This document shows, piece after piece, positions 1 through 64,000 of a stretch of DNA of 64,000 nt. Numbering within the stretch: the first letter of the stretch is position 1; the number at the start of each line of letters is the position of its first letter. The position numbers and the translations under genes are program-made. The notes beneath the pieces are model-generated. The model searched no databases, was not told the DNA's origin, and saw only the letters and a list, made by a program, of their open reading frames with translations. This DNA is from Acidobacteriaceae bacterium (GTDB lineage Bacteria; Acidobacteriota; Terriglobia; Terriglobales; Acidobacteriaceae): assembly GCA_025355505.1 (NCBI GenBank), contig JANXZM010000096.1:99364-163363 (forward strand), given 5' to 3'.

Positions 1-444
1 GTAGCCATCGAGGAGGCGCTGTCGCAATCCGATCCAAAAGATGCAGAAAAGCGCGGCGATTTATCCGAAGACCAGATGAAGCTAAGCGACGTCTACCTTC
101 AACTCGGCGACGCGGAGCGCGCGCTCGCAGGCTATCGCAACGCTCTAGCCATCCGCGAAAGCCTGCTTGCGGCGAATCCAGACAATGCCGAAGGACTTAC
201 CCAACTGGCGCGGCTCTATGAAAAGCTGGGTGGATACTATGCCCTGCAAGCGGCGAAGCGGCTTCCACCTACCCAACGTGCGGGAAACTGGCGGGAAGCC
301 AGACGCTGGTTCCAGCAAAGCCTCGACGTCTGGAAAGCCTTGCAGCAACACAAGACGGTAGCGGCGGATTACGCGAAAAAGCCTGTCGAGATCTCGCAGC
401 AACTGGCAAAGTGTGACGCTGCGATCGCACAACTCCACGAATGA
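1..444 (+). CDS. TPR-repeat protein, C-terminal end (5' partial)
   Basis: The reading frame is open from base 1, so this is the tail of a larger gene that begins outside the window. The first in-frame ATG, at 76, is probably internal. The visible 147 residues hold tetratricopeptide-like helical pairs (for example YLQLGDAERALAGYRNAL, then LTQLARLYEKLGGYYALQAA) and a final helix rich in Gln and Ala. Tails of this kind often follow a Ser/Thr kinase or a signal sequence in Acidobacteriota, but neither can be seen here. TPRs act as protein-protein contact scaffolds. No partner can be named. Copy A of the dispersed element starts about 20 bp downstream. Confidence 0.7.
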   Translation, partial: VAIEEALSQSDPKDAEKRGDLSEDQMKLSDVYLQLGDAERALAGYRNALAIRESLLAANPDNAEGLTQLARLYEKLGGYYALQAAKRLPPTQRAGNWREARRWFQQSLDVWKALQQHKTVAADYAKKPVEISQQLAKCDAAIAQLHE

Positions 445-464
445 GCTTGAAGTTGATCTAAGTG

Positions 465-882
465 TGCGAAAGGGTGGGGCGCGGGTGCCCCACCCAAAAA
501 AACTGAGGGTGGCCCGCTCCGCAATTTGTCGCCGACTCTTTTTCATCACAAACACCCGGGCCATCCATCACAGACATTCACCCGAGAGTGCGCAACAATG
601 GGTCTGATAGGGCAGGGTATAAGTATGCCTGTCTTCCGAGACGGTTCCTGAACCGGACACAAAACGGTTTTTGAACGCTCTTTGACAAAGCAGGGGTTGA
701 GGCGAAAGTGGGAGATTGCTCGTAGCCAAAATTTGAGCGCAGCGAGAACCGAGCCAAGAATTGAGCTAAGTCCTTATTCCGGAATACTTTCCATATAAGT
801 CCTTTAAACTCAACGACCTTGCTGCGATTTCTTCCTAACCATATGATTCCAATAGACAGGGGGGAGGGGGAGGTAGTAAACG
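465..882 (-). repeat. Dispersed RAYT-associated element, copy A
   Basis: Read on the minus strand, this segment aligns with copies B (29357-29695) and C (48769-49135). Shared landmarks are a C-rich tract near TAGTACCCCCTCCCCCC, GGAATCAT, two AAGGACTTA direct repeats around the palindrome TATTCCGGAATA (775-786 here), TCAAAGA(G/A)CG, and a terminal TGTGATGAAAAAG. The end at 546-508 would encode MKKSRRQIAE, matching the start of the transposase remnant in copy C. It then runs into a perfect 9-bp inverted repeat (GGGTGGGGC 472-480 with GCCCCACCC 487-495). This fills most of the gene-free stretch 445-936. Confidence 0.75.
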
Positions 883-936
883 CGGGTTAATACCTTCGGA
901 GTTAACAGCAGCAAAAGTGGGACAAACCAGCGGATT

Positions 937-1818
937 TTAGCTCTTTAAGGAACTGGGCTGCGATTCTGGATACTCGAACACTCCCCGTCCCGACTTCCGG
1001 CCAAGCCGTCCAGCTTTCACGTATTGCGCCAGCAGCGGGCACGGGCGGAATTTCTCGCCCAGACTCTTGTGCAGGTATTCGAGGATATTAAGGCGAGTGT
1101 CGAGCCCGACCATATCCACCAGTTCGAACGGCCCCATCGGATGATTGAGACCGAGTTTGAGTGCTTTGTCGATATCTTCGGCGCTGGCGATGCCTTCCTG
1201 GAGCATGTAGAAAGCTTCATTGCCGATCATGGCATTGATGCGGCTGGTGATGAAACCAGGCGCCTCTTTAATCACGACAACTTCCTTGCGCATGCGCTTA
1301 CCGACTTCGACGACGGCGGCCAGCGTGTCGTCATCGGTTTCAAGCGCGCGCACGATTTCGAGCAGCTTCATCTTGTGCACAGGATTGAAAAAGTGCATGC
1401 CAACGCACTTCCTGGCGCGATAGGTAACGCTTGCGATCTCGGTGACGCTCAGCGAAGAGGTGTTCGAGGCGAGAATCGTGGTCGGACGGCAGATCTTGTC
1501 AAGCATGGTGAAGATTTCGATCTTCGATTCCATTTCCTCGGGAACGGCTTCGATAACAAGATCGGCCTCGCGCGCGGCTTGATCCACCGAACCGGCATAC
1601 TCCAGTCGGGAAAAAGCCGCGTTGGCGTCCGTAGCATTCACCTTGCCGAGTTCAACGGCTTTGTCGAGATTGGCGCGGATTTCCGTCTCGGCCTTGCGCA
1701 GGGCATTCGGAAGAAGATCTTCGAGAATGGTGCGATAGCCGCCAAGAGCGGCAGCATGCGCGATGCCACGGCCCATGATGCCGGCGCCGATCACCGCAAC
1801 CGTGCGGACCTCAGTCAC
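937..1818 (-). CDS. hbd: 3-hydroxybutyryl-CoA dehydrogenase-like 3-hydroxyacyl-CoA dehydrogenase
   Basis: This enzyme would oxidise or reduce 3-hydroxyacyl-CoA with NAD(H) in beta-oxidation or butyrate-type metabolism, in the cytoplasm. The N-terminus carries the dinucleotide motif VAVIGAGIMGRGIA. The middle has the conserved LASNTSSLSVTEIA and [17 protein letters not shown], which holds the catalytic His. The C-terminal helical domain includes LNHPMGPFELVD. The 293 aa agree with the family length of about 282-290. The start is GTG at 1818, overlapping the TGA of the upstream small gene (GTGA), so translation is probably coupled. A paralogue lies at 37538-38395. The exact chain-length preference cannot be read from the sequence. 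Confidence 0.9.
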   Translation of the reverse strand: MTEVRTVAVIGAGIMGRGIAHAAALGGYRTILEDLLPNALRKAETEIRANLDKAVELGKVNATDANAAFSRLEYAGSVDQAAREADLVIEAVPEEMESKIEIFTMLDKICRPTTILASNTSSLSVTEIASVTYRARKCVGMHFFNPVHKMKLLEIVRALETDDDTLAAVVEVGKRMRKEVVVIKEAPGFITSRINAMIGNEAFYMLQEGIASAEDIDKALKLGLNHPMGPFELVDMVGLDTRLNILEYLHKSLGEKFRPCPLLAQYVKAGRLGRKSGRGVFEYPESQPSSLKS

Positions 1819-2006
1819 TCTTTGCCCGCCTGCTCGAGGTGCTGAAGCACGCTCTCATAGCTGGGTTCGGACTTGCGGATATATTCGCCAAGGCGGGCGG
1901 ACTCCTCCTTGGTCATCGCCGGGATGCTGGCGCTGATGCGGCGGAGGGTGGTGGCAATGTCGTCGATGTAATTCATCAGGCGAATAAGTTCTCCAGTTGC
2001 GGGCAT
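1815..2006 (-). CDS. Small helical protein of unknown function
   Basis: This is a 63-residue protein, predicted alpha-helical and charged, with no recognised domain. I chose the ATG at 2006 (MPATGELIRLMNY) over the ORF-track start at 2078. The sequence AAGGAG lies five bases before it, while the longer form has no ribosome site and an atypical Arg/Pro-rich N-terminus. Its stop overlaps the GTG start of the 3-hydroxyacyl-CoA dehydrogenase by four bases, so the two are probably co-translated. A role as an accessory to that enzyme is only inferred from this coupling. Confidence 0.6.
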   Translation of the reverse strand: MPATGELIRLMNYIDDIATTLRRISASIPAMTKEESARLGEYIRKSEPSYESVLQHLEQAGKE

Positions 2007-2220
2007 GAAGGCTCCTTGCGTTATTTCTGGCGCGGACGCAATCGGAAGCGACCGCTGCGGCCAGGGACGACTATTCATTGTTCAACATGCGGGCGGATTT
2101 AGCAAAGGAGGTCTGGGATCGATTGGGCGCACTGGGAAAAATCCGCAGTGGGTTTGTCCTCGCCCAAACAAAGCCCGCAAGAATGCCATGTAAATCAAGG
2201 CCATCGACGATAATAGGTCC

Positions 2221-2718
2221 ATGCTGCGCGACCCGAGCCTGATCCCGCTTTCGCATCAACACCAGCACGCGCTGTCGATCTGTGTGCGACTGGAGCGGGC
2301 GCTGCAAGCCGGCGCCGCGGATCTGGTTGCGTGGCAACTGGAAGTGCACCAGCACTATGCGAACGAAGTTCAGTTCCATTTCGCGGCGGAAGAAAAGATC
2401 CTGTTTCCCGCCGCCCGCCGTTTTCCGGAACTCGTCGCGCTGCTCCAGGAACTCAGCGGCGAACACCAACGATTGCGCGAGCACTTCGTCCACGCCGAGC
2501 AGGGCACCATGAATCAAGGCGAACTCGAAACGCTCGTGAAGTTGCTCTCCGAGCACATCCGCAAGGAAGAGCGACAACTGCTCGAAGCCATGCAGAAACG
2601 GATGCGGCCGGAAGAATTAAAATCGCTGGGAGACGAGTTGGCGAGTGCGCTGGAGGATGCGGTGCAGGTATGCCGACTTGGCACCAAACCTGCGCTGACG
2701 AAAACCGGGGACTCGTAA
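2221..2718 (+). CDS. Hemerythrin-like HHE-domain protein
   Basis: The 165-residue protein has the spaced His/Glu pattern of hemerythrin HHE four-helix bundles, which bind a non-haem di-iron centre. Candidate ligands are in SHQHQHALS (about residues 11-19), HYANEVQFHFAAEEK (about 42-56), GEHQRLREHF (about 80-89) and SEHIRKEERQ (about 110-119). Family members sense or handle oxygen, nitric oxide or iron in the cytoplasm. The gene stands alone on the plus strand between two minus-strand groups. The ligand geometry cannot be confirmed from sequence alone. Confidence 0.8.
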   Translation: MLRDPSLIPLSHQHQHALSICVRLERALQAGAADLVAWQLEVHQHYANEVQFHFAAEEKILFPAARRFPELVALLQELSGEHQRLREHFVHAEQGTMNQGELETLVKLLSEHIRKEERQLLEAMQKRMRPEELKSLGDELASALEDAVQVCRLGTKPALTKTGDS

Positions 2719-2747
2719 CGGTTCTTGCGGGGGCAGCGGAAGCCGCG

Positions 2748-2945
2748 CTAATCGAGCCTGTGGAAGCGGCGGAATCCGGGCGCTTCCAGCCGAAAGCCTT
2801 GCGGCGCCGAGCGCACGCGCTGATACAGTTCACGCGCCTGCTCCATGGAAATGAATTTTCCGGCAAACCCGGGGAGCCCCGCCAGAAGCGGCGGCTCGGT
2901 CAGCACACCTCGCGCTTCGTCACCAGCGATTGACAATTCAGGCAT
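2748..2945 (-). CDS. Small hypothetical protein
   Basis: This is a 65-residue open frame between the convergent hemerythrin gene and the minus-strand transporter. The segment ISMEQARELYQRVRS looks like a plausible amphipathic helix and the composition is protein-like. No ribosome site is clear before the ATG at 2945 and no family is recognised. It may be a genuine small gene or chance coding. Confidence 0.3.
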   Translation of the reverse strand: MPELSIAGDEARGVLTEPPLLAGLPGFAGKFISMEQARELYQRVRSAPQGFRLEAPGFRRFHRLD

Positions 2946-3165
2946 AGCTGATTTTGGCCTTGCCTTGTTTGCACCTTCATGAAGAGATGGTTAAAGATTC
3001 GTAAATAAGCATTCTCTAAGTAACCTCCTGAAGATATGAGAAACGTCCGGAAGCGCAGTAACAAAAGTTACTGGACGGTAGAAACCTGTTCTCGGTTTTC
3101 AGTTGCCAGTTCTCAGTCATCACCGCTCTTTCTGAGAACCGGGACCTGAGAACTTAAGGAAGGAG

Positions 3166-4908
3166 TTAGCCTTCGAGTTTGTAGCGTGTTTCGGCGAGAC
3201 GATAAAGACGCCGCCAGACCAAGCGGTTGGTGGTGACGACAACCGCGGCCAAAGCAATCGTGCTGGCGAGAAGAAGATCGAAATTCTTGGCATCTGTGGC
3301 CGCGGAAATCATGGCACCGACGCCCACGGTCGAATAGGTCTGGCCTTTGAAGTGGAAATATTCGGCGATGATGCTGGCGTTCCACGCGCCGCCCGAGGCG
3401 GTCACCATACCGGTAACGAGAAAGGGAAAGATTCCGGGCAGGATCAGTTTGCGCCAACGCTCCCAACCACGGATGCCGAAAACGCTGGCGGCTTCTTTCA
3501 AGTCCGTGGGAATGGCCATGGCACCGGCGATCACGTTGAACAGAATGTACCACTGCGTGCCTAGCAGCAACAGAATGATCGAGCCCAATCCCAAGCCTCC
3601 GCCCAGGCGAATCAGGACCAGCAGCACAACCGGAAACAGCGCCGTGGCCGGAACCGAGGCGGCAATCTGCGCCAGGGGCTGAGCGATGCGGGCCAAGCGC
3701 GGGTTGAATCCGATGGCTACACCAACGGGGATCGTCCACAGTGCGCCGAGCGCTAAAGTGAGATTCACGCGCAGGAAGGTCGCAAGCAGGCTGATTCCTA
3801 GTTGGTGAAATTCGAAGCCGTGCAAGCCGGTTAAGATCATGACGACACGCACCACGGCGTAGCCACTCGCACCAAGAGCCGCGATTCCCACCACTCGCCA
3901 GAGCCACAAAGCCGCGACGTTCTCACTCGCCGATTCAGCGCGAACCTCATCCTGGCGGGCGAAATAGTGCACCATCTGTTCGCGGAGAGGCCGAATTGCC
4001 CGCTTGCGAAACAGCGCAACGCCCCGCGAACGCTGAAGGAAAACGAGCACCCATGAAGTTGGGACGCTCGTGCTCTCAACTTGCTCCATCTTGAATTTTT
4101 CAGCCCAGGCGATCACGGGACGCCATACGAACTGGTCAATCAGCACAATCACAGCCACCATGGTGAGAATGCCGAGGAGAATCGAGCGAGTGTCGCCGTT
4201 GTCGGCAGCAGTCTGAAGATAAGAACCGAGGCCGGGCAGACGGAAGTCGCTAAACTGTTCGCAGGCCATCAGGAAGAACCAGGCCCCGGCGACCGACATC
4301 ATCGAATTCCAGACCAATCCGATGGTCGCGAAGGGCAATTCGACCTGAATGAGGCGCTGCCACCAGTTGAAACGGTAGATCGTGGCCGCTTCCCGCATCT
4401 CGCGTGGAATACTTTTCAGCGATGCATAAAAGCTGAAGGCCATGTTCCAGACCTGTCCGGTAAAAATGAGCAGGACCGCGCCCATCTCGACACCCAGTTG
4501 CCGTCCCGGAAAAAGCGCGGCCATGGCCAGCATCACGCCTGGAAGGAAGCTCAACACAGGAATGGATTGCAGAACGTCGAGCAGCGGGATCATGAAACGT
4601 TCAGCGCGCGGACGGTAGGCGGCAATGTATCCGTAGGTGATGGCAAAGAGCAGGCTCAGCACATAAGCGAGCGCAATGCGCAGCAGCGAGTATCCCGCAT
4701 ACACCGGGAGGGCGCCGAGGCTGCGGCTGATCTCTACATGCGGAGTGAAGGGGCCGAGCCAGTTGCGTCCGACTTCCACGATGCCATAGAAAAGCGCCAG
4801 CCCGCCGGAAAACATGATGAGGTCGGGCAGGCTCGCCGCGCTCGGACGCGGTAACACCGACCAGACACGAACCAGCGGACGGAAGGCGATTCGTTGCGGA
4901 CGCTTCAC
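3166..4908 (-). CDS. NitT/TauT-type ABC transporter, fused double permease
   Basis: This inner-membrane protein of 580 aa fuses two binding-protein-dependent permease domains, each normally a separate subunit of about 260 aa. The cytoplasmic EAA loops that contact the ATPase are seen twice: EMREAATIYRFNWWQRL in the first half and DLKEAASVFGIRGWERW in the second. About a dozen hydrophobic segments are present. The start overlaps the stop of the ATPase gene by four bases (ATGA), so the two form a translationally coupled unit. Relatives move nitrate, bicarbonate, sulfonates or related anions. No periplasmic binding protein is encoded nearby, so the substrate is undetermined. Confidence 0.85.
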   Translation of the reverse strand: MKRPQRIAFRPLVRVWSVLPRPSAASLPDLIMFSGGLALFYGIVEVGRNWLGPFTPHVEISRSLGALPVYAGYSLLRIALAYVLSLLFAITYGYIAAYRPRAERFMIPLLDVLQSIPVLSFLPGVMLAMAALFPGRQLGVEMGAVLLIFTGQVWNMAFSFYASLKSIPREMREAATIYRFNWWQRLIQVELPFATIGLVWNSMMSVAGAWFFLMACEQFSDFRLPGLGSYLQTAADNGDTRSILLGILTMVAVIVLIDQFVWRPVIAWAEKFKMEQVESTSVPTSWVLVFLQRSRGVALFRKRAIRPLREQMVHYFARQDEVRAESASENVAALWLWRVVGIAALGASGYAVVRVVMILTGLHGFEFHQLGISLLATFLRVNLTLALGALWTIPVGVAIGFNPRLARIAQPLAQIAASVPATALFPVVLLVLIRLGGGLGLGSIILLLLGTQWYILFNVIAGAMAIPTDLKEAASVFGIRGWERWRKLILPGIFPFLVTGMVTASGGAWNASIIAEYFHFKGQTYSTVGVGAMISAATDAKNFDLLLASTIALAAVVVTTNRLVWRRLYRLAETRYKLEG

Positions 4909-6245
4909 GACTGCACCGGAGTGGTGGTTGGCGGATGCGGCTCGGAGACGGGTTCGGCGAGAACCAGCCGGTGTGATTCGCGATCGAAGTCGAAAATCTC
5001 ACCGTAGCGGCCCCAGTTCATCGCGGTTTCAAATTGCCGTTCCACTTCATCCTGGCTGAAGTGTTCGTCGAGGATGTCGTAGAAAAATTCCTGCGAAATA
5101 GAGTGATCCGTCTTCGCGTGCAGGATGCTGTCGATCTGCTGCAGGATCACGATGTGTTCGAGGGCAGCCTGGCGAAAAAGCGTCTTACGGCTGAGAATGT
5201 CGGCTTCCGCAAAGCGGGTGCCCTCGGCGGAGATCTCGACGTCACCTTCGTTCAATGTAATGAAACCGAGCAGGACCGAAGCCTCGATGATTGGAAGCAG
5301 GTCTTCGGCATCCATGATGAGGACTTCGGCGAGACGATACAGGTCTTCCTTCCCGCCGCGATCCTGCAGCAGTTCAAGCAAACCAGTGACGCCCCCGACG
5401 CGCGCGTGCGGAACCATCTGATATTTCTGACGAGCCGGCTTTTGTGCAGCCGCGGTGGCGTCGGGCGCAGCGAGTGCGAGGTCGGGCTGCGTCATAATCT
5501 TGTAAATGTAATCCACCAGCTCGACAAAGCGCGGCGATTTGCGATCCCTAGGGTGAGATAGTTCGATGGGAAAATCGGCGCGCACCCGCGCTGGATTTCT
5601 TCCCAGCACAATCACGCGATCCGCCAGCAGCACCGCTTCTTCTATATTGTGGGTGACGATGAAAATTGCTTTGGTCGGCATCTTCTTGCTGAGCCAGAGC
5701 TCGAGCAATTCATTGCGCAGGCTTTCCGCCGTGAGCACGTCGAGCGCCGAGAAAGGCTCATCCATGAATAGTACTTCGGGCTCTACCACCAGAGCGCGCG
5801 CGAAGCCGACCCGTTGTTTCATGCCGCCGGAAAGCTCTTTCGGGTAGGCGCTCTCGAAGCCATCCAGCCCGACGGTATCCAGAATCCGCAAGGCACGTTT
5901 GTGACGCTCAAGAGTGGGCACTCCGCGAGCCTCGAGCGGGGCTTCGACATTGTCGAGTACGGTCAACCAGGGAAACAAAGCGAAACTCTGGAAAACGATA
6001 GCCACGCCCACGTTCTGCGACGTGATGGGCTGACCATGCCACAGAACCTCGCCTGACGAAGGCTTGCTGAGTCCGGTCAGAATCCGCAGCAGTGTGGACT
6101 TGCCGCAGCCGGACGGACCAAGTAGGGTAATAATTTTTCCGGGCTCTACATCGAGATTGACGGGCGCAATAACTTCAATGCGATTCCCGTCCGGCTGCAC
6201 ATAGAACTTTTCGACAGCCTGGGCGCGAATGATGGGCTCGGTCAC
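4905..6245 (-). CDS. NitT/TauT-type ABC transporter ATPase with C-terminal AAA-associated domain
   Basis: This is the cytoplasmic ATPase that powers the fused permease downstream. Residues 1-240 form the nucleotide-binding domain: Walker A GPSGCGKST, signature LSGGMKQR, Walker B VLFMDEPFSALD and the H-loop VTHN. Residues about 280-425 form an extra winged-helix-like domain typical of the nitrate/sulfonate/bicarbonate ATPases with an AAA-associated tail, which may sense substrate or regulate activity. The start is GTG at 6245 (TEPIIRAQAVEKFY). It is the first gene of the two-gene operon. Confidence 0.88.
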   Translation of the reverse strand: MTEPIIRAQAVEKFYVQPDGNRIEVIAPVNLDVEPGKIITLLGPSGCGKSTLLRILTGLSKPSSGEVLWHGQPITSQNVGVAIVFQSFALFPWLTVLDNVEAPLEARGVPTLERHKRALRILDTVGLDGFESAYPKELSGGMKQRVGFARALVVEPEVLFMDEPFSALDVLTAESLRNELLELWLSKKMPTKAIFIVTHNIEEAVLLADRVIVLGRNPARVRADFPIELSHPRDRKSPRFVELVDYIYKIMTQPDLALAAPDATAAAQKPARQKYQMVPHARVGGVTGLLELLQDRGGKEDLYRLAEVLIMDAEDLLPIIEASVLLGFITLNEGDVEISAEGTRFAEADILSRKTLFRQAALEHIVILQQIDSILHAKTDHSISQEFFYDILDEHFSQDEVERQFETAMNWGRYGEIFDFDRESHRLVLAEPVSEPHPPTTTPVQS

Positions 6246-6300
6246 GGAATCGTACTCCAGAAAGTTTGATCAATTTGCTTCGAGAGCGAGAATACACTAC

Positions 6301-7839
6301 TCAGGCCGCCCACTCTTCGCCGTCGTTCGCGCTAGCGGTCGCCGGCTGCGGAAGCCGGTCGGAAACTTCGGCGAGTGCGGCCAGTTTCTTTGCCAACTCC
6401 GGACGAAGCAACTCCGCGGCAAAGCGCCAGCGCCAGTTCCCTTCTGCGCGGCTGGGCAAATTCATACGCGCATCACTTCCCAGTCCCAGCGCATCTTGCA
6501 GGGGCACCACGCAAAGGCTGGCGACGGAAGCGGAGGCGGCGCGAATCATCGCCCAGTGGACGCCATCCTCACATCGCCCCAAATACGCTTGCACTTGCTG
6601 GCGTTCGTATTCGGTGGCGCCCGATGCCCACCAGCCGAGTAACGTATCGTTGTCGTGTGTGCCGGTGTAAACCACCTTGTCGGTTGTGAAAGTATGCGGT
6701 AGATGGGCGTGCGCGCCGACATCGCCAAAACCAAATTGCAGCACGGCCATGCCGGGAATCTTGAGGCGTTCGCGAAGGGCATGCACATCGGGCGTAATGT
6801 ATCCAAGGTCTTCGGCGAAAAATGGCAGCCCGCCCAGAGCCTCGCGCAGCTTCACGAATAAATCGTCTTTGGGACCGTCAACCCAACGGCCATGAATCGC
6901 GGTTGGTTCACTCGCCTGAATCTCCCAGAACTGCGAAAACCCGCGGAAATGATCGAGGCGGATGTAGTCAAAGTTGTGCGTGACCCAACGCATTCGGTCA
7001 ATCCACCACGCGTATCCCTGCTCCTGCATCACGTCCCAGCGATAAAGAGGATTGCCCCAGCGCTGGCCGTCTTTGCTGAAAAAATCCGGGGGCACACCGG
7101 CAATAACTTCGGGATCGAGTTCGGAGTTCAAGCGAAACAGATCGGGGTGGGTCCAAACATCGGCGCTGTCAAAATTTACGAAGATCGCGATGTCGCCCAC
7201 GACGCGAATCGAATGTTGCGCGCAATAGGCTCGAAGCGCCTGCCACTGTTCGAAGAAAAAAAACTGCACGGCGCGGCGGACATCGAGTTCGTCGAGCATT
7301 TCCGCGCGTACCTTCTCGATCGCCACCGGATCGCGATGAATCAGTTCGCGGGGCCAGCGATTCCAGCTTTCCAGTTTGAAACGCGCACGCAAGCCATCGA
7401 AAAGAACGAAGTCATCGAGCCACCATTGGTTTTGCCGACAGAAGCTTTCATAACGCGAGCGGGCGTTCGGCGGAGCGGAGCGCACGAAATTGCGCGCCGC
7501 TTCAAACAGCAAAGGCAGCTTGTGGTGGAAAACCTCCGGGTAATCGACGGACTCGACTCCACCGGCTAGAGCGTCCACCCGGGCACGGTCAATCCAGCCC
7601 CGATCGGCAAGCCGCTCCAGGCTGATCAGCAGCGGGTTTCCAGCAAAGGCCGAAGTGGAGGAATAGGGCGAGTTCCCGTAACCGAGCGGGCCCAGAGGCA
7701 AAACCTGCCACAATCCCTGACACGCGGAGGCGAGAAAATCCGCGAACGCATACGCCGACGGACCAAAGTCGCCGATCCCGCTGCGCGAAGGCAACGAGGT
7801 GGGATGAAGCAAAATTCCGCTGGCGCGCGGGAATGACAT
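6301..7839 (-). CDS. malQ: 4-alpha-glucanotransferase (amylomaltase, GH77)
   Basis: The enzyme transfers alpha-1,4-glucan segments between maltooligosaccharides in cytoplasmic glycogen or maltodextrin metabolism. The GH77 hallmarks are present: N-terminal SGILLHPTSLPS, the region LDHFRGF with the nucleophile Asp, FAEDLG with the acid/base Glu, and THDNDT with the third carboxylate. The 512-aa length fits the compact bacterial amylomaltases. It stands alone between the ABC ATPase and the foldase gene. No other glycogen gene is adjacent. Confidence 0.95.
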   Translation of the reverse strand: MSFPRASGILLHPTSLPSRSGIGDFGPSAYAFADFLASACQGLWQVLPLGPLGYGNSPYSSTSAFAGNPLLISLERLADRGWIDRARVDALAGGVESVDYPEVFHHKLPLLFEAARNFVRSAPPNARSRYESFCRQNQWWLDDFVLFDGLRARFKLESWNRWPRELIHRDPVAIEKVRAEMLDELDVRRAVQFFFFEQWQALRAYCAQHSIRVVGDIAIFVNFDSADVWTHPDLFRLNSELDPEVIAGVPPDFFSKDGQRWGNPLYRWDVMQEQGYAWWIDRMRWVTHNFDYIRLDHFRGFSQFWEIQASEPTAIHGRWVDGPKDDLFVKLREALGGLPFFAEDLGYITPDVHALRERLKIPGMAVLQFGFGDVGAHAHLPHTFTTDKVVYTGTHDNDTLLGWWASGATEYERQQVQAYLGRCEDGVHWAMIRAASASVASLCVVPLQDALGLGSDARMNLPSRAEGNWRWRFAAELLRPELAKKLAALAEVSDRLPQPATASANDGEEWAA

Positions 7840-7914
7840 TCAGGCTCAGTTCTCAGTTGTCAGTGGGTGGTTATCAGCTCGCAGCACAGACTCAGGACTG
7901 GGAACTGCATTTCG

Positions 7915-9894
7915 CTACGAGCCTTCCTGCCCACCTTGGCGAGTCAGGTTTTTCATCTCTTCCTGATTGACCTTGAGCCGGTTGGACTTTTCCATATCCT
8001 TGCGCAGGTTCGTAACAAACAGCCCGAACAAATCGTTCTGCTTGGCTTCGAGGAGCGACTGGCGAATCCCGTCCTTCTTCGCGGCAAATTCCTGATCCGT
8101 TGGCGCCTGTTTTTCTAGAAGTTGAGCGACCACGCCATTGCCGCCGGCTGTGATCGGCGCGCTAATCTCGCCGGGCTTCAATGAGAAGATCGCGCTCGCG
8201 CTGGCCATGGAACCAATGTCGGGGACCTGGCCATCGGGCGAAACCAGGTCGCTCGTCTTCACCGCCGCACGCAGATCTTTAGCAGCTTTTTTCAAATCGT
8301 GCCCAGACTTGGCACGATCGGAGAGTTCTTGCGTCTTCTGTTGCAGCAGAAAGCCAGCGCGCTCGTTCTTGAACTCGCTCTCAACCCGCGAACGAATCTC
8401 TTCAAACGTGGGCGTAGCCGGAGGCTTTACGCTCAGCAACTGGAAAACTACGTAGCCTTGTGGCACCTGCACCACATCGGGCGGAGCCTTGTCCGCTTCG
8501 TTGAAAACTGCATCCATAAACTGCGGATTCGCAGCCAGTCCAGGCAAGCTATCGGTTCGGCTGAAAAATTCAGTGGCGACCGCCGACTGACCTTTGGCGG
8601 CGGCGGCCTTGTCGAATCCGTCAGTACGCGCCTGGCTGAGCAAGGCATTCGCTGCGGTTTCGGTGGCGTGCGCCGTTTTCTGCTGCTTCACTTTCTCCTC
8701 GATCTCGCTCTTCACCTCGGCAAGCAGCTTGAGATGAGCTTCCTGCTTGTCTTCAACGTGGATGATATGGAAGCCATAACTGCTCTTTACAACGTCGCTG
8801 GTCTGTCCTTTGCCGAGTGAATAGGCAGCCTTCTCGAATTCAGGGACGGTGCGGCCGCGGCCGATCCAGCCGAGTTCGCCCCCGCTCTTGGCGGTGGTGT
8901 CATCAGAATATTTTTCCGCGAGCTTGGCAAAGTCCCCGCCCGCCTTGACTTCCTTCAACACCCCTTCAGCTTTCGCGCGCGCATCGGCGACCGCCTTCTC
9001 ATCTTCCTTCGCACCGGGCGCAGGCAGAGGAGTCTTGATCAGAATGTGGCTGACCTTTACCTGCTCGGGCACGCGGTACTCTTCGCGATGCTGATCGTAA
9101 TAAGCCTGCAGGTCCTGATCGGTAACCGTCGTCGCCCCCGCCATTTTCGCGCTATCAACGACAACATACTTAATCTGCCGCTTCTCCGGGATGGAGTTGT
9201 TGTAGGTCGCTTTGTTACGCTCATAAAAAGCCCTAAGTTCTTCATCGGCGGGGTGCAGGCCCTTCAGGATGTCGGCCTGCGTGATCACGGCATATTCGAA
9301 CTTCACCTTTGTGTTGCGGCGGTTGAATTCGTCGCGAACTTCGGTGTCCCCCACAAAGGCACTGGTCGAAACCAGAGCGCGCAATTTGCGGACAATAACA
9401 AAATCCTTCTCCAGCGCCTCAAACTGAGGAACCGTCATGTCGTTGCGTTGCACGAAGTTTTCGTACTCTTCCTGCCCCACGAACTTGCCGTCAGGAAAAA
9501 GCATCGACCCAAGCTGCCCGTGCTGGAGTTCCTCGCGAAGTTCGTCGTCGCTGACGCGCAGACCCATGCGATGGGCCTCGGCAACCAGCGCCTTCTCATT
9601 GATGAGTTGCTGGGCAGCCTGACTGGCAAAATAGGGCAGCAGCATACTGGCCTGCGGTCCGCCACGAGGAAACTGCTGCCGGATCATGGCCCTGGCCTCG
9701 CGCTGCACCTCGGGCACCGTCACGGTTTGGTCGCCAATCGTAGCGAGTACGCCAGCCGGAGGCGCGCCAATGCCGAGGCTGGAGCCGACCCCGCCGGGGA
9801 TAAGCGTGATCGCCATCGAGGCACAGATGAGGACGAGTAGTGCGCCCAGAACGATCTTCACGGTTGGCCCTGCATTTTGAAGCTGTCGAATCAT
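7915..9894 (-). CDS. PpiD/SurA-like peptidyl-prolyl isomerase, membrane-anchored
   Basis: This is a predicted periplasmic foldase of 659 aa. One N-terminal transmembrane segment (VLGALLVLICASMAITLI) anchors it. A SurA-N-like chaperone region spans about residues 40-200. A parvulin-type rotamase domain lies at about 270-370, with the signature VKVSHILIKT and the GGELGWIGRGRTVPEFEKA block. The C-terminal part may hold a second, degenerate parvulin-like domain, as in PpiD. It probably helps newly exported proteins fold, which suits the many secreted proteins in this window. PpiD is the nearest named match, but family assignment needs a profile search. Confidence 0.85.
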   Translation of the reverse strand: MIRQLQNAGPTVKIVLGALLVLICASMAITLIPGGVGSSLGIGAPPAGVLATIGDQTVTVPEVQREARAMIRQQFPRGGPQASMLLPYFASQAAQQLINEKALVAEAHRMGLRVSDDELREELQHGQLGSMLFPDGKFVGQEEYENFVQRNDMTVPQFEALEKDFVIVRKLRALVSTSAFVGDTEVRDEFNRRNTKVKFEYAVITQADILKGLHPADEELRAFYERNKATYNNSIPEKRQIKYVVVDSAKMAGATTVTDQDLQAYYDQHREEYRVPEQVKVSHILIKTPLPAPGAKEDEKAVADARAKAEGVLKEVKAGGDFAKLAEKYSDDTTAKSGGELGWIGRGRTVPEFEKAAYSLGKGQTSDVVKSSYGFHIIHVEDKQEAHLKLLAEVKSEIEEKVKQQKTAHATETAANALLSQARTDGFDKAAAAKGQSAVATEFFSRTDSLPGLAANPQFMDAVFNEADKAPPDVVQVPQGYVVFQLLSVKPPATPTFEEIRSRVESEFKNERAGFLLQQKTQELSDRAKSGHDLKKAAKDLRAAVKTSDLVSPDGQVPDIGSMASASAIFSLKPGEISAPITAGGNGVVAQLLEKQAPTDQEFAAKKDGIRQSLLEAKQNDLFGLFVTNLRKDMEKSNRLKVNQEEMKNLTRQGGQEGS

Positions 9895-10010
9895 ATTGGG
9901 ATGACTCCGTTAGTAACTCCGTCAGATTGCTTCCCGCTGGAAGCCAGAATTTATGATTATAAACTAGCGATGTCTCCGATAAATTCGTGGCATGGATAGA
10001 AATGCTTTGA

Positions 10011-10073
10011 AGGGGCGCGGCTTCAGCCGCGTCGCAACCCAAATTATTGAAGATGGGGCCTCGGCCCCTGAGG
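10011..10073. repeat. Bipartite REP-like palindrome pair (GCGCGGCTTCAGCCGCG family)
   Basis: Two adjacent hairpins are seen, GGCGCGGCTTCAGCCGCGTC and GGGGCCTCGGCCCCTGAGG, separated by about 22 bp. The same layout recurs inside the large CRTAC1 gene at 18457-18517 as CACGGCTTCAGCCGTG followed by GGGCTTTAGCCCCTGAGG. Stem bases differ in compensating fashion. It sits in the divergent 293-bp gap between the foldase and the GH2 gene. No promoter stands out there. Confidence 0.6.
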
Positions 10074-10187
10074 TAAATAGCGCAGAAATGCCCTATTGAA
10101 TCGAATTAACAAAGATGCTATGAACTTAAGGCGGCTCCGGCAGCATGGGTCGCGGCTTTCCATCTTTAATTTTTGAAGGACACTTTT

Positions 10188-12902
10188 GTGAAGATACTCC
10201 GGCTCTTCATCCCATTCTTTGCGCTTGCGGTCGCAGTCGCCCAGCCCAGCTTCCAGCCGGCTCCTGCCCTCACGCTCCCATTGCGCCAGGGGTGGGCCCT
10301 GCAGTCTTCCGCGAAAGTAACGGCAACGGGCGAAGCCATCTCCAGCCCGTCATTGAATGCCACATTCCAGACCAAGAACTGGATCCAGGCGGATGTTCCA
10401 ACGACGGTGGTGGCGGCGCAAATAAAGAGCGGGCTGCTGCCAGATCCTTTTTACGCCATGAATATGCGGCAGTACCCTGGCGTCAGCTATCCCGTTGGGT
10501 TCAATTTTTCAAATATTCCGATGCCGCCGGATAGTCCATACGCGGCTTCGTGGTGGTACCGCAAAGAGTTTACGCTGCCCAATGTGTACGCCGGAAGAAC
10601 TGTGTGGCTGAATTTCCGCGGCATCAACTACCGCGCCAACATTTTTCTCAACGGAAAGCAGATCGCCAACTCGAACGAAGTCGCGGGCGCATGGCGGACC
10701 TACGAATTCAACGTTACTTCCGCCGTCAAGCAAGGAGCCAACGTGCTTGCGGTGCAGGTATGGGCGCCGACCGAGAACAGCCTGGCAATCACTTTCGTGG
10801 ACTGGAATCCATCGCCCCCCGACAAGAACATGGGACTGTGGCATGAGGTTTATTTGACGACCAGTGGACCGGTCGCGCTGCGGAATCCGTCAGTGCTCTC
10901 CAAAGTGGATTTGCCCGCGGATACTACCAGTGCAGCCCACTTGACCGTAACCGCGCTGCTGAACAATGGCAGCGATCACCCGGTAAAAGGGACGCTGAAA
11001 GGCAGGATTGAGAACATCGAATTCGCGCAACCGGTGGAACTGGCGGCGGGCGAGTCGAAAGACGTGGTCTTCTCGCCGGATCGGTATCCGCAGCTCAACC
11101 TGAGCAATCCGCGGCTGTGGTGGCCGGCCCAGATGGGGACACCGAATCTGTACGATCTGCATCTTTCGTTCGAGATTGGAAGCGAGCTTTCCGATTTGTC
11201 CCGGACGAAGTTCGGCATTCGCGAGATCACATCCGAAGTCGCCGAGCACGCGCCGAATCGCTTCAAGCGCCTGTTCAAGGTCAACGGCAAGAACATTCTG
11301 ATTCGCGGCGGCGGCTGGACACCCGACATGATGATGCGCGAAACCCCGGAGCGGCTCGCCGATGAGTTTCGCTACGTGCGCGACCTGGGGCTAAATACGG
11401 TCCGGCTGGAAGGCAAACTTGAAACCGAGGAATTTTTCGAAATGGCGGACCAGCAGGGCATCCTGGTAATGGCCGGATGGTGCTGCTGCGACTTCTGGGA
11501 ACACTGGGGAAATTGGAAAGAGGAAGACTTCGACATCGCAAAATATTCTTTGCGCGACCAGATGTATCGGCTGAGGAGCCATCCGAGCCTGGTCATGTGG
11601 CTGAATGGCAGCGACAATCCTCCGCCACCTGACGTGGAGGAGATGTATCTGAAGGTTGAAGCCGACTTGCGCTGGCCGAATCCGGTAGTGTCTTCGGCCA
11701 CGGCCAAGCCGACCACGGTCACAGGCGAAAGCGGTGTGAAGATGAGCGGGCCTTATGAATACGTGGCGCCTTCGTACTGGGCAACGGATCCACATCTTCA
11801 GAAGGAAGAAAATTCCTGCAACCCGGGCGGGTGCGGCGGCGCCTACGGTTTCAACACTGAAACCAGCATGGGACCGGCGGTTCCGCCCATTGAGAGCGTT
11901 CAGCGCATGGTTCCCAGGAATCATCTCTGGCCAGTGGATGAGTACTGGAATTTCCATGCGGGCGGCGGGGCTTTCAAGACCATGCAAGTGTTTACCGATG
12001 CGCTGAATGCTCGCTACGGAAAGGCCAGCAGCGCGGAAGACTTCACCTACAAATCTCAGCTCATGACCTACGAAGGCGTGCGCGCCATGTACGAGGCCTA
12101 CAGTCGCAACAAGTACACTTCGACGGGCGTCGTCCAGTGGATGCTGAATAACGCGTGGCCTTCGATGATCTGGCATCTCTACGACTATTATTTGCGGCCG
12201 GGCGGCGGATATTTCGGCGCGAAGAAAGCCCTGCAGACGCTCGATCCGGTCTATGGCTACGACGATCGCTCCGTGTGGCTGGTGAGCAGCCAATATGTGG
12301 ATGCCAAGGGCCTGAAGCTGGCGGCGCGTGTGTTCAATGTGGATGGAACGCAGAAGTTTTCCAAAGAAACTTCGCTGGATGCGGCTGCCGATAGCACTGC
12401 GAAAGTGTTTGAGCTTCCGCAGATCGAGGGACTCTCGCCGGCATACTTCCTCGATCTTCGTATCACCGATGGCAGCGGCAAGCTGGTCGGGTCAAACTTC
12501 TACTGGCTCTCGACAAAACCGGAAACAGTCGACTGGGCAAAGTCGAACTGGTATACGACTCCGACCGCGTCGTATGCGGACTACACCGCGCTTGCTCAGT
12601 TGCCAAAGGTGAAGCTGAATGTATCGAGTCGCAGTGAGCGCACCGGCAATAGCACAAATGAAAATGAGATGACCCGCGTGACCGTGGAAAATCCCAGCAA
12701 GACTGTGGCGTTTTTTGTACGCCTGAAGCTCAACAAGGGTAAAGGTGGCGAGGAAATACTGCCGGTTGTCTGGCAAGACAATTACCTTTCGCTGCTGCCC
12801 GGTGAAAAGCGGGAGATCACCGCAACGTATCGCGCCGGTAGCATGGGAACGGCGAAACCAGAGATCGAAGTGGAGGGGTGGAACGTGGAGCAGTCTTGGT
12901 AA
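10188..12902 (+). CDS. Secreted GH2 exo-beta-D-glucosaminidase-like glycoside hydrolase
   Basis: The predicted 904-aa enzyme has a signal peptide (ILRLFIPFFALAVAVAQ). A sugar-binding domain follows (about 20-190), then an immunoglobulin-like domain, the (beta/alpha)8 domain (about 310-640) and C-terminal beta domains. In the catalytic barrel, WLNGSDNPP (about residue 470) has Ser-Asp where most GH2 enzymes have Asn-Glu, and GFNTETSMGP holds the second carboxylate. This Ser-Asp change is known from the exo-glucosaminidase subfamily that trims chitosan oligomers. I chose the GTG at 10188 because GAAGGA lies seven bases upstream. The ORF track begins at a TTG at 10173 inside that site. It is monocistronic. 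Substrate is inferred from the subfamily only. Confidence 0.85.
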   Translation: MKILRLFIPFFALAVAVAQPSFQPAPALTLPLRQGWALQSSAKVTATGEAISSPSLNATFQTKNWIQADVPTTVVAAQIKSGLLPDPFYAMNMRQYPGVSYPVGFNFSNIPMPPDSPYAASWWYRKEFTLPNVYAGRTVWLNFRGINYRANIFLNGKQIANSNEVAGAWRTYEFNVTSAVKQGANVLAVQVWAPTENSLAITFVDWNPSPPDKNMGLWHEVYLTTSGPVALRNPSVLSKVDLPADTTSAAHLTVTALLNNGSDHPVKGTLKGRIENIEFAQPVELAAGESKDVVFSPDRYPQLNLSNPRLWWPAQMGTPNLYDLHLSFEIGSELSDLSRTKFGIREITSEVAEHAPNRFKRLFKVNGKNILIRGGGWTPDMMMRETPERLADEFRYVRDLGLNTVRLEGKLETEEFFEMADQQGILVMAGWCCCDFWEHWGNWKEEDFDIAKYSLRDQMYRLRSHPSLVMWLNGSDNPPPPDVEEMYLKVEADLRWPNPVVSSATAKPTTVTGESGVKMSGPYEYVAPSYWATDPHLQKEENSCNPGGCGGAYGFNTETSMGPAVPPIESVQRMVPRNHLWPVDEYWNFHAGGGAFKTMQVFTDALNARYGKASSAEDFTYKSQLMTYEGVRAMYEAYSRNKYTSTGVVQWMLNNAWPSMIWHLYDYYLRPGGGYFGAKKALQTLDPVYGYDDRSVWLVSSQYVDAKGLKLAARVFNVDGTQKFSKETSLDAAADSTAKVFELPQIEGLSPAYFLDLRITDGSGKLVGSNFYWLSTKPETVDWAKSNWYTTPTASYADYTALAQLPKVKLNVSSRSERTGNSTNENEMTRVTVENPSKTVAFFVRLKLNKGKGGEEILPVVWQDNYLSLLPGEKREITATYRAGSMGTAKPEIEVEGWNVEQSW

Positions 12903-12947
12903 TTGCGTAAAAGAAGGTTTCAGGGTTTCAAATTACAAATTACAAGA

Positions 12948-14315
12948 TTACAACTTCTCCTCGGCCTCGTCCGCGGGCAGATCAAAGTTAACCAAGTCTC
13001 CGCGGAAGCCACGCGTCTTCCAGGCCCCGAAGGCGATGCCCACAACCATCCAGATGGCACCGGCGATCTTGGCCTTAGGACTGAGGCTGAGCCAGAGCAA
13101 CAAGCAGATCACAAAGCCTAAAACGGGTGGCACAACAAAAGACAGCGTCCTTTTTTGTTCGCGCACCACATAGCGCATGAACGCCGCGGCGTTCACGCCC
13201 ATGAAGGCAATGAGCGCGCCGAAATTGAGCATCTCCGCGCCCAGACCATAACTCATCACGAACGCGCCGATCAGCGCAATTGCGCCCACAAACAACACGT
13301 TATTCCGCGGCACTCGATGCTTCGCGTCCACCACTCCGAAAAAAGACTTCGGGAGCGCGTTGCTTCTTCCCATACCGTAGAGCAGGCGGGCAGCGCCGAT
13401 CTGCGAGCCCATGCCCGATCCGAAGTTCGCTACCAGCAGGGTAAATCCGATAATGCCAAACATCGGCTTCCAGGCTCGCCCAGCGACGTGAACAAAGGCC
13501 GTGTCAACGTCCGGAAAAGGCTGCGATGCGGGCCAGATCAACTGCGCGACGTACACCTCAACCGCAGATAAAATGCCGATCACCACGCAGGTCAGCACCG
13601 TTGCCAGCAGAATATTGCGGCGCGGGTTTTCCGCTTCTTCCGACAGCGTTGAGATGCCGTCGAAACCGATATAGGTGAGCACCGCGATCGATGTTCCACC
13701 AAGCACGGCCTTGGTGTTCCACAAACTCGGGTCGTAAAAGGGCCGTGTATAGAAGCCCGCGCTGTCGTGCGGGTTCCCCAGAATGTAGCGTGCCGCCACC
13801 ACAAAAAAAATAGCAATCACCACGCCCATCCCCGCAGCCAGCGCCGAGTTCACGCGAGCCGACGTTTTCACTCCCTGAATATTCAGGAGCGTAAACACCA
13901 GCGCAAAGAAAACAGCCCATGCCCAGTACGGCACGCCGGGAGCAAACACGTGCGCCTGCTGGCTGCACCAAATCGTGCAGATGATCGGATTGAGCATGTA
14001 ATCCATCACCATGCTCCAGCCAGTGACATAACCAAGAGCGGGATTGATTTCCTGGCCGACGTATGTGAAGGCCGAGCCGGCGCTGGGATATGCGCGCGCC
14101 ATGCGGCCATAGCTGATGGCGGTGAACAGCATCGCCACCAGGGCGATCAGGATGGTCGTAACCACGTGCCCATGTCCGCGATCGCTGAGCACCCCGAACA
14201 CGGACATCGGCGCGACCGGCTGAATCACGATGATGCCGTACAGAATCAGATCCCAAAGCGTAAGCGAGCGCCTGAGACGCGGAGCATCAGCGGGCGGGTT
14301 GGCGGTTGAGCTCAT
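12948..14315 (-). CDS. APC-superfamily amino acid/polyamine permease
   Basis: This is a predicted inner-membrane transporter of 455 aa with about twelve transmembrane helices. The APC signature near the N-terminus (LILYGIIVIQPVAPMSVFG), the TM3 block YPSAGSAFTYVGQEI and GFDGISTLSEEAENPRR in the middle match amino acid-polyamine-organocation permeases. Substrate cannot be deduced. Putrescine-type importers are one possibility. It converges on the GH2 gene with only 45 bp between the two stops. Confidence 0.88.
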   Translation of the reverse strand: MSSTANPPADAPRLRRSLTLWDLILYGIIVIQPVAPMSVFGVLSDRGHGHVVTTILIALVAMLFTAISYGRMARAYPSAGSAFTYVGQEINPALGYVTGWSMVMDYMLNPIICTIWCSQQAHVFAPGVPYWAWAVFFALVFTLLNIQGVKTSARVNSALAAGMGVVIAIFFVVAARYILGNPHDSAGFYTRPFYDPSLWNTKAVLGGTSIAVLTYIGFDGISTLSEEAENPRRNILLATVLTCVVIGILSAVEVYVAQLIWPASQPFPDVDTAFVHVAGRAWKPMFGIIGFTLLVANFGSGMGSQIGAARLLYGMGRSNALPKSFFGVVDAKHRVPRNNVLFVGAIALIGAFVMSYGLGAEMLNFGALIAFMGVNAAAFMRYVVREQKRTLSFVVPPVLGFVICLLLWLSLSPKAKIAGAIWMVVGIAFGAWKTRGFRGDLVNFDLPADEAEEKL

Positions 14316-14499
14316 TGACGGCCTTAAAACAAATCCCCATTATCCCGGGCAGATAACGGGGTTCGAGAAACACCTGTGTGGCTAGCAAGGTCGCAAACAG
14401 CGCTGCTTGCCGCCTTTCTCAAAATCCACTCGAATTCTATACGGCAGGCACATTCTGTCAACGAAAAAACGCGCATATTAAAACGATTCTTGCCGAAGT

Positions 14500-16308
14500 T
14501 CAGAACACAAGTGCTTCCGGAGCCGGCAAAGCGGCCGTTTCCTTGATTCCCTGTCCTTCGGTGATCGAGTGAATCTTGTCCGCAGCCACGTCTTTGAAGC
14601 TCTCCACCTTGCCGTTTGGCCAGCGTACTTCCACCAAGTCAATTTTTGTCGCCGATCCCAGGCCGAAATGCAGACGCAGATCGTTCTGCGAAAGATAACT
14701 GCCGCCACCGCGCACTTCGTCGAACTGCGTCATTCCTCCGGCTTGAATGGTGACACGCGAACCGATCGCGGCGCGATTGCTTTTTGTTCCGGTCAGATGG
14801 AAGAGCACGCGATGGTTCGCGATCTTATTTGTATTGAGCAGCAGTGACGGCGGTTCACCGACGTTGAGCACGACGATATCGACATTGCCGTTGTTGGCGA
14901 TGTCGCCGAAAGCAGCGCCCCGCCGGGATTTCAGCGGCATGTCGGCGAACCCAGCCAGCTTCGAAACTTCTTCGAACGTTCCGTTGCGCAGATTACGATG
15001 CAACAGCATCGGTTCAGCGTAGGCGGCGCTTCCCTTCACTGTGTCCATCTGCGGATAGACGTGTCCGTTGGCTACGAACAGATCGAGCCAGCCATCATTG
15101 TCCATATCCAAAAATGTTGTCCCCCAGCCGACCAGCGGCAAGCTGGGCTGGCCGAGATGCGATGGCATGGCGACATCTTCGAATCCACGCGACCCCTGGT
15201 TGTGATAAAGCGTGTTGGGCTGGTCGGCAAATTCCGTCACGAACATCGAGAGGCGTCCGCTGTGATCGTAGTCGCCCCACGTCACGCCCATGGAGCCGAG
15301 CGCCTGACCTTCACCATTCAGCGCAATGCCGCCGACCATGGCCTCGTCGCTGAACTTGCCATTGTGATTGTTGTGATAGAGATGATTGGGAGTGGCGTCG
15401 TCGGCAACAAACAGATCGGGCCAGCCGTCGTTGTCGTAGTCGCCCCAGCTGGCACCCAGTCCATAGTATTTTTCGGGATCGTCTACACCGGCTTTTTTCG
15501 AGACTTCTTCAAACGTTCCGTCGCCACGGTTGCGGTAGAGCAGATCGGTTTCCCCCTCCATGCCCCACGGTCCGCACTGCACCGGAGCGCCTTTGAACTG
15601 GCAGAACTTGGTCGAGCCAAAAGCGGGCAGGTCGCTCATTTCCACGTGAACATACCGTGAGACAAACAAATCGACGTTTCCATCGCGGTCGTAATCTGCC
15701 CAAGCCGCGCCCGTAGAGAAACCGCCTCCGCGCACTCCTGCCTTGTCAGTCACGTCTTCGAAAATGCAATTGCCTTTGTTGCGATAAAGCGCATTCCCGC
15801 CGTAGCCGGTAACGAAAAAATCAAGGTTGCCATCGTTGTCGAAGTCGGCGACAGCAACGCCCATGCCCCAACCTTTGCGACTGAGTCCGGCCTTCTCGGT
15901 GATGTCGGTGAACTTGAGGCCGGCATCCTGATGCCAGAGCGTGACGAGGAGATCGCCGCCCTGCTTATAGCGATCGACAGTCGATCCATTCACCATCACG
16001 ATATCGAGTTTGCCGTCATTGTCGCAGTCGAACAGGCCCACGCCACCGCTCATGGATTCGATGACGTAGTATTTTTCTGCCGAGGAAAAGTGAGAGGCGG
16101 TAAGGCCGGCTTGGACTGCGATGTCGCGAAAGATGGGAACGGGGGCAGTGAGTTTGGGCGGAGGAGGTTTCTTCTCAATGCGGGCGGGGGGAATTTTCGC
16201 TGGCGGTCCCATTGGACTTTGGGGCGCGGTTTGCGCAGACAGCAGGCTGCCGAGAACCGCAAATAGAACTGCCATTCGGCCGCGCTTACAAGGCGCTTGT
16301 GAAGTCAT
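14500..16308 (-). CDS. CRTAC1-family secreted protein (VCBS repeats plus ASPIC/UnbV domain), gene 3 of the set
   Basis: This is a 602-aa exported protein with a signal peptide (MAVLFAVLGSLLSAQ). The body is a run of FG-GAP/VCBS-like blades with the Asp-rich loop pattern DxDxDGxxD (for example LFDCDNDGKLDI, DFDNDGNLDFF, DYDRDGNVDLF). These probably bind calcium and build a beta-propeller. The C-terminus (about 495-570) is an ASPIC/UnbV domain, seen in GSRVTIQAGGMTQ and LRLHFGLGSATKIDLVEVRWPNGK. Its ATG overlaps the stop of the DUF3800-like gene (ATGA), making it the last gene of the cytochrome-CRTAC1 operon. The molecular role of the family in bacteria is not established. Confidence 0.88.
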   Translation of the reverse strand: MTSQAPCKRGRMAVLFAVLGSLLSAQTAPQSPMGPPAKIPPARIEKKPPPPKLTAPVPIFRDIAVQAGLTASHFSSAEKYYVIESMSGGVGLFDCDNDGKLDIVMVNGSTVDRYKQGGDLLVTLWHQDAGLKFTDITEKAGLSRKGWGMGVAVADFDNDGNLDFFVTGYGGNALYRNKGNCIFEDVTDKAGVRGGGFSTGAAWADYDRDGNVDLFVSRYVHVEMSDLPAFGSTKFCQFKGAPVQCGPWGMEGETDLLYRNRGDGTFEEVSKKAGVDDPEKYYGLGASWGDYDNDGWPDLFVADDATPNHLYHNNHNGKFSDEAMVGGIALNGEGQALGSMGVTWGDYDHSGRLSMFVTEFADQPNTLYHNQGSRGFEDVAMPSHLGQPSLPLVGWGTTFLDMDNDGWLDLFVANGHVYPQMDTVKGSAAYAEPMLLHRNLRNGTFEEVSKLAGFADMPLKSRRGAAFGDIANNGNVDIVVLNVGEPPSLLLNTNKIANHRVLFHLTGTKSNRAAIGSRVTIQAGGMTQFDEVRGGGSYLSQNDLRLHFGLGSATKIDLVEVRWPNGKVESFKDVAADKIHSITEGQGIKETAALPAPEALVF

Positions 16309-17150
16309 CGCAGACTTCTGCCTTTGTTCTCGATCTCCGGGCTAATCGGTATTACGTCTGGATTGTTGGTTTCCAAAATTACCTTCAGACCCTCATAGTT
16401 GAGCTTGTAAATACGCCAAACACGCTCTTTGAGCCTGGTCATTGCTCGCCGCTCAGGAAGGTGTGTGTCGTAGGTCCGAGTGATGAGCAACCGCCGACAC
16501 TCATAGGCAAGATTGTCGGCGGCTTGCAACATCAAATAGTCCTGCTCGTTCTCGTAGAGCAGCGGCAGTAAGGGTTTCGAGCAAATTGGATTCTTTTCCG
16601 CAAATTCATCAAACATCTGGCTGGCTCTGCCCTTGTATTGTTCTTGATAGTCGAATATTGGACGCACCAACCCTTGTTGCGATGGAGACAAAATGCTGTT
16701 CAGGCTATTCATTTGGAGGCCGGATTCCATCAGCACAAGCTGGGCACAGAAGAAATAGGGAGCGGGCACCGACCGATTGACTCTCTTATACTCCTTAACG
16801 ATCCGGTGATAATCCGGCAATAGCAACACCGCTCCGAAGCCAACCAGAAGATCAAAGCCAACAATTATGTCGATGGACTCAATTTTTATTTTGTCGAAAA
16901 GGGCCTTCTCCCTTGCGGAGAATAATCGTTTCGTCACATTCTTCGGGTCGTCGCGGAACTTAGCAAATTGTCCTTCCCCGGCATTCAGTTCCGACGCTTT
17001 GAAATACTCCAAGTCATACTTTTCTAACATCCGCTCTTTCCATGCTAGGTCAAAATGGACGCAATCATACTGATGACCCATGAATCCTGCGACTGCATAA
17101 GCACGTTCGTTATCGTCGCTCTCGTCATAATATGAGGCTGCATGCCACAT
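16305..17150 (-). CDS. DUF3800-like protein embedded in the CRTAC1 operon
   Basis: This is a predicted cytoplasmic protein of 281 aa starting MWHAASYYDESDDNERAY. The early Asp-Glu-Ser-Asp after a beta strand, followed by AVAGFMG, resembles DUF3800, an RNase H-fold-like family often found near mobile or defence genes. I chose the ATG at 17150 because AAGGAAG sits seven bases upstream. The ORF-track start (17258) would overlap the previous gene by 68 bp. Its stop overlaps the start of the next CRTAC1 gene by four bases. Being soluble and unrelated to its exported neighbours, it is the odd member of the operon. The family call is moderate. Confidence 0.65.
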   Translation of the reverse strand: MWHAASYYDESDDNERAYAVAGFMGHQYDCVHFDLAWKERMLEKYDLEYFKASELNAGEGQFAKFRDDPKNVTKRLFSAREKALFDKIKIESIDIIVGFDLLVGFGAVLLLPDYHRIVKEYKRVNRSVPAPYFFCAQLVLMESGLQMNSLNSILSPSQQGLVRPIFDYQEQYKGRASQMFDEFAEKNPICSKPLLPLLYENEQDYLMLQAADNLAYECRRLLITRTYDTHLPERRAMTRLKERVWRIYKLNYEGLKVILETNNPDVIPISPEIENKGRSLR

Positions 17151-17190
17151 CGAGAATCTTCCTTCATGGTCAGTCAAGCATGTTGTAACC

Positions 17191-20100
17191 CTATTTGGGA
17201 TATTGAAACGAATACCCACCCGCCTCATTCCCCGACATGAACCTGGTGTTGTATTCAAGCAAGTAATTCAGGTGCTCGGCATCGGACGGAAACGACTTGC
17301 CCGGATACGGATAGGTGCGCATGTCGCGGAATGGCAGAGGGTCCACCGTATCACCGCGGTAGGCGTAGAAGTCCATATCTTTTTCATATCCGTTGGCGAT
17401 GAAGAAATAGTCGCGCACCCATCCGCGGGGCAAGGCGGGCAGTTTCGTCGGATCGAAGTCGAGCGCGACTTCATCGCCCGATCCGAAAACGGCAAATTCA
17501 TCGTCGATCGATTCAAGCAGCGGCCGCACATCGCCGTAACGCGTGTAAGCGCCGGCGGGCCGCGTGTAAGGGCCAGTGGCGCTGGCCTTTTCGTAAATGT
17601 ATTTCACGTTGCCCGGCGGCTGGTCTTCGATCTTCAGCGGGAAGCCGTGAAAATTCAGTTCAGCGCGCGCGAGCGGTACCGGCGTCAGGCGGGCGCTCTG
17701 ATCCTGGCTGGTGCGGCTGATCAGGATGTTGTCCCAGTAGATCTGCAGATTCGTGGTGATGCGAATGCGCCGCGTGCCCGGCGGAAGTTTGCCGGTGAGA
17801 TCGGCGGTCATGGTGCGCGCGCCGCCCGCGGGGAATCCCATGTCATCGACGACGCGGACCCATTTTGTTTTCGCGTCGCTTCCAGTCGAGTTGCCCGCCG
17901 CAACCTGCGCTTCGACATACGGCGCAAACGGCCGCAGGTGCGCTTGATCGGCGGCATACATGCTGGTCGCGGAGAAATATTCGATCTCGCCGTGCATCAG
18001 CAGCCACAACGGACCGCCGCGGTACGGCTCGCCGAGATCGAGCTCCAGGCTGTGGGGCTCGGTGAATCCCAAGAATGAAAGCACTTTGAAGTCGCCGAAA
18101 TAGCGATGCGCGAGCAAATCGGGAAGCACGTTGTGGCCATGCTCATCCCACGCACCGGCGGGCGGACGCGCGTCGCGGCTGAACACAACCTTGAACGGCG
18201 GGTAAGGCGGATTGCTGGCGAAATATTCGTTGGGATCGACTTCGACATCGGCGGGATGATCGACGGCGAGCAATTGCACCTGATCGAGGTAAACGGATTC
18301 TTCAAGCGGCTCCATGAAGCGGAAACTCAGCTTGCCATTTTTTTCGCGGAGCGAGGCGCGATCGAGCTTGATGGATTCGGTAGGACGAGCAATGTTACGC
18401 ACAACTTTAGAGCTGGCTTCATACTTAGAGCTGGTTTCAGAAATCGGCTTTGGGTAGAGCACGGCTTCAGCCGTGCCGTTCAGGGCTTGGAAGGAAACGG
18501 GCTTTAGCCCCTGAGGGACGGCGTTGCCATCGCCAGCCGCCATCCAGTGTCCAACCACGCCCGCGCCAAGCATGTCTCCAACAAGCTTGTATTCGTGGCC
18601 GTCCCATGCAAATAAAGTTGGGCAGGAACTGCCGCGGCGATCCATTTCGAGAAAATCCTGACGCTTGTTGGCGGCGACTTCAATCTCATCCTGCAAAACG
18701 CCCGTCGGCCACAACATGCGGACGACATCGGCTTCTTTCGCCTGTCCGAGACCGATGGTCAGGTAGGGTGAGTTCTGTCCCAGGTAGCCGGACGATCCGT
18801 ACACCTCAAACTTCTGCCGCAGCCCGGCGGAGAAGACTTCAACTTTCGTGCCGATGGCGCTCTTGTTATCGTTCAAGCCCTTGAGCGCGAGGCGCAGCGA
18901 GTTATTCTTGTTGCCACCTTCGTTGCGGAGCAGCACGGCGGGCCCGTGGTTTTGCGTGATCAGAAGATCGACGGCGCCGTCGTTGTCATAGTCGCCGACG
19001 ATGATGGCACGCGGCTCCTTAAGTTGAATTTTGTCGAGGCCCGTTTCGGCAGTGACATCTTTGAAGCCGTCGGGCCCGAGATTGCGGAAGATACGGACTT
19101 CGCCCTTGCCCTCTTTCGTCTCGCCGACTGCGACGAGATCGACCCATCCGTCGTTGTCGTAATCGATGGCAGCAACGCCAAAGCCCTTTACCCAATCTAC
19201 TTTGGGTAGCTGTACCTGCTCGAACGCCTTGCCTTGCTTGTTCTGCCAAAGCGTAATGCCGGGCGCAAGGACGTGTGTGAAGGCTATGTCCATCCAGTCG
19301 TCGTGATTAAAGTCGAGGATGGCAACGCCAAGGGTTTTCTCGGGTTTCAGTCCGGTCCAGGGCTGGCGCGCTGGGAATTTTCCTTCCCGGGGATTCTCAA
19401 AGATCGTAGCCACTTCGCCTGTAACAACGAGGTCAACGGCGCGATCGTTGTTGTAGTCGGTCCCAACAGCCGCCGTGTGGAAGCCACCAGTTAAAAGTCC
19501 AGTCTCTCGGCTGACGTCAGTGAAGGTACCGTTTCCATTGTTGCGCCAGACTTGGTCTTTCCACTCCGGTTCGCTTTTCGCAATATACAAGTCCAGATCG
19601 CCATCGTGGTCGTAATCAATGAAAGTAACACCGACATTAAAACCCTCGGCTTTGATTCCGGCAGCCTCAGTGACATCTTTGAATGTTCCGTTTTTCTCGT
19701 TGTGCAGCAACAGGACGCGGTGCCTAAAGCTCACAACCAAGTCCGTGGCGCCGTCGTTGTCATAGTCGCCCGCCGTGCACCCGATACCATGCAGGCTGGG
19801 ATCGAGTCCGGACGCTTTCGTGACATCCTCAAACTTGCCGTTGCCGAGGTTGTGGTAAAGGCCGAAACCGCCTTGCGGCCCATCATCCGCGACAAACAGA
19901 TCCACTCGCCCGTCCCCGTCGTAATCCAAGAAGCAGGCACCCGTACCAACGATGCCTTCCTCGAAGTGCCTTTGAACCTTGCCGCCCTCCATTGTCGCGG
20001 ATCCTATGGGGCTGGACTTGGTTACGATCCCCGCCTTCTCCGTCACATCCACAAACCTCACCGGAATCGCCGCCGCCACCTTCTCGACCGTCACCGGCGA

Positions 20101-20769
20101 TTCTTCCGCGCGCGAATACTTCCCCTGCTCGCCATAGGACAGGCTGATGGGCAAGCCCAACTTGTTCTGCGTGATGTACTGGAACTTCTTCATCGCTTCG
20201 TGAGCGGGATCGGCCTGGCCGGATTGCTGGTAGGCTCGCGCCAGTCCGAACTGAGCGGAGGCGTGGTGCGGGTCGAGCTTTAAGGCGTGCTCGAAGGCCG
20301 CGATCGCTTCGGGAAATTGCTTTAGCTGTGCATAGGTCGATCCGAGGAAGTACCAGGTGTCGGCGTCGTTCGGATCAATTTCAGTGACGTGGCGAAACGC
20401 GTCGACGGCCGAGCCCGCATCCGACGAGTTCTTGGAATAGAGGCCGAAGTTGTACCAGGCGTGGGCATCTTTAGAGTTTTTCGCGGTAGCTTTTTCAAGC
20501 AACACCTTCGCTTCGTCGCCGCGCTGCAGGTTGAGCAGCGCCACTCCGCGATTGACGGCCGCCACCTCTAACGCCGGATCATTGGCAGCCGCTTCTTCGA
20601 ACGCCTTCAAAGCTTTTTCAAAAAGCTGCTGGTTCATGTAAGCGACGCCGATGTTGTTGCGCCGGGCCGCTTCCTGCGGATTGGTAGCCGGACCGCTCGC
20701 GGCCAGTAGCGCGACGAGTAGTACAAGAAGAACGGTGGAGACGAGGGCGATGTTGAGCGTCTTGGTCAT
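17191..20769 (-). CDS. Large TPR-CRTAC1 protein (TPR, VCBS repeats, ASPIC/UnbV, long C-terminal domain)
   Basis: This is a 1192-aa exported or membrane-anchored protein. One N-terminal hydrophobic segment (LVSTVLLVLLVALLA) is followed by about five TPR units (35-200), VCBS/FG-GAP blades with DYDGDG, DYDNDG and DYDHDG loops (230-620), and an ASPIC/UnbV domain (640-710). A C-terminal region of about 480 aa begins near LFAWDGHEYKLVGDMLGAG. Around residues 751-771 the sequence (GLKPVSFQALNGTAEAVL) is encoded by a REP-like palindrome pair that also occurs in intergenic DNA at 10 kb, so it looks like an in-frame insertion. It lies 54 bp after the preceding CRTAC1 gene and 40 bp before the DUF3800-like gene. 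Confidence 0.88.
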   Translation of the reverse strand: MTKTLNIALVSTVLLVLLVALLAASGPATNPQEAARRNNIGVAYMNQQLFEKALKAFEEAAANDPALEVAAVNRGVALLNLQRGDEAKVLLEKATAKNSKDAHAWYNFGLYSKNSSDAGSAVDAFRHVTEIDPNDADTWYFLGSTYAQLKQFPEAIAAFEHALKLDPHHASAQFGLARAYQQSGQADPAHEAMKKFQYITQNKLGLPISLSYGEQGKYSRAEESPVTVEKVAAAIPVRFVDVTEKAGIVTKSSPIGSATMEGGKVQRHFEEGIVGTGACFLDYDGDGRVDLFVADDGPQGGFGLYHNLGNGKFEDVTKASGLDPSLHGIGCTAGDYDNDGATDLVVSFRHRVLLLHNEKNGTFKDVTEAAGIKAEGFNVGVTFIDYDHDGDLDLYIAKSEPEWKDQVWRNNGNGTFTDVSRETGLLTGGFHTAAVGTDYNNDRAVDLVVTGEVATIFENPREGKFPARQPWTGLKPEKTLGVAILDFNHDDWMDIAFTHVLAPGITLWQNKQGKAFEQVQLPKVDWVKGFGVAAIDYDNDGWVDLVAVGETKEGKGEVRIFRNLGPDGFKDVTAETGLDKIQLKEPRAIIVGDYDNDGAVDLLITQNHGPAVLLRNEGGNKNNSLRLALKGLNDNKSAIGTKVEVFSAGLRQKFEVYGSSGYLGQNSPYLTIGLGQAKEADVVRMLWPTGVLQDEIEVAANKRQDFLEMDRRGSSCPTLFAWDGHEYKLVGDMLGAGVVGHWMAAGDGNAVPQGLKPVSFQALNGTAEAVLYPKPISETSSKYEASSKVVRNIARPTESIKLDRASLREKNGKLSFRFMEPLEESVYLDQVQLLAVDHPADVEVDPNEYFASNPPYPPFKVVFSRDARPPAGAWDEHGHNVLPDLLAHRYFGDFKVLSFLGFTEPHSLELDLGEPYRGGPLWLLMHGEIEYFSATSMYAADQAHLRPFAPYVEAQVAAGNSTGSDAKTKWVRVVDDMGFPAGGARTMTADLTGKLPPGTRRIRITTNLQIYWDNILISRTSQDQSARLTPVPLARAELNFHGFPLKIEDQPPGNVKYIYEKASATGPYTRPAGAYTRYGDVRPLLESIDDEFAVFGSGDEVALDFDPTKLPALPRGWVRDYFFIANGYEKDMDFYAYRGDTVDPLPFRDMRTYPYPGKSFPSDAEHLNYLLEYNTRFMSGNEAGGYSFQYPK
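18457..18517. repeat. REP-like palindrome pair inside the large CRTAC1 gene
   Basis: GAGCACGGCTTCAGCCGTGC and GGGCTTTAGCCCCTGAGG match the layout of the intergenic element at 10011-10073, with stem substitutions that keep pairing. The reading frame is preserved across it. The encoded stretch is rich in Pro, Lys and Ala and does not look like part of either flanking domain. Confidence 0.6.
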
Positions 20770-20823
20770 CGTGGGTTAAAAAATGATTTTATCCGAATGC
20801 CCGGATGGATAGAGAACTGCAAG

Positions 20824-22641
20824 TTATTTCTTCCCGTAAGGCCGCGACCCCATCACGCCTTTCGCTTCCTGGATCGTAACGGTCTGCCCGGTCGCAACGT
20901 TTGAGAGCTTGTCCACCTGCCCGCTGGGCCAGTCGATTTCGACCGTATCGGCTTTGGTTTTCGATCCCATGCCGAAGGTCAGCACCAGTTCGCTCTGCGA
21001 AAGATAGCTGGAGCCGGTCTTCATGGTAAGCCACTGCTTGTCGCTCCCGGCACTGATGCGGACGACTGCGCCGATTCCGTCGCGGTTGGATTTTGTCCCG
21101 ACGAGTTTTATGCGCAGGCTCTGGTTGGTGCCGCCCTGGTTGAGGTAGAGATGCGCGGGGCCACCGTTGGTCATGAGCAGGACATCGAGCGCCCCGTCAT
21201 TATTGATGTCGGCGTAGGCGGCGCCGCGCGCGACTTTCGGAGCGGCAAACGCGCTCCCGGCCTTATCCGTAACTTTGTTAGTGACTTCTTCGAATTTCCC
21301 GTTCCCGAGATTACGGAACAGGTGCGGCGGCTCAGCATAGCTGACGCGCTTCTGCACGATCTCGATCTGGTCTTCGATGTGGCCGTCGGCGATGAGAATG
21401 TCCTGCCAGCCGTCGTTGTCGTAGTCGAAAAAAAAGCAGCCGAAGCCGAGGGTTGTTAGAGTCGCGCGGCCGACTTCCGAGCGCGGAGCTTCATCCACGA
21501 ACAGGCCGTTGCCTTCGTTGTGGTAGAGCGAGAACATCTGGTTGGCAAAGTTTGTAATGATCAGGCTGGCGCTGCCGGAACGGTCATAGTCGGCGGCATC
21601 GACGCCCATGCCAGCGCGGGCCACGCCATCTTCGCTGAAGGCGATGCCGGCGGAAACTGCGCGCTCTTCGAAGGTGCCATTCTTTTTATTCAGGTAGAGC
21701 TTGTTGGGCTGCGTGTCGTTGGCGATCAGGATGTCGGGCCATCCGTCGTTGTTGTAGTCGACGATGGCGACGCCGAGACCCTTTGAGGTTGGATCGTAAA
21801 GTCCCGCTTTCTTCGTAGCGTCTTCGAACTTTCCGTTGCCGAGGTTGTGCCAGAGGCGGGCCGACGTTCCCTTATACGATTCGGGCATGCAGTAAGACTT
21901 GTGCGAGCCATCGAGCGTGCAGTAAAGGTCGGTCCGCTCGGACCACTGCACATAGTTCGCAACAACGAGATCGAGTCTGCCGTCGCGATCGTAATCGACC
22001 CATGCCGCACCCGTGGAGAATTCGTTTGGGCCCCAGAGTCCCGCGGATTTCGTCACATCGGTGAAAGTTCCATTGCCATTGTTGTGGAAGAGATGGCTCT
22101 GGCCTACCGCGGTAATGAAAATGTCGTCGAAGCCGTCGTTATCGTAGTCGCCAACAGTTGCGCCAAGTCCGAACAGCGAAATACCGAGGCCAGACGTGCG
22201 AGTCACGTCGGTGAAAGTTCCGTCATGGTTGTTGTGGTAGAGCTTCAACGTGGTCGTACCGCTTTTGGCGTGGCCGGGCCAGTCCTGACCGTTGACAAGC
22301 AGGATGTCGGGAAAGCCATCGTTGTCGTAATCGATGAAAGCGCAGCCGGGGCCCATGGTTTCCGGGAGCCATTTCTTCCCGAAGGCTCCGTTGTTATGGG
22401 TGAAGTGAATGCCGGCCTGGGCGGTGATGTCGCGGAAGGTGATGGTCTGTGCCTGCGCGACGCTTACCATAACTAGCAGAAAAGGCAACATCCACCACAG
22501 AGACACGGAGGCACGGAGAAAAGCGCTCTTGGCTTTTAGCTCTAGGCTTTTAGCTAAAGGCCAAAAGCTAAGAGCTAAAAGCGGTTTGGCTATGTGTCTC
22601 TGTGACTCTGTGATGGATTTTCTTTTGAACGTGCGCATCAC
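20824..22641 (-). CDS. CRTAC1-family secreted protein, gene 2 of the operon
   Basis: This is a 605-aa protein with VCBS/FG-GAP blades (FIDYDNDGFPDILL, DYDNDGFDDIF, DYDRDGRLDLV) and a C-terminal ASPIC/UnbV domain (IGAVVRISAGSDKQ, then LVLTFGMGSKTKADTVEIDWPSG). The ATG at 22641 overlaps the stop of the cytochrome gene (ATGA). The first roughly 48 residues are unusual. Codons 9-48 come from a dispersed inverted repeat of the 'accacagagacacggagg' and 'gcttttagct' types, and the normal signal peptide (MLPFLLVMVSVAQAQ) begins only after it. The protein is thus either made with a long basic n-region or started at an internal ATG near residue 50. Confidence 0.86.
   Translation of the reverse strand: MMRTFKRKSITESQRHIAKPLLALSFWPLAKSLELKAKSAFLRASVSLWWMLPFLLVMVSVAQAQTITFRDITAQAGIHFTHNNGAFGKKWLPETMGPGCAFIDYDNDGFPDILLVNGQDWPGHAKSGTTTLKLYHNNHDGTFTDVTRTSGLGISLFGLGATVGDYDNDGFDDIFITAVGQSHLFHNNGNGTFTDVTKSAGLWGPNEFSTGAAWVDYDRDGRLDLVVANYVQWSERTDLYCTLDGSHKSYCMPESYKGTSARLWHNLGNGKFEDATKKAGLYDPTSKGLGVAIVDYNNDGWPDILIANDTQPNKLYLNKKNGTFEERAVSAGIAFSEDGVARAGMGVDAADYDRSGSASLIITNFANQMFSLYHNEGNGLFVDEAPRSEVGRATLTTLGFGCFFFDYDNDGWQDILIADGHIEDQIEIVQKRVSYAEPPHLFRNLGNGKFEEVTNKVTDKAGSAFAAPKVARGAAYADINNDGALDVLLMTNGGPAHLYLNQGGTNQSLRIKLVGTKSNRDGIGAVVRISAGSDKQWLTMKTGSSYLSQSELVLTFGMGSKTKADTVEIDWPSGQVDKLSNVATGQTVTIQEAKGVMGSRPYGKK
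22486..22616. repeat. Inverted repeat forming the N-terminal codons of a CRTAC1 gene
   Basis: The segment has outer arms of the type ccacagagacacggaggcac / tatgtgtctctgtgactctgtg and inner arms gcttttagctctaggcttttagct / aaaagctaagagctaaaagc. Related sequences occur between genes at about 37020-37085, 43926-44101 and 39575-39600. It lies wholly inside the open frame of the CRTAC1 gene without breaking it. Confidence 0.6.
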
Positions 22642-25607
22642 CTTTGGGCCCCGGGAGTTGTGGTAGCGCGGGTTACTGCCCGGCTTTGCCCGGCTCGACG
22701 GCCGAGAGCGTCCGTCCCTACGCGGGTTGTGGGGACGGCGTGCGGCGTAGTCGTGGCGCGAATTGTGGTTGCGCCATGGGTCGCGGTGACTGGCAGCGGG
22801 ACTGACGTGTGCTCGTGGATACTCTGGCGTTCATTGTTGTCTTCGGGATTGAGCTGGCGGTAGGGACCGGTGATCGCTTGCGAGGCTTCGTCGGCTTTGA
22901 AGCGCAGGTAGCGAGCCTGATGCTCCTGGGACATCTTTTCGTCACCGAGACCGTTGTAGCAGAGCATGAGGTTGTAGTGCGCCTGCAAATCCTCGGGATC
23001 GACGGCGAGCACCTGCTGCAGTACTTTCACGGCGTCGGAATACTTGCGCTCGAGAAAAAGAACGCGGCCAAGATTGTTCAGCGCCACGCGGTCGCGGGGA
23101 TACTGCGCGAGCACGATTTGCAAATGCGCGGCGGCCTGATCGTAGTTTCCCGCGGCCTTCATCAGCGATCCGTAAAAGAAATTGGCTCGCGCCAGCTTCG
23201 AGTCGATCGCCAGCGCTTTCTTAAGAACGGTGCGGGCGCGAGCGAGGTCGCCTTCCTGCAGGGCGGCGCGTCCGATGTTCACCCAGCCATCGGGATTCTG
23301 CGGATCGGCCTCGGTGACTTTTTCGAAGGCAGCCTGCGCGGCTTTCAGATCGCCTTGCAGCAACAGACCGATGCCGTAATCGTTCCAGCGCTGCCAGTCT
23401 TCTTTCGCAAGCTGGGTTTTGGGCTGCGGCGCGGGCGCGTTCGCCGGCAAAACGTCGATGGCTACTTCGTTCTGCGCAACCACCACGATTGGGACATCGG
23501 GAATTTTCTCCGACTTTGCGGAAACTCCGTCGAGCGATTGGGTGAACGTATATTTTGTATCGTCGTAGTCGGGCGTAACCGAGGCGGGCGCGACCCCGGG
23601 CTTCGATTGACTGCTGTCGCGCTCGTTGTCGCGCTTGTTGTCGCGCTTACCGGCAAACGCAAACTGCGTGTTCCACCACGCGAACTTGCGATAGCAGAGC
23701 CGCGCGGTCAAGGTGATTTTTCTGCCCGTCTTCTTGGGGACTTTCATGCGGAAGTGCACCGTATCGGCGGCGCCGGGCGGGATCAGACGCACGTATACGA
23801 CGGCCCGCGTGGACCAGGCATTGCGCTTGTTAATCGGGTTGCCGTGCGCATCCACTTGGAGCGAGCGATAGAAATGCGCGCCTTTTTCGACCGGGCCCTT
23901 GCCCTCGTCTGCAACCATGCCGCTCCAAAAAATCGTCTGCCCTTTGTCATCGACACCTTTGAGTTCGAGCCATGTATCGTAGGCATCCACCGTGCCGCCC
24001 GGAAAGAAATGTCCGATGCGCTTGGTGCGGACCACGACATCGACGCGCACGGTGTCGCCGCGACGCACCGCCGGCTGCACGCGGTTGAGAGGCGCGGTGA
24101 CGGGAGCGGCCTCACCGGCGGAGCCGGGTGTGATCTTCGCTTCCGCTTCTTCTCCCACGGCAAAGGTGGTTGCCAGTTCGTGTTGCGCGATCGCTCCTGT
24201 TTTTAGTGAGGCACTCGCCGGCGAAACCGCAAAGATATCCACCGTAAGAGCACCGCTGGTCAGGAAATCTTCGGTGGCCTTCAACTGCGCCGTATCTTCG
24301 TTGGCCGTGGGCAGTGCGGTGTTGGCAGCGGGGAAACGGTGGGAGTGGACCTTGCCGGCAATGTTGCCCATGTCGTTGGAGCGTTCGAGCGGCATGTGGC
24401 AATCCGCGCATTGCTGCGGTTTCGCCGGGTAGTAGAACGACCGCGCGCCCTCTCCGGAAACACCGCTGGCCTGCCAGTTGTCGTATTCATTGAAACCGCG
24501 AATCCAGCGGTAGTGATTGACCGGCATGTCGAGGTGCACCTTGTGGCAGGAGGAGCAGAACTCCGCCGTCTGATACTTCATGAATGGCTTGAGGAACACG
24601 CGGCGGTGCGGCTCCGGATTCAGCTTGATCATGAAGTCGTGCAGGGTGCGAACCACCGGATTCTTGCTGGCCGCGAGTTCGTGCAGCTTGGGATACTCAA
24701 GGTAGAAATCGCCCTGCCCCATCGTACTTTTTACGCTTGCGATGGAATGGCACATCATGCAGCCGAGTCCGGCCTGGGCTTCGGGCGTATGCACGATCTG
24801 CTTGATGGGCGTGTCCATCTTGCCGGCGTAGAGCACGGCCGGGTCATGGCATCCGCCACACCATTTTGAAGGCTGCGTGCCGATCGTGTCCTGCATGTAC
24901 TCGATCGACTTGCGATACCACTGATTGTTGAACGACGAAAAATGGTGGGCCGAGCTGTTCCACTGGTTGTAAATATCCTCGTGACAGCGCTTGCAGGATT
25001 CCGATTCCATGAAAAACTTGCTGGGAATTGTTTCTCCGCCATACACCTGCGCGGAACTGGGAAAAAATGGGCCGGTGGGGCCGTCGCCCTCGCCATTCAT
25101 AGTGAGGGGCGGGAGGGCGGGATTTACAATGCGCCCACGCTGGCTCCAGCGAGCTTCGCGGAGATAGCGAGCCACGGGTGCCAAAACCGCTAACACGGCG
25201 AGCACGGCGGCAATGCGAAGAACAGTATGACCACGCAGCCATCCTTGATTGCCAACTCGGGCCGCAGCGATTAGGCCGGCGCCAAGAAAGCTCAAGCCGA
25301 GGTGAACGTAGACCAGAGGCCATTCTGTACGCAGCGTTCCGGTGTAAATCAGAACCAGTCCCAGGATCGCGCCGACAAACAGAAAATCCATTCCCACGCG
25401 GACGAGGAACTCACCCTGACGCCGCCAACGCGCGAGCCGGAGCAGCAGCAAGACTGAAGCCCCGACGCCGGCAACGGCATGCAGCAACACCACTCCGGCA
25501 TACAGAACATTCGCTTGCGGGAACGCATAAAGATAAATCGCGGACACAACAAGGAACCCGATCAGGAGCCGCAGCACTCGATTCACAGAAATTCCACCAG
25601 GAGACAT
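22638..25607 (-). CDS. Membrane multihaem cytochrome c with TPR tail, first gene of the CRTAC1 operon
   Basis: The 989-aa protein begins with about five transmembrane helices (residues 8-160). A cytochrome c554-like domain follows with five haem-attachment motifs: CKRCH, CGGCH, CMMCH, CSSCH and CADCH (about 205-405). A beta-rich region (450-640) comes next and then TPR units (about 735-900). It would sit in the inner membrane with haems and TPRs outside the cytoplasm, suited to electron transfer and protein docking. The last roughly 30 residues (RVGTDALGRRAGQSRAV) are encoded by a REP-like palindrome. The stop overlaps the next gene. A 275-bp divergent region separates it from the acyl-CoA dehydrogenase gene. 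Confidence 0.88.
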   Translation of the reverse strand: MSPGGISVNRVLRLLIGFLVVSAIYLYAFPQANVLYAGVVLLHAVAGVGASVLLLLRLARWRRQGEFLVRVGMDFLFVGAILGLVLIYTGTLRTEWPLVYVHLGLSFLGAGLIAAARVGNQGWLRGHTVLRIAAVLAVLAVLAPVARYLREARWSQRGRIVNPALPPLTMNGEGDGPTGPFFPSSAQVYGGETIPSKFFMESESCKRCHEDIYNQWNSSAHHFSSFNNQWYRKSIEYMQDTIGTQPSKWCGGCHDPAVLYAGKMDTPIKQIVHTPEAQAGLGCMMCHSIASVKSTMGQGDFYLEYPKLHELAASKNPVVRTLHDFMIKLNPEPHRRVFLKPFMKYQTAEFCSSCHKVHLDMPVNHYRWIRGFNEYDNWQASGVSGEGARSFYYPAKPQQCADCHMPLERSNDMGNIAGKVHSHRFPAANTALPTANEDTAQLKATEDFLTSGALTVDIFAVSPASASLKTGAIAQHELATTFAVGEEAEAKITPGSAGEAAPVTAPLNRVQPAVRRGDTVRVDVVVRTKRIGHFFPGGTVDAYDTWLELKGVDDKGQTIFWSGMVADEGKGPVEKGAHFYRSLQVDAHGNPINKRNAWSTRAVVYVRLIPPGAADTVHFRMKVPKKTGRKITLTARLCYRKFAWWNTQFAFAGKRDNKRDNERDSSQSKPGVAPASVTPDYDDTKYTFTQSLDGVSAKSEKIPDVPIVVVAQNEVAIDVLPANAPAPQPKTQLAKEDWQRWNDYGIGLLLQGDLKAAQAAFEKVTEADPQNPDGWVNIGRAALQEGDLARARTVLKKALAIDSKLARANFFYGSLMKAAGNYDQAAAHLQIVLAQYPRDRVALNNLGRVLFLERKYSDAVKVLQQVLAVDPEDLQAHYNLMLCYNGLGDEKMSQEHQARYLRFKADEASQAITGPYRQLNPEDNNERQSIHEHTSVPLPVTATHGATTIRATTTPHAVPTTRVGTDALGRRAGQSRAVTRATTTPGAQR

Positions 25608-25882
25608 GATAGATGCCAGCGATGCACATAAGAGGCTGCAGCGGTGGGAGGCAACAGATTATCGCTTTGCGGGAAGCGGTGTCGAGAGTGATTGCAAAAA
25701 AGGGCGCTGCTTTTCTTTTGGAGTAGTTCTTTTTAATTAGTTCTTCGCAAGCATTTGGTGGCGCCCTAATGGAAACAGATTAGGTCGCCAAAATATTTCC
25801 TCGCATTGCTGACTTCCCTGCCACTCTGCTACTTTGAATAGTTTCCCGTTCGCTGTCTGCTGACTTTGTGGGGTAAGACGTA
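25608..25882. promoter_or_regulatory. Divergent intergenic region between the cytochrome operon and gcdH
   Basis: Two divergent genes must both be transcribed from this 275-bp AT-richer gap. It holds a 7-bp inverted repeat AGGGCGC (25701-25707) / GCGCCCT (25761-25767). On the minus strand the second arm is followed by T6, which could form a leader hairpin ahead of the cytochrome gene, although the loop is long. No clear -35/-10 pair could be fixed by eye. Confidence 0.35.
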
Positions 25883-27070
25883 ATGCCGGCCATCAAATTT
25901 CGTGGTGTGGACTTCATCGACTTCGACACGTTGCTGAACGACGACGAGCGCCTGGTGCGCGATACCGCGCGCAAGTTCATCGAAGACAACCTCGTCCCGA
26001 TCATCGAGGAGTGCAACCGCGCCGGCCGCTTCCCGCGCGAATTGGTGAAGCCCATGGCCGATCTCGGATTCTTCGGCGCCTCGCTGAACGGCTACGGCTG
26101 CGCCGGCATGTCGAACGTCGAATATGGCCTGGTCACGCAGGAACTGGAACGCGGAGATTCCGGCGTGCGCTCGTTTGTCAGCGTGCAGTCGGCGCTGGTG
26201 ATGTATCCGATTTATACCTTTGGCACTGACGAGCAGAAAAACACCTGGCTGCCCGCGATGCAGAAAGGCGAAAAACTAGGCTGCTTCGGATTGACCGAGC
26301 CCGACTTCGGGTCGAATCCCGGCGGCATGAGGACGCGCGCTCGTAAAGTTGGAAAAGAATATGTGTTGAACGGCGAAAAGATGTGGATCACCTCGGGCAC
26401 GATCGCCGATGTGGCGGTGATCTGGGCCAAGGTCAGTTCCGAAGATGACGAAGATGTCGTTCGCGGTTTTCTGGTGGAGACCGACCGTCCTGGATTCAAG
26501 GCCGATGACATTCACGGGAAATGGTCGCTGCGCGCTTCGGTGACATCAGGCTTGTCGCTCCAGGATGTGCGGATCCCCGAATCGAACCTGTTGCCGGGAA
26601 CGGGCGGATTGAAGTCTCCGCTAATGTGCCTGAACCAGGCACGCTATGGAATCTCCTGGGGCGCGGTAGGCGCGGCGATGGCGTGTTACGACTGCGCACT
26701 GCAGTATTCGTTATTGCGGAAACAATTCCGCGATCAGCCCATCGCTTCCCATCAACTCGTGCAGGAGAAGCTCGCCTGGATGATCAGCGAGATCACAAAG
26801 GCGCAGTTGCTCGTGCTGCAAGTCGGCCGCTTGAAAGACGCTGGAAAAGTGCAGCACCAGCACATTTCGATGGCAAAGAGAAATAACGTCTGGATGGCGC
26901 TGGAGTGTGCGCGCCTGTCGCGAGATATTCTCGGCGCGAACGGCGTGGCCGACGACTACCCCATCATGCGCCACCTAATGAACCTTGAAAGCGTGAAGAC
27001 CTATGAGGGCACGCATGATATCCACACGCTGATTATCGGGGCGAGCGTGACCGGGATTGAAGCGTTCTAG
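25883..27070 (+). CDS. gcdH: Glutaryl-CoA dehydrogenase-like acyl-CoA dehydrogenase
   Basis: This FAD enzyme of 395 aa would oxidise and decarboxylate glutaryl-CoA to crotonyl-CoA in lysine/tryptophan or aromatic catabolism. The acyl-CoA dehydrogenase blocks are present: GCFGLTEPDFGSNPGGM (FAD contact) and the C-terminal catalytic base in YEGTHDIHTLIIG. The segment GVRSFVSVQSALVMYPI carries the Arg that contacts the distal carboxylate in glutaryl-CoA dehydrogenases, which favours that assignment over short-chain acyl-CoA enzymes. The product would feed the 3-hydroxyacyl-CoA dehydrogenases also present in the window. Confidence 0.87.
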   Translation: MPAIKFRGVDFIDFDTLLNDDERLVRDTARKFIEDNLVPIIEECNRAGRFPRELVKPMADLGFFGASLNGYGCAGMSNVEYGLVTQELERGDSGVRSFVSVQSALVMYPIYTFGTDEQKNTWLPAMQKGEKLGCFGLTEPDFGSNPGGMRTRARKVGKEYVLNGEKMWITSGTIADVAVIWAKVSSEDDEDVVRGFLVETDRPGFKADDIHGKWSLRASVTSGLSLQDVRIPESNLLPGTGGLKSPLMCLNQARYGISWGAVGAAMACYDCALQYSLLRKQFRDQPIASHQLVQEKLAWMISEITKAQLLVLQVGRLKDAGKVQHQHISMAKRNNVWMALECARLSRDILGANGVADDYPIMRHLMNLESVKTYEGTHDIHTLIIGASVTGIEAF

Positions 27071-27075
27071 AGGTC

Positions 27076-27597
27076 TTACGCGCGTAGTTTCCTGTCGCTA
27101 ACCACGATCGTCTCCGCTATCCGGTCGTGCACGCAGCAGCGGTTGGGGGTGGTGAAGTACTGAACAAGGCCGAAACCTCCTTCCAGCATGGAAGCGCCGT
27201 ATCCCAAAGCGCGCTCCATCGACTGCCAGAAGGTGATGCGCTTGTGGACCAGCGACACAACGCGGATTCCGACGATGCGCTTGCCTAGAGTGCGTCCGTT
27301 GCCCCAAAACAGGGTCAAGCCGAAGTAGAGAACCAGGAAGATTACGTTGGACAGTTCGTGGAAGTCCCCGTGAAGGTCAATGGGAATATTGGAGTCTCGG
27401 CCGTGAGCCAGCCATTGAATAAGAAACATTGCCGGGATGTACGCGATCAGGACCGCGACCATATCGACGAGGAATGCCGCCGCGCCGGCCTTAAAAGACG
27501 CCAGTGGCAGACCAGCTAAAGATTCCATTCTCTCTGTGGCGTGCGGTGCATAGCTGCGCGGGGCTGACGTTTTCCGCTCGGTTGCGGCCAGTGACAT
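27076..27597 (-). CDS. RDD-family membrane protein
   Basis: This is a predicted inner-membrane protein of 173 aa with three to four hydrophobic segments. The RDD pattern is visible as GAAAFLVDMVAVLIAYI in the first helix and GNGRTLGKRIVGIRVV after the second. RDD proteins are of unclear function, with some linked to ion exchange. I prefer the ATG at 27597 (MSLAATERK), preceded at five bases by GAGG, over the upstream ATG at 27624, which lacks a ribosome site. Its stop faces that of gcdH at a distance of five bases. Confidence 0.8.
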   Translation of the reverse strand: MSLAATERKTSAPRSYAPHATERMESLAGLPLASFKAGAAAFLVDMVAVLIAYIPAMFLIQWLAHGRDSNIPIDLHGDFHELSNVIFLVLYFGLTLFWGNGRTLGKRIVGIRVVSLVHKRITFWQSMERALGYGASMLEGGFGLVQYFTTPNRCCVHDRIAETIVVSDRKLRA

Positions 27598-27642
27598 AAG
27601 TTCCTCGTTTCGTGTGGGATTCATACGCAGCGCGCCAGCAAC

Positions 27643-28056
27643 TCATCCGTATAGCTCGCCCAGCAGTTCATACGCTCTCCGCATATGCGGAATCACGATG
27701 CTGCCGCCTACCACCAGCGCCACGTTGATGGCTTCTTCCTGCTCGGCGCGCGTCGCGCCCAGGCGATAGGACTGAATCACGTGGTAGCTGATGCAGTCGT
27801 CGCAACGCAGACAGGCGGAGGCGACCAGCCCCATCAATTCTTTGTGTTTCGCAGGCAGAGCGCCTTCCATGTAGGTGTTGTGATCCAGGTTGTAGAAGCG
27901 TTTGACGAGGAAGTTGTCCGCTTTCTCGACGTTTTCATTCAGACGGTTGCGGTTGTCCAGAAAATGCCGGGCGAGTTCGCTTTTTTCAGCAACCTGCTTC
28001 TCGGAGAATAGATAGGTAGGTTCTTTGCGGTCGGTGGTCGTCGGTTCGGTGGTCAT
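27643..28056 (-). CDS. Carboxymuconolactone decarboxylase/AhpD-like protein
   Basis: This is a 137-residue protein of the CMD/AhpD fold. The redox-type CxxC with following His is seen in [14 protein letters not shown], in the usual place on the central helix, and [24 protein letters not shown] closes the domain. Such proteins act as peroxidase-linked reductases or lyases. The start at 28056 ([13 protein letters not shown]) is preferred because the longer track ORF is encoded by a palindrome-rich intergenic repeat. It lies 46 bp before the RDD gene on the same strand. Confidence 0.8.
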
Positions 28057-28255
28057 GAGGAAAAGATTAGCAGACGGTTCGCCGTCGGGGTGTTGGCGGA
28101 CGCTCGGCACAAATCGGAGCTTGTGGACGCCCCTGCGGTCCTTCTCGCTGCACACGTTACGCGGACAGAAGTGTCCGCGCCACACGAACTTGCACTTCCA
28201 TCTACGCTCCGAAGGGGCTATATTCCAAAGTCGCATTTATATTCAGGAGGCACTG

Positions 28256-29290
28256 ATGCCAACCCAATCCCGCCCCGAACCGCACGCGAGAAACTTTGGT
28301 GAAAATATTGAAAGCGATCTGGCCCTGGAATTCTTGCGTGTGGTGGAGAACGCGGCCATCGAGTCGGCGCGCACCATGGGCCAGGGGGATCGCCCGCTAA
28401 GCGACCAGGCGGCCACCGAGGCCATGCGCAAGACGATGGACACGGTCCCCATGCACGGCACCATTGTGATCGGAGAAGGCGAGCGCGACGACGCGCCCAT
28501 GCTTTATATCGGGGAGCAGGTGGGCGGCCCGTATCCGGACGGCCGCGATGTTCCGCATGTCGACATCGCGGTCGATCCGCTGGAAGGTACAAACCTCTGC
28601 GCCACCGGCGCGCCGGGGGCGATCACGGTGCTGGCGGCTTCGGAAAAAGGCGGGTTGCTGCATGCTCCCGACTGCTACATGGAAAAAATCGTGGTGGGGC
28701 CATCGTGCAAGAACGCGGTGGAACTGGACGCTCCGGTGGCCGTCAACCTGAAAAATATCGCGCGGCGTCTGCATCGCGGCGTGGAGGATCTGGTGGTGGT
28801 CGTGCTCGACCGACCGCGGCACGAGAAGCTGATCGCCGATATTCGGAAGGCGGGCGCGCGCATCAAGCTGATAGGCGACGGCGATCTCTCGGCGGGAATT
28901 GCCGCGGCGGTGATCGGAACCGGAGTGCACGCGGTCATGGGATCGGGCGGCGCACCGGAAGGCGTGATTACAGCAGCCGCGATCCGCTGCCTGAACGGAT
29001 ACATGCAGGGAAGGCTGATCATCGACAAGCCGGAAATGGAAGAACGCATAGCAAAGATGGGGATTAAAGATAAGAACAAAATTTACGAGGCGGAAGACCT
29101 CGCCCCAGGGAAACAGATGGTCTTCGCCGCGACTGGCGTAACCGAAGGCGCGCTGCTGAAAGGCGTCCGCTTCTTCGGCGAAGGGACGCGGACGTCTTCG
29201 GTGATTTTGACTTTGAAGACCGGACGGGTGCGATTTATTGAGAGCATCCATTTGGATAAGGGGCCGGATGTGAAGGTGAGGTTTTCTTAG
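28256..29290 (+). CDS. glpX: Class II fructose-1,6-bisphosphatase (GlpX)
   Basis: The 344-aa enzyme removes the 1-phosphate from fructose-1,6-bisphosphate in gluconeogenesis. GlpX landmarks are [20 protein letters not shown], the metal-binding [11 protein letters not shown] and [17 protein letters not shown]. The start is ATG at 28256, preceded by a strong AGGAGG five bases upstream. The extra 77 codons in the ORF track read through an intergenic palindrome (GCGGACAGAAGTGTCCGC). It is divergent from the AhpD-like gene and apparently monocistronic. Confidence 0.95.
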
Positions 29291-29356
29291 GGGAGCTGAG
29301 CGTTCGCTTTTGGCTCTTAGCTCTTAGCGAAGCCAGCTTGTGGGGTCGCCCGGTGG

Positions 29357-29695
29357 TGTTTACTGACTAGTACCCCCTCCCCCCTGGTCTATAGGAATCA
29401 TAGGGTTAGCGGGAATTTTTCGGTTCGGTCTTTGAATCGAAAGGACTTATATCAAAGTATTCCGAAATAAGGACTTAGCGGATTTCTTGCACTGCCTCGG
29501 TCTTTATCGGCCTCCGAAGTGGGGCAAATCGTGTCAAGTATCAATTTTCAAAGAACGACGAGAGGGCTTTGGGGAGCGCGCGAACCGTCTCTGAAAACGG
29601 GCACACTGCCCCCTTGGCAATCCGATCTCTATTGTCGCGCATGGCGGGTTGGAAGTCTGTGAGATGGGTCACGGACGATTGTGATGAAAGTCAGT
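29357..29695 (+). repeat. Dispersed RAYT-associated element, copy B
   Basis: About 340 bp match copy C from GTTTACTG(A/G)(C/T)TAGTACCCC to TGTGATGAAA. In between are GGAATCAT, GGGAATTTTT, GGTCTTTGAATC, the imperfect palindrome TATTCCGAAATA (29458-29469) flanked by AAGGACTTA repeats, TTTTCAAAGAACG, GCGCGCGAACCGTC and ATTGTCGCGCA. No transposase remnant follows this copy. It explains most of the gene-free stretch 29291-29774. Confidence 0.78.
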
Positions 29696-29774
29696 AACCA
29701 GTGCCTAATACCAGCAAGGCCCGAAGGCATCCCCGCCGCTTGCCCATATTAAGGGTTTCACGTATTATGGGTCT

Positions 29775-30014
29775 GTGAATATCACGCTCTCCATTGATGA
29801 GGACCTGGTGAAGGAAGTCCGCAAAATTGCGATTGAACGGGATACGACGCTCACTGGTCTGGTGCGGTCCTACCTGCAAGAACTCGCCACTGAACATGCG
29901 AAATCTGGGCGCAAGCGGAGAGAACTAGAAGGGCTCGAACGGAGCTTTGAGCAGTTCCAGTTCAACGTGGGAAAGCGCACTTGGAAGCGGGAAGACTTGC
30001 ATGAGCGGCGCTGA
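29775..30014 (+). CDS. Antitoxin of a VapBC-type pair (ribbon-helix-helix-like)
   Basis: This is a 79-residue protein. The N-terminal MNITLSIDEDLVKEVRKIA resembles a ribbon-helix-helix DNA-binding fold, and the charged C-terminal tail (RSFEQFQFNVGKRTWKRED) would cap the toxin. The start is GTG at 29775. Its last codons overlap the toxin start by 14 bases, as is usual for toxin-antitoxin operons. It probably represses its own operon and neutralises the PIN nuclease. Confidence 0.75.
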   Translation: MNITLSIDEDLVKEVRKIAIERDTTLTGLVRSYLQELATEHAKSGRKRRELEGLERSFEQFQFNVGKRTWKREDLHERR

Positions 30015-30423
30015 CTTTCTCGACACGAACGTGCTCGTGTATGCCTATCAGTTCAATGATCGAGAGAAACAGCGAGTCGCTCATGAGCTGTTAAGAAAAG
30101 CGCTGACGGGAAAGTTCATAATCTCGACACAGGTCTTGTCCGAATTCGCCACCACGTTGCTTCATAAAGCTACGCCACCAGCAACTCCTGAGGCCATGAT
30201 CGACATCCTGGACAGGCTCTCGGGGATCAGGCTCGTTACGCCCGATGGCGACCTCATACGGCGTGCCGTGGAGGCCAAGGCCTCTTATGGACTACATTTC
30301 TATGATGGCTTGATTGTGGCCGCTGCCGAGCGCGCAGCTTGCGAACGAATCTGGTCGGAGGACTTCAACGCCGGGCAGAAATATTTTGGCGTCGTTGTGA
30401 CCAATCCCTTCCATAGGATCTAG
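30001..30423 (+). CDS. PIN-domain ribonuclease toxin (VapC-type)
   Basis: This is a 140-residue PIN domain. The acidic Mg-binding residues appear in DFLDTNVLVYAYQ (Asp 5 and 8), TQVLSEFATTL (Glu) and YDGLIVAAAE (Asp), with SEDFNAG near the end. VapC toxins cleave tRNA or rRNA when their antitoxin is lost. The true start is the ATG at 30001 within the antitoxin's last codons. The longer ORF-track start is in the antitoxin frame region. All expected catalytic acids are present, so the pair looks intact. Confidence 0.83.
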   Translation: MSGADFLDTNVLVYAYQFNDREKQRVAHELLRKALTGKFIISTQVLSEFATTLLHKATPPATPEAMIDILDRLSGIRLVTPDGDLIRRAVEAKASYGLHFYDGLIVAAAERAACERIWSEDFNAGQKYFGVVVTNPFHRI

Positions 30424-30550
30424 CCCTGCTCACGGGCACGTTCAGTTCTCCTGCTACAATCGCTAGCTTTATGATTCAAGGGAACTTCTTCGTCTACAGA
30501 AACGTACTTGTGGTGTGCTGTTAGAGTGGACCGCCGGCGACGTTGATGCT

Positions 30551-30667
30551 CGGCCCCTAAAGGGGCGTCTGATTTCGGAGAAGTAGCGGTATCGCGAAAG
30601 CTAAAGCGATGCCCCTTTCAAAGCTCGGAAACTTGCGGTATCACTCAGGCGATACCCTGATACAAAA
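30551..30667. repeat. Bipartite REP-like hairpin cluster, copy 1
   Basis: GCCCCTAAAGGGGC is followed by GGTATCGCGAAAGCTAAAGCGATGCCC and a second AACTTGCGGTATCACTCAGGCGATACCCTGATAC. The layout matches copies at 43968-44039 and, inverted, at 35413-35538 and 47327-47452. Another palindrome of a different family, GACGGGCGAGGGCGCCCGTC, follows at about 30708-30733. Together they fill the gap 30424-30758, and the ORF-track start of the sigma factor is read-through of this DNA. Confidence 0.65.
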
Positions 30668-30758
30668 CATGTTGGTGTCGGCGGCACGGCCGAGCTTTGC
30701 TCGGCTTGGACGGGCGAGGGCGCCCGTCCCCACACGAGCTAATTTACGGAGTCCAGTT

Positions 30759-31358
30759 TTGGAAGAAACCCAGGTTGTCGGATTGCTCGTCCGTCGCTGC
30801 GTTGGCGGCGATGCCTCGGCCTGGGAAGAAATCGTTCAGCGCTATCACCGGCGGATTTACAACGTCTGCTACCGCTTTGCCGGCGATTCCGACAACGCGC
30901 AGGACCTCACCCAAGAGGTCTTTATCAAGATGTATCGCACCCTGAACACCTATGACGCGGGTAAGGGCGCGTTCATGACCTGGGTCACAACGATCACGCG
31001 CAATCTGCTGGTGGATCACTTCCGCAAAAGTAAAGGAGACCGGATCACGGATTCGCTGGATTCCACGTCCTCCGAGCACGAAGATGCGCAGCCGCTTAGC
31101 GAGCAGATCGCCGACCGGGGACTGCCTCCGGATGCCGCGGTGCAGAGCCGGGAAACTCGGGAAATGGTGCATTCGGCGCTGCAAAAACTGTCTCCGGAGC
31201 TGCGGGAGGCGGTGATTTTGAGGGATTTACAGGATATGGACTATCGCGAAATTGCCACGGCTCTGAGGATCCCGGAGGGGACCGTCAAGTCGAGAATTAA
31301 CCGGGGACGAGCGGAACTTGCACGCCTCCTACAACGTACATATAGGCAGGTGATGTGA
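30759..31358 (+). CDS. ECF-type RNA polymerase sigma factor
   Basis: This is a 199-aa sigma-70 family protein of the extracytoplasmic-function type. Region 2 is seen in YNVCYRFAGDSDNAQDLTQEVFIKMY and region 4 in LSPELREAVILRDLQDMDYREIA with the helix-turn-helix IPEGTVKSRINRGRAEL. I place the start at TTG 30759 (LEETQVVGLL) because GGAG lies seven bases upstream. The 50 extra codons in the ORF track come from REP-like palindromes. It is the first gene of a four-gene overlapping operon with a zinc-finger anti-sigma and two membrane proteins, which points to envelope-stress control. Confidence 0.88.
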   Translation: MEETQVVGLLVRRCVGGDASAWEEIVQRYHRRIYNVCYRFAGDSDNAQDLTQEVFIKMYRTLNTYDAGKGAFMTWVTTITRNLLVDHFRKSKGDRITDSLDSTSSEHEDAQPLSEQIADRGLPPDAAVQSRETREMVHSALQKLSPELREAVILRDLQDMDYREIATALRIPEGTVKSRINRGRAELARLLQRTYRQVM

Positions 31359-32146
31359 TGCCAGGTGAAACAAAACACGGGATGGAGTGCACCGAGTTCG
31401 AAGCCCTCGTCAGCGACGCCATGGACGGTGACGGGCAGTTGAGCGCGGCGTGCAAGGAGAGCTTCGAGGCTCATCGGCGCGTCTGCGGAATTTGCGGTCC
31501 GCTGTTCGCGGACGTGCAGGCGGGGCAGCAGTGGCTGCGGTCATTAGCATTGGAGGCGGTCGAGCCTCCGGTGCACCTGGTACACAACATTCTGGCGGCC
31601 ACCAGCGGAGTCGCGAGCACTCGTCTGCACACAGCGACGCCCGACGGCAGGACGACTCGGTTCGGCCAGCGGTGGCGCGAGCGGTGGGATTCCTACTCCG
31701 CTTCCTACTTCAGACCGGTGGCGGGCTTTGTGCGTCAGCCGCGGTTTGTGATGTCGTTCGGGATGATCTTCTTCTCATTTTCGCTGGCTCTGAACGCGGC
31801 GGGCGTCAAGCCGGCGGACGTGGCGAAGGTCGATCTGCGGCCATCGGCGTTGCGGCATGCGTACAACAACGCGCAGATCAAGGTTGTGAAGTACTACGAC
31901 AATATTCGCTTCGTGTACGAGATCGAATCGAAGGTGCGCGAGCTGAAGCGGGCCAACACTCCCGCCGAGCCTGGCCCCGAAGAACAGAAAGAAAATCGCA
32001 AGAACAATACCAGTGGACCACCAGAGCAGCGACAGGATCGTAACTACTCCCAGGAATACAACCAGCCGGTGTTAGCCGCGCTGCGGGATGGGGTGGTGGA
32101 TGCTTCACCTGCCGTGACGATGACCACAAATCGGAGGTTCGTATGA
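31355..32146 (+). CDS. Zinc-finger anti-sigma factor, membrane-anchored
   Basis: The 263-aa protein starts by GTG or ATG overlapping the sigma stop. Its N-terminus has the anti-sigma zinc motif HxxxCxxC in EAHRRVCGICG with an upstream Cys (MECTEFEALV). A hydrophobic segment (FVMSFGMIFFSFSLALNAAG, about 130-150) could cross the membrane. The extracytoplasmic part has a short coiled-coil-like stretch and a Gln/Asn/Pro-rich tail. It probably holds the sigma factor inactive at the membrane until a signal. The overlap with the next gene (ATGA) keeps stoichiometry. Confidence 0.83.
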   Translation: MMPGETKHGMECTEFEALVSDAMDGDGQLSAACKESFEAHRRVCGICGPLFADVQAGQQWLRSLALEAVEPPVHLVHNILAATSGVASTRLHTATPDGRTTRFGQRWRERWDSYSASYFRPVAGFVRQPRFVMSFGMIFFSFSLALNAAGVKPADVAKVDLRPSALRHAYNNAQIKVVKYYDNIRFVYEIESKVRELKRANTPAEPGPEEQKENRKNNTSGPPEQRQDRNYSQEYNQPVLAALRDGVVDASPAVTMTTNRRFV

Positions 32147-33147
32147 ACTGCGCCAATCATGCTGATGCGTCCGCAGTGGCCTATTGCCGCACTTGCGGAA
32201 AGGCACTGTGCGCCAACTGTACACGTCCCGTGCGGGGCGTGATCTATTGCGAGGACTGCCTGGGAGCCAAGATGGAAGGCATTCCAGCGGGAGCAGCCGC
32301 ATTTGCTCCGGTCACGTTTTCCCCGTCAGCGTCCGGGCAGATTCCTCCACCACCTCCTCCGGGAAGCGGCAGCGGCCCCAATCCAACCGTGGCCGGAATT
32401 CTTGCTGGAATCTGTCCCTTCGGCGTGGGTGCCGTATACACCGGGCAGTACGCCAAGGGACTGGCGCATCTGGCCATCTTCGGATTGCTCATCGCCGGGG
32501 CCAACGCCAGCGACCACGGGCACAGCGAAGCTCTCGGTGTTTTCTGCGGCCTCGGCATTGCGTTCTTCATCGTCTACCAGATCTTCGATGCGGTGCGCTC
32601 GGCGAAAGCGATCCAGATGTCGCAACCGATACCGGATCCCTTCGGCCTGGCGGCAACGTTTGGCGGCGGGGGCAAGGTTGAGGCGAGCAAAGTCCCAATT
32701 GGCGCGGTCGTGCTTATTCTGGTGGGCGCGCTCTTCTTGCTGAACACGGCTGGTCTGTTTGAGCTGAACTTCCACCGTTTCTGGGGAGTGATTCTCATTG
32801 CGATCGGCGGTTGGCTATTCGCAACCCGATGGGGATTGATCGGTGCCCAGAGAGGCTGCTCTTGCCAACAGTGTCGGGCTCAATGCCTGATGGGGCCCGC
32901 ATTCCTGGTGACGATCGGTGTAATCGGGCTGATCGACAGTTTCCGTAACGTTGGTTTTTTCGGCTACGTGGGCGGCATCCTGCTGGTTGTGGGCGGCGTC
33001 AAGTTGCTGCAGGGAACCTCGTCGGCCGAGGGACACATCCCTTCACTGGCTTCGTGCTCAACACCGGCGGGATTTCCGATTCCTCCATCACCGCCGGTTC
33101 CATCCGTTCCACCCGTTCCGCCAACCAGTGAGGTGAACCGTGGCTAG
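32143..33147 (+). CDS. B-box-like zinc-finger membrane protein with DUF5668-like segment
   Basis: This is a 334-aa protein. Residues 1-40 have a zinc-binding pattern (CANHADASAVAYCRTCGKALCANC, then CEDC) like B-box fingers. A Pro-rich linker follows, then a TM2-like pair of helices (about 85-150). A C-terminal set of short hydrophobic hairpins (IGAVVLILVGALFLLN, FWGVILIAIGGWLFATRW) resembles the LiaF-type/DUF5668 unit. It overlaps both neighbours by a few bases. The location suggests a membrane sensor or effector of the sigma circuit. The exact role is unknown. Confidence 0.78.
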   Translation: MNCANHADASAVAYCRTCGKALCANCTRPVRGVIYCEDCLGAKMEGIPAGAAAFAPVTFSPSASGQIPPPPPPGSGSGPNPTVAGILAGICPFGVGAVYTGQYAKGLAHLAIFGLLIAGANASDHGHSEALGVFCGLGIAFFIVYQIFDAVRSAKAIQMSQPIPDPFGLAATFGGGGKVEASKVPIGAVVLILVGALFLLNTAGLFELNFHRFWGVILIAIGGWLFATRWGLIGAQRGCSCQQCRAQCLMGPAFLVTIGVIGLIDSFRNVGFFGYVGGILLVVGGVKLLQGTSSAEGHIPSLASCSTPAGFPIPPSPPVPSVPPVPPTSEVNRG

Positions 33148-34621
33148 CCCAATTACTCCGACTCCGCATCGTTCGATCGCCGGGCCCGTCGTGCTGATCC
33201 TGCTGGGAGTAGTGTTCCTGATGGGAGCCATGGGCATACTGAACTGGGATTTTCTCTTCCATTTGTTCGGACGCTACTGGGGTGCCCTGCTGATCCTATG
33301 GGGCGTGCTCAAGCTGATTGAATACGAACAGGCCAAGCGCTCCGGCCAACCGGCGCGCGGCATTGGGGTCGGCGGCGTTTTCCTGATGCTGTTCCTGATC
33401 GGGGCCGGACTGATTGCCACCCAGGCGGCGCGTTTGAACTGGAAGAGCATCGGGGAGCACATCCAGATTGGCGATTGGGATGCGGCCGAGATTTTTGGCG
33501 GCTCCACATTCAACTACAGCGACGAACTAAGCCAGGAAATCCCGGCGGGCGGCACGCTGCACGTGAATGACGACCGCGGCACGATTACGATCAATGTGGC
33601 GGATGGCAAAACGATGAAAGTTTTGGTGCGCAAAAAAGTCCGCGCGGAGAAAGAGCAGGACGCCGAAAACTACAACAGCAAAACTAAGCCCCAGATCATC
33701 GTCGGCGAGAAGGTCGTGACGCTGAACGCCAACACTCAGGGCGCGGGCGACAAGGGCGTGACCACCGACATGGATATTTATGTGCCCCTCAATACCGCGC
33801 TGGTGATTACCTCGGGTAGAGGCGATGTGACCATCGCGGGCATGGCCAGCAATGTTGAGGTCAACCACCATCGCGGCGAAGTCAACATCAACGACCACAC
33901 CGGCAACATCTCGCTGAACCTGGACGGCAGCTCCGCCCGGCTGGGACATGTGAAGGGCGACGTGACCATTCAGGGCAAGGCGAACGAAGTGGCGGTGGAA
34001 GATGTGGATGGCGCGGTTCACCTCAATGGAGAGTTTCAGGAAAGCGTGCGCATGGCTCGAGTCAGCAAGACAGTGAGCTTCCGCTCGTCGCGCACGGAAA
34101 TGGAATTTGCGCGCCTGGATGGCCGGCTGGATCTGGATTCCGGCGACTTGCGCGCCGATTCGCTATCAGGACCGATGCGCCTGACGACACATTCGAAGGA
34201 TATCGCGCTCAAAGGCTTGTCGGGCGATCTGCGACTGGAAGACGAAAACGGCACAGTCGAAGTCGGGCTGCACCATCCTGGGAATATCCAGATTGATAAC
34301 CATAAGGGCGACGTGCAGGTTTCGATTCCGCCGAATACGGCGATCAAGGTTGAGGCGCGCACCCGCCAGGGAGAGATTGAGAGCGACTTCGACGAGATCA
34401 AAGTCGACAATCGTGACAAGCAATCGAGCGCCAGCGGTTCGATTGGAACCAACGGCCCGCGGCTGGTAATAAACTGCGAAAAGGGAGCGATCGAGATCCG
34501 CAAAGGAACGGTTGCAGTGGTTCCTCAGGCGCCGCCGATTCCGCCAGCCACGCCGAACCTGGGCGAGCCGGCAAAAGCTCTGCCTGCTCCGAAAGCGAAG
34601 CCGGTGGAGAGCGAGAACTAG
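33140..34621 (+). CDS. LiaF-like membrane protein with DUF4097-type beta-repeat domain
   Basis: The 493-aa protein starts at GTG 33140, overlapping the previous stop. Residues 15-100 hold three hydrophobic segments in the LiaF/DUF5668 style (VVLILLGVVFLMGAMGILNW). Residues 130-460 form a long series of short beta-strand repeats (INVADGKTMKV, VTIAGMASNVEV, GEVNINDHTGNISL) typical of DUF4097 putative adhesins, probably a beta-helix outside the membrane. The tail is Pro/Ala-rich. It ends the sigma-factor operon and may be its envelope output or sensor. Confidence 0.8.
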   Translation: MASPITPTPHRSIAGPVVLILLGVVFLMGAMGILNWDFLFHLFGRYWGALLILWGVLKLIEYEQAKRSGQPARGIGVGGVFLMLFLIGAGLIATQAARLNWKSIGEHIQIGDWDAAEIFGGSTFNYSDELSQEIPAGGTLHVNDDRGTITINVADGKTMKVLVRKKVRAEKEQDAENYNSKTKPQIIVGEKVVTLNANTQGAGDKGVTTDMDIYVPLNTALVITSGRGDVTIAGMASNVEVNHHRGEVNINDHTGNISLNLDGSSARLGHVKGDVTIQGKANEVAVEDVDGAVHLNGEFQESVRMARVSKTVSFRSSRTEMEFARLDGRLDLDSGDLRADSLSGPMRLTTHSKDIALKGLSGDLRLEDENGTVEVGLHHPGNIQIDNHKGDVQVSIPPNTAIKVEARTRQGEIESDFDEIKVDNRDKQSSASGSIGTNGPRLVINCEKGAIEIRKGTVAVVPQAPPIPPATPNLGEPAKALPAPKAKPVESEN

Positions 34622-34816
34622 CTCCTTTTCGGCCTGGCACCACTGGCCTGCGCGATCTTCACCGTCAATCTTCTCGCAAATGTGCCGTTCACCGCGGACT
34701 TCTCAGCCTGTATCTGGGAATATCGGTGTTGCGCTGCTCAGTGTCGTCGCTCGGGCCGTGTGGGGGTTTTATCATTCATTCGGCGACGAGCCCATGTGGC
34801 AGGTCAGTAAATATGA

Positions 34817-35242
34817 TCAGTTAGACTCCGCACGCGGCGCTCGTGGAGAATACAGCAGCAGCAGCAGGAAGCCACCCCGATAAAAGCCCCAGACGTTGCC
34901 CAGCGTAAATCCCATTATCCGCAGAATAAGGCCGAACAAACCCAACGATTCGCACATCGCGTACAAACACAGGTAGCCCGTTCTCCAACGCGCCACCGCT
35001 ACACTGTCGTCGGACCTTTCTTTCAGCAACGCTTCGGACGGCAAGACCAGCGTCCGGCGCACCACGACAGTCGCGCCCACCAGACTGATCGAAATCAAAG
35101 AGAGGGCGTAGAACAAAGTATTCGGCGGATTGTGAGCCAGTATCCGAGCGAGCGTTTCTCCCACCACCGCATACAGCGCGATGCTCACCAGCATGGCGAT
35201 CTGAAACAGTCGCACCAGCCGCACTGCAAGGTCCATTGCCAT
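34817..35242 (-). CDS. Four-helix membrane protein of unknown function
   Basis: The 141-residue protein has four hydrophobic stretches (LFQIAMLVSIALYAVVG, LFYALSLISISLVGATVVV, YLCLYAMCESLGLFGLILRI, VWGFYRGGFLLLLLY). The ATG at 35242 has GGAG six bases upstream. No named family is recognised. It lies convergent to the LiaF/DUF4097 gene with a 195-bp gap that shows nothing clear. Confidence 0.6.
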   Translation of the reverse strand: MAMDLAVRLVRLFQIAMLVSIALYAVVGETLARILAHNPPNTLFYALSLISISLVGATVVVRRTLVLPSEALLKERSDDSVAVARWRTGYLCLYAMCESLGLFGLILRIMGFTLGNVWGFYRGGFLLLLLYSPRAPRAESN

Positions 35243-35412
35243 AAATTCTCCGCTGATAGATTTTGCCCCTAAACGCGAGCCCCGTCATGCTCTATCTTCC
35301 CCTGAGAACCACTCTGGGCAATGTCGCAAGCGTCCACGTGCGCAAACATTCAGTCAATACTTCCCTACGGCGTTGGTGGGAACCTGCCCAGCCCCGGCAG
35401 GGGCGACCAAGC

Positions 35413-35538
35413 TTAGCAGCCTGTGGTGAAAGTAAGATTCGTATCAGAGCACCGCTTCAGCGGTGCCGCAAGTGCTTTGTTTTGAGTGCGCCTTTAGGCG
35501 CTGGATTTTGAAATTTGAGTTCTACCACGGGCTGTTAG
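35413..35538 (-). repeat. 126-bp repeat with REP-like hairpins, copy 1
   Basis: This stretch is identical to 47327-47452 apart from two positions. Read on the minus strand it has CGCCTAAAGGCG and GCACTTGCGGCACCGCTGAAGCGGTGCTCTGATACGAATC. It lies in the 443-bp gap between two minus-strand genes, which holds no other supported feature. Confidence 0.75.
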
Positions 35539-35685
35539 CCCAGCGCTTCAGAGTGTGGGTAAAAACTTGTTTTTGGGTAATCCGTGAAACGAAACGCTCG
35601 AAAATCAAGTCCCGGAGGGACGACCCAAGCCTTGGCTGCGGAGGGAGACTAAATCCGCAGCGGTGTTGCGCCAACCCAGCCGCCG

Positions 35686-36126
35686 TCACGACCCCGTGAT
35701 CTTCGCCCGTATCTCTTCCGGCAGCCGCTCGCGGATCTCCGCCGGCAACCGGTCATGCACGTGTCGCGCCCCAAGCTTCGCCGCATCCACCATCACCATG
35801 GGCGCGGGAGTAGCCACGGCCACAACCAGCCAGATCAGCGCCGACAGCGCAAATCCCGCCAGCGCCCCCACCTCGAGCCAGAAAGCGTGGCGCGGCCCGA
35901 AATATCGGATCACCGCAAACGCCAGCAGAAACACCGCAGCCGATACCGACGCCAGCACAATCAGCGAAATATCGATGATGCGGTGCAGTTTCTGACGGCT
36001 GCGGCAGTGCTCGCAGCCGGCGAAATGCAGCTCGTAGTCCCCACGCATCTCCGGAGCCAGGCCGGAAATATCGTACCGCCATCCCGCAAGGATTTTCCCT
36101 ACGATCGGTTCTACACACTCGCTCAT
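35686..36126 (-). CDS. Membrane protein with N-terminal zinc-finger (anti-sigma-like)
   Basis: This is a 146-aa protein. The early motif HFAGCEHC fits HxxxCxxC of anti-sigma zinc fingers. Two transmembrane helices follow (IIDISLIVLASVSAAVFLLAF and LEVGALAGFALSALIWLVVAV). The acidic C-terminus (RLPAEIRERLPEEIRAKI) is amphipathic. No sigma factor gene is adjacent. It follows the MBL-fold gene by six bases, so the two are probably co-transcribed. Function is unassigned. Confidence 0.68.
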   Translation of the reverse strand: MSECVEPIVGKILAGWRYDISGLAPEMRGDYELHFAGCEHCRSRQKLHRIIDISLIVLASVSAAVFLLAFAVIRYFGPRHAFWLEVGALAGFALSALIWLVVAVATPAPMVMVDAAKLGARHVHDRLPAEIRERLPEEIRAKITGS

Positions 36127-36132
36127 AAAAGG

Positions 36133-36936
36133 CTACAGCCGGATGGGTTCCAGAGCTTCCGTCTGGGTTGCCAGCAGCACACGGTTGTGCCACAGCCCCT
36201 TACGGCCGCCGAGCGCCTGTTCTGCCGCCGCTCGCGCGATTTCGGGATGATTGTTCTGTTCAGACAAATGGGCCAAAATTAAGTATTCGGCTCCCCCATC
36301 ATAGTCGCTGGAAAAGAATTCCGCGAGCGCGTCATTCGACAGATGCCCCACCCGGCTCATCACCCTCTGCTTCACCGACCAAGGATACGGCCCCGAGCGC
36401 AGCATCTCCACATCGTGATTCGATTCCATCACCAGCACGCTGCACCCTCGCAGATGGTCGCGCACGCTCGCCGGCATGTAGCCCAGGTCGGTGGCAAAAC
36501 CAATCTTGACGCCCTCCGCGCGAAACGTGAAGCCGACCGGATCGGCGGCGTCGTGCGGAATCGTAAACGGCATCACCTCAATATCGCCCACGCGAAAACC
36601 GCGCCCCACCGAGAAATATTCCGATTTAGGCAGCTCAGGAATCGCGCCCTTTTCGTCGCGCACCGCCCGGCTCCAGGCATGATGCGTCGGCGCCGTCAAA
36701 AAGACCGGCACGTTCAACTTTGTCGCCAGACGCTGCAACCCCGCAACATGGTCGGAGTGCTCGTGAGTAATCACGATCGCGGAAATTTCCTCGGTGCGTT
36801 CACCAAGCCCGCGCAGCCGCTTGAAAGTTTCGCGTCCCGACAGCCCCGCATCCACCAAAATCCGCGTTGAACTCGTCGCCACCAGCGCACAGTTCCCACG
36901 ACTGCCGCTAGCCAGCACCGACACCGACACTCCCAT
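36133..36936 (-). CDS. MBL-fold metallohydrolase (YycJ/WalJ-like)
   Basis: The 267-aa metallo-beta-lactamase-fold protein has the di-metal signature HEHSDH (about residues 58-63) after SAIVITH, an early LASGSRGNCALVAT and a later Asp/His pair (FATDLGYMP, then MESNHDVEML and GHLSND). These features and length match the YycJ-type hydrolases, some of which are DNA exonucleases tied to cell-wall control. Substrate is not deducible. It is upstream of the zinc-finger membrane protein with a six-base gap. Confidence 0.85.
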   Translation of the reverse strand: MGVSVSVLASGSRGNCALVATSSTRILVDAGLSGRETFKRLRGLGERTEEISAIVITHEHSDHVAGLQRLATKLNVPVFLTAPTHHAWSRAVRDEKGAIPELPKSEYFSVGRGFRVGDIEVMPFTIPHDAADPVGFTFRAEGVKIGFATDLGYMPASVRDHLRGCSVLVMESNHDVEMLRSGPYPWSVKQRVMSRVGHLSNDALAEFFSSDYDGGAEYLILAHLSEQNNHPEIARAAAEQALGGRKGLWHNRVLLATQTEALEPIRL

Positions 36937-37134
36937 AGCCGTAGCTTACCCCTACCGCCTGTGGAAACGGGAACAGTTTTTCAGGGGTCGGTACCTTTGG
37001 CGGATATGCCCAGTGCGCAAAAAAGCGCAACCCACAGGGGGCCACAGAGAAGGACCAAAAAAGGTTTCCCCCTGTGTTCCTCTGTGGTTAAGAATTTCAG
37101 GTCGTATGCGAAAAAGGTCTCGCCGCCAATCCGC

Positions 37135-37512
37135 TCACTTCTTCCCAAACAGGTTGTCCACCACGCCCCGCCCCATTGCTCCACCGTACGCGCCCGCAAT
37201 TCCAGGCAGGAACGCCAGAAACGATTCGTAGATCTGCGCCCGCTCCGGCTTCTGCGTAAGATAGAAATACGCCAGCCACTCCACCGTGGGCACAAACGCT
37301 CCGACCAGCAGCACCCAGCGCCACGGCCTGCGCGGGCTCAGAAATCCCAGCAGCATGTTCGCCGCCAGCACCACCATCGCCGTCAGCAGTAAATCGCCGA
37401 CTTTGATATCCAGCCACCCCGTCAGCGCTCCCGACATCGCCGCCAGCAAATAATAAAAGCCGTCGCCGCCAGATTTTCCCTTGGGAAGAATTCCGCTCCA
37501 CGCTGTCGTCAT
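37135..37512 (-). CDS. Small membrane protein of unknown function
   Basis: The 125-residue protein has three to four hydrophobic segments (YYLLAAMSGALTGWL, LLLTAMVVLAANMLLGFL, WVLLVGAFVPTVEWLAYFYL). It ends in a Gly-rich turn and KK. The ATG at 37512 (MTTAWSGILPKG) fits better than the ORF-track start, which lies within the next gene's tail. It follows the 3-hydroxyacyl-CoA dehydrogenase by 25 bp on the same strand. Confidence 0.6.
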   Translation of the reverse strand: MTTAWSGILPKGKSGGDGFYYLLAAMSGALTGWLDIKVGDLLLTAMVVLAANMLLGFLSPRRPWRWVLLVGAFVPTVEWLAYFYLTQKPERAQIYESFLAFLPGIAGAYGGAMGRGVVDNLFGKK

Positions 37513-37537
37513 ATCTCTATCTTGCGAATTTCCTGTC

Positions 37538-38395
37538 TTACGAGTACGTGTAAAACCCGCGCCCGCTCTTGCGTCCCAGCCAGCCCGCATCCACCATCTT
37601 AATCAGCAGCGGACAAGGCCGGTACTTTGGATCCCCCAGCCCATCCTGCAGCACTCGCATAATATCCAAACACACGTCGAGCCCGATAAAATCCGCCAGC
37701 GTCAGCGGCCCCATCGGATGCGCCATCCCCAGCTTGAACACTTCATCCACCGCCTCCGCCGTGGCCACGCCCTCCATCACAGCGAACATCGCCTCATTCA
37801 GCAGCGGCATCAGCACCCGGTTCGAAACAAATCCGGGAGCGTCATTCACCTCCACCGGCGTTTTCTCGAGTTTCACCGCCAGTTCGCGCACCGTCTCAAA
37901 CGTAGCCTGCGAAGTCGCAAGACCCCGAATCACTTCCACCAGTTTCATCACTGGCACAGGGTTGAAGAAGTGCATCCCGATTACTTTGTCCGCGCGGCCG
38001 GTCATCGCCCCAATCTTCGTGATCGAAATCGAAGAGGTATTCGAAGCCAGAATCACCTCCGGCTTCAGCTTCATCAAGCGATCCAGCTCGCGAAAAATCT
38101 CCGCCTTAATCTCAAACTTTTCCGTCGCCGCCTCAATCACCAGATCGCAATCCCCAAGCTTCGCGCGATCGACCACCGCCGTAATTCGCCCCAGCGTGGA
38201 CACCTTGTCCCCCGCCGTAATTTTGCTCTTGGCCACTTCCCGATCCAGGTTCTTCGCAATCGTCGCCAGCCCGCGATCCAGAAATCGCTGCTCCACATCG
38301 CACAGCACCACGCTGAACCCGCAGCGCGCAAACACGTGGGCAATCCCATTGCCCATCGTGCCCGCCCCCATCACTCCCACCCGCTGTATCGCCAT
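37538..38395 (-). CDS. hbd: 3-hydroxybutyryl-CoA dehydrogenase (second copy)
   Basis: The 285-aa NAD(P) enzyme starts [21 protein letters not shown], a canonical dinucleotide motif. [13 protein letters not shown] and [17 protein letters not shown] carry the catalytic Ser and His, and [18 protein letters not shown] closes the helical domain. I chose the ATG at 38395, where GAGGT lies five bases upstream. The ORF-track start adds 28 codons without a ribosome site. Length and motifs fit the family more closely than the paralogue at 937-1818. It would act in beta-oxidation or polyhydroxybutyrate/butanoate metabolism. Confidence 0.92.
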
Positions 38396-38515
38396 GATTA
38401 CCTCGCTTGATGAAGAAAAAAAGTGCCTTTTCACTGTGAGCCGGGCGTTAGCCAAATCGGGAGTTGGTCCGTTAAACACCCCGACATCGAACTAGGCAGG
38501 ATTCCCGACTAACGT

Positions 38516-38914
38516 TTGGGTTTGCCCGTTGACGTTTCCGTACTAGACACCCTTGCCTTCGCAGAGATTATTAGCGCCGACCAGATCGTCGAAGAAGGTA
38601 TGCGGGCACGGATCGAAAAGGCAATAGACACCCGCACAGCTGCTGTTGCTACCGCACTCGAAGCCTTGCAACCTCTCGGCATAACGGAATGTCAATTGCA
38701 ATGCGTGGTCAATGCTCACGTCAAAAATGCGGCCGAACGCCTTCGCAAACCCCTTAGAGTTGCTGAGTACTCCACTGTTACAAACTTGTATCTTGCTGAC
38801 AATGAGCCGCCTGTTAGCGCCAGATCAATCGCCCGTTTGCCAGGGCGGATTTCTAAATCGCCCAATTCTCCGGGGAGATTTTGTGGACACCCACAAATCC
38901 ACTCGTGTTTGTAA
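38516..38914 (+). CDS. Doubtful hypothetical ORF
   Basis: This is a 132-codon frame opening with TTG in the 700-bp gap between two minus-strand genes. The first 80 residues (VEEGMRARIEKAIDTRTAAVATAL) look moderately protein-like, but no family is seen and the last 50 residues read through repeat-like DNA. No ribosome site precedes it. It could be a decayed gene. The rest of this gap holds REP-like palindromes at about 38968-39056 (GGCGGCTAAAGCCGC). Confidence 0.2.
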   Translation: MGLPVDVSVLDTLAFAEIISADQIVEEGMRARIEKAIDTRTAAVATALEALQPLGITECQLQCVVNAHVKNAAERLRKPLRVAEYSTVTNLYLADNEPPVSARSIARLPGRISKSPNSPGRFCGHPQIHSCL

Positions 38915-39095
38915 CACTGTCGTATTCGGGATTATCTGATTCAGTCAGGTTGGCAAGACTGGATGCTCGGAAGGGGCGACCCTCGGCGGCTAAAGCCGCT
39001 TGTGTGGCGGGTTCTAACGGCATGTCTAAAGCTAAAGCCATGCCCCCTTCAAAACTGTCCGGAAACCAACTGGATCAGAGTTTCCTTAGAGCCGG

Positions 39096-39500
39096 CTACT
39101 TATCTTTCGCCACATTCAACCGCGTTTCCGCGCGCTGCAACGCGTCTTCTGCCCGCCTGTAGTCCACCTGAGGATCGTTGCTCTTCAGCCGCTGTTCGGC
39201 CCGGTCTTTGGCTTTTTGCGCGCGCTCTACATCAATTTCCTGCGGACGCTCCGCCGCCTCCGCCAAGATCGTTACCTTGTCCGGCAGCACTTCCATAAAT
39301 CCCCAAGCCACTGCCAGCGTATGCGTCGCATCATTCGCCTTGTAAGTAATCACACCGACGGCAAGCTCGGTAATCAGCGGGGCGTGCCCGGGAAGAATCC
39401 CCAGATACCCGTTCAACCCCGGGATCTGCGCTTCCTCCGCCGCCGCCTTCACCAGAAGCCTGGAGGGAGTGACGATTTCGAGTTGGAAAGTATTATCCAC
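39096..39500 (-). CDS. atpC: ATP synthase F1 subunit epsilon
   Basis: The 134-aa epsilon subunit couples the rotor to the catalytic head and can inhibit ATP hydrolysis. The N-terminal beta-sandwich shows LEIVTPSRLL and the typical GYLGILPGHAPLIT. The C-terminal two-helix hairpin (RAQKAKDRAEQRLKS, DYRRAEDALQRAETRL) is present. It is the last gene of the minus-strand ATP synthase operon, 111 bp after atpD. Confidence 0.95.
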   Translation of the reverse strand: MDNTFQLEIVTPSRLLVKAAAEEAQIPGLNGYLGILPGHAPLITELAVGVITYKANDATHTLAVAWGFMEVLPDKVTILAEAAERPQEIDVERAQKAKDRAEQRLKSNDPQVDYRRAEDALQRAETRLNVAKDK

Positions 39501-39611
39501 GGTTGTCTATTCTCGGTTCTCCGTAGGCCCAGCGTTCAGCGGCTCGCACTCACCTCGCAAGGGGCCTGCGGATTCAAGCTAAAAGCGAAAGGCTAAGTGC
39601 TAATGGCTGCC

Positions 39612-42322
<2,711 letters not shown>

Positions 42323-42388
42323 AAGTCACTTGCCAGTACCCAGTTGCCAGTCTCGCGTCCCTGGGTACTGGACACCGGTTGCTGGGCG

Positions 42389-43936
<1,548 letters not shown>

Positions 43937-43967
43937 TTAGCTCTTCCGTGCTGCTGCTGCGTTTTTT

Positions 43968-44039
43968 TAGCCCCTAAAAGGGCGCTCTAATTCTCAGAAC
44001 TTGCGGCATCGCTAAAGCGATGCCCTGATACGAATCTCT
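43968..44039. repeat. Bipartite REP-like hairpins between atpA and atpH
   Basis: AGCCCCTAAAAGGGCG is followed by AACTTGCGGCATCGCTAAAGCGATGCCCTGATACGAATC. It shares layout with 30551-30667 and the two 126-bp repeats. The stem GCATCGCT/AGCGATGC here is GCACCGCT/AGCGGTGC at 35413-35538, a paired T:A to C:G change. It lies inside a larger inverted repeat (GCTCTTAGCTTTTAGC near 43926, TAAAGGCTAAGAGC near 44088). Confidence 0.65.
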
Positions 44040-44104
44040 ATATATTCCGCGGCCTGCCATTCCTTTTGGGTTCAAGCCAAAAGTTAAAGGCTAAGAGCCG
44101 CTGG

Positions 44105-44650
44105 CTAGCTTTCCACCAACTGCTCCCGAATTTTCTCCAACTGGCCTTTTACTGAACCGTCGTAAATCGTGCTGCCTACTTGTACTACCGCTCCACCTAA
44201 TAATGAGGCGTCTTGTTCGTATCTTGCCCGGATTTTTTTGCCGGTTAATTTTGCAATCTCAGCTTCCAACATCGCCTTTTCCGGGTCGCTTAGTTGGCGC
44301 GCGGTGCTTACTTGCGCTTCGGCGAAGCCCTGCCGGTTGTTCAATTCCTGTTTCAGATGTTTCAGAATTTCGCTGAACAGCGGCAGCCTGCGATGATCGG
44401 TGAGCACCGCAATAAAATTTCGCACTTGCCTGGTCGTGCCCATGCGCTTGGTGATGGCATCGAGCACGGCGCGTTTCCGGTCGCCGGGTATGGAGGGGTT
44501 CTCCAGCACGCGGCGCAACGGATCGCTTTCCTTGAGCAGGGCCTCGATGCCGCGCAATTCCTGCAGGGCGCGCGCGGAATCCAGCTGGTTTTTCGTCGCC
44601 ATTACTACATCGGCGAAGGCGCGAGCGTAGGTACCGACGACGGAAGCCAT
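44105..44650 (-). CDS. atpH: ATP synthase subunit delta
   Basis: The 181-aa delta subunit is the stator link between F1 and the b subunits. The N-terminal helical bundle (VVGTYARAFADVVMATKNQ, LRGIEALLKESDPLRRVLENP) and the C-terminal segment ARYEQDASLLGGAVVQVGSTIYDGSVKGQL match the family. Its ATG is two bases after the atpF stop. Confidence 0.94.
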   Translation of the reverse strand: MASVVGTYARAFADVVMATKNQLDSARALQELRGIEALLKESDPLRRVLENPSIPGDRKRAVLDAITKRMGTTRQVRNFIAVLTDHRRLPLFSEILKHLKQELNNRQGFAEAQVSTARQLSDPEKAMLEAEIAKLTGKKIRARYEQDASLLGGAVVQVGSTIYDGSVKGQLEKIREQLVES

Positions 44651-44652
44651 GG

Positions 44653-45540
44653 CTACTTGCGCTCCTTCCCGCCGTCGTTTTGCGACGCGAGCTTGGAGGC
44701 AAAGGTACGGACCAGAACCTGGTCGGTATTGGAATCGACGTTAATCTGTTGGCGAGCCAGGGCGATGGCGAGACTGGCGGTATGTGTGCTCAATTCGCGG
44801 CGGACCTGCTTGGCGGCGCTGGCGATTTCCTGCTCGGCCGCCAGCACCACTTTACGAATATCTTCTTCGGCGGCTTTCTGTATCCGCCCTTCCTCGGCGT
44901 CGGCTTCCTTTTCGGCGGTGGCCTGCATCCGTCCGATTTCTACGTCTAACTGGCGGAGACGATTCTCGATGTCGGCTAAGCGGCGATTGGCATCCTGGCT
45001 GGCGGCGCGCGCTTCTTCCAATGCTCGCTGGATGGATGCGCTGCGGTTGCGCAGCATGCCAGGCACAAACTTGCGCACCACCCAAAACACAATGACCACA
45101 ATAATCGCGAAGTTCAGGCCGAGCGCCAGCAGATGCGCGTGGTGCACGCTCAGACCCGTTTTACGCGCCAGCCATTGGACCGACGAGGCGTGCTTGAGTT
45201 CTGCGTGCTCTTCTTCGTCTGCTCCGGTGGATTCGCGGGTCTCTTCGGCGAGTTGTCCGCCGATCGTCTTTTGCTCGGGGGCGGACTGGCTGGCTTTTTT
45301 TGCGGGCTCGGCGGAAATTTGCGCCGGAGGCTGGGCCGCGGGTTGTTCCTGCGCATAGCCGAAAGTTCGTGCGGGAACTAACGACACAAATGCGAGAAGG
45401 ACTAGCGCCAGCAGCGCACCGGCGATAGCGGGCGACGTTCGGCCCGCAGCGGCTAAAGCCGGATTTTGTTCCATCGAGTCACGGCTCGGCTGATGCCGCG
45501 CCCCTTCTAAACAAAGCAATTTCAGTGGCCACCGATTCAT
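44653..45540 (-). CDS. atpF: ATP synthase Fo subunit b with long N-terminal extension
   Basis: The 295-aa b-type stator subunit is much longer than the usual 150-170 aa. The canonical part is the transmembrane helix LLALGLNFAIIVVIVFWVVRKF (about 137-158) and the long charged helix after it. In front lies a signal-peptide-like segment (AIAGALLALVLLAFVSLVPA) and a Pro/Ala/Glu linker. The ATG at 45540 overlaps the upstream stop (ATGA). An ATG at 45474 is an alternative. Codons about 12-33 derive from a REP-like palindrome (GCAGCGGCTAAAGCCGGA, ACGGCTCGGCTGATGCCG). Confidence 0.88.
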   Translation of the reverse strand: MNRWPLKLLCLEGARHQPSRDSMEQNPALAAAGRTSPAIAGALLALVLLAFVSLVPARTFGYAQEQPAAQPPAQISAEPAKKASQSAPEQKTIGGQLAEETRESTGADEEEHAELKHASSVQWLARKTGLSVHHAHLLALGLNFAIIVVIVFWVVRKFVPGMLRNRSASIQRALEEARAASQDANRRLADIENRLRQLDVEIGRMQATAEKEADAEEGRIQKAAEEDIRKVVLAAEQEIASAAKQVRRELSTHTASLAIALARQQINVDSNTDQVLVRTFASKLASQNDGGKERK

Positions 45541-46007
45541 TGGCCACCGACCTGGGTGGGGGATGCCATGGGGCGAAGCACGGTGCGCACGATATCGGTG
45601 GCGAGTCTGGCCGCATCCGATTGCAGCTTCGACATGGCTTGCTGCTTATCTTCTTCCATGCCGGCGCGCGCGTATTTGACCTGTTCCTGGGCTCGGGTGC
45701 GGGCTAGATTCACAGCCTGACTGCGGGACTGGGCGGCCTGCTGGCGGCGGCCTTCCTGGTTCTTGAAAATTTTCTGGCGTGCTTCCCGGAGGCGCTGCTC
45801 GTAGTCGGCGGTGCGGGCCTCGGCGGCGGCGATGTCGGCACGCGCTTTTTCCATGGCACCCTGGGTGCGGCTGCGACGCTCGGCAAGCACGGCGGTGAGC
45901 GGGCGATGGACGAGGAACGTGTAGAGGGTGTAAAGCGTTGCCAGAAGGATTACGGTGGGCACGGCTCCGAGCAGTAATTCGCCTAGTTGTCGGAGTGTCC
46001 GGTCCAT
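45537..46007 (-). CDS. atpF: ATP synthase Fo subunit b' (first b-type subunit)
   Basis: The 156-aa b-type subunit has one N-terminal membrane helix (LLLGAVPTVILLATLYTLYTFLV) and a long Ala/Arg/Glu/Gln helix (AMEKARADIAAAEARTADYEQRLREARQ) that dimerises to form the outer stalk. Together with the next gene it makes a b/b' pair. It is the first gene of the operon, with a putative promoter 100-130 bp upstream. No a or c subunit precedes it. Confidence 0.9.
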   Translation of the reverse strand: MDRTLRQLGELLLGAVPTVILLATLYTLYTFLVHRPLTAVLAERRSRTQGAMEKARADIAAAEARTADYEQRLREARQKIFKNQEGRRQQAAQSRSQAVNLARTRAQEQVKYARAGMEEDKQQAMSKLQSDAARLATDIVRTVLRPMASPTQVGGQ

Positions 46008-46112
46008 TTTGTGATGATCGAACTGACGATCAAATCCTTGATGATGCTGATCTTACCGGCTAAATATGCCGGCTGATTCCGCTGGAAGAAACACAACTCT
46101 AAGACCAATAAA

Positions 46113-46140
46113 ACTATCATTGTAACTTGGCGAGTGTCAA
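46113..46140 (-). promoter_or_regulatory. Putative sigma-70 promoter of the ATP synthase operon
   Basis: On the minus strand TTGACA (46140-46135) is followed after 16 bases by GATAGT (46118-46113), a 4/6 match to TATAAT. The site lies about 105 bp before the b' start, in the right direction, and no other gene intervenes. The -35 box is a perfect match and the -10 is weak. Confidence 0.45.
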
Positions 46141-46217
46141 TGATTGGAGCTGGTTTTGGCGGGAAATTTCTCAAATTGAAACAGGTTAAATTTTTTAGAA
46201 AACACGGAAGTTGATCC

Positions 46218-46245
46218 TTGACAATCGAGGCGATGGGCCTACGAT
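46218..46245 (+). promoter_or_regulatory. Putative promoter ahead of a candidate small RNA
   Basis: TTGACA (46218-46223) is followed after 16 bases by TACGAT (46240-46245), with TATAGC just beyond. It points away from the ATP synthase operon, toward two hairpins and no coding region. The perfect -35 box makes it worth noting. The -10 is a 4/6 match. Confidence 0.4.
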
Positions 46246-46249
46246 ATAG

Positions 46250-46332
46250 CTATTACCTCCGATCCTAGTCCGGATCGAATGGGCCAATAGCCAAGGAAGA
46301 GTCACCGCTTCTTGGCTGGCGGCCCATTTTAA
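46250..46332 (+). ncRNA. Candidate small structured RNA
   Basis: After the putative promoter come GATCC-TAGTCC-GGATC (46261-46276) and a longer hairpin. The longer hairpin is TGGGCC (46280-46285) with GGCCCA (46321-46326), an inner AGCCAAGGAAG / CTTCTTGGCT stem with one bulge, and an eight-base loop. ATTTTAAATT follows, giving a terminator-like end. No open frame on the plus strand overlaps it sensibly. It matches no RNA family that I can name. Confidence 0.4.
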
Positions 46333-46542
46333 ATTCAGCGCTTCCCGCCGCGCAAGAATCAAAAGCGTGAACCACTAAGGGCACTTAAGGTACACCAAGG
46401 AAAAGACGCGGCAGAAAACATGACTGCAAATTGACACTGGGTTGACAACTGCTGGTGCTGGGACGGGAAGAATGGTGGCTGTTTCAGGCTGGAAGTGTCT
46501 GGCGGGGTGCGGCTCTCTCCCACCCTCGCCAGACCTTTTTTG

Positions 46543-46935
46543 TTACGCGGTCTCGCGTACGGCGACGGGCTGAAGCAGGACTGCGATGCGTTCGAGGATT
46601 CGCTGCATGCTCATGTTGGAGTCGACGGCGTCGTCGACTTCGTGATGGTGGGTGCCGGCGTGCATGACCAGAATCCTGGTTCCCTCGTGGGCCTTCTTGA
46701 CCATATAGGGCAGGTGATGGCGATCGTCCTTGGACAAGGTCGCGCCAAGAATGACGAGATCAAAAGCATCGCGGCGCAGGGCTTCCTGAACGCCCTGGCG
46801 GTTAAGGGCTGTGGTGACGTGATGACCGGCTTTGGTCATTTCGGCGGCTTGGGCGGAGAGTGTGTGTTGGTCCGACTCGCCGTAAAGAACCTTGGTGGTA
46901 GATTTCTCAGCGGATTTCTGCGCGGTTGCGGGCAC
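46543..46935 (-). CDS. Degenerate receiver-domain (CheY-like) protein
   Basis: This is a 130-aa single-domain protein. The strand-helix order KVLYGESDQHTLSAQAAEMTKAGHHVTTALN, then FDLVILGATLSKDD, then THILV-like TRILVMHAGTHHH follows the CheY receiver fold. The phospho-acceptor Asp expected after FDLVIL is replaced (LGATLS), so phosphorylation seems unlikely. It may work as a phosphorylation-independent pseudo-receiver. The start is GTG at 46935, with AGGAGG four bases upstream. It stands alone. Confidence 0.68.
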   Translation of the reverse strand: MPATAQKSAEKSTTKVLYGESDQHTLSAQAAEMTKAGHHVTTALNRQGVQEALRRDAFDLVILGATLSKDDRHHLPYMVKKAHEGTRILVMHAGTHHHEVDDAVDSNMSMQRILERIAVLLQPVAVRETA

Positions 46936-47326
46936 GGGCCCTCCTGGAACTCAATGGGAGCTTAGCAATTGGCGAGGATACTTCCGAGATCACGGAAGAT
47001 CAGGGCCGTATGGGGCGACTACATCTGCCCATTGAGCTGCTCGCTGCTGGGGCTTGGGCTGGGTCGATGGGATGGAATGATCTTAGGGCGTCGTGGTGGG
47101 CCGAGTTGGCATCGTCGGAGCGGCCAGCCTTCAGAGTTGGGATGGACCCGAAGGCCGGGCCACCGGGCTGAGATTTTAATCTGCAAATTTTAATCTGCGG
47201 CTCACACCCCTGTTACGAGTGCGGAACATGCAAGCTGTACCTCTCAATGCAGGTCTCTTCGATGCGCGGAAGATCCACGGGGAGGGTGCCGTCATGTTTT
47301 CCAGAGTCTTCATAAATTCCTTGCGG

Positions 47327-47452
47327 TTAGCAGCCTGTGGTGAAAGTAAGATTCGTATCAGGGCACCGCTTCAGCGGTGCCGCAAGTGCTTTGTTTTGAG
47401 TGCGCCTTTAGGCGCTGGATTTTGAAATTTGAGTTCTACCACGGGCGGTTAG
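47327..47452 (-). repeat. 126-bp repeat with REP-like hairpins, copy 2
   Basis: This copy differs at two positions from 35413-35538. It lies directly before the IS256 remnant, in the stretch 46936-47514 where no gene can be supported (46969-47193 is an open frame without a recognisable product). Confidence 0.75.
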
Positions 47453-47514
47453 GGCAAGAAAATAGGATCTTGGACTTCTTCCGTCCGTTGACCGCCATTG
47501 TGCTCTGTACCGGG

Positions 47515-47752
47515 ATGGCGCTTGGATTCAGCTCCATCAGTTCGCGATGCAATCGTTCCAGCGCACGCTTGGCATCGGCGTATTCGGTCATGGCGTAGGC
47601 GTTCTGCAGTTTCTTTTTGACTGCCGACTTATGTTCTTCGGGCAAGGGGTCCACCACATTGCGCCGCTTGTGCACCTGGCAACGTTGGATAAAAGCAGCC
47701 TCGCCGGCATGACGCCGCAACGCCGCCAGCGCCTTGCCACCGTCGACCCCAT
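47515..47752 (-). pseudogene. IS256-family transposase fragment
   Basis: About 78 residues (GVDGGKALAALRRHAGEAAF, IQRCQVHKRRNVVDPLPEEH, RALERLHRELMELNPSA) match the central part of IS256/mutator transposases, which are normally about 400 aa. Both the N-terminal region with the first catalytic Asp and the C-terminal catalytic Glu region are missing. The fragment is fused to unrelated sequence on each side, and no terminal inverted repeats were identified. It lies 58 bp from the 3' end of tRNA-Ala. Confidence 0.75.
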
Positions 47753-47809
47753 AGGGTCGCGTGAGACGACTCACGACCTGAAAGGAAGGAGGTAAGTAAT
47801 AGAAAATTT

Positions 47810-47885
47810 TGGTGGACCTGACCGGGATCGAACCGGTGACCTCTTCCATGCCATGGAAGCGCGCTCCCAGCTGCGCCACAGGCCC
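47810..47885 (-). tRNA. tRNA-Ala (anticodon GGC)
   Basis: Read on the minus strand, GGGCCTG pairs with CAGGTCC (one G-T) to form the acceptor stem. The D arm is GCGCAGCTGGGAGCGC. The anticodon arm CTTCC-ATGGCAT-GGAAG has GGC in the loop. The T arm is CCGGTTCGATCCCGG. The discriminator A is followed by an encoded CCA. Total length with CCA is 76 nt. Confidence 0.93.
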
Positions 47886-47991
47886 ACTGGTTTAATTCTC
47901 GCTTAGGTTGGCTGCGGCGTCAAACTCGACTCGGGGGGCCGACCTCAACTAGGATAGGGGGGCAAAAAAACAAGGACACAATCGGAGCCCC

Positions 47992-48684
47992 ATGTTGAAC
48001 TCGCGGAACATCCCCGTTCGGTCACTTTTGTTGGTCATTGCTTTACTTGCGTCAGCGACGGCGGGCGCGCAGGACGCTCCTGGCGGGGGGCAGCCTCCGG
48101 TGGCTTATGCTTCGGTGAGCGAATTGAACGGTATCCTTTCAGAATTGCAGCAGACGGCGCAGAGCATGCAATCCGATCTGGAGAAGACGCGCATCGAGAA
48201 ATGGAAGACGGGCGCTTCGACCAAGCAACAGACGCTGGCGACGGTGGAGTCCATCCAGCGCAACCTGCAATCGGCGCTGCCGGAAACCATTGCGCACCTG
48301 AATGGCTCGCCGGAAGATCTGGGAGCGAGTTTCAAGCTCTACCGCAACCTGGTTGTGCTGTATGACTTTTTTGGTGCGGTGGTGGAATCGGCGGGAGCAT
48401 TCGGATCGAAAGATGAGTTTCAGAGCCTGAGCAACGACATGAACGGACTGGAGAGCGCGCGTCGTGCGTTTGGCGAGCGCATGCAGAAATTGGCGGCGAG
48501 TAAAGAAGATGAGTTGACGCGATTGCGCGCGCAGGTGAAGACGCTGTCCGCGGCGCCGCCTCCGCCACCGAAGAAGATTGTGGTGGATGATACCGAGCCT
48601 GCGAAGAAGCCGGTGAAGAAGGTGGCCAAGCCGAAGACACCGGCTGCGACGGGCGCTTCGCCGAACGCTGCGCCTGCGAAGTGA
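47992..48684 (+). CDS. Secreted coiled-coil protein of unknown function
   Basis: The 230-aa protein has a signal peptide (SLLLVIALLASATAGA), a helical body with coiled-coil potential (LNGILSELQQTAQSMQSDLEKTR, LESARRAFGERMQKLAASKED), a Pro-rich hinge (APPPPPKK) and a Lys/Pro/Ala tail (KKPVKKVAKPKTPAATG). It is probably periplasmic. The basic tail could contact the wall or nucleic acid. No family is recognised. Confidence 0.75.
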   Translation: MLNSRNIPVRSLLLVIALLASATAGAQDAPGGGQPPVAYASVSELNGILSELQQTAQSMQSDLEKTRIEKWKTGASTKQQTLATVESIQRNLQSALPETIAHLNGSPEDLGASFKLYRNLVVLYDFFGAVVESAGAFGSKDEFQSLSNDMNGLESARRAFGERMQKLAASKEDELTRLRAQVKTLSAAPPPPPKKIVVDDTEPAKKPVKKVAKPKTPAATGASPNAAPAK

Positions 48685-48768
48685 TCGGAGCGGCAAGGTC
48701 GGGCCCCCCAACTTTTTTTTGTGGGGACCGTACTCCTCATTTGGGGTTTTTCGCTCATTTTCCGAGGA

Positions 48769-49135
48769 TGTTTACTGGTTAGTACCCCTACCCCCCCTCC
48801 CCCCGGTCTAGTGGAATCATGGGGTTAGCGGGAATTTTTCCACTTGGTCTTTGAATCTAAAGGGCTTATATCAAAGTATTCCGGAATAAGGACTTAGGGG
48901 ATTTCTTGTCCTGCTTCGGGGTTTGTGGGCCTTCGTAGTGGGGTAAATCGTGTCAAGCCCCCTTTTTCGGGTCGAATCTCGGTTTTCAAAGAACGCTGAG
49001 GTGGTTCTGGACAGCGCGCGAACCGTCGGTGGAGACGGGCCGCACTTCTGCCTGGCCACAGGTCAGTCATCATTGTCGCGCAGGGCGGGTTGGATGTCTG
49101 TGATGAGGGTACAGAAAATTTGTGATGAAAAAGGT
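48769..49135 (+). repeat. Dispersed RAYT-associated element, copy C
   Basis: This is the longest and clearest copy. It has TTTACTGGTTAGTACCCC, a C-rich tract, GGAATCATGGGGTTAGCGGGAATTTTT, AAAGGGCTTATATCAAAG, the perfect palindrome TATTCCGGAATA (48877-48888), AAGGACTTAG, TTTTCAAAGAACG, GCGCGCGAACCGTC and ATTGTCGCGCAGGGCGGGTTGGATGTCTGTGATG. It runs directly into a RAYT-type transposase remnant starting at 49125. Confidence 0.78.
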
Positions 49136-49382
49136 ATGGCGTCAGATTGCGGAAGTGGGAAAGCTCGCGGCCTCACACGTCTCGAAAACCGCGAGACATG
49201 TGGCACCCGGCATCGAAAAACTGCGCTACATGCATCGCAATCCGGTGAAGCGCGGATTGGTGGAGTCCCCCGACCTTTGGCAGTGGAGCAGTTTTCGAGC
49301 TTACGCTCTTGGGGAAACTGGGCCGGTGAAAATCAATGACTGGGAAGTGCTGAAGATGAAGATTCGACCGCCGGCTGCGTAG
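49125..49382 (+). pseudogene. REP-associated tyrosine transposase (RAYT) remnant
   Basis: The 85 codons end with KLRYMHRNPVKRGLVESPDL and QWSSFRAYALGETGPVKI, the hallmark C-terminus of Y1/RAYT transposases. The N-terminal HUH catalytic region is missing. The first 14 residues (MKKVWRQIAEVGKL) also appear as MKKSRRQIAE at the end of copy A. Between the two parts, codons for about 15 residues are a REP-like hairpin (49171-49208, ACGTCTCGAAAACCGCGAGACATGT with a GGCACCC tail). It is thus a deletion derivative rather than an active gene, although the short frame is open. Confidence 0.72.
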
Positions 49383-49416
49383 AACGAAAACCATAATGGC
49401 GTCGGCTCCGCTGCGG

Positions 49417-49452
49417 CCCACTTCTCGAAAAGCGCGAGAAGTGGGGCACCCC
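49417..49452. repeat. REP-like hairpin with GTGGGGCACCC tail
   Basis: This is a perfect 11-bp stem CCCACTTCTCG / CGAGAAGTGGG with a seven-base loop, followed by GGCACCC. It is 35 bp after the RAYT remnant. Related hairpins occur inside that remnant and at 472-500 near copy A, so RAYT sequence and this hairpin type travel together here. Confidence 0.65.
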
Positions 49453-49560
49453 CTTTTGGTTTCGGTCAACGTTTAGAGTCAGACCCGCATTGTACTTTCC
49501 CCCGGTGACGCGGCCCACCCGCCGCGGGAGTGTAAAGGATGTCATGAGACTGAACACTTG

Positions 49561-49596
49561 CCAGTGGACGGGCGGGGACGCCCGTCGCTCCACTGG
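49561..49596. repeat. REP-like palindrome (GACGGGC family)
   Basis: CCAGTGGACGGGCG-GGGA-CGCCCGTCGCTCCACTGG is a long imperfect palindrome. The core matches the inserts in atpG and the one before the first sigma factor. It lies in the 359-bp gap 49383-49741 ahead of the second ECF sigma gene. No promoter is clear there. Confidence 0.65.
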
Positions 49597-49741
49597 TTGT
49601 TGCAAAGGCTGGACTTGCTGGGCTGGAACTCTTTGGGCTGAGGTGGAGTCTAAGTCAATAAGCGGGAAGGGTCGTTTGTTGCAGTACTAAAGATTCCCGC
49701 CGCCGGGGCTCTTGTGACTTTATAATTGGGGCAACGCCATC

Positions 49742-50527
49742 ATGGCGGGAGCTACTACATTGGGCGATTTTGCCAGCGCTATCGGGGCCCGGAGTGAGGA
49801 ATCCGCCGTCATTGCTGAACTGAAGGCGGGTTCGGAACAGGCCTACTCGTGGCTGATTGGCGAATTTCATCAGCCGATCTACGGGCTGATCTACCGCATT
49901 GTGAATGATCCTTCGGATGCGGCGGACACTACTCAGGATGTGTTTCTGAAAGTCTTCCGCGGGATGAAGCATTTCCATGGCGAGTCCAGCTTGAAGACCT
50001 GGATTTACCGCATCGCTTTGCATGAGGCGGCGAATCGGCGGCGGTGGTGGTTCCGGCACAAGGCGCAGGAAACGCCGATTGATCCCATCGCAGCGGGTCA
50101 ATACGAATATTCCGGAGAAAATCGGCTGGTGGATCCGGGCGAGTCTCCGTTTGAAAAGTTTGCGCATACCGAGGTGCGCGCGGCGGTGGCGCAGGCTTTG
50201 CAACAGGTGCCAGAGCCTTATCGGACGGCGTTGATCCTGCGCGATTTGGAAGACATGTCGTATGAGGAGATTGCGGAAGTTCTGGCGATTTCGCTGGGGA
50301 CGGTGAAGTCGCGCATTACCCGCGGGCGCGATGCGCTGCGCAAGAAGTTGACGGGCTATGTCCGGGAAGTGGGTCCGGAGTTGGGGCTGATTGCTCCTGC
50401 CGATGTTGCGGCCAGCTTTCCTGCCGGCGCACGGAAGAAGGGCGCCAGCCAAAGTTCGCGAGAAGGTTCGCGAGAAAGTTCACGGGAAGGTTCGCGTGGT
50501 GGCAGAGAGGTTGAGGTGACGCCATGA
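49742..50527 (+). CDS. ECF-type RNA polymerase sigma factor (RpoE-like)
   Basis: The 261-aa sigma-70 family protein has region 2 in YGLIYRIVNDPSDAADTTQDVFLKVFRGMKH and region 4 in VPEPYRTALILRDLEDMSYEEIAEVLAISLGTVKSRITRGRDALR. The C-terminal 50 residues are unusual. SSREGSRESSREGSRGG is encoded by about four copies of a 12-bp unit (GTTCGCGAGAAG and variants, about 50455-50502), a probable recent expansion. Its stop overlaps the start of the anti-sigma gene (ATGA). Confidence 0.88.
   Translation: MAGATTLGDFASAIGARSEESAVIAELKAGSEQAYSWLIGEFHQPIYGLIYRIVNDPSDAADTTQDVFLKVFRGMKHFHGESSLKTWIYRIALHEAANRRRWWFRHKAQETPIDPIAAGQYEYSGENRLVDPGESPFEKFAHTEVRAAVAQALQQVPEPYRTALILRDLEDMSYEEIAEVLAISLGTVKSRITRGRDALRKKLTGYVREVGPELGLIAPADVAASFPAGARKKGASQSSREGSRESSREGSRGGREVEVTP
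50455..50502 (+). repeat. 12-bp tandem repeat at the end of the ECF sigma gene
   Basis: Four head-to-tail units are seen: GTTCGCGAGAAG, GTTCGCGAGAAA, GTTCACGGGAAG and GTTCGCGTGGTG. They encode the repeated Ser/Arg-Glu-Gly tail. Because 12 is a multiple of three, unit gain or loss would keep the frame and the downstream overlap. Confidence 0.7.
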
Positions 50528-51195
50528 AGTGCGCTGACATCAAGAAGTTGTTCTCGCCGTATCTTGACGGCCGGGTGAGCGGGTCGGAGATGCGCTTGCT
50601 CACGCGCCATGTGGAACAGTGCTCTGGGTGCGCGCGGGAATATGCGGCGATGCAGCGCACCCAACAGTTGCTTGCCAGTTTGGGTCCGAAGAAGGCACCG
50701 GCAGATCTGGCGTTGAAGTTGCGGGTGGCGATTTCGCGCGAGGCGGCGCAGGCGCGGCGTCCGCGGTTTGAAGGGGTGCTGGTCCGGCTGGAAAATACGC
50801 TGAACGCTTTCATGGTTCCGGCTACGGCGGGGATGGTCAGCGCCGTATTGTTTTTCGGACTGCTGCTGGGCTTCTTTGCTTTGCCGGCGGAACTGCGAGC
50901 CGGCAGCGGAGACGTTCCGCTCATGCTGTACACCGGACCTCAACTCTTGCAGTCGGCGTTCGGCACGTCGCTCGGCAATCTCGGCGACGATGCGTTGGTG
51001 ATTGAAGCCTACGTGGATGCCAACGGGCGGGTAGAGGACTATCGCATCTTGTCGCAGCCCGACGATGCGCAGGCGGTGCTGCCGCAGTTGAAGAACCTGC
51101 TAATTTTCACTACGTTCCATCCAGCGCTTTCGATGGGGCGCCCTACGACGGGGACGGCGGTGCTGTCGTTTTCGAAGATTAGCGTGAAGGGGTAG
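50524..51195 (+). CDS. Zinc-finger anti-sigma factor with TonB-like C-terminal domain
   Basis: The 223-aa protein starts MKCADIKKLFSPYLDG, and the anti-sigma zinc motif is HVEQCSGC (HxxxCxxC). One transmembrane helix (MVSAVLFFGLLLGFFAL, about 100-118) follows. The outer domain (ALVIEAYVDANGRVEDYRIL, LLIFTTFHPAL) resembles the short TonB-C-like fold often seen in secreted proteins. It should bind and hold the upstream sigma factor at the membrane. Confidence 0.82.
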   Translation: MKCADIKKLFSPYLDGRVSGSEMRLLTRHVEQCSGCAREYAAMQRTQQLLASLGPKKAPADLALKLRVAISREAAQARRPRFEGVLVRLENTLNAFMVPATAGMVSAVLFFGLLLGFFALPAELRAGSGDVPLMLYTGPQLLQSAFGTSLGNLGDDALVIEAYVDANGRVEDYRILSQPDDAQAVLPQLKNLLIFTTFHPALSMGRPTTGTAVLSFSKISVKG

Positions 51196-51232
51196 CGGGC
51201 GCCGATTCGGAAATTCCAGCAACGTCGGCAAT

Positions 51233-51642
51233 TCACGGACGCGCGATCCATAAAACCGGAAACTGGCGTCCGAGTTTCTCGAAATCACGGTCCGAAGTGA
51301 CTAAGGTGGCTTGGTGCAGCACGGCCAGAGCAGCCGCTACGCAATCTACATAAGGGATTTTGTGCACCGCCTTGATCTCGCTGGCTTTGAGAGCCTGGGA
51401 AAAATCGACGGGGACAATCCGCAGCGGAAGTCGCGAGAGGCTGGCGAGCGTACGCCGTGCCGTTTTTTCGCCGCGGCGCTGCCCTAGTAGGTAGAAAACC
51501 TCACCCCAATTCAGAACGGAGATGAGTAGAGAACTCTGGCGCTGGAGAGCCGCCTGGAGCAGACGCTCCACCTTCCGGAACCCTGGTCCGCCTCGATGAG
51601 ATCCAACACTGCGCTGGCGTCGAGGACGTAAGTTCCTGTCAC
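51233..51642 (-). pseudogene. Frameshifted PIN-domain toxin (VapC-type) with antitoxin remnant
   Basis: The GTG at 51642 opens TYVLDASAVLDLIEADQG, the normal start of a PIN domain with its first Asp. The frame then shifts near 51570-51575, and the rest (KVERLLQAALQRQSSLLISV, NWGEVFYLLG, PYVDCVAAALA, VTSDRDF) continues in another frame. The acids are all there, so one lost or gained base has split it, unless this is a sequencing error. The GTG overlaps the stop of a short upstream frame (ending EDSLVEARERQHRMEK) that looks like an antitoxin tail. Confidence 0.7.
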
Positions 51643-51820
51643 TTCTCCATCCTATGTTGGCGCTCGCGGGCTTCCACCAGCGAGTCCTCGCCCTTGCAGC
51701 AACCGTCAAGGCTGCTGATAAATTCCTTATAGCATGTGTAAGGCACTTATGAGCCGGCTTACAGTTTCTTGCCATTCTTTCCCAGCTTTTAATTCCGTCT
51801 CACGCCAGCCTGGGTTGGAG

Positions 51821-51954
51821 GTAGTGGGTCAGTTTCACGATGCAACCCACAAAACCCTGAACCACCAAGGCCACGAAGTATCACAAAGGCTTTGCTCTCA
51901 GGGCGTTTCTTTCGTGGCCTTTGTGGTTAACGGTTTCGCAAATTGACCCACTAC
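51821..51954. repeat. 134-bp imperfect inverted repeat
   Basis: The outer arms are GTAGTGGGTCAGTTT and AAATTGACCCACTAC. The inner arms are ACCACCAAGGCCACGAA and TTCGTGGCCTTTGTGGT. The centre is about 45 bp. It occupies the gap 51643-52007 before a secreted TPR protein gene. Similar ACCACAAAGGCCAC-type sequence is seen at about 46370-46400, so it may be a dispersed hairpin element. Confidence 0.65.
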
Positions 51955-52007
51955 CGGGTTTGACCGCGAATTGACCAGTTCGTACACTATTTTCTAGCTC
52001 TCCATCT

Positions 52008-53543
52008 ATGCCTGAGATCAGAAGCGGTTCCCTGGGACAATGCGTTCGACTGGCGTTCGGCCTGAGCATGGCGGTTGTGCTGGCAGTGGCGTCCGGGTTT
52101 GCACAGAACCGGCCGCAGGTGTCTCTGGAAACCAGCGAGACGCTTTTCACGGTGTTGACCGCCATCAACACCTGCGGCTATGACCAGGAGCTGAATTTTT
52201 CCGACCCGCTGCGCGCCCAGATCCGGTCCGAAGTTGCCAAGGCGGTGGCGAATACGGCCGGGGCCCAGGATGTGGTCGCTCCAATGTGCGGGTTCTACCG
52301 TCAACACCAGGCGTCGGATTCCTCGCGCGACTTGTCACAGTATGTATCGTTGGCGCTGTATCTGGAGGAGGCGCCGGCTTTCACGCTGAAAGTGAAGCAG
52401 GCGGAATTGCCTCCCGATGCCGGAGCAGTGGCGGACATCGTGCCGCTGATGTCGGCCTTCTATCAGAAGATAGGGTTGCACTCGATCTGGGAGCGCCACC
52501 GGGCGCGCTATACGGAATTGACAGAAATATTTCACGATCCGCTGGCGAAGATGACGTTCGACACCGAAATCTATCTTAAGCTGCCATCGACGGGCTATCT
52601 GGGACGCCAGTTCACCGTCTATCTGGATGCGATGGGCGCGCCGGGGCAGACCAATGCGCGCAACTATGCGGCGGATTACTACGTCGTGATTTCACCGACC
52701 TCGAGCACGGCGATCAAGATGCAGCAGATCCGGCATACGTATTTGCATTATCTTCTGGATCCGCTGGCGATGAAAAACGGCAGCTCGTTCAAGCGCCTCG
52801 AACCGTTGCTTGACGATGTGAAGCTGGCTCCCATGGATGCAGCTTTCAAGAGCAACATTTCGTTGCTGGTGACGGAATGCCTGGTGCGGGCGATTGAAGA
52901 GCGATTGACGAAGATTTCGGAGGCGGAGCGCGCCCGAAGCATCGACGAAGCCGACAAGGAAGGGTACGTGCTGACGCGCTATTTCTATGACGCGCTGGTC
53001 AAGTTCGAAAAAGATCCCGCGAGCATGCGCAATGCGTATGCGGACCTGGTCGGCCCGATTGACGCCGGCAAGGAAATGAAGCGGGCATCGCTGATCCAGT
53101 TCTCGGGCGAGGCGGCGCCGGAACTTCTGCACCTGGCTGGCCGCCGGAACGAACACCTGCTGCTGAACGCGGAGCGCCGGCTGGCGGCTGGCGACCCGGA
53201 AACCGCGGAGAAACTGGCGCAGCAGGCGCTCGATGAGCAGGAAGAAGATTCGGGACGCGCGCTATTTATTTTGGCGGAAGTTGCTACCGCGAATCGGGAC
53301 TTGGATGGGGCGCGCACCTATTTTGAACGAGCGCTGAAAAACGCTCATGAACCAAAGGTGATCGCGTGGTCGCATATTTACCTGGGGCGGATTTTTGATT
53401 TAAAAGAGGATCGCTTCGCCGCTATGGACCAGTATCGGGCGGCGCTGACTGCGGCCGGCGGAGCGCTTCCGGAAGCGAAGCTGGCGGCGCAAAAAGGCCT
53501 GGACCAGCCGTACGAGCCTCCGGTGGCAAAGCAGCCGGAGTAG
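52008..53543 (+). CDS. Secreted TPR-containing protein of unknown function
   Basis: The 511-aa protein has a signal peptide (RLAFGLSMAVVLAVASGFAQ). A helical region (45-330) includes AINTCGYDQELNFSDPLRAQI. C-terminal TPR units (about 375-500) include NAERRLAAGDPETAEKLAQQAL and AYFERALKNAHEPK-like TYFERALKN. The middle shows QIRHTYLHYLLDPL and a later Glu-rich helix. The HxxxH there (HTYLH) might bind metal, but no peptidase family is certain. It is followed after about 165 bp by another secreted TPR protein. Confidence 0.75.
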   Translation: MPEIRSGSLGQCVRLAFGLSMAVVLAVASGFAQNRPQVSLETSETLFTVLTAINTCGYDQELNFSDPLRAQIRSEVAKAVANTAGAQDVVAPMCGFYRQHQASDSSRDLSQYVSLALYLEEAPAFTLKVKQAELPPDAGAVADIVPLMSAFYQKIGLHSIWERHRARYTELTEIFHDPLAKMTFDTEIYLKLPSTGYLGRQFTVYLDAMGAPGQTNARNYAADYYVVISPTSSTAIKMQQIRHTYLHYLLDPLAMKNGSSFKRLEPLLDDVKLAPMDAAFKSNISLLVTECLVRAIEERLTKISEAERARSIDEADKEGYVLTRYFYDALVKFEKDPASMRNAYADLVGPIDAGKEMKRASLIQFSGEAAPELLHLAGRRNEHLLLNAERRLAAGDPETAEKLAQQALDEQEEDSGRALFILAEVATANRDLDGARTYFERALKNAHEPKVIAWSHIYLGRIFDLKEDRFAAMDQYRAALTAAGGALPEAKLAAQKGLDQPYEPPVAKQPE

Positions 53544-53634
53544 GACAGAGGCAAGGTTTCAAGGTTTCAGTGCTGTGCGAGCTGCGGTTTCGCTTACGCG
53601 ACGCGATTGATACGAAACTTTGCTAGCTACGCTC

Positions 53635-53670
53635 GCCGGACAGCCGAGGGCGGCTGTCGCTACGTGAAAA
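53635..53670. repeat. REP-like palindrome (GGACAGCCG family)
   Basis: GCCGGACAGCCGAGGGCGGCTGTCGCTAC forms a GACAGCCG / CGGCTGTC stem. The loop GAGG and the GCTAC tail are like those of the GACGGGCG / CGCCCGTC palindromes elsewhere in the window, with paired stem substitutions. Confidence 0.6.
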
Positions 53671-53707
53671 GATTTGACGTCTAAAACTTTGCATTATGGG
53701 AGACAGC

Positions 53708-54574
53708 ATGAAGCGAACAGCAGTCATTCTCGGGATACTTAGTGTCGCGGTTTGGGCGGGGGCGCAACAGAACCCGCCGGCAGCGAGTCAAGCGGCGCCG
53801 GCGCAGGGTACAACTCCGGGTGCCACGGCGGCGCCAGCGGCAAAGCGTCCACCGCAAGCCAAGACGCAGCCGGAGTTCGATGCCTGGAAGGTGGCGGCAG
53901 CCAATACCGACGCTGCCGGGCTGGAGAAAGCATCTGACGATTTTGCCACCAAATTCCCGGACAGCGAACTACGCGTGCTGCTCTATAAGAATGTGATGCG
54001 TCTCTACCAGAATGCCAACAACTTCGAGAAAACCGAGGCCATGGGCCGCAAGGTGCTCAGCTTTGACGGGGACGATCCCGAGGCTCTGGTAATCGTCGCC
54101 GAGGTGATCGCCGAGCGAACGCGCGAGTCGGATATCGACAAGGATCAGCGCTACGGCGAAGCGACCGCAATGGCGCAGAAGGCCACGCAGACCGTGGACA
54201 CCGACGTCCAAGTGCCAGCGGGCACGCCGCAGGACAAGGTTGACTCTTACAAGTCGCTGCTGCGCTCGAACGCGTATTCGATTATGGGCACCATCGATTT
54301 CAAGAAAGAGAATTACCCGGCCGCGCAGCAGAATCTGCAGAAGTCCATCGACGCGTTCCCCAGCAACCCGGATCCAGTGGTCATTCTCCGTCTGGCGTTG
54401 GCGCTGGATAAGCAGGGAAAATATCCGGATGCGCTTAAGGTGGCGAACCGCGCCGTGGAAATGACGCAGGACAACACCGTGATTGGAACCCCGGCGCGCC
54501 GGGAACGCGACCGCTTGCAACTGCTCACCGGAGGCGCGGCCCCGGCCCAACCACAGAGTCCGCCCAAGAACTAA
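53708..54574 (+). CDS. Secreted TPR protein
   Basis: The 288-aa protein has a signal peptide (TAVILGILSVAVWAGAQ) and a low-complexity Ala/Gln/Pro stretch (AASQAAPAQGTTPGATAAPAAK). Four or so TPR-like helical pairs follow (LRVLLYKNVMRLYQNANNFEK, SNAYSIMGTIDFKKENYPAAQQNLQKSI, LRLALALDKQGKYPDALKVAN). I chose the ATG at 53708, since GGGAGA precedes it by four bases. The ORF track starts four codons earlier. It ends 14 bp before rnc, suggesting an operon. Confidence 0.78.
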   Translation: MKRTAVILGILSVAVWAGAQQNPPAASQAAPAQGTTPGATAAPAAKRPPQAKTQPEFDAWKVAAANTDAAGLEKASDDFATKFPDSELRVLLYKNVMRLYQNANNFEKTEAMGRKVLSFDGDDPEALVIVAEVIAERTRESDIDKDQRYGEATAMAQKATQTVDTDVQVPAGTPQDKVDSYKSLLRSNAYSIMGTIDFKKENYPAAQQNLQKSIDAFPSNPDPVVILRLALALDKQGKYPDALKVANRAVEMTQDNTVIGTPARRERDRLQLLTGGAAPAQPQSPPKN

Positions 54575-54588
54575 CCGCCAGGGGCCGA

Positions 54589-55371
54589 ATGACAGGGCCC
54601 CGCTTTGTGATGAAGTCACGCGAAATCATGGCGCTGGAAGAAAGCCTGGGTCACCACTTCCAGCGTCGGGAACTCCTCGATCAGGCGCTTACCCACAGCT
54701 CGCAAGCACGCGAGGTGGAGGCGCTGGGCGCGGGCAGCGGTTCGTCCAGCGGTGATAACGAGATGCTCGAGTTTCTGGGTGACGCCGTGCTCGGGCTGGT
54801 CACCAGTGAAGCGCTTTTCCATCGCTTCCCGGAATTCCAGGAAGGGCAGCTTTCGAAGCTGCGCGCGCATCTGGTTGGGCAACGGCATCTGCTGCGGGTA
54901 GCCGAGCAGCTTCAGATTGGCGATTACATGCGTCTCGGCCGCGGCGAAGAAAAAAGCGGTGGCCGCCACAAGGCAAGCCTGCTGGTGGATGCACTGGAAG
55001 CGATCCTGGCGGCGCTCTATCTCGACGGCGGGTGGCCGGTGGCGCAAGACTTTATCGTGCGCGTGATCGTGGAGCCGGAACTGGCGCACATGAAACTGGA
55101 AACCAGCGTCATGCCGGTGATGGATTTCAAGTCCGCCTTGCAGGAAGCACTGCAGGCCAGAGGCGGACCGCAGCCGGTTTACGCCCTCGTCAAAGAGGAT
55201 GGCCCAGAACACAAGAAGACGTTTACTGTCGAAGTGAGATTGCCGGCGCCTGAGATGGAGCAATTCGTGGGGCGCGCACAGGGTGCGACTAAGAAGCGGG
55301 CTGAGCAGGAAGCGGCGCGGCAAGTTCTAGAGCACCTGGCTGCGATGCCAGGGGCATCGAATCTCCCGTAG
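54589..55371 (+). CDS. rnc: Ribonuclease III
   Basis: RNase III cleaves double-stranded RNA in rRNA and mRNA processing. The 260-aa protein has the signature NEMLEFLGDAVLGL (about 58-71), a second metal-site region LVDALEAILAALYLDGG, and a C-terminal dsRNA-binding domain (MDFKSALQEALQARG, ATKKRAEQEAARQVLEHL). In-frame ATGs at 54610 and 54628 are alternative starts. The stop codon TAG lies inside a REP-like palindrome (GTAGAGACGCGGC...), so the present C-terminus may have been set by its arrival. Confidence 0.94.
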   Translation: MTGPRFVMKSREIMALEESLGHHFQRRELLDQALTHSSQAREVEALGAGSGSSSGDNEMLEFLGDAVLGLVTSEALFHRFPEFQEGQLSKLRAHLVGQRHLLRVAEQLQIGDYMRLGRGEEKSGGRHKASLLVDALEAILAALYLDGGWPVAQDFIVRVIVEPELAHMKLETSVMPVMDFKSALQEALQARGGPQPVYALVKEDGPEHKKTFTVEVRLPAPEMEQFVGRAQGATKKRAEQEAARQVLEHLAAMPGASNLP

Positions 55372-55395
55372 AGACGCGGCAAGCCCCGTCTCTAC
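55368..55395. repeat. REP-like palindrome GTAGAGACGCGGC, copy 1 (contains rnc stop)
   Basis: GTAGAGACGCGGC-AA-GCCCCGTCTCTAC has nearly perfect 13-bp arms. The same element is perfect at 60419-60446. Here the first TAG is the rnc stop codon. Confidence 0.75.
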
Positions 55396-55404
55396 ATAAG
55401 AATC

Positions 55405-56154
55405 ATGTCTTGGACCGAGAAGATTTCCGCCGGAGATTGGCCCGCGACTATTCAGTCGGTCGTGGGAACGATCGTCATCGCCGTTTTTGTGGTCACCTTC
55501 CTCGAGCAGCCGTTCACCATCCCTTCGGGATCGATGGAGCAAACGCTGCTCATCGGCGACTACCTGCTGGTGGATAAGTTTTGCTACGGCAACCCCGAAG
55601 GCTGGAGCCGTCTCATGCCCTACCGCAAGATCCGGCGCGGTGACATCATCGTCTTCCATTACCCGGTGAATCCTGAGAAGGACTTCGTGAAGCGAGTGGT
55701 GGCCTTGCCCGGAGATCGCCTGCGCCTTATCAACAAGCGCGTCTACATCAACGGCGTCCTCGTGCAGGAGCCCTACGTGCAATACCTCACAACACTGCGC
55801 AATTATTATCGCGACGACTTCCCGCGTACCGATTCTCCCGACTACGGCGTGGATGCAAAGTGGTGGAAGGAAATGCCGAAACTGGTGGAAGACCACCAGT
55901 TGATTATTCCCGAGGGCCACTATTTTGTTCTCGGCGACAATCGCGACGACAGCCAGGACAGCCGGTATTGGGGTTTCGTGCCGCGCGAAAATATCATCGG
56001 ACGCCCGCTTTTGATCTATTGGTCGTCGGGCAATTTGAACAATGATCTTTCCGGATCGCCAACCGTCGGTGATAGGATTTATCATCTTGCCTACGCGGTA
56101 ACTCACTTGTTCCAGATAACGCGCTGGGAACGTACTCTCAGGCTGGTGCGCTGA
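55405..56154 (+). CDS. lepB: Signal peptidase I, copy 1 of 3
   Basis: This inner-membrane serine protease (249 aa) removes signal peptides from exported proteins. One N-terminal membrane anchor (VVGTIVIAVFVVTFLEQ) is present. Box B IPSGSMEQTL carries the catalytic Ser, box C is RRGDIIVFHYP, box D DFVKRVVALPGD carries the general-base Lys, and box E is LGDNRDDSQDSRYWGFVP. All residues for activity are seen. It is the most canonical of the three tandem copies, 33 bp after rnc. Confidence 0.94.
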   Translation: MSWTEKISAGDWPATIQSVVGTIVIAVFVVTFLEQPFTIPSGSMEQTLLIGDYLLVDKFCYGNPEGWSRLMPYRKIRRGDIIVFHYPVNPEKDFVKRVVALPGDRLRLINKRVYINGVLVQEPYVQYLTTLRNYYRDDFPRTDSPDYGVDAKWWKEMPKLVEDHQLIIPEGHYFVLGDNRDDSQDSRYWGFVPRENIIGRPLLIYWSSGNLNNDLSGSPTVGDRIYHLAYAVTHLFQITRWERTLRLVR

Positions 56155-56183
56155 GACAAAATCCTCTGAAACGGATACCGAAA

Positions 56184-56975
56184 GTGCCAAAAAAAGAAAA
56201 ACAAGAAGTCATACGTAACGAAAAGACGGTCGACGAAAAGCCGCGCGAGACTACGGTGGAATTCCTGGCCTCGCTGGCCGGAGTGCTGGTCACCGGCCTG
56301 TTCATCATCACCTTTGTGCTGCAGGCGTTTGAGATTCCCTCCAGTTCCATGGAGGACACTCTCCTCATCGGCGACCACGTGTTCGTGAACCGGGAGCAGT
56401 TCGCGCCGCCGACGCATTGGCTGGGACCGCTGCTGCCCTATCGCGACATCCATCGCAACGACATTGTGGTGTTCCTGTCGCCGGAGGAACAGGGTCTGTT
56501 TGTCGTGAAACGGATCATGGGCATCCCCGGCGATCATATCCACTTGCGCGATGACCTTGTCTATCGCAACGGCGAGAAACTGGTTGAGCCGTACGTGCGG
56601 CACAAGGTGGCGAATTACGATCCCTACCGGGACAATTTTCCGGCCGTGCCACCTTCGGAAATGTACAACGTGCGAAACGAAAAATGGACGCTGGAATTGC
56701 CCTCGCATCTGGAGGGCGGCGACATCGTTGTGCCTCCGGACAGCTATTTTGCCATGGGCGACAACCGCGACGTGAGTTACGACAGCCGTTACTGGGGCTT
56801 TATTCCTCGGAAGAACGTAATTGGCCGTCCTATGTTCGTTTACTGGTCGTTTGTTACACCAGCGGACCAGTACCAGATGCGCAGCGCGGGCGACCGGCTG
56901 GGGTTCCTGGCGCACATCATCATTCATTTCTTTGATGAAACGCGCTGGTCGCGAACCTTCAGGCTGGTGCGCTGA
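56184..56975 (+). CDS. lepB: Signal peptidase I, copy 2 of 3
   Basis: The 263-aa paralogue starts at GTG 56184. It has one membrane anchor (AGVLVTGLFIITFVLQ), the catalytic Ser in IPSSSMEDTL (Ser replaces the usual Gly), the general-base Lys in FVVKRIMGIPGD, and AMGDNRDVSYDSRYWGFIP. It is far more similar to copy 3 than to copy 1. The short leaders of copies 2 and 3 (CTGAAACGG(A/G)TACCGAA) are alike, consistent with a recent tandem duplication. Confidence 0.92.
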   Translation: MPKKEKQEVIRNEKTVDEKPRETTVEFLASLAGVLVTGLFIITFVLQAFEIPSSSMEDTLLIGDHVFVNREQFAPPTHWLGPLLPYRDIHRNDIVVFLSPEEQGLFVVKRIMGIPGDHIHLRDDLVYRNGEKLVEPYVRHKVANYDPYRDNFPAVPPSEMYNVRNEKWTLELPSHLEGGDIVVPPDSYFAMGDNRDVSYDSRYWGFIPRKNVIGRPMFVYWSFVTPADQYQMRSAGDRLGFLAHIIIHFFDETRWSRTFRLVR

Positions 56976-57004
56976 GAAGAAAGTTTCTGAAACGGGTACC
57001 GAAC

Positions 57005-57775
57005 GTGTCGAACCAAGAAGAAGTTATTGTGGACGAAAAACCGCCCGAGACGATGGTGGAATTCCTGGCCTCTCTACCAGGATTGCTGGTCGTCGTCCTG
57101 TTCATCATGACGTTTGTTCTCCAGAATTTTGAGATTCCATCGAGTTCGATGGAGGACACGCTGCTCATCGGGGACCATCTATTCGTGAACCGGGAGCAGT
57201 TCGCGCCACCGACGCGCTGGATGGGGCCACTAATGCCCTATCGCGATATTCGCCGCAACGACGTTGCTGTGTTCTTGTCGTCAGAACAACCGGGCCTGTT
57301 CCTGGTGAAGCGCATCATCGGCATTCCCGGCGACCACATCCGCCTGCGCGATGGTGTCGTGTACCGGAACCGCGAGAAGCTCGATGAGCCGTACGCGCGC
57401 CACAAACTCGGGGATTACAACCCCTATCGCGACAACTTCCCTGCGGTGCCACCTTCGGAAATGTACGGGGTACGAAACAAACAATGGCAGCAGGAAATGC
57501 CTTTGCATCTGGAGGGCGATGACATCGTGGTGCCGCCGGACAACTACTTTGCCATGGGCGACAACCGCGACGTGAGTTACGACAGCCGTTTCTGGGGCTT
57601 TGTTCCACGGAAAAACGTCATCGGGCGCCCCCTGTTCATCTACTGGTCGTTTGTTACACCAGAGGACCAGTACCAGATGCGCAGCGCGGGCGATCGGATG
57701 GGATTTCTGGCGCACATCGTCATTCACTTCCTTGATGAAACGCGCTGGTCGCGCACCCTCAGGATCGTGCGGTGA
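57005..57775 (+). CDS. lepB: Signal peptidase I, copy 3 of 3
   Basis: The 256-aa paralogue starts at GTG 57005. The anchor is LPGLLVVVLFIMTFVLQ, the catalytic Ser is in IPSSSMEDTL, the Lys in FLVKRIIGIPGD, and box E is AMGDNRDVSYDSRFWGFVP. It shares long identical stretches with copy 2, for example HLFVNREQFAPPTRW and YWSFVTP. The stop overlaps the GTG of the AsmA-like gene by four bases. Confidence 0.92.
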   Translation: MSNQEEVIVDEKPPETMVEFLASLPGLLVVVLFIMTFVLQNFEIPSSSMEDTLLIGDHLFVNREQFAPPTRWMGPLMPYRDIRRNDVAVFLSSEQPGLFLVKRIIGIPGDHIRLRDGVVYRNREKLDEPYARHKLGDYNPYRDNFPAVPPSEMYGVRNKQWQQEMPLHLEGDDIVVPPDNYFAMGDNRDVSYDSRFWGFVPRKNVIGRPLFIYWSFVTPEDQYQMRSAGDRMGFLAHIVIHFLDETRWSRTLRIVR

Positions 57776-57819
57776 AATTTCTGCGTTCCAAATTTCTGCG
57801 TTCCAAATTTCTTCGTTCC
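57772..57819 (+). repeat. 15-bp tandem repeat at the 5' end of the AsmA-like gene
   Basis: AAATTTCTGCGTTCC occurs three times with one change (AAATTTCTTCGTTCC), right after the GTG start. It codes for Lys-Phe-Leu-Arg-Ser three times, lengthening the basic n-region before the membrane anchor. Confidence 0.8.
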
Positions 57820-60399
57820 AGGCGCGGGGTGGCTGCGGTCGTGGCTCTCCTGCTGATTCTGTTTCTGTTCCGGCCGGTCGTATACACATTGCGCAATCGG
57901 ATTGCAAATTCCATCGCAAGCGCTCTCGGCCGTAGGGTCGCACTCGACAACGTGCGATTGCATCTTTTGCCGCGGCCGGGCTTTGATCTGGAAGGGCTCG
58001 TCATCTTCGACGATCCCGCATTTAGCGCGGAACCGATGATCCGCGCGCAGGAAGTTTCCGCCGCAATACGGTTTCGTTCCCTGCTTCGCGGACGACTCGA
58101 GATCGCCACCCTGAGCGCAAGCGAGCCCAGCATCAATCTGGTGCGCAATAATGAAGGGCGCTGGAACCTGTCGAGCCTCGTCGAGCGCAACGCCCAAATT
58201 CCCGCGGCTCCGACAGCTAAGGCTGCTTCCGAGCGGCGTCCGGCATTCCCCTACCTCGAAGCGAGCCATGCCCGCATCAATTTCAAGATTGGACAGACGA
58301 AGAAGTCGTACGCGCTGATGGATGCGGACGTGGCGCTTTGGCAGGATTCAGAAAATTCCTGGGGCGCGCGCATGAAGGCGGCGCCCGTGCGCACCGATTT
58401 TAATCTCACCGACACCGGGCTGCTTCAGATCAACGCAACGTGGCAACGCGCTTCCAGTTTGCGTTTGACGCCGATGCAGGTCGCCGTGCTATGGCAGAAC
58501 GGGCAGCTCGGACAGATCACGAAGTTGCTGAGTGGAAAAGACCGGGGATGGCGTGGTGGAGTGAATTTCACGGCGAAGATGTCGGGCACTCCGGAAACGC
58601 TGCGCATCGAGAGTGAGACCGTGGTCGAAGATTTCCATCGTTACGATATTGTTGGCAGCGAGAGCGTGCGCCTGGCAACCGGTTGCTCGGGACAGTACAA
58701 CGCGGTCACGAGCACACTTGCCGGCCTGCTGTGCGAATCGCCGGTGAGCAGCGGGTCGCTTCGGCTGCGCGGCACGTTGTCCCTTGCCTCACCACTGCCA
58801 ACCTATGATCTAACGGTCGAGGCTAAGAAGGTGCCTCTAACCTCGGTGCTTCGGTTGCTGCGGCAGGCGAAGAAGCAGGTTCCCGGCGATCTCACCGCGA
58901 GTGGGTTGCTGAATGCGGAGTTCCGCGCGACGCGCAACCGGCCTTCCGCTCCCGAGGACGCTCGGCTCCGGTTGTTAACGCAATGGAGCGGTACGGGATC
59001 GGCGTCCGATGTGCGTTTGCTGTCGAATGCAGGGAAAGATGAAGTCGCCTTCGGCACGATTCCTCTGGCGCTGGTGGGCGCCAATTCGCAGGGGACGTCG
59101 CCAAAAGACAGGCTTGGTGATCCGAAGAAGCAGGGATTTGAGCAGGAGCCTGCGGAACCGCACGTGCGCGTTGGGCCGATTGCACTGGCGATGAACGCTT
59201 CCGTCCCGGTGGACTCCGGCGGGTGGATTTCCTTTGACGGTTATCGTTTGTTTCTGCGCGGCGATATGGAACTGAAAGACCTTTTTCGACTGGAGGACGT
59301 TCTGGGCTTGCCGGTGGGGCGCCCGGCGGCGGAAGGTTCGGCCAAGTTGGATGTGAGTGTCTCCGGGCTGTGGCAGGGGTTTGCGCCTCCCGCGACGCTT
59401 GGGACCGCTCAACTGCGAAACGTGCGCGCCGAGATGCACGGGCTGAACACTCCGATTGAGATTGGCTCGGCAACTGTGACGCTCGCTCCGGACGCGGTAT
59501 CGATACAGAAGATTTCCGCTCGCACCGGTAGCACACATTGGAGCGGCGGCGTTACCGCGTCTCGTCATTGCGCGGCTCCGGGCTGCACCTTTCACTTCGA
59601 TCTCACGGCCGACCAGCTTTCGACGGGAGATTTCGCGGAATGGTTCACGCCGCATCCGGCCAAACGCCCTTGGTACCGCATTTTGAATTCCAGCGAACGG
59701 CAGGACAGTTCGCCACTGCTCGCGATTCAAGCGCGTGGCAACTTGCATGTCGGCCGGTTTGGATTGCAGAAGCTGCTTGCCACCCAGATTGCGACCCAGG
59801 TCGACCTCGATCGAGGCAAGATCACACTGACGGGTTTGCGCGGACAACTGCTGCAGGGCACTCATCGGGGTAACTGGACGATTGATGTCTCGAATCGTGA
59901 TGCGTCGTCTCGTGATGCGCCATCTCAGCTCGTGCGCTACCACGGCAGCGGCACCTTGCAGAACATTTCGCTGGCTCAGGTGGGCACCTTGATGAACGAT
60001 GGATGGATTACCGGAACGGCGGACGGGAATTTCAATCTGGATGGATCGGCAGACAGCTTTCACAAGCTGCTGGCGCGCTCCGATGGCAGGTTGCAGTTCA
60101 CGATGCGAAACGGCGGCCTGACTCATGTTGAGATTCCCGGCTTGGCGGGGCCTTTGCCGGCGCATCGGTTCGCGGGAGACCTGCACTTGAAAAAAGGTGC
60201 CTGGGAACTTTCCGCGGGGAGACTGGAATCGCGAGACGGCATTTATCAGGTGAGCGGAACGGCTTCTCCGGGCGGCGGTTTTGACTTTGTGTTGACGCGC
60301 GGCGACCAGCGATCGTGGACGGTTACGGGAACGCTGGCAAAGCCACTCGTCGCGCCGGTGCGCCGGACCGAAACTGACGCGCAAAGCCTCCAACCGTAG
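57772..60399 (+). CDS. AsmA-family envelope protein
   Basis: The 875-aa protein has an N-terminal membrane anchor (VAAVVALLLILFLFRPVVY) and a periplasmic body. The AsmA-N pattern RVALDNVRLHLLPRPGFDLEGLVI and a C-terminal segment with ITLTGLRGQLLQGTHRGNW, then SFHKLLARSDGRLQFTMRNGGL, match the AsmA/TamB-like lipid-transfer group. These proteins probably move phospholipids or support outer-membrane assembly. The first 15 residues are KFLRS three times, coded by a 15-bp tandem repeat. Translation is coupled to the last signal peptidase (GTGA). Confidence 0.85.
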   Translation: MKFLRSKFLRSKFLRSRRGVAAVVALLLILFLFRPVVYTLRNRIANSIASALGRRVALDNVRLHLLPRPGFDLEGLVIFDDPAFSAEPMIRAQEVSAAIRFRSLLRGRLEIATLSASEPSINLVRNNEGRWNLSSLVERNAQIPAAPTAKAASERRPAFPYLEASHARINFKIGQTKKSYALMDADVALWQDSENSWGARMKAAPVRTDFNLTDTGLLQINATWQRASSLRLTPMQVAVLWQNGQLGQITKLLSGKDRGWRGGVNFTAKMSGTPETLRIESETVVEDFHRYDIVGSESVRLATGCSGQYNAVTSTLAGLLCESPVSSGSLRLRGTLSLASPLPTYDLTVEAKKVPLTSVLRLLRQAKKQVPGDLTASGLLNAEFRATRNRPSAPEDARLRLLTQWSGTGSASDVRLLSNAGKDEVAFGTIPLALVGANSQGTSPKDRLGDPKKQGFEQEPAEPHVRVGPIALAMNASVPVDSGGWISFDGYRLFLRGDMELKDLFRLEDVLGLPVGRPAAEGSAKLDVSVSGLWQGFAPPATLGTAQLRNVRAEMHGLNTPIEIGSATVTLAPDAVSIQKISARTGSTHWSGGVTASRHCAAPGCTFHFDLTADQLSTGDFAEWFTPHPAKRPWYRILNSSERQDSSPLLAIQARGNLHVGRFGLQKLLATQIATQVDLDRGKITLTGLRGQLLQGTHRGNWTIDVSNRDASSRDAPSQLVRYHGSGTLQNISLAQVGTLMNDGWITGTADGNFNLDGSADSFHKLLARSDGRLQFTMRNGGLTHVEIPGLAGPLPAHRFAGDLHLKKGAWELSAGRLESRDGIYQVSGTASPGGGFDFVLTRGDQRSWTVTGTLAKPLVAPVRRTETDAQSLQP

Positions 60400-60418
60400 G
60401 CCTGGCGTTTGAATCCCG

Positions 60419-60446
60419 GTAGAGACGCGGCTTGCCGCGTCTCTAC
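60419..60446. repeat. REP-like palindrome GTAGAGACGCGGC, copy 2
   Basis: GTAGAGACGCGGC-TT-GCCGCGTCTCTAC is a perfect palindrome with 13-bp arms. It lies between the convergent AsmA-like and amidohydrolase genes and could act as a hairpin for both transcripts, although no T-run follows. Confidence 0.75.
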
Positions 60447-60452
60447 AAGCGG

Positions 60453-62135
60453 CTACGGCGTATAGCCCGCTCCTCGCAACACTTTTCCTGGCAACGCGTT
60501 CGTCATTTTTCCGTTTTCAATGACGGCGACCCCGTTGATCAGCACGTAGTCCATGCCTTCCGACAGCCGGTTCGGATCGTCGAAAGTTGCCACATCGCGC
60601 ACCGTCTCCGGATCGAACACAACCACGTCGGCCCACATTCCCTGTTTGAGTACGCCGCGATCTGTCAGTCTCATGCGCTGAGCGGGCAGCGACGAGAACT
60701 TCCGGATTGCCTCTTCGAGCGTCAGCCTTTTCTCTTCTCTAACGTATTTTCGCAAGATGCGCGGGAAGGTACCGTAGGCTCTGGGGTGCGGGTGCTCTTC
60801 GCCGAGAATGCCTTCGGGCGAAGTGCCGGAAGAGTCGTTGTCCACGGAAACCCACGGCTGCTGCAGGGCAAGCGCGACGTCGGGCTCTGACATACCGAAG
60901 ACCGCGCAATCGGTAAAGGCATTGTCTTCGATCAGCAGATCGAAGAGCGTGTCCATCGGATCTTTGTTCAGGATTTTCGCGACTTCGGTGAGGCGCTTGC
61001 CCTGAAATTTTTTCAATGCTGGATTCTGCACGACGCTGATCATTACATCCTGCGGGCCGCTGATCTCGTCCCACTCGTTGTCCCAGTCTTTGGAAGGTGT
61101 CTCCAGATCTTTGCGAATGCGGGCGCGGGTTGCGGGATCTTTGAGCCGCTCTATCAACTTGGCATCGCCGCCGTCATGCGCCCATGCGGGGATGAAGGCC
61201 GACATGCTGTTAAACCATGCGGTGTAGGCGTAGGTATCGGCCTCGACATCAACGCCTTCGGCGCGCGCTTGGTTGACCCGCGCCACTAGTTCTGGCATTT
61301 TCCCGAAGTTAGCCTTCCCCGCAATTTTGAAATGCCAGATCTCCACCGGAATGTGCGCCTCGCGCCCGATGCGGACTGCTTCGTCGATCGCTTCGAGAGC
61401 GCTGTCACCTTCGTTGCGCAGGTGCGAGGCGTAGATTCCACCAAATTTCGAGGCTTCGGAGGCGAGCGCGATTAGCTCTTCGGTTTTCGCGTAGGGGGCG
61501 GGCGCATACATCAGCGAAGTCGAGACTCCGACGGCGCCGTCGTGCATGGCGTCGCGCACCAGAGCTTTCATTTTTTCCAGTTGCTCGGGTGTAGGCTGTA
61601 CATCCGCGTCACCCAGCACCATGCGCCGCACTTGAGTCGCTCCAACGTAGCTGGCGAGGTTGATGCCCATGCCTTGCTTTTCGAGACGCGAGAAATATTG
61701 ACGGAACGTGCGCCAATCGGGATTGATCTTGTAATGTTCGAAGCCGGGACGATCGTTGGCGATGATGGCATCGTTTAAGGGAGCAGCGGATCCGCCCTCT
61801 CCGGTGATCTCGGTGGTAATGCCCTGATAGATCTTCGAAGGCAAGCGCGGATCGACAAGGATGGTCGTCTCCGACTGGCCGAGCATGTCCACAAAGCCGG
61901 GAGCAACGATTTTACCCTTGGCGTCAACGGTGCGCTTGCGCGCGGCGGCAGAAAGATTGCCGATGGCGGCGATGCGTCCGTTGCGGATTCCGATGTCGCC
62001 TGAGTACCATGGAGAGCCGGTACCGTCAACGATATGTCCATTGCTGATGACGAGGTCGAACGGCAGGTCGGCGGCCAAGGCGAAGGTCGAGAGGATCAGC
62101 AGGAATGCGAGTGCGAGACGGCTAGTTAAGGTCAT
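60453..62135 (-). CDS. Secreted amidohydrolase, N-acyl-D-amino-acid deacylase-like
   Basis: The 560-aa protein has a signal peptide (SRLALAFLLILSTFALAA) and the amidohydrolase fold (DLVISNGHIVDGTGSPWYSG at the start, KGKIVAPGFVDMLGQSE). The His-x-His metal pair usual after PGFVD is absent (MLGQSE). Later candidate ligands remain in IYASHLRNEGD and EIWHFKIAG. D-aminoacylase relatives release D-amino acids from N-acyl forms, but this variant may have changed metal use or substrate. I chose the ATG at 62135, with AGGAAA eight bases upstream. It overlaps the end of the small membrane gene. Confidence 0.82.
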   Translation of the reverse strand: MTLTSRLALAFLLILSTFALAADLPFDLVISNGHIVDGTGSPWYSGDIGIRNGRIAAIGNLSAAARKRTVDAKGKIVAPGFVDMLGQSETTILVDPRLPSKIYQGITTEITGEGGSAAPLNDAIIANDRPGFEHYKINPDWRTFRQYFSRLEKQGMGINLASYVGATQVRRMVLGDADVQPTPEQLEKMKALVRDAMHDGAVGVSTSLMYAPAPYAKTEELIALASEASKFGGIYASHLRNEGDSALEAIDEAVRIGREAHIPVEIWHFKIAGKANFGKMPELVARVNQARAEGVDVEADTYAYTAWFNSMSAFIPAWAHDGGDAKLIERLKDPATRARIRKDLETPSKDWDNEWDEISGPQDVMISVVQNPALKKFQGKRLTEVAKILNKDPMDTLFDLLIEDNAFTDCAVFGMSEPDVALALQQPWVSVDNDSSGTSPEGILGEEHPHPRAYGTFPRILRKYVREEKRLTLEEAIRKFSSLPAQRMRLTDRGVLKQGMWADVVVFDPETVRDVATFDDPNRLSEGMDYVLINGVAVIENGKMTNALPGKVLRGAGYTP

Positions 62136-62346
62136 GAGTTTTTTCCTGGTCAGTTTTTCCCATCGCAAGCTGCGAGGTCCGTGGGCGTTCAATCAACGTG
62201 CCAAGGATAATCCAGATCCCGAGCACGAGCCACTCCCAGCCGGAAAAGTGTCCCGGGACAAACGGAGCAAACTTCATCAGCACCATCGCCAACCCAACCA
62301 GCGCGCCCAAAAGCGCGATCCGGCGGTCGGCGATTTGGGGCTTCAC
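62122..62346 (-). CDS. Small two-helix membrane protein
   Basis: The 74-residue protein starts at GTG 62346 (KPQIADRRIALLGALVG). It has two hydrophobic segments (IALLGALVGLAMVLMKFA and WEWLVLGIWIILGTLI) and a charged tail. It overlaps the start of the amidohydrolase by 14 bases. The frame upstream of the GTG also reads like a membrane helix (GWFAACAAYLW) back to the STAS stop codon, so the real start may be a rare codon further up. Confidence 0.55.
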   Translation of the reverse strand: MKPQIADRRIALLGALVGLAMVLMKFAPFVPGHFSGWEWLVLGIWIILGTLIERPRTSQLAMGKTDQEKTHDLN

Positions 62347-62409
62347 CCACAGATAGGCGGCGCACGCCGCGAACCATCCGGTAGCAGCGCGCCCGTGTCG
62401 CAGCCTTGC

Positions 62410-62793
62410 TTAGGCGACCGCGAAGCGCGTGGGCGGACATTCCTTAGACCGCAAGATGCCGATTGCTTCTTTCAGCGAAGAAATCTCAAACACCGATGTG
62501 AGATGGGTGGCATCCAGCACTCGGCGGAAGAAAACCGGCGGGTTCACCAGCTTCAACTTCGCAGACTTCTGCGTCGCCCAACGACGCACCAGCAGCAGCG
62601 TTCCCAAGCCACCCGCATCCAGTTGCTCGACTTCGGAAAGATCGAGCACCAGCACGCGGACACGTTCCAGTTGCTCGATCCGGCGCCGAAACTGATCGAG
62701 CGCCGCTCCGCGCACCATACGTCCAGAGCAGTTCACGACCGCCACATCCTGCAAGCATTCGACTTGAAATTGGAGTTCCATAGGTCTATTCAT
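62410..62793 (-). CDS. STAS-domain protein (anti-anti-sigma-like)
   Basis: This is a 127-aa STAS fold (VAVVNCSGRMVRGAALDQF, VRVLVLDLSEVEQLDAGGLGTLLLV). Anti-anti-sigma factors of this fold switch by phosphorylation of a Ser in the D-S-x-G loop. Here the loop reads DAGGLG, with Ala in place of Ser, so phospho-switching seems unlikely. It may act as a fixed partner. No kinase or sigma gene is adjacent. Confidence 0.8.
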   Translation of the reverse strand: MNRPMELQFQVECLQDVAVVNCSGRMVRGAALDQFRRRIEQLERVRVLVLDLSEVEQLDAGGLGTLLLVRRWATQKSAKLKLVNPPVFFRRVLDATHLTSVFEISSLKEAIGILRSKECPPTRFAVA

Positions 62794-62949
62794 ACAAACC
62801 TGCTTTGATGTCTATTGATACGGACCAGCCCTGGAAAAAGTTCCGTGATCTGTGGTCACTCCATTGGACGTTGGAAAAGGGGAAAAGTCATCATAAGGGT
62901 TGTCATCCTTGGCTTCGCTCAGGATGACACGATGGGTCCATGCCACCAA

Positions 62950-63807
62950 CTACAACCCGGCCTCGATCCGGGATCTTGGGTCGAGAAGGTCGCGCAAGGC
63001 GTCGCCGATGAAGTTGAAGGCCAGGACGGCAAACATCACGGTCACCGCCGGAAAAAGGACGAGATGAGGAGCATCGAAGAGGTGCGAGCGGGCGTCGTTG
63101 AGCATCGATCCCCAACTCGCGGTTGGCGGCGGGACGCCGAGTCCCAAGAAACTCATCGTGGCCTCGGCAAGAACCGCGCCAGCCATGCCGATCGCCGCCT
63201 GCACAATCACCGGCTGAATAATGTTGGGCAGAATGTGCCTGGTAATAATGTGGAGATCTCCGGCGCCGAGTGCGCGCGCGGCTTCGACAAATTCGCGTTC
63301 GCGCACGGCCAGCACCTGCGCGCGCACCAGGCGGGCGTAGCCGACCCATCCTCCAAGCGACAGGGCTAGAACAAGATTGAAAATTCCGGGGCCGCGGAAT
63401 GCGACGAAAGCGATCGCGATGAGGATGCCGGGGAACGAAAGAAACGCATTCATGAGCACGATGTTGACGAAGCGGTCGATGCCTCCGCCATAGTATCCGG
63501 CAAAGCTGCCGATGATGAGGCCGAGCAGCAGCGAACACGTCACCACGCTGCTGCCGACGAACAGGGAAATTCGCGCTCCCCAGATGAGGCGGGAAAGAAT
63601 GTCGCGTCCGAGTTCGTCAGTTCCGCACCAATGCTGAGCCGAGGGCGTTTGCAAGCGGTTCGGCAGATCGATGTGCGCGGGATCATGCGGAGCGATCCAG
63701 GGCGCGAAAATCGCGGAGAAGACGAAGATGGACACCAGTACAACTCCGACAGCCGCTAGTGGATTGTGGCGGGCGATGCGGGGGAGCGAGATGGCTACAG
63801 TGGACAT
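62950..63807 (-). CDS. Dipeptide/oligopeptide ABC transporter permease (DppC-like)
   Basis: The 285-aa inner-membrane permease has six predicted helices. Its start is like DppC/OppC (PLAAVGVVLVSIFVFSAIFAPWIAPHDP), with HWCGTDELGRDILSRLIWGARISL next, and the EAA loop is EFVEAARALGAGDLHIITRHILPNI. I chose the ATG at 63807 (MSTVAISLPRIARHN). The ORF-track start at 63897 adds 30 codons with no relation to the family. The partner permease and ATPases would be expected beyond the window. Confidence 0.9.
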   Translation of the reverse strand: MSTVAISLPRIARHNPLAAVGVVLVSIFVFSAIFAPWIAPHDPAHIDLPNRLQTPSAQHWCGTDELGRDILSRLIWGARISLFVGSSVVTCSLLLGLIIGSFAGYYGGGIDRFVNIVLMNAFLSFPGILIAIAFVAFRGPGIFNLVLALSLGGWVGYARLVRAQVLAVREREFVEAARALGAGDLHIITRHILPNIIQPVIVQAAIGMAGAVLAEATMSFLGLGVPPPTASWGSMLNDARSHLFDAPHLVLFPAVTVMFAVLAFNFIGDALRDLLDPRSRIEAGL

Positions 63808-64000
63808 AGTCGGCGACGACTTGGCTTCACTTATATCGAAAATGCAGGTAAGGAACAATGTTGAGTTGGCGACTGCGGTGCGCGCCTGATCGATCATTCA
63901 TGGCGGGAAGACGAAGATGGACACCAGTACAACTCCGACAGCCGCTAGTGGATTGTGGCGGGCGATGCGGGGGAGCGAGATGGCTACAGTGGACATAGTC
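63718..64000. repeat. 94-bp exact direct repeat at the window end
   Basis: 63718-63811 is repeated without change at 63907-64000. The repeated piece is the 5' coding part of the DppC-like permease (first roughly 30 codons and a few upstream bases). The 95 bp between them contain ATGATCGATCAGG and an open frame. It is either a small duplication upstream of the gene or an assembly artefact at a contig edge. Confidence 0.75.

Follow-up and report, generated by a model that had tools for sequence, protein, structure and literature searches.

A predicted anti-Shine-Dalgarno-type small RNA family of the Terriglobales (Acidobacteriota), commonly located between atp and hfq-hflX genes

Results

The DNA analyzed here is a 64,000-nt window (this term denotes the whole stretch) from an Acidobacteriaceae bacterium (GCA_025355505.1, JANXZM010000096.1, contig positions 99,364–163,363, forward strand). 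Facing away from the first gene of an atp operon, a sigma-70-type promoter is followed by a short single-stranded tail, two hairpins and an AT-rich stretch, and a gene for a 130-aa protein approaches from the other side (Table 1). In the window's genus this protein gene occupies the position that hflX has in other genera. The first-pass annotation of this sequence had proposed a candidate small RNA, a promoter and double hairpin with an AT-rich tail, divergent from atp; the perfect TTGACA and the spaced −10-like box on which it relied are both present, and the ATP-synt_B gene indeed lies on the minus strand. Downstream of the segment, CCACTAAGGGCACTTAAGGTACACCAAGG (46372–46400, plus strand) occurs as a single copy within the window; we take it to resemble a dispersed repeat of other environmental genomes.

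Table 1. Features of the sRNA locus and its neighbors (window coordinates)
Feature	Position	Strand	Evidence or remark
−35 box TTGACA	46218..46223	+	TTGAC kept in homologues
−10 box TACGAT	46240..46245	+	16-nt spacer from TTGACA
sRNA gene, predicted ~84-nt transcript, start A46252	46252..46335	+	both ends inferred; covariance models R1 and R2, covariation, fold z
5' single-stranded tail AUUACCUCC, 9 nt (AUCACCUCC in most relatives)	46252..46260	+	corresponds to 16S anti-Shine-Dalgarno end
Hairpin 1, CGAUCC-UAGUCC-GGAUCG, 6 bp	46260..46277	+	fold; compensatory UA to CG change in 9 sequences
Hairpin 2, two-part terminator-like stem	46278..46328	+	double-sided changes in 15/19 pairs
Apical loop AGUCACCG	46300..46307	+	(CA)CCUCC in diverged genera, second C-rich site
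AT-rich tail TTAAATTCA, short U tract of presumed intrinsic terminator	46329..46337	+	conservation ends here
First gene of divergent atp operon, ATP synthase B/B' subunit, 156 aa	45537..46007	-	Pfam PF00430 (ATP-synt_B)
130-aa protein, genus-conserved, convergent to sRNA	46543..46935	-	no Pfam match

By itself the promoter consensus is unremarkable, with three matches in 2.5 kb against 1.2 expected. TTGAC is present in 96 of 108 homologues, 86 of these 96 have the 16-nt spacer to TAnnnT, and the distance from the end of TAnnnT to the predicted +1 is 6 nt in most homologues; based on this usual discriminator length, the transcription start was placed on the A of AUCACC. On either side of the stretch bounded by the −35 region and the tail, information content among the homologues drops to about zero, i.e., conservation spans the −35 box to the AT-rich tail and ends there. 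In the most diverged genera (L251, L252–L258, L263, and L266) TTGC/TGC-type sequences replace TTGAC at the −35 position and TAnnCT −10 boxes stay; a changed promoter class is possible in these genera.

The 84-nt RNA has a predicted folding energy of −37.1 kcal/mol (z −5.13), and none of 200 shuffles is equally stable. In this fold the last base of the 5' tail (46260) doubles as the closing base of hairpin 1, which the first-pass annotation had already seen; the hairpin itself stands (CGATCC/GGATCG), with a stem of 6 bp rather than the 5 bp originally given. The two-part stem described after it was also recovered, as hairpin 2, composed of an outer stem AATGGGCC/GGCCCATT and an inner stem TAGCCAAG-AAG/CTT-CTTGGCTG. 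As had been noted, an AT-rich sequence (TTAAATT) comes next; two T closing the hairpin 2 stem directly precede the tail TTAAATTCA. Being short and interrupted (UUUUAAAUU), the U tract is weak as a terminator or as an Hfq site.

Standard pairs account for 97.1% of the pair cells in 83 distinct sequences. Of the 25 base pairs, 17 (mostly within the terminator-like stem) carry double-sided changes, compared with 8.5 in shuffles and 4–8 with slid partners (0 of 500 shuffles reach 17); please note that the covariation alignment was fitted to the model's own structure and is hence biased towards it, and that the compensatory changes are readable by eye in the unaligned sequence list too. G-U cells outnumber A-C cells by 211 to 18, or by 99 to 15 after two G-U-major pairs are dropped, indicating that the RNA is the plus strand.

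These data also bear on a small protein gene or a chance palindrome as the reason for the conserved segment. Among ORFs of 40 aa or more, just one overlaps the segment, a 55-aa TTG frame on the minus strand, and since genera differ by indels of 1–3 nt in their tails and loops, a reading frame is excluded, in keeping with the first-pass statement that no coding frame explains the segment. The 55-aa frame does overlap the RNA; the varying tail and loop lengths, the G-U asymmetry, and a conservation that stops at the promoter and the tail all speak against a coding origin, and the RNA-like covariation already refutes it, leaving this explanation next to negligible. A small antisense ORF with a Shine-Dalgarno (SD) sequence and start codon (GGAGGTGAT...ATG, opposite strand) was rejected as well: its ATG rests on variable −10 letters and is absent in the window and in several congeners.

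Two covariance models were used, a genus-level model of 21 sequences (R1) and a broader one of 83 sequences (R2). A DNA search of 24 genus genomes found the RNA in nearly all, with homology in most of them bounded by the −35 box and the tail. R1 detected it in 137 of 300 family genomes (54 of 79 genera) and R2 in 326 of 397 Terriglobales genomes (67 of 80 genera), five genomes from a second family among them, almost always as a single copy per genome. Beyond the order, a 299-genome class sample contributed only one weak, doubtful match (G846, L272, E 5e-4), which was set aside for having neither the promoter nor most of the structure; with the narrower R1, matches in a phylum sample of 297 genomes were confined to the same family. 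Named contigs with the exact motif are Terriglobales metagenome-assembled genomes, e.g., Candidatus Sulfotelmatobacter and Candidatus Angelobacter. The first-pass annotation had proposed a search for covariation in relatives, and both conservation and covariation turned out to be very strong; it is the conservation in relatives that decides in favor of the small RNA it suggested. The RNA is best explained as vertically inherited and conserved across the Terriglobales.

The exceptions were inspected individually. Three genus genomes gave no match: G023 has a contig break, and G012 and G006 have bins from which atpF1 is missing. G119 carries the RNA, though the fast filters of the order search missed it. 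True absence, i.e., atpF1 with no RNA beside it, was seen in G254 and G036; in the former (L302), where hfq lies a short way upstream of atpF1, neither the sRNA nor hflX is left at this place, a natural deletion for comparison. G019 has a second copy (L033) on a small contig that bears a divergent atpF1, which makes another organism in the bin its probable source.

The usual site of the RNA gene is between the divergent atp operon and a convergent hfq-hflX operon. Among 107 homologous loci, atpF1 is upstream and divergent in 92, hflX (assigned by Pfam) is downstream and convergent in 65, and both flank the RNA in 61; hfq is on the same downstream side in 58, typically about 1.6 kb off (often 1.5–2 kb), and Hfq is encoded in 24 of 24 genus genomes. 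Four loci have hflX without atp and 11 have neither neighbor within the available flanks, some of which are short; the RNA is also intact beside unrelated genes (e.g., L089, L098, L099, L252, and L266). Persistence of the RNA and its promoter without either or both neighbors indicates an independent sRNA gene.

If the segment were instead a cis element of the intergenic region, regulating the divergent atp operon or the convergent hflX by transcription interference or as a shared terminator, then its very frequent position between atp and hfq-hflX would be accounted for, as would an hflX stop that is often near the RNA 3' end (median distance from the matched end, 77 nt). We consider this quite unlikely, given that promoter and structure are kept where atp, hflX, or both are absent, that the RNA does not overlap the atp leader, and that the stem, read on the minus strand, lacks a following T and would have A-C mismatches in place of the 211 G-U cells. 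A role as leader or attenuator for a same-strand gene downstream is very improbable: the element would share with known attenuators the terminator-like hairpin at its end, whereas the downstream gene is variable and normally convergent (an RR-like gene in the genus, hflX elsewhere), an orientation that already largely refutes this role, and no conserved alternative (antiterminator) pairing was seen. On the grounds of orientation, the G-U asymmetry and the loci without these neighbors, a cis leader, an attenuator and an hflX terminator were rejected. The segment has the properties of an sRNA gene, namely its own promoter, no coding frame, a conserved structure, a presumed terminator and independence of its neighbors, and we are close to certain that a real sRNA gene is located here.

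The exposed 5' tail AUCACCUCC is identical to the 16S rRNA end CUGGAUCACCUCCUUU, i.e., the anti-SD sequence; the 16S end was read directly as CTGGATCACCTCCTTT in three genomes of the family. This tail is found in most genera, with AUUACCUCC in the window and AUCGCCUCC in one genus, and both variants retain pairing to GGAGGUGAU via G-U wobble. In more diverged genera the tail reads ACCACCC or similar, having lost CCUCC in the most diverged ones, and the apical loop reads (CA)CCUCC, so that the best anti-SD stretch shifts from the tail to the apical loop. Tail changes include AUCGCC in g46 and ACCACC in g34. Of 51 distinct tail/loop combinations, 35 contain 6 nt or more of the 16S tail, compared with a mean of 4.6 and a maximum of 13 in shuffles, a comparison in which shared ancestry is not controlled. 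The retention of an SD-complementary stretch over these 51 combinations, together with its shift from tail to loop, suggests selection for an exposed SD-complementary site, not for one fixed sequence.

A pattern search of three genomes for the full 9-nt SD match 3–9 nt before an ATG returned few sites (9, 3, and 10, overlaps included), with one site per genome being the antisense of the RNA gene itself, and no common target gene was found among them; pairing would thus be shorter or elsewhere. The best-looking 9-nt candidates come from a single genome and are two small ORFs of 46 aa in tandem. These ORFs (MKYRKPEIVAVVNATMAIEG... and MEYRKPEVVAIVEATLAIEG...) lie at L283 1501 and 1763 on the plus strand (G015:C10:2021350, 2021612), are possibly peptide precursors, and have before each ATG the sequence AAAGGAGGTGATAC, an 11-nt match to the 5' region of the RNA. 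The atp mRNA was dropped as an anti-SD target: the atpF1 leader has no SD sequence in the listed family loci (L010–L132), making it no obvious target.

The search of Rfam, Acidobacteriota motifs included, that the first-pass annotation had called for gave no match. At the site Rfam 15 membership was found neither at gathering nor at permissive thresholds (E ≤ 10 in the window, E ≤ 5 in nine homologous loci), the lone signal in the search to E 10 being a chance-level one on the other strand (E 7.7), and the covariance models of Acido-1 (RF01686) and Acido-Lenti-1 (RF01687) did not match the RNA at any reported threshold. Like the present RNA, Acido-1 and Acido-Lenti-1 are candidate non-coding RNAs from Acidobacteria; their function is unknown (PMC2864571). 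Elsewhere in the window, an Acido-Lenti-1 RNA scores 39.1 bits, above the gathering score, at 41156–41202 (+), antisense in the atpG-atpD gap of the same atp operon. No earlier description of our RNA was found in a limited check of the open-access literature. Judged from its sequences, this is a new RNA family that Rfam 15 does not contain; it extends over the order, is syntenic with hfq-hflX and atp, and shows strong covariation.

Discussion

We propose that the RNA represents a new family of trans-acting, translation-blocking sRNAs of the anti-SD type, a reading to which we give a probability of about 0.55. Briefly, the sigma-70-type promoter would start the RNA at or beside the A of A-U-(C/U)-A-C-C, and the long intrinsic-terminator hairpin would end it; once expressed, the exposed 5' tail and the C-rich apical-loop site would most likely pair with the SD or translation-start regions of mRNAs encoded elsewhere, and this pairing would block ribosome binding on a set of mRNAs, i.e., regulation would presumably be negative. 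Hfq, which these genomes encode, probably assists the pairing.

The closest parallel in design is the α-r14/NfeR1 family (cuckoo RNA) of α-proteobacteria. NfeR1 is 123 nt long with three hairpins, each with CCUCCUCCC, is Hfq-independent, and blocks translation start regions through its anti-SD motifs (PMC10746234). Both RNAs are small and stably folded, with a sigma-70-type promoter and unpaired anti-SD motifs, and the α-r14/NfeR1 family is trans-encoded, as trans action is proposed here. In contrast, the present RNA comes from another phylum, is only about 84 nt long with two hairpins, not three, and carries (AU)CACCUCC in the 5' tail or in one loop; CCUCCUCCC is absent from it. The unpaired anti-SD motif is thus a likeness of mechanism, not of descent, and homology to α-r14/NfeR1 is not demonstrable. 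With Hfq-dependent trans-acting sRNAs the RNA shares the promoter, the 5' seed, the terminator hairpin and an Hfq-encoding host; it differs from them in its short U tract, and Hfq use is an inference in our case.

The main rival to a trans-acting sRNA is a structured RNA whose main action is to bind a protein, such as a ribosome-associated factor, an S1-like protein or RNA polymerase; its 16S-like tail would then serve as a ribosomal decoy and not as an mRNA seed. Conservation of both sequence and structure, with a near-invariant loop GUCACCGC, would fit such a role, as would the identity of the tail to the 16S end, the small number of perfect SD targets and the common neighbor hflX, whose product is a ribosome-binding GTPase. 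We hold it to be unlikely nonetheless, since the order of elements is unlike that of 16S rRNA, the tail being 5' of the hairpin and not 3', and no Rfam family such as 6S matches; moreover, tail and loop drift among genera yet stay C-rich, a pattern more in line with base pairing than with a fixed protein site. A global modulator of translation tied to energy state or stress, competing for SD sites or occupying a ribosome-associated factor in place of the action of an ordinary few-target sRNA, would be a long shot. We therefore retain the trans-acting, anti-SD-type sRNA as our working model.

Acidobacteriota are abundant soil bacteria. A 2022 survey lists four distinct annotated sRNAs for this phylum (PMC9029176, Table 1). 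The present work goes beyond the first-pass annotation in the order-wide spread, the hfq-hflX neighborhood and the anti-SD tail. It adds a strongly supported sRNA family, kept over nearly the whole order at a conserved place near hfq-hflX and atp, whose covariance model is usable now for annotating genomes and which offers an entry point into post-transcriptional regulation of the Acidobacteriota.
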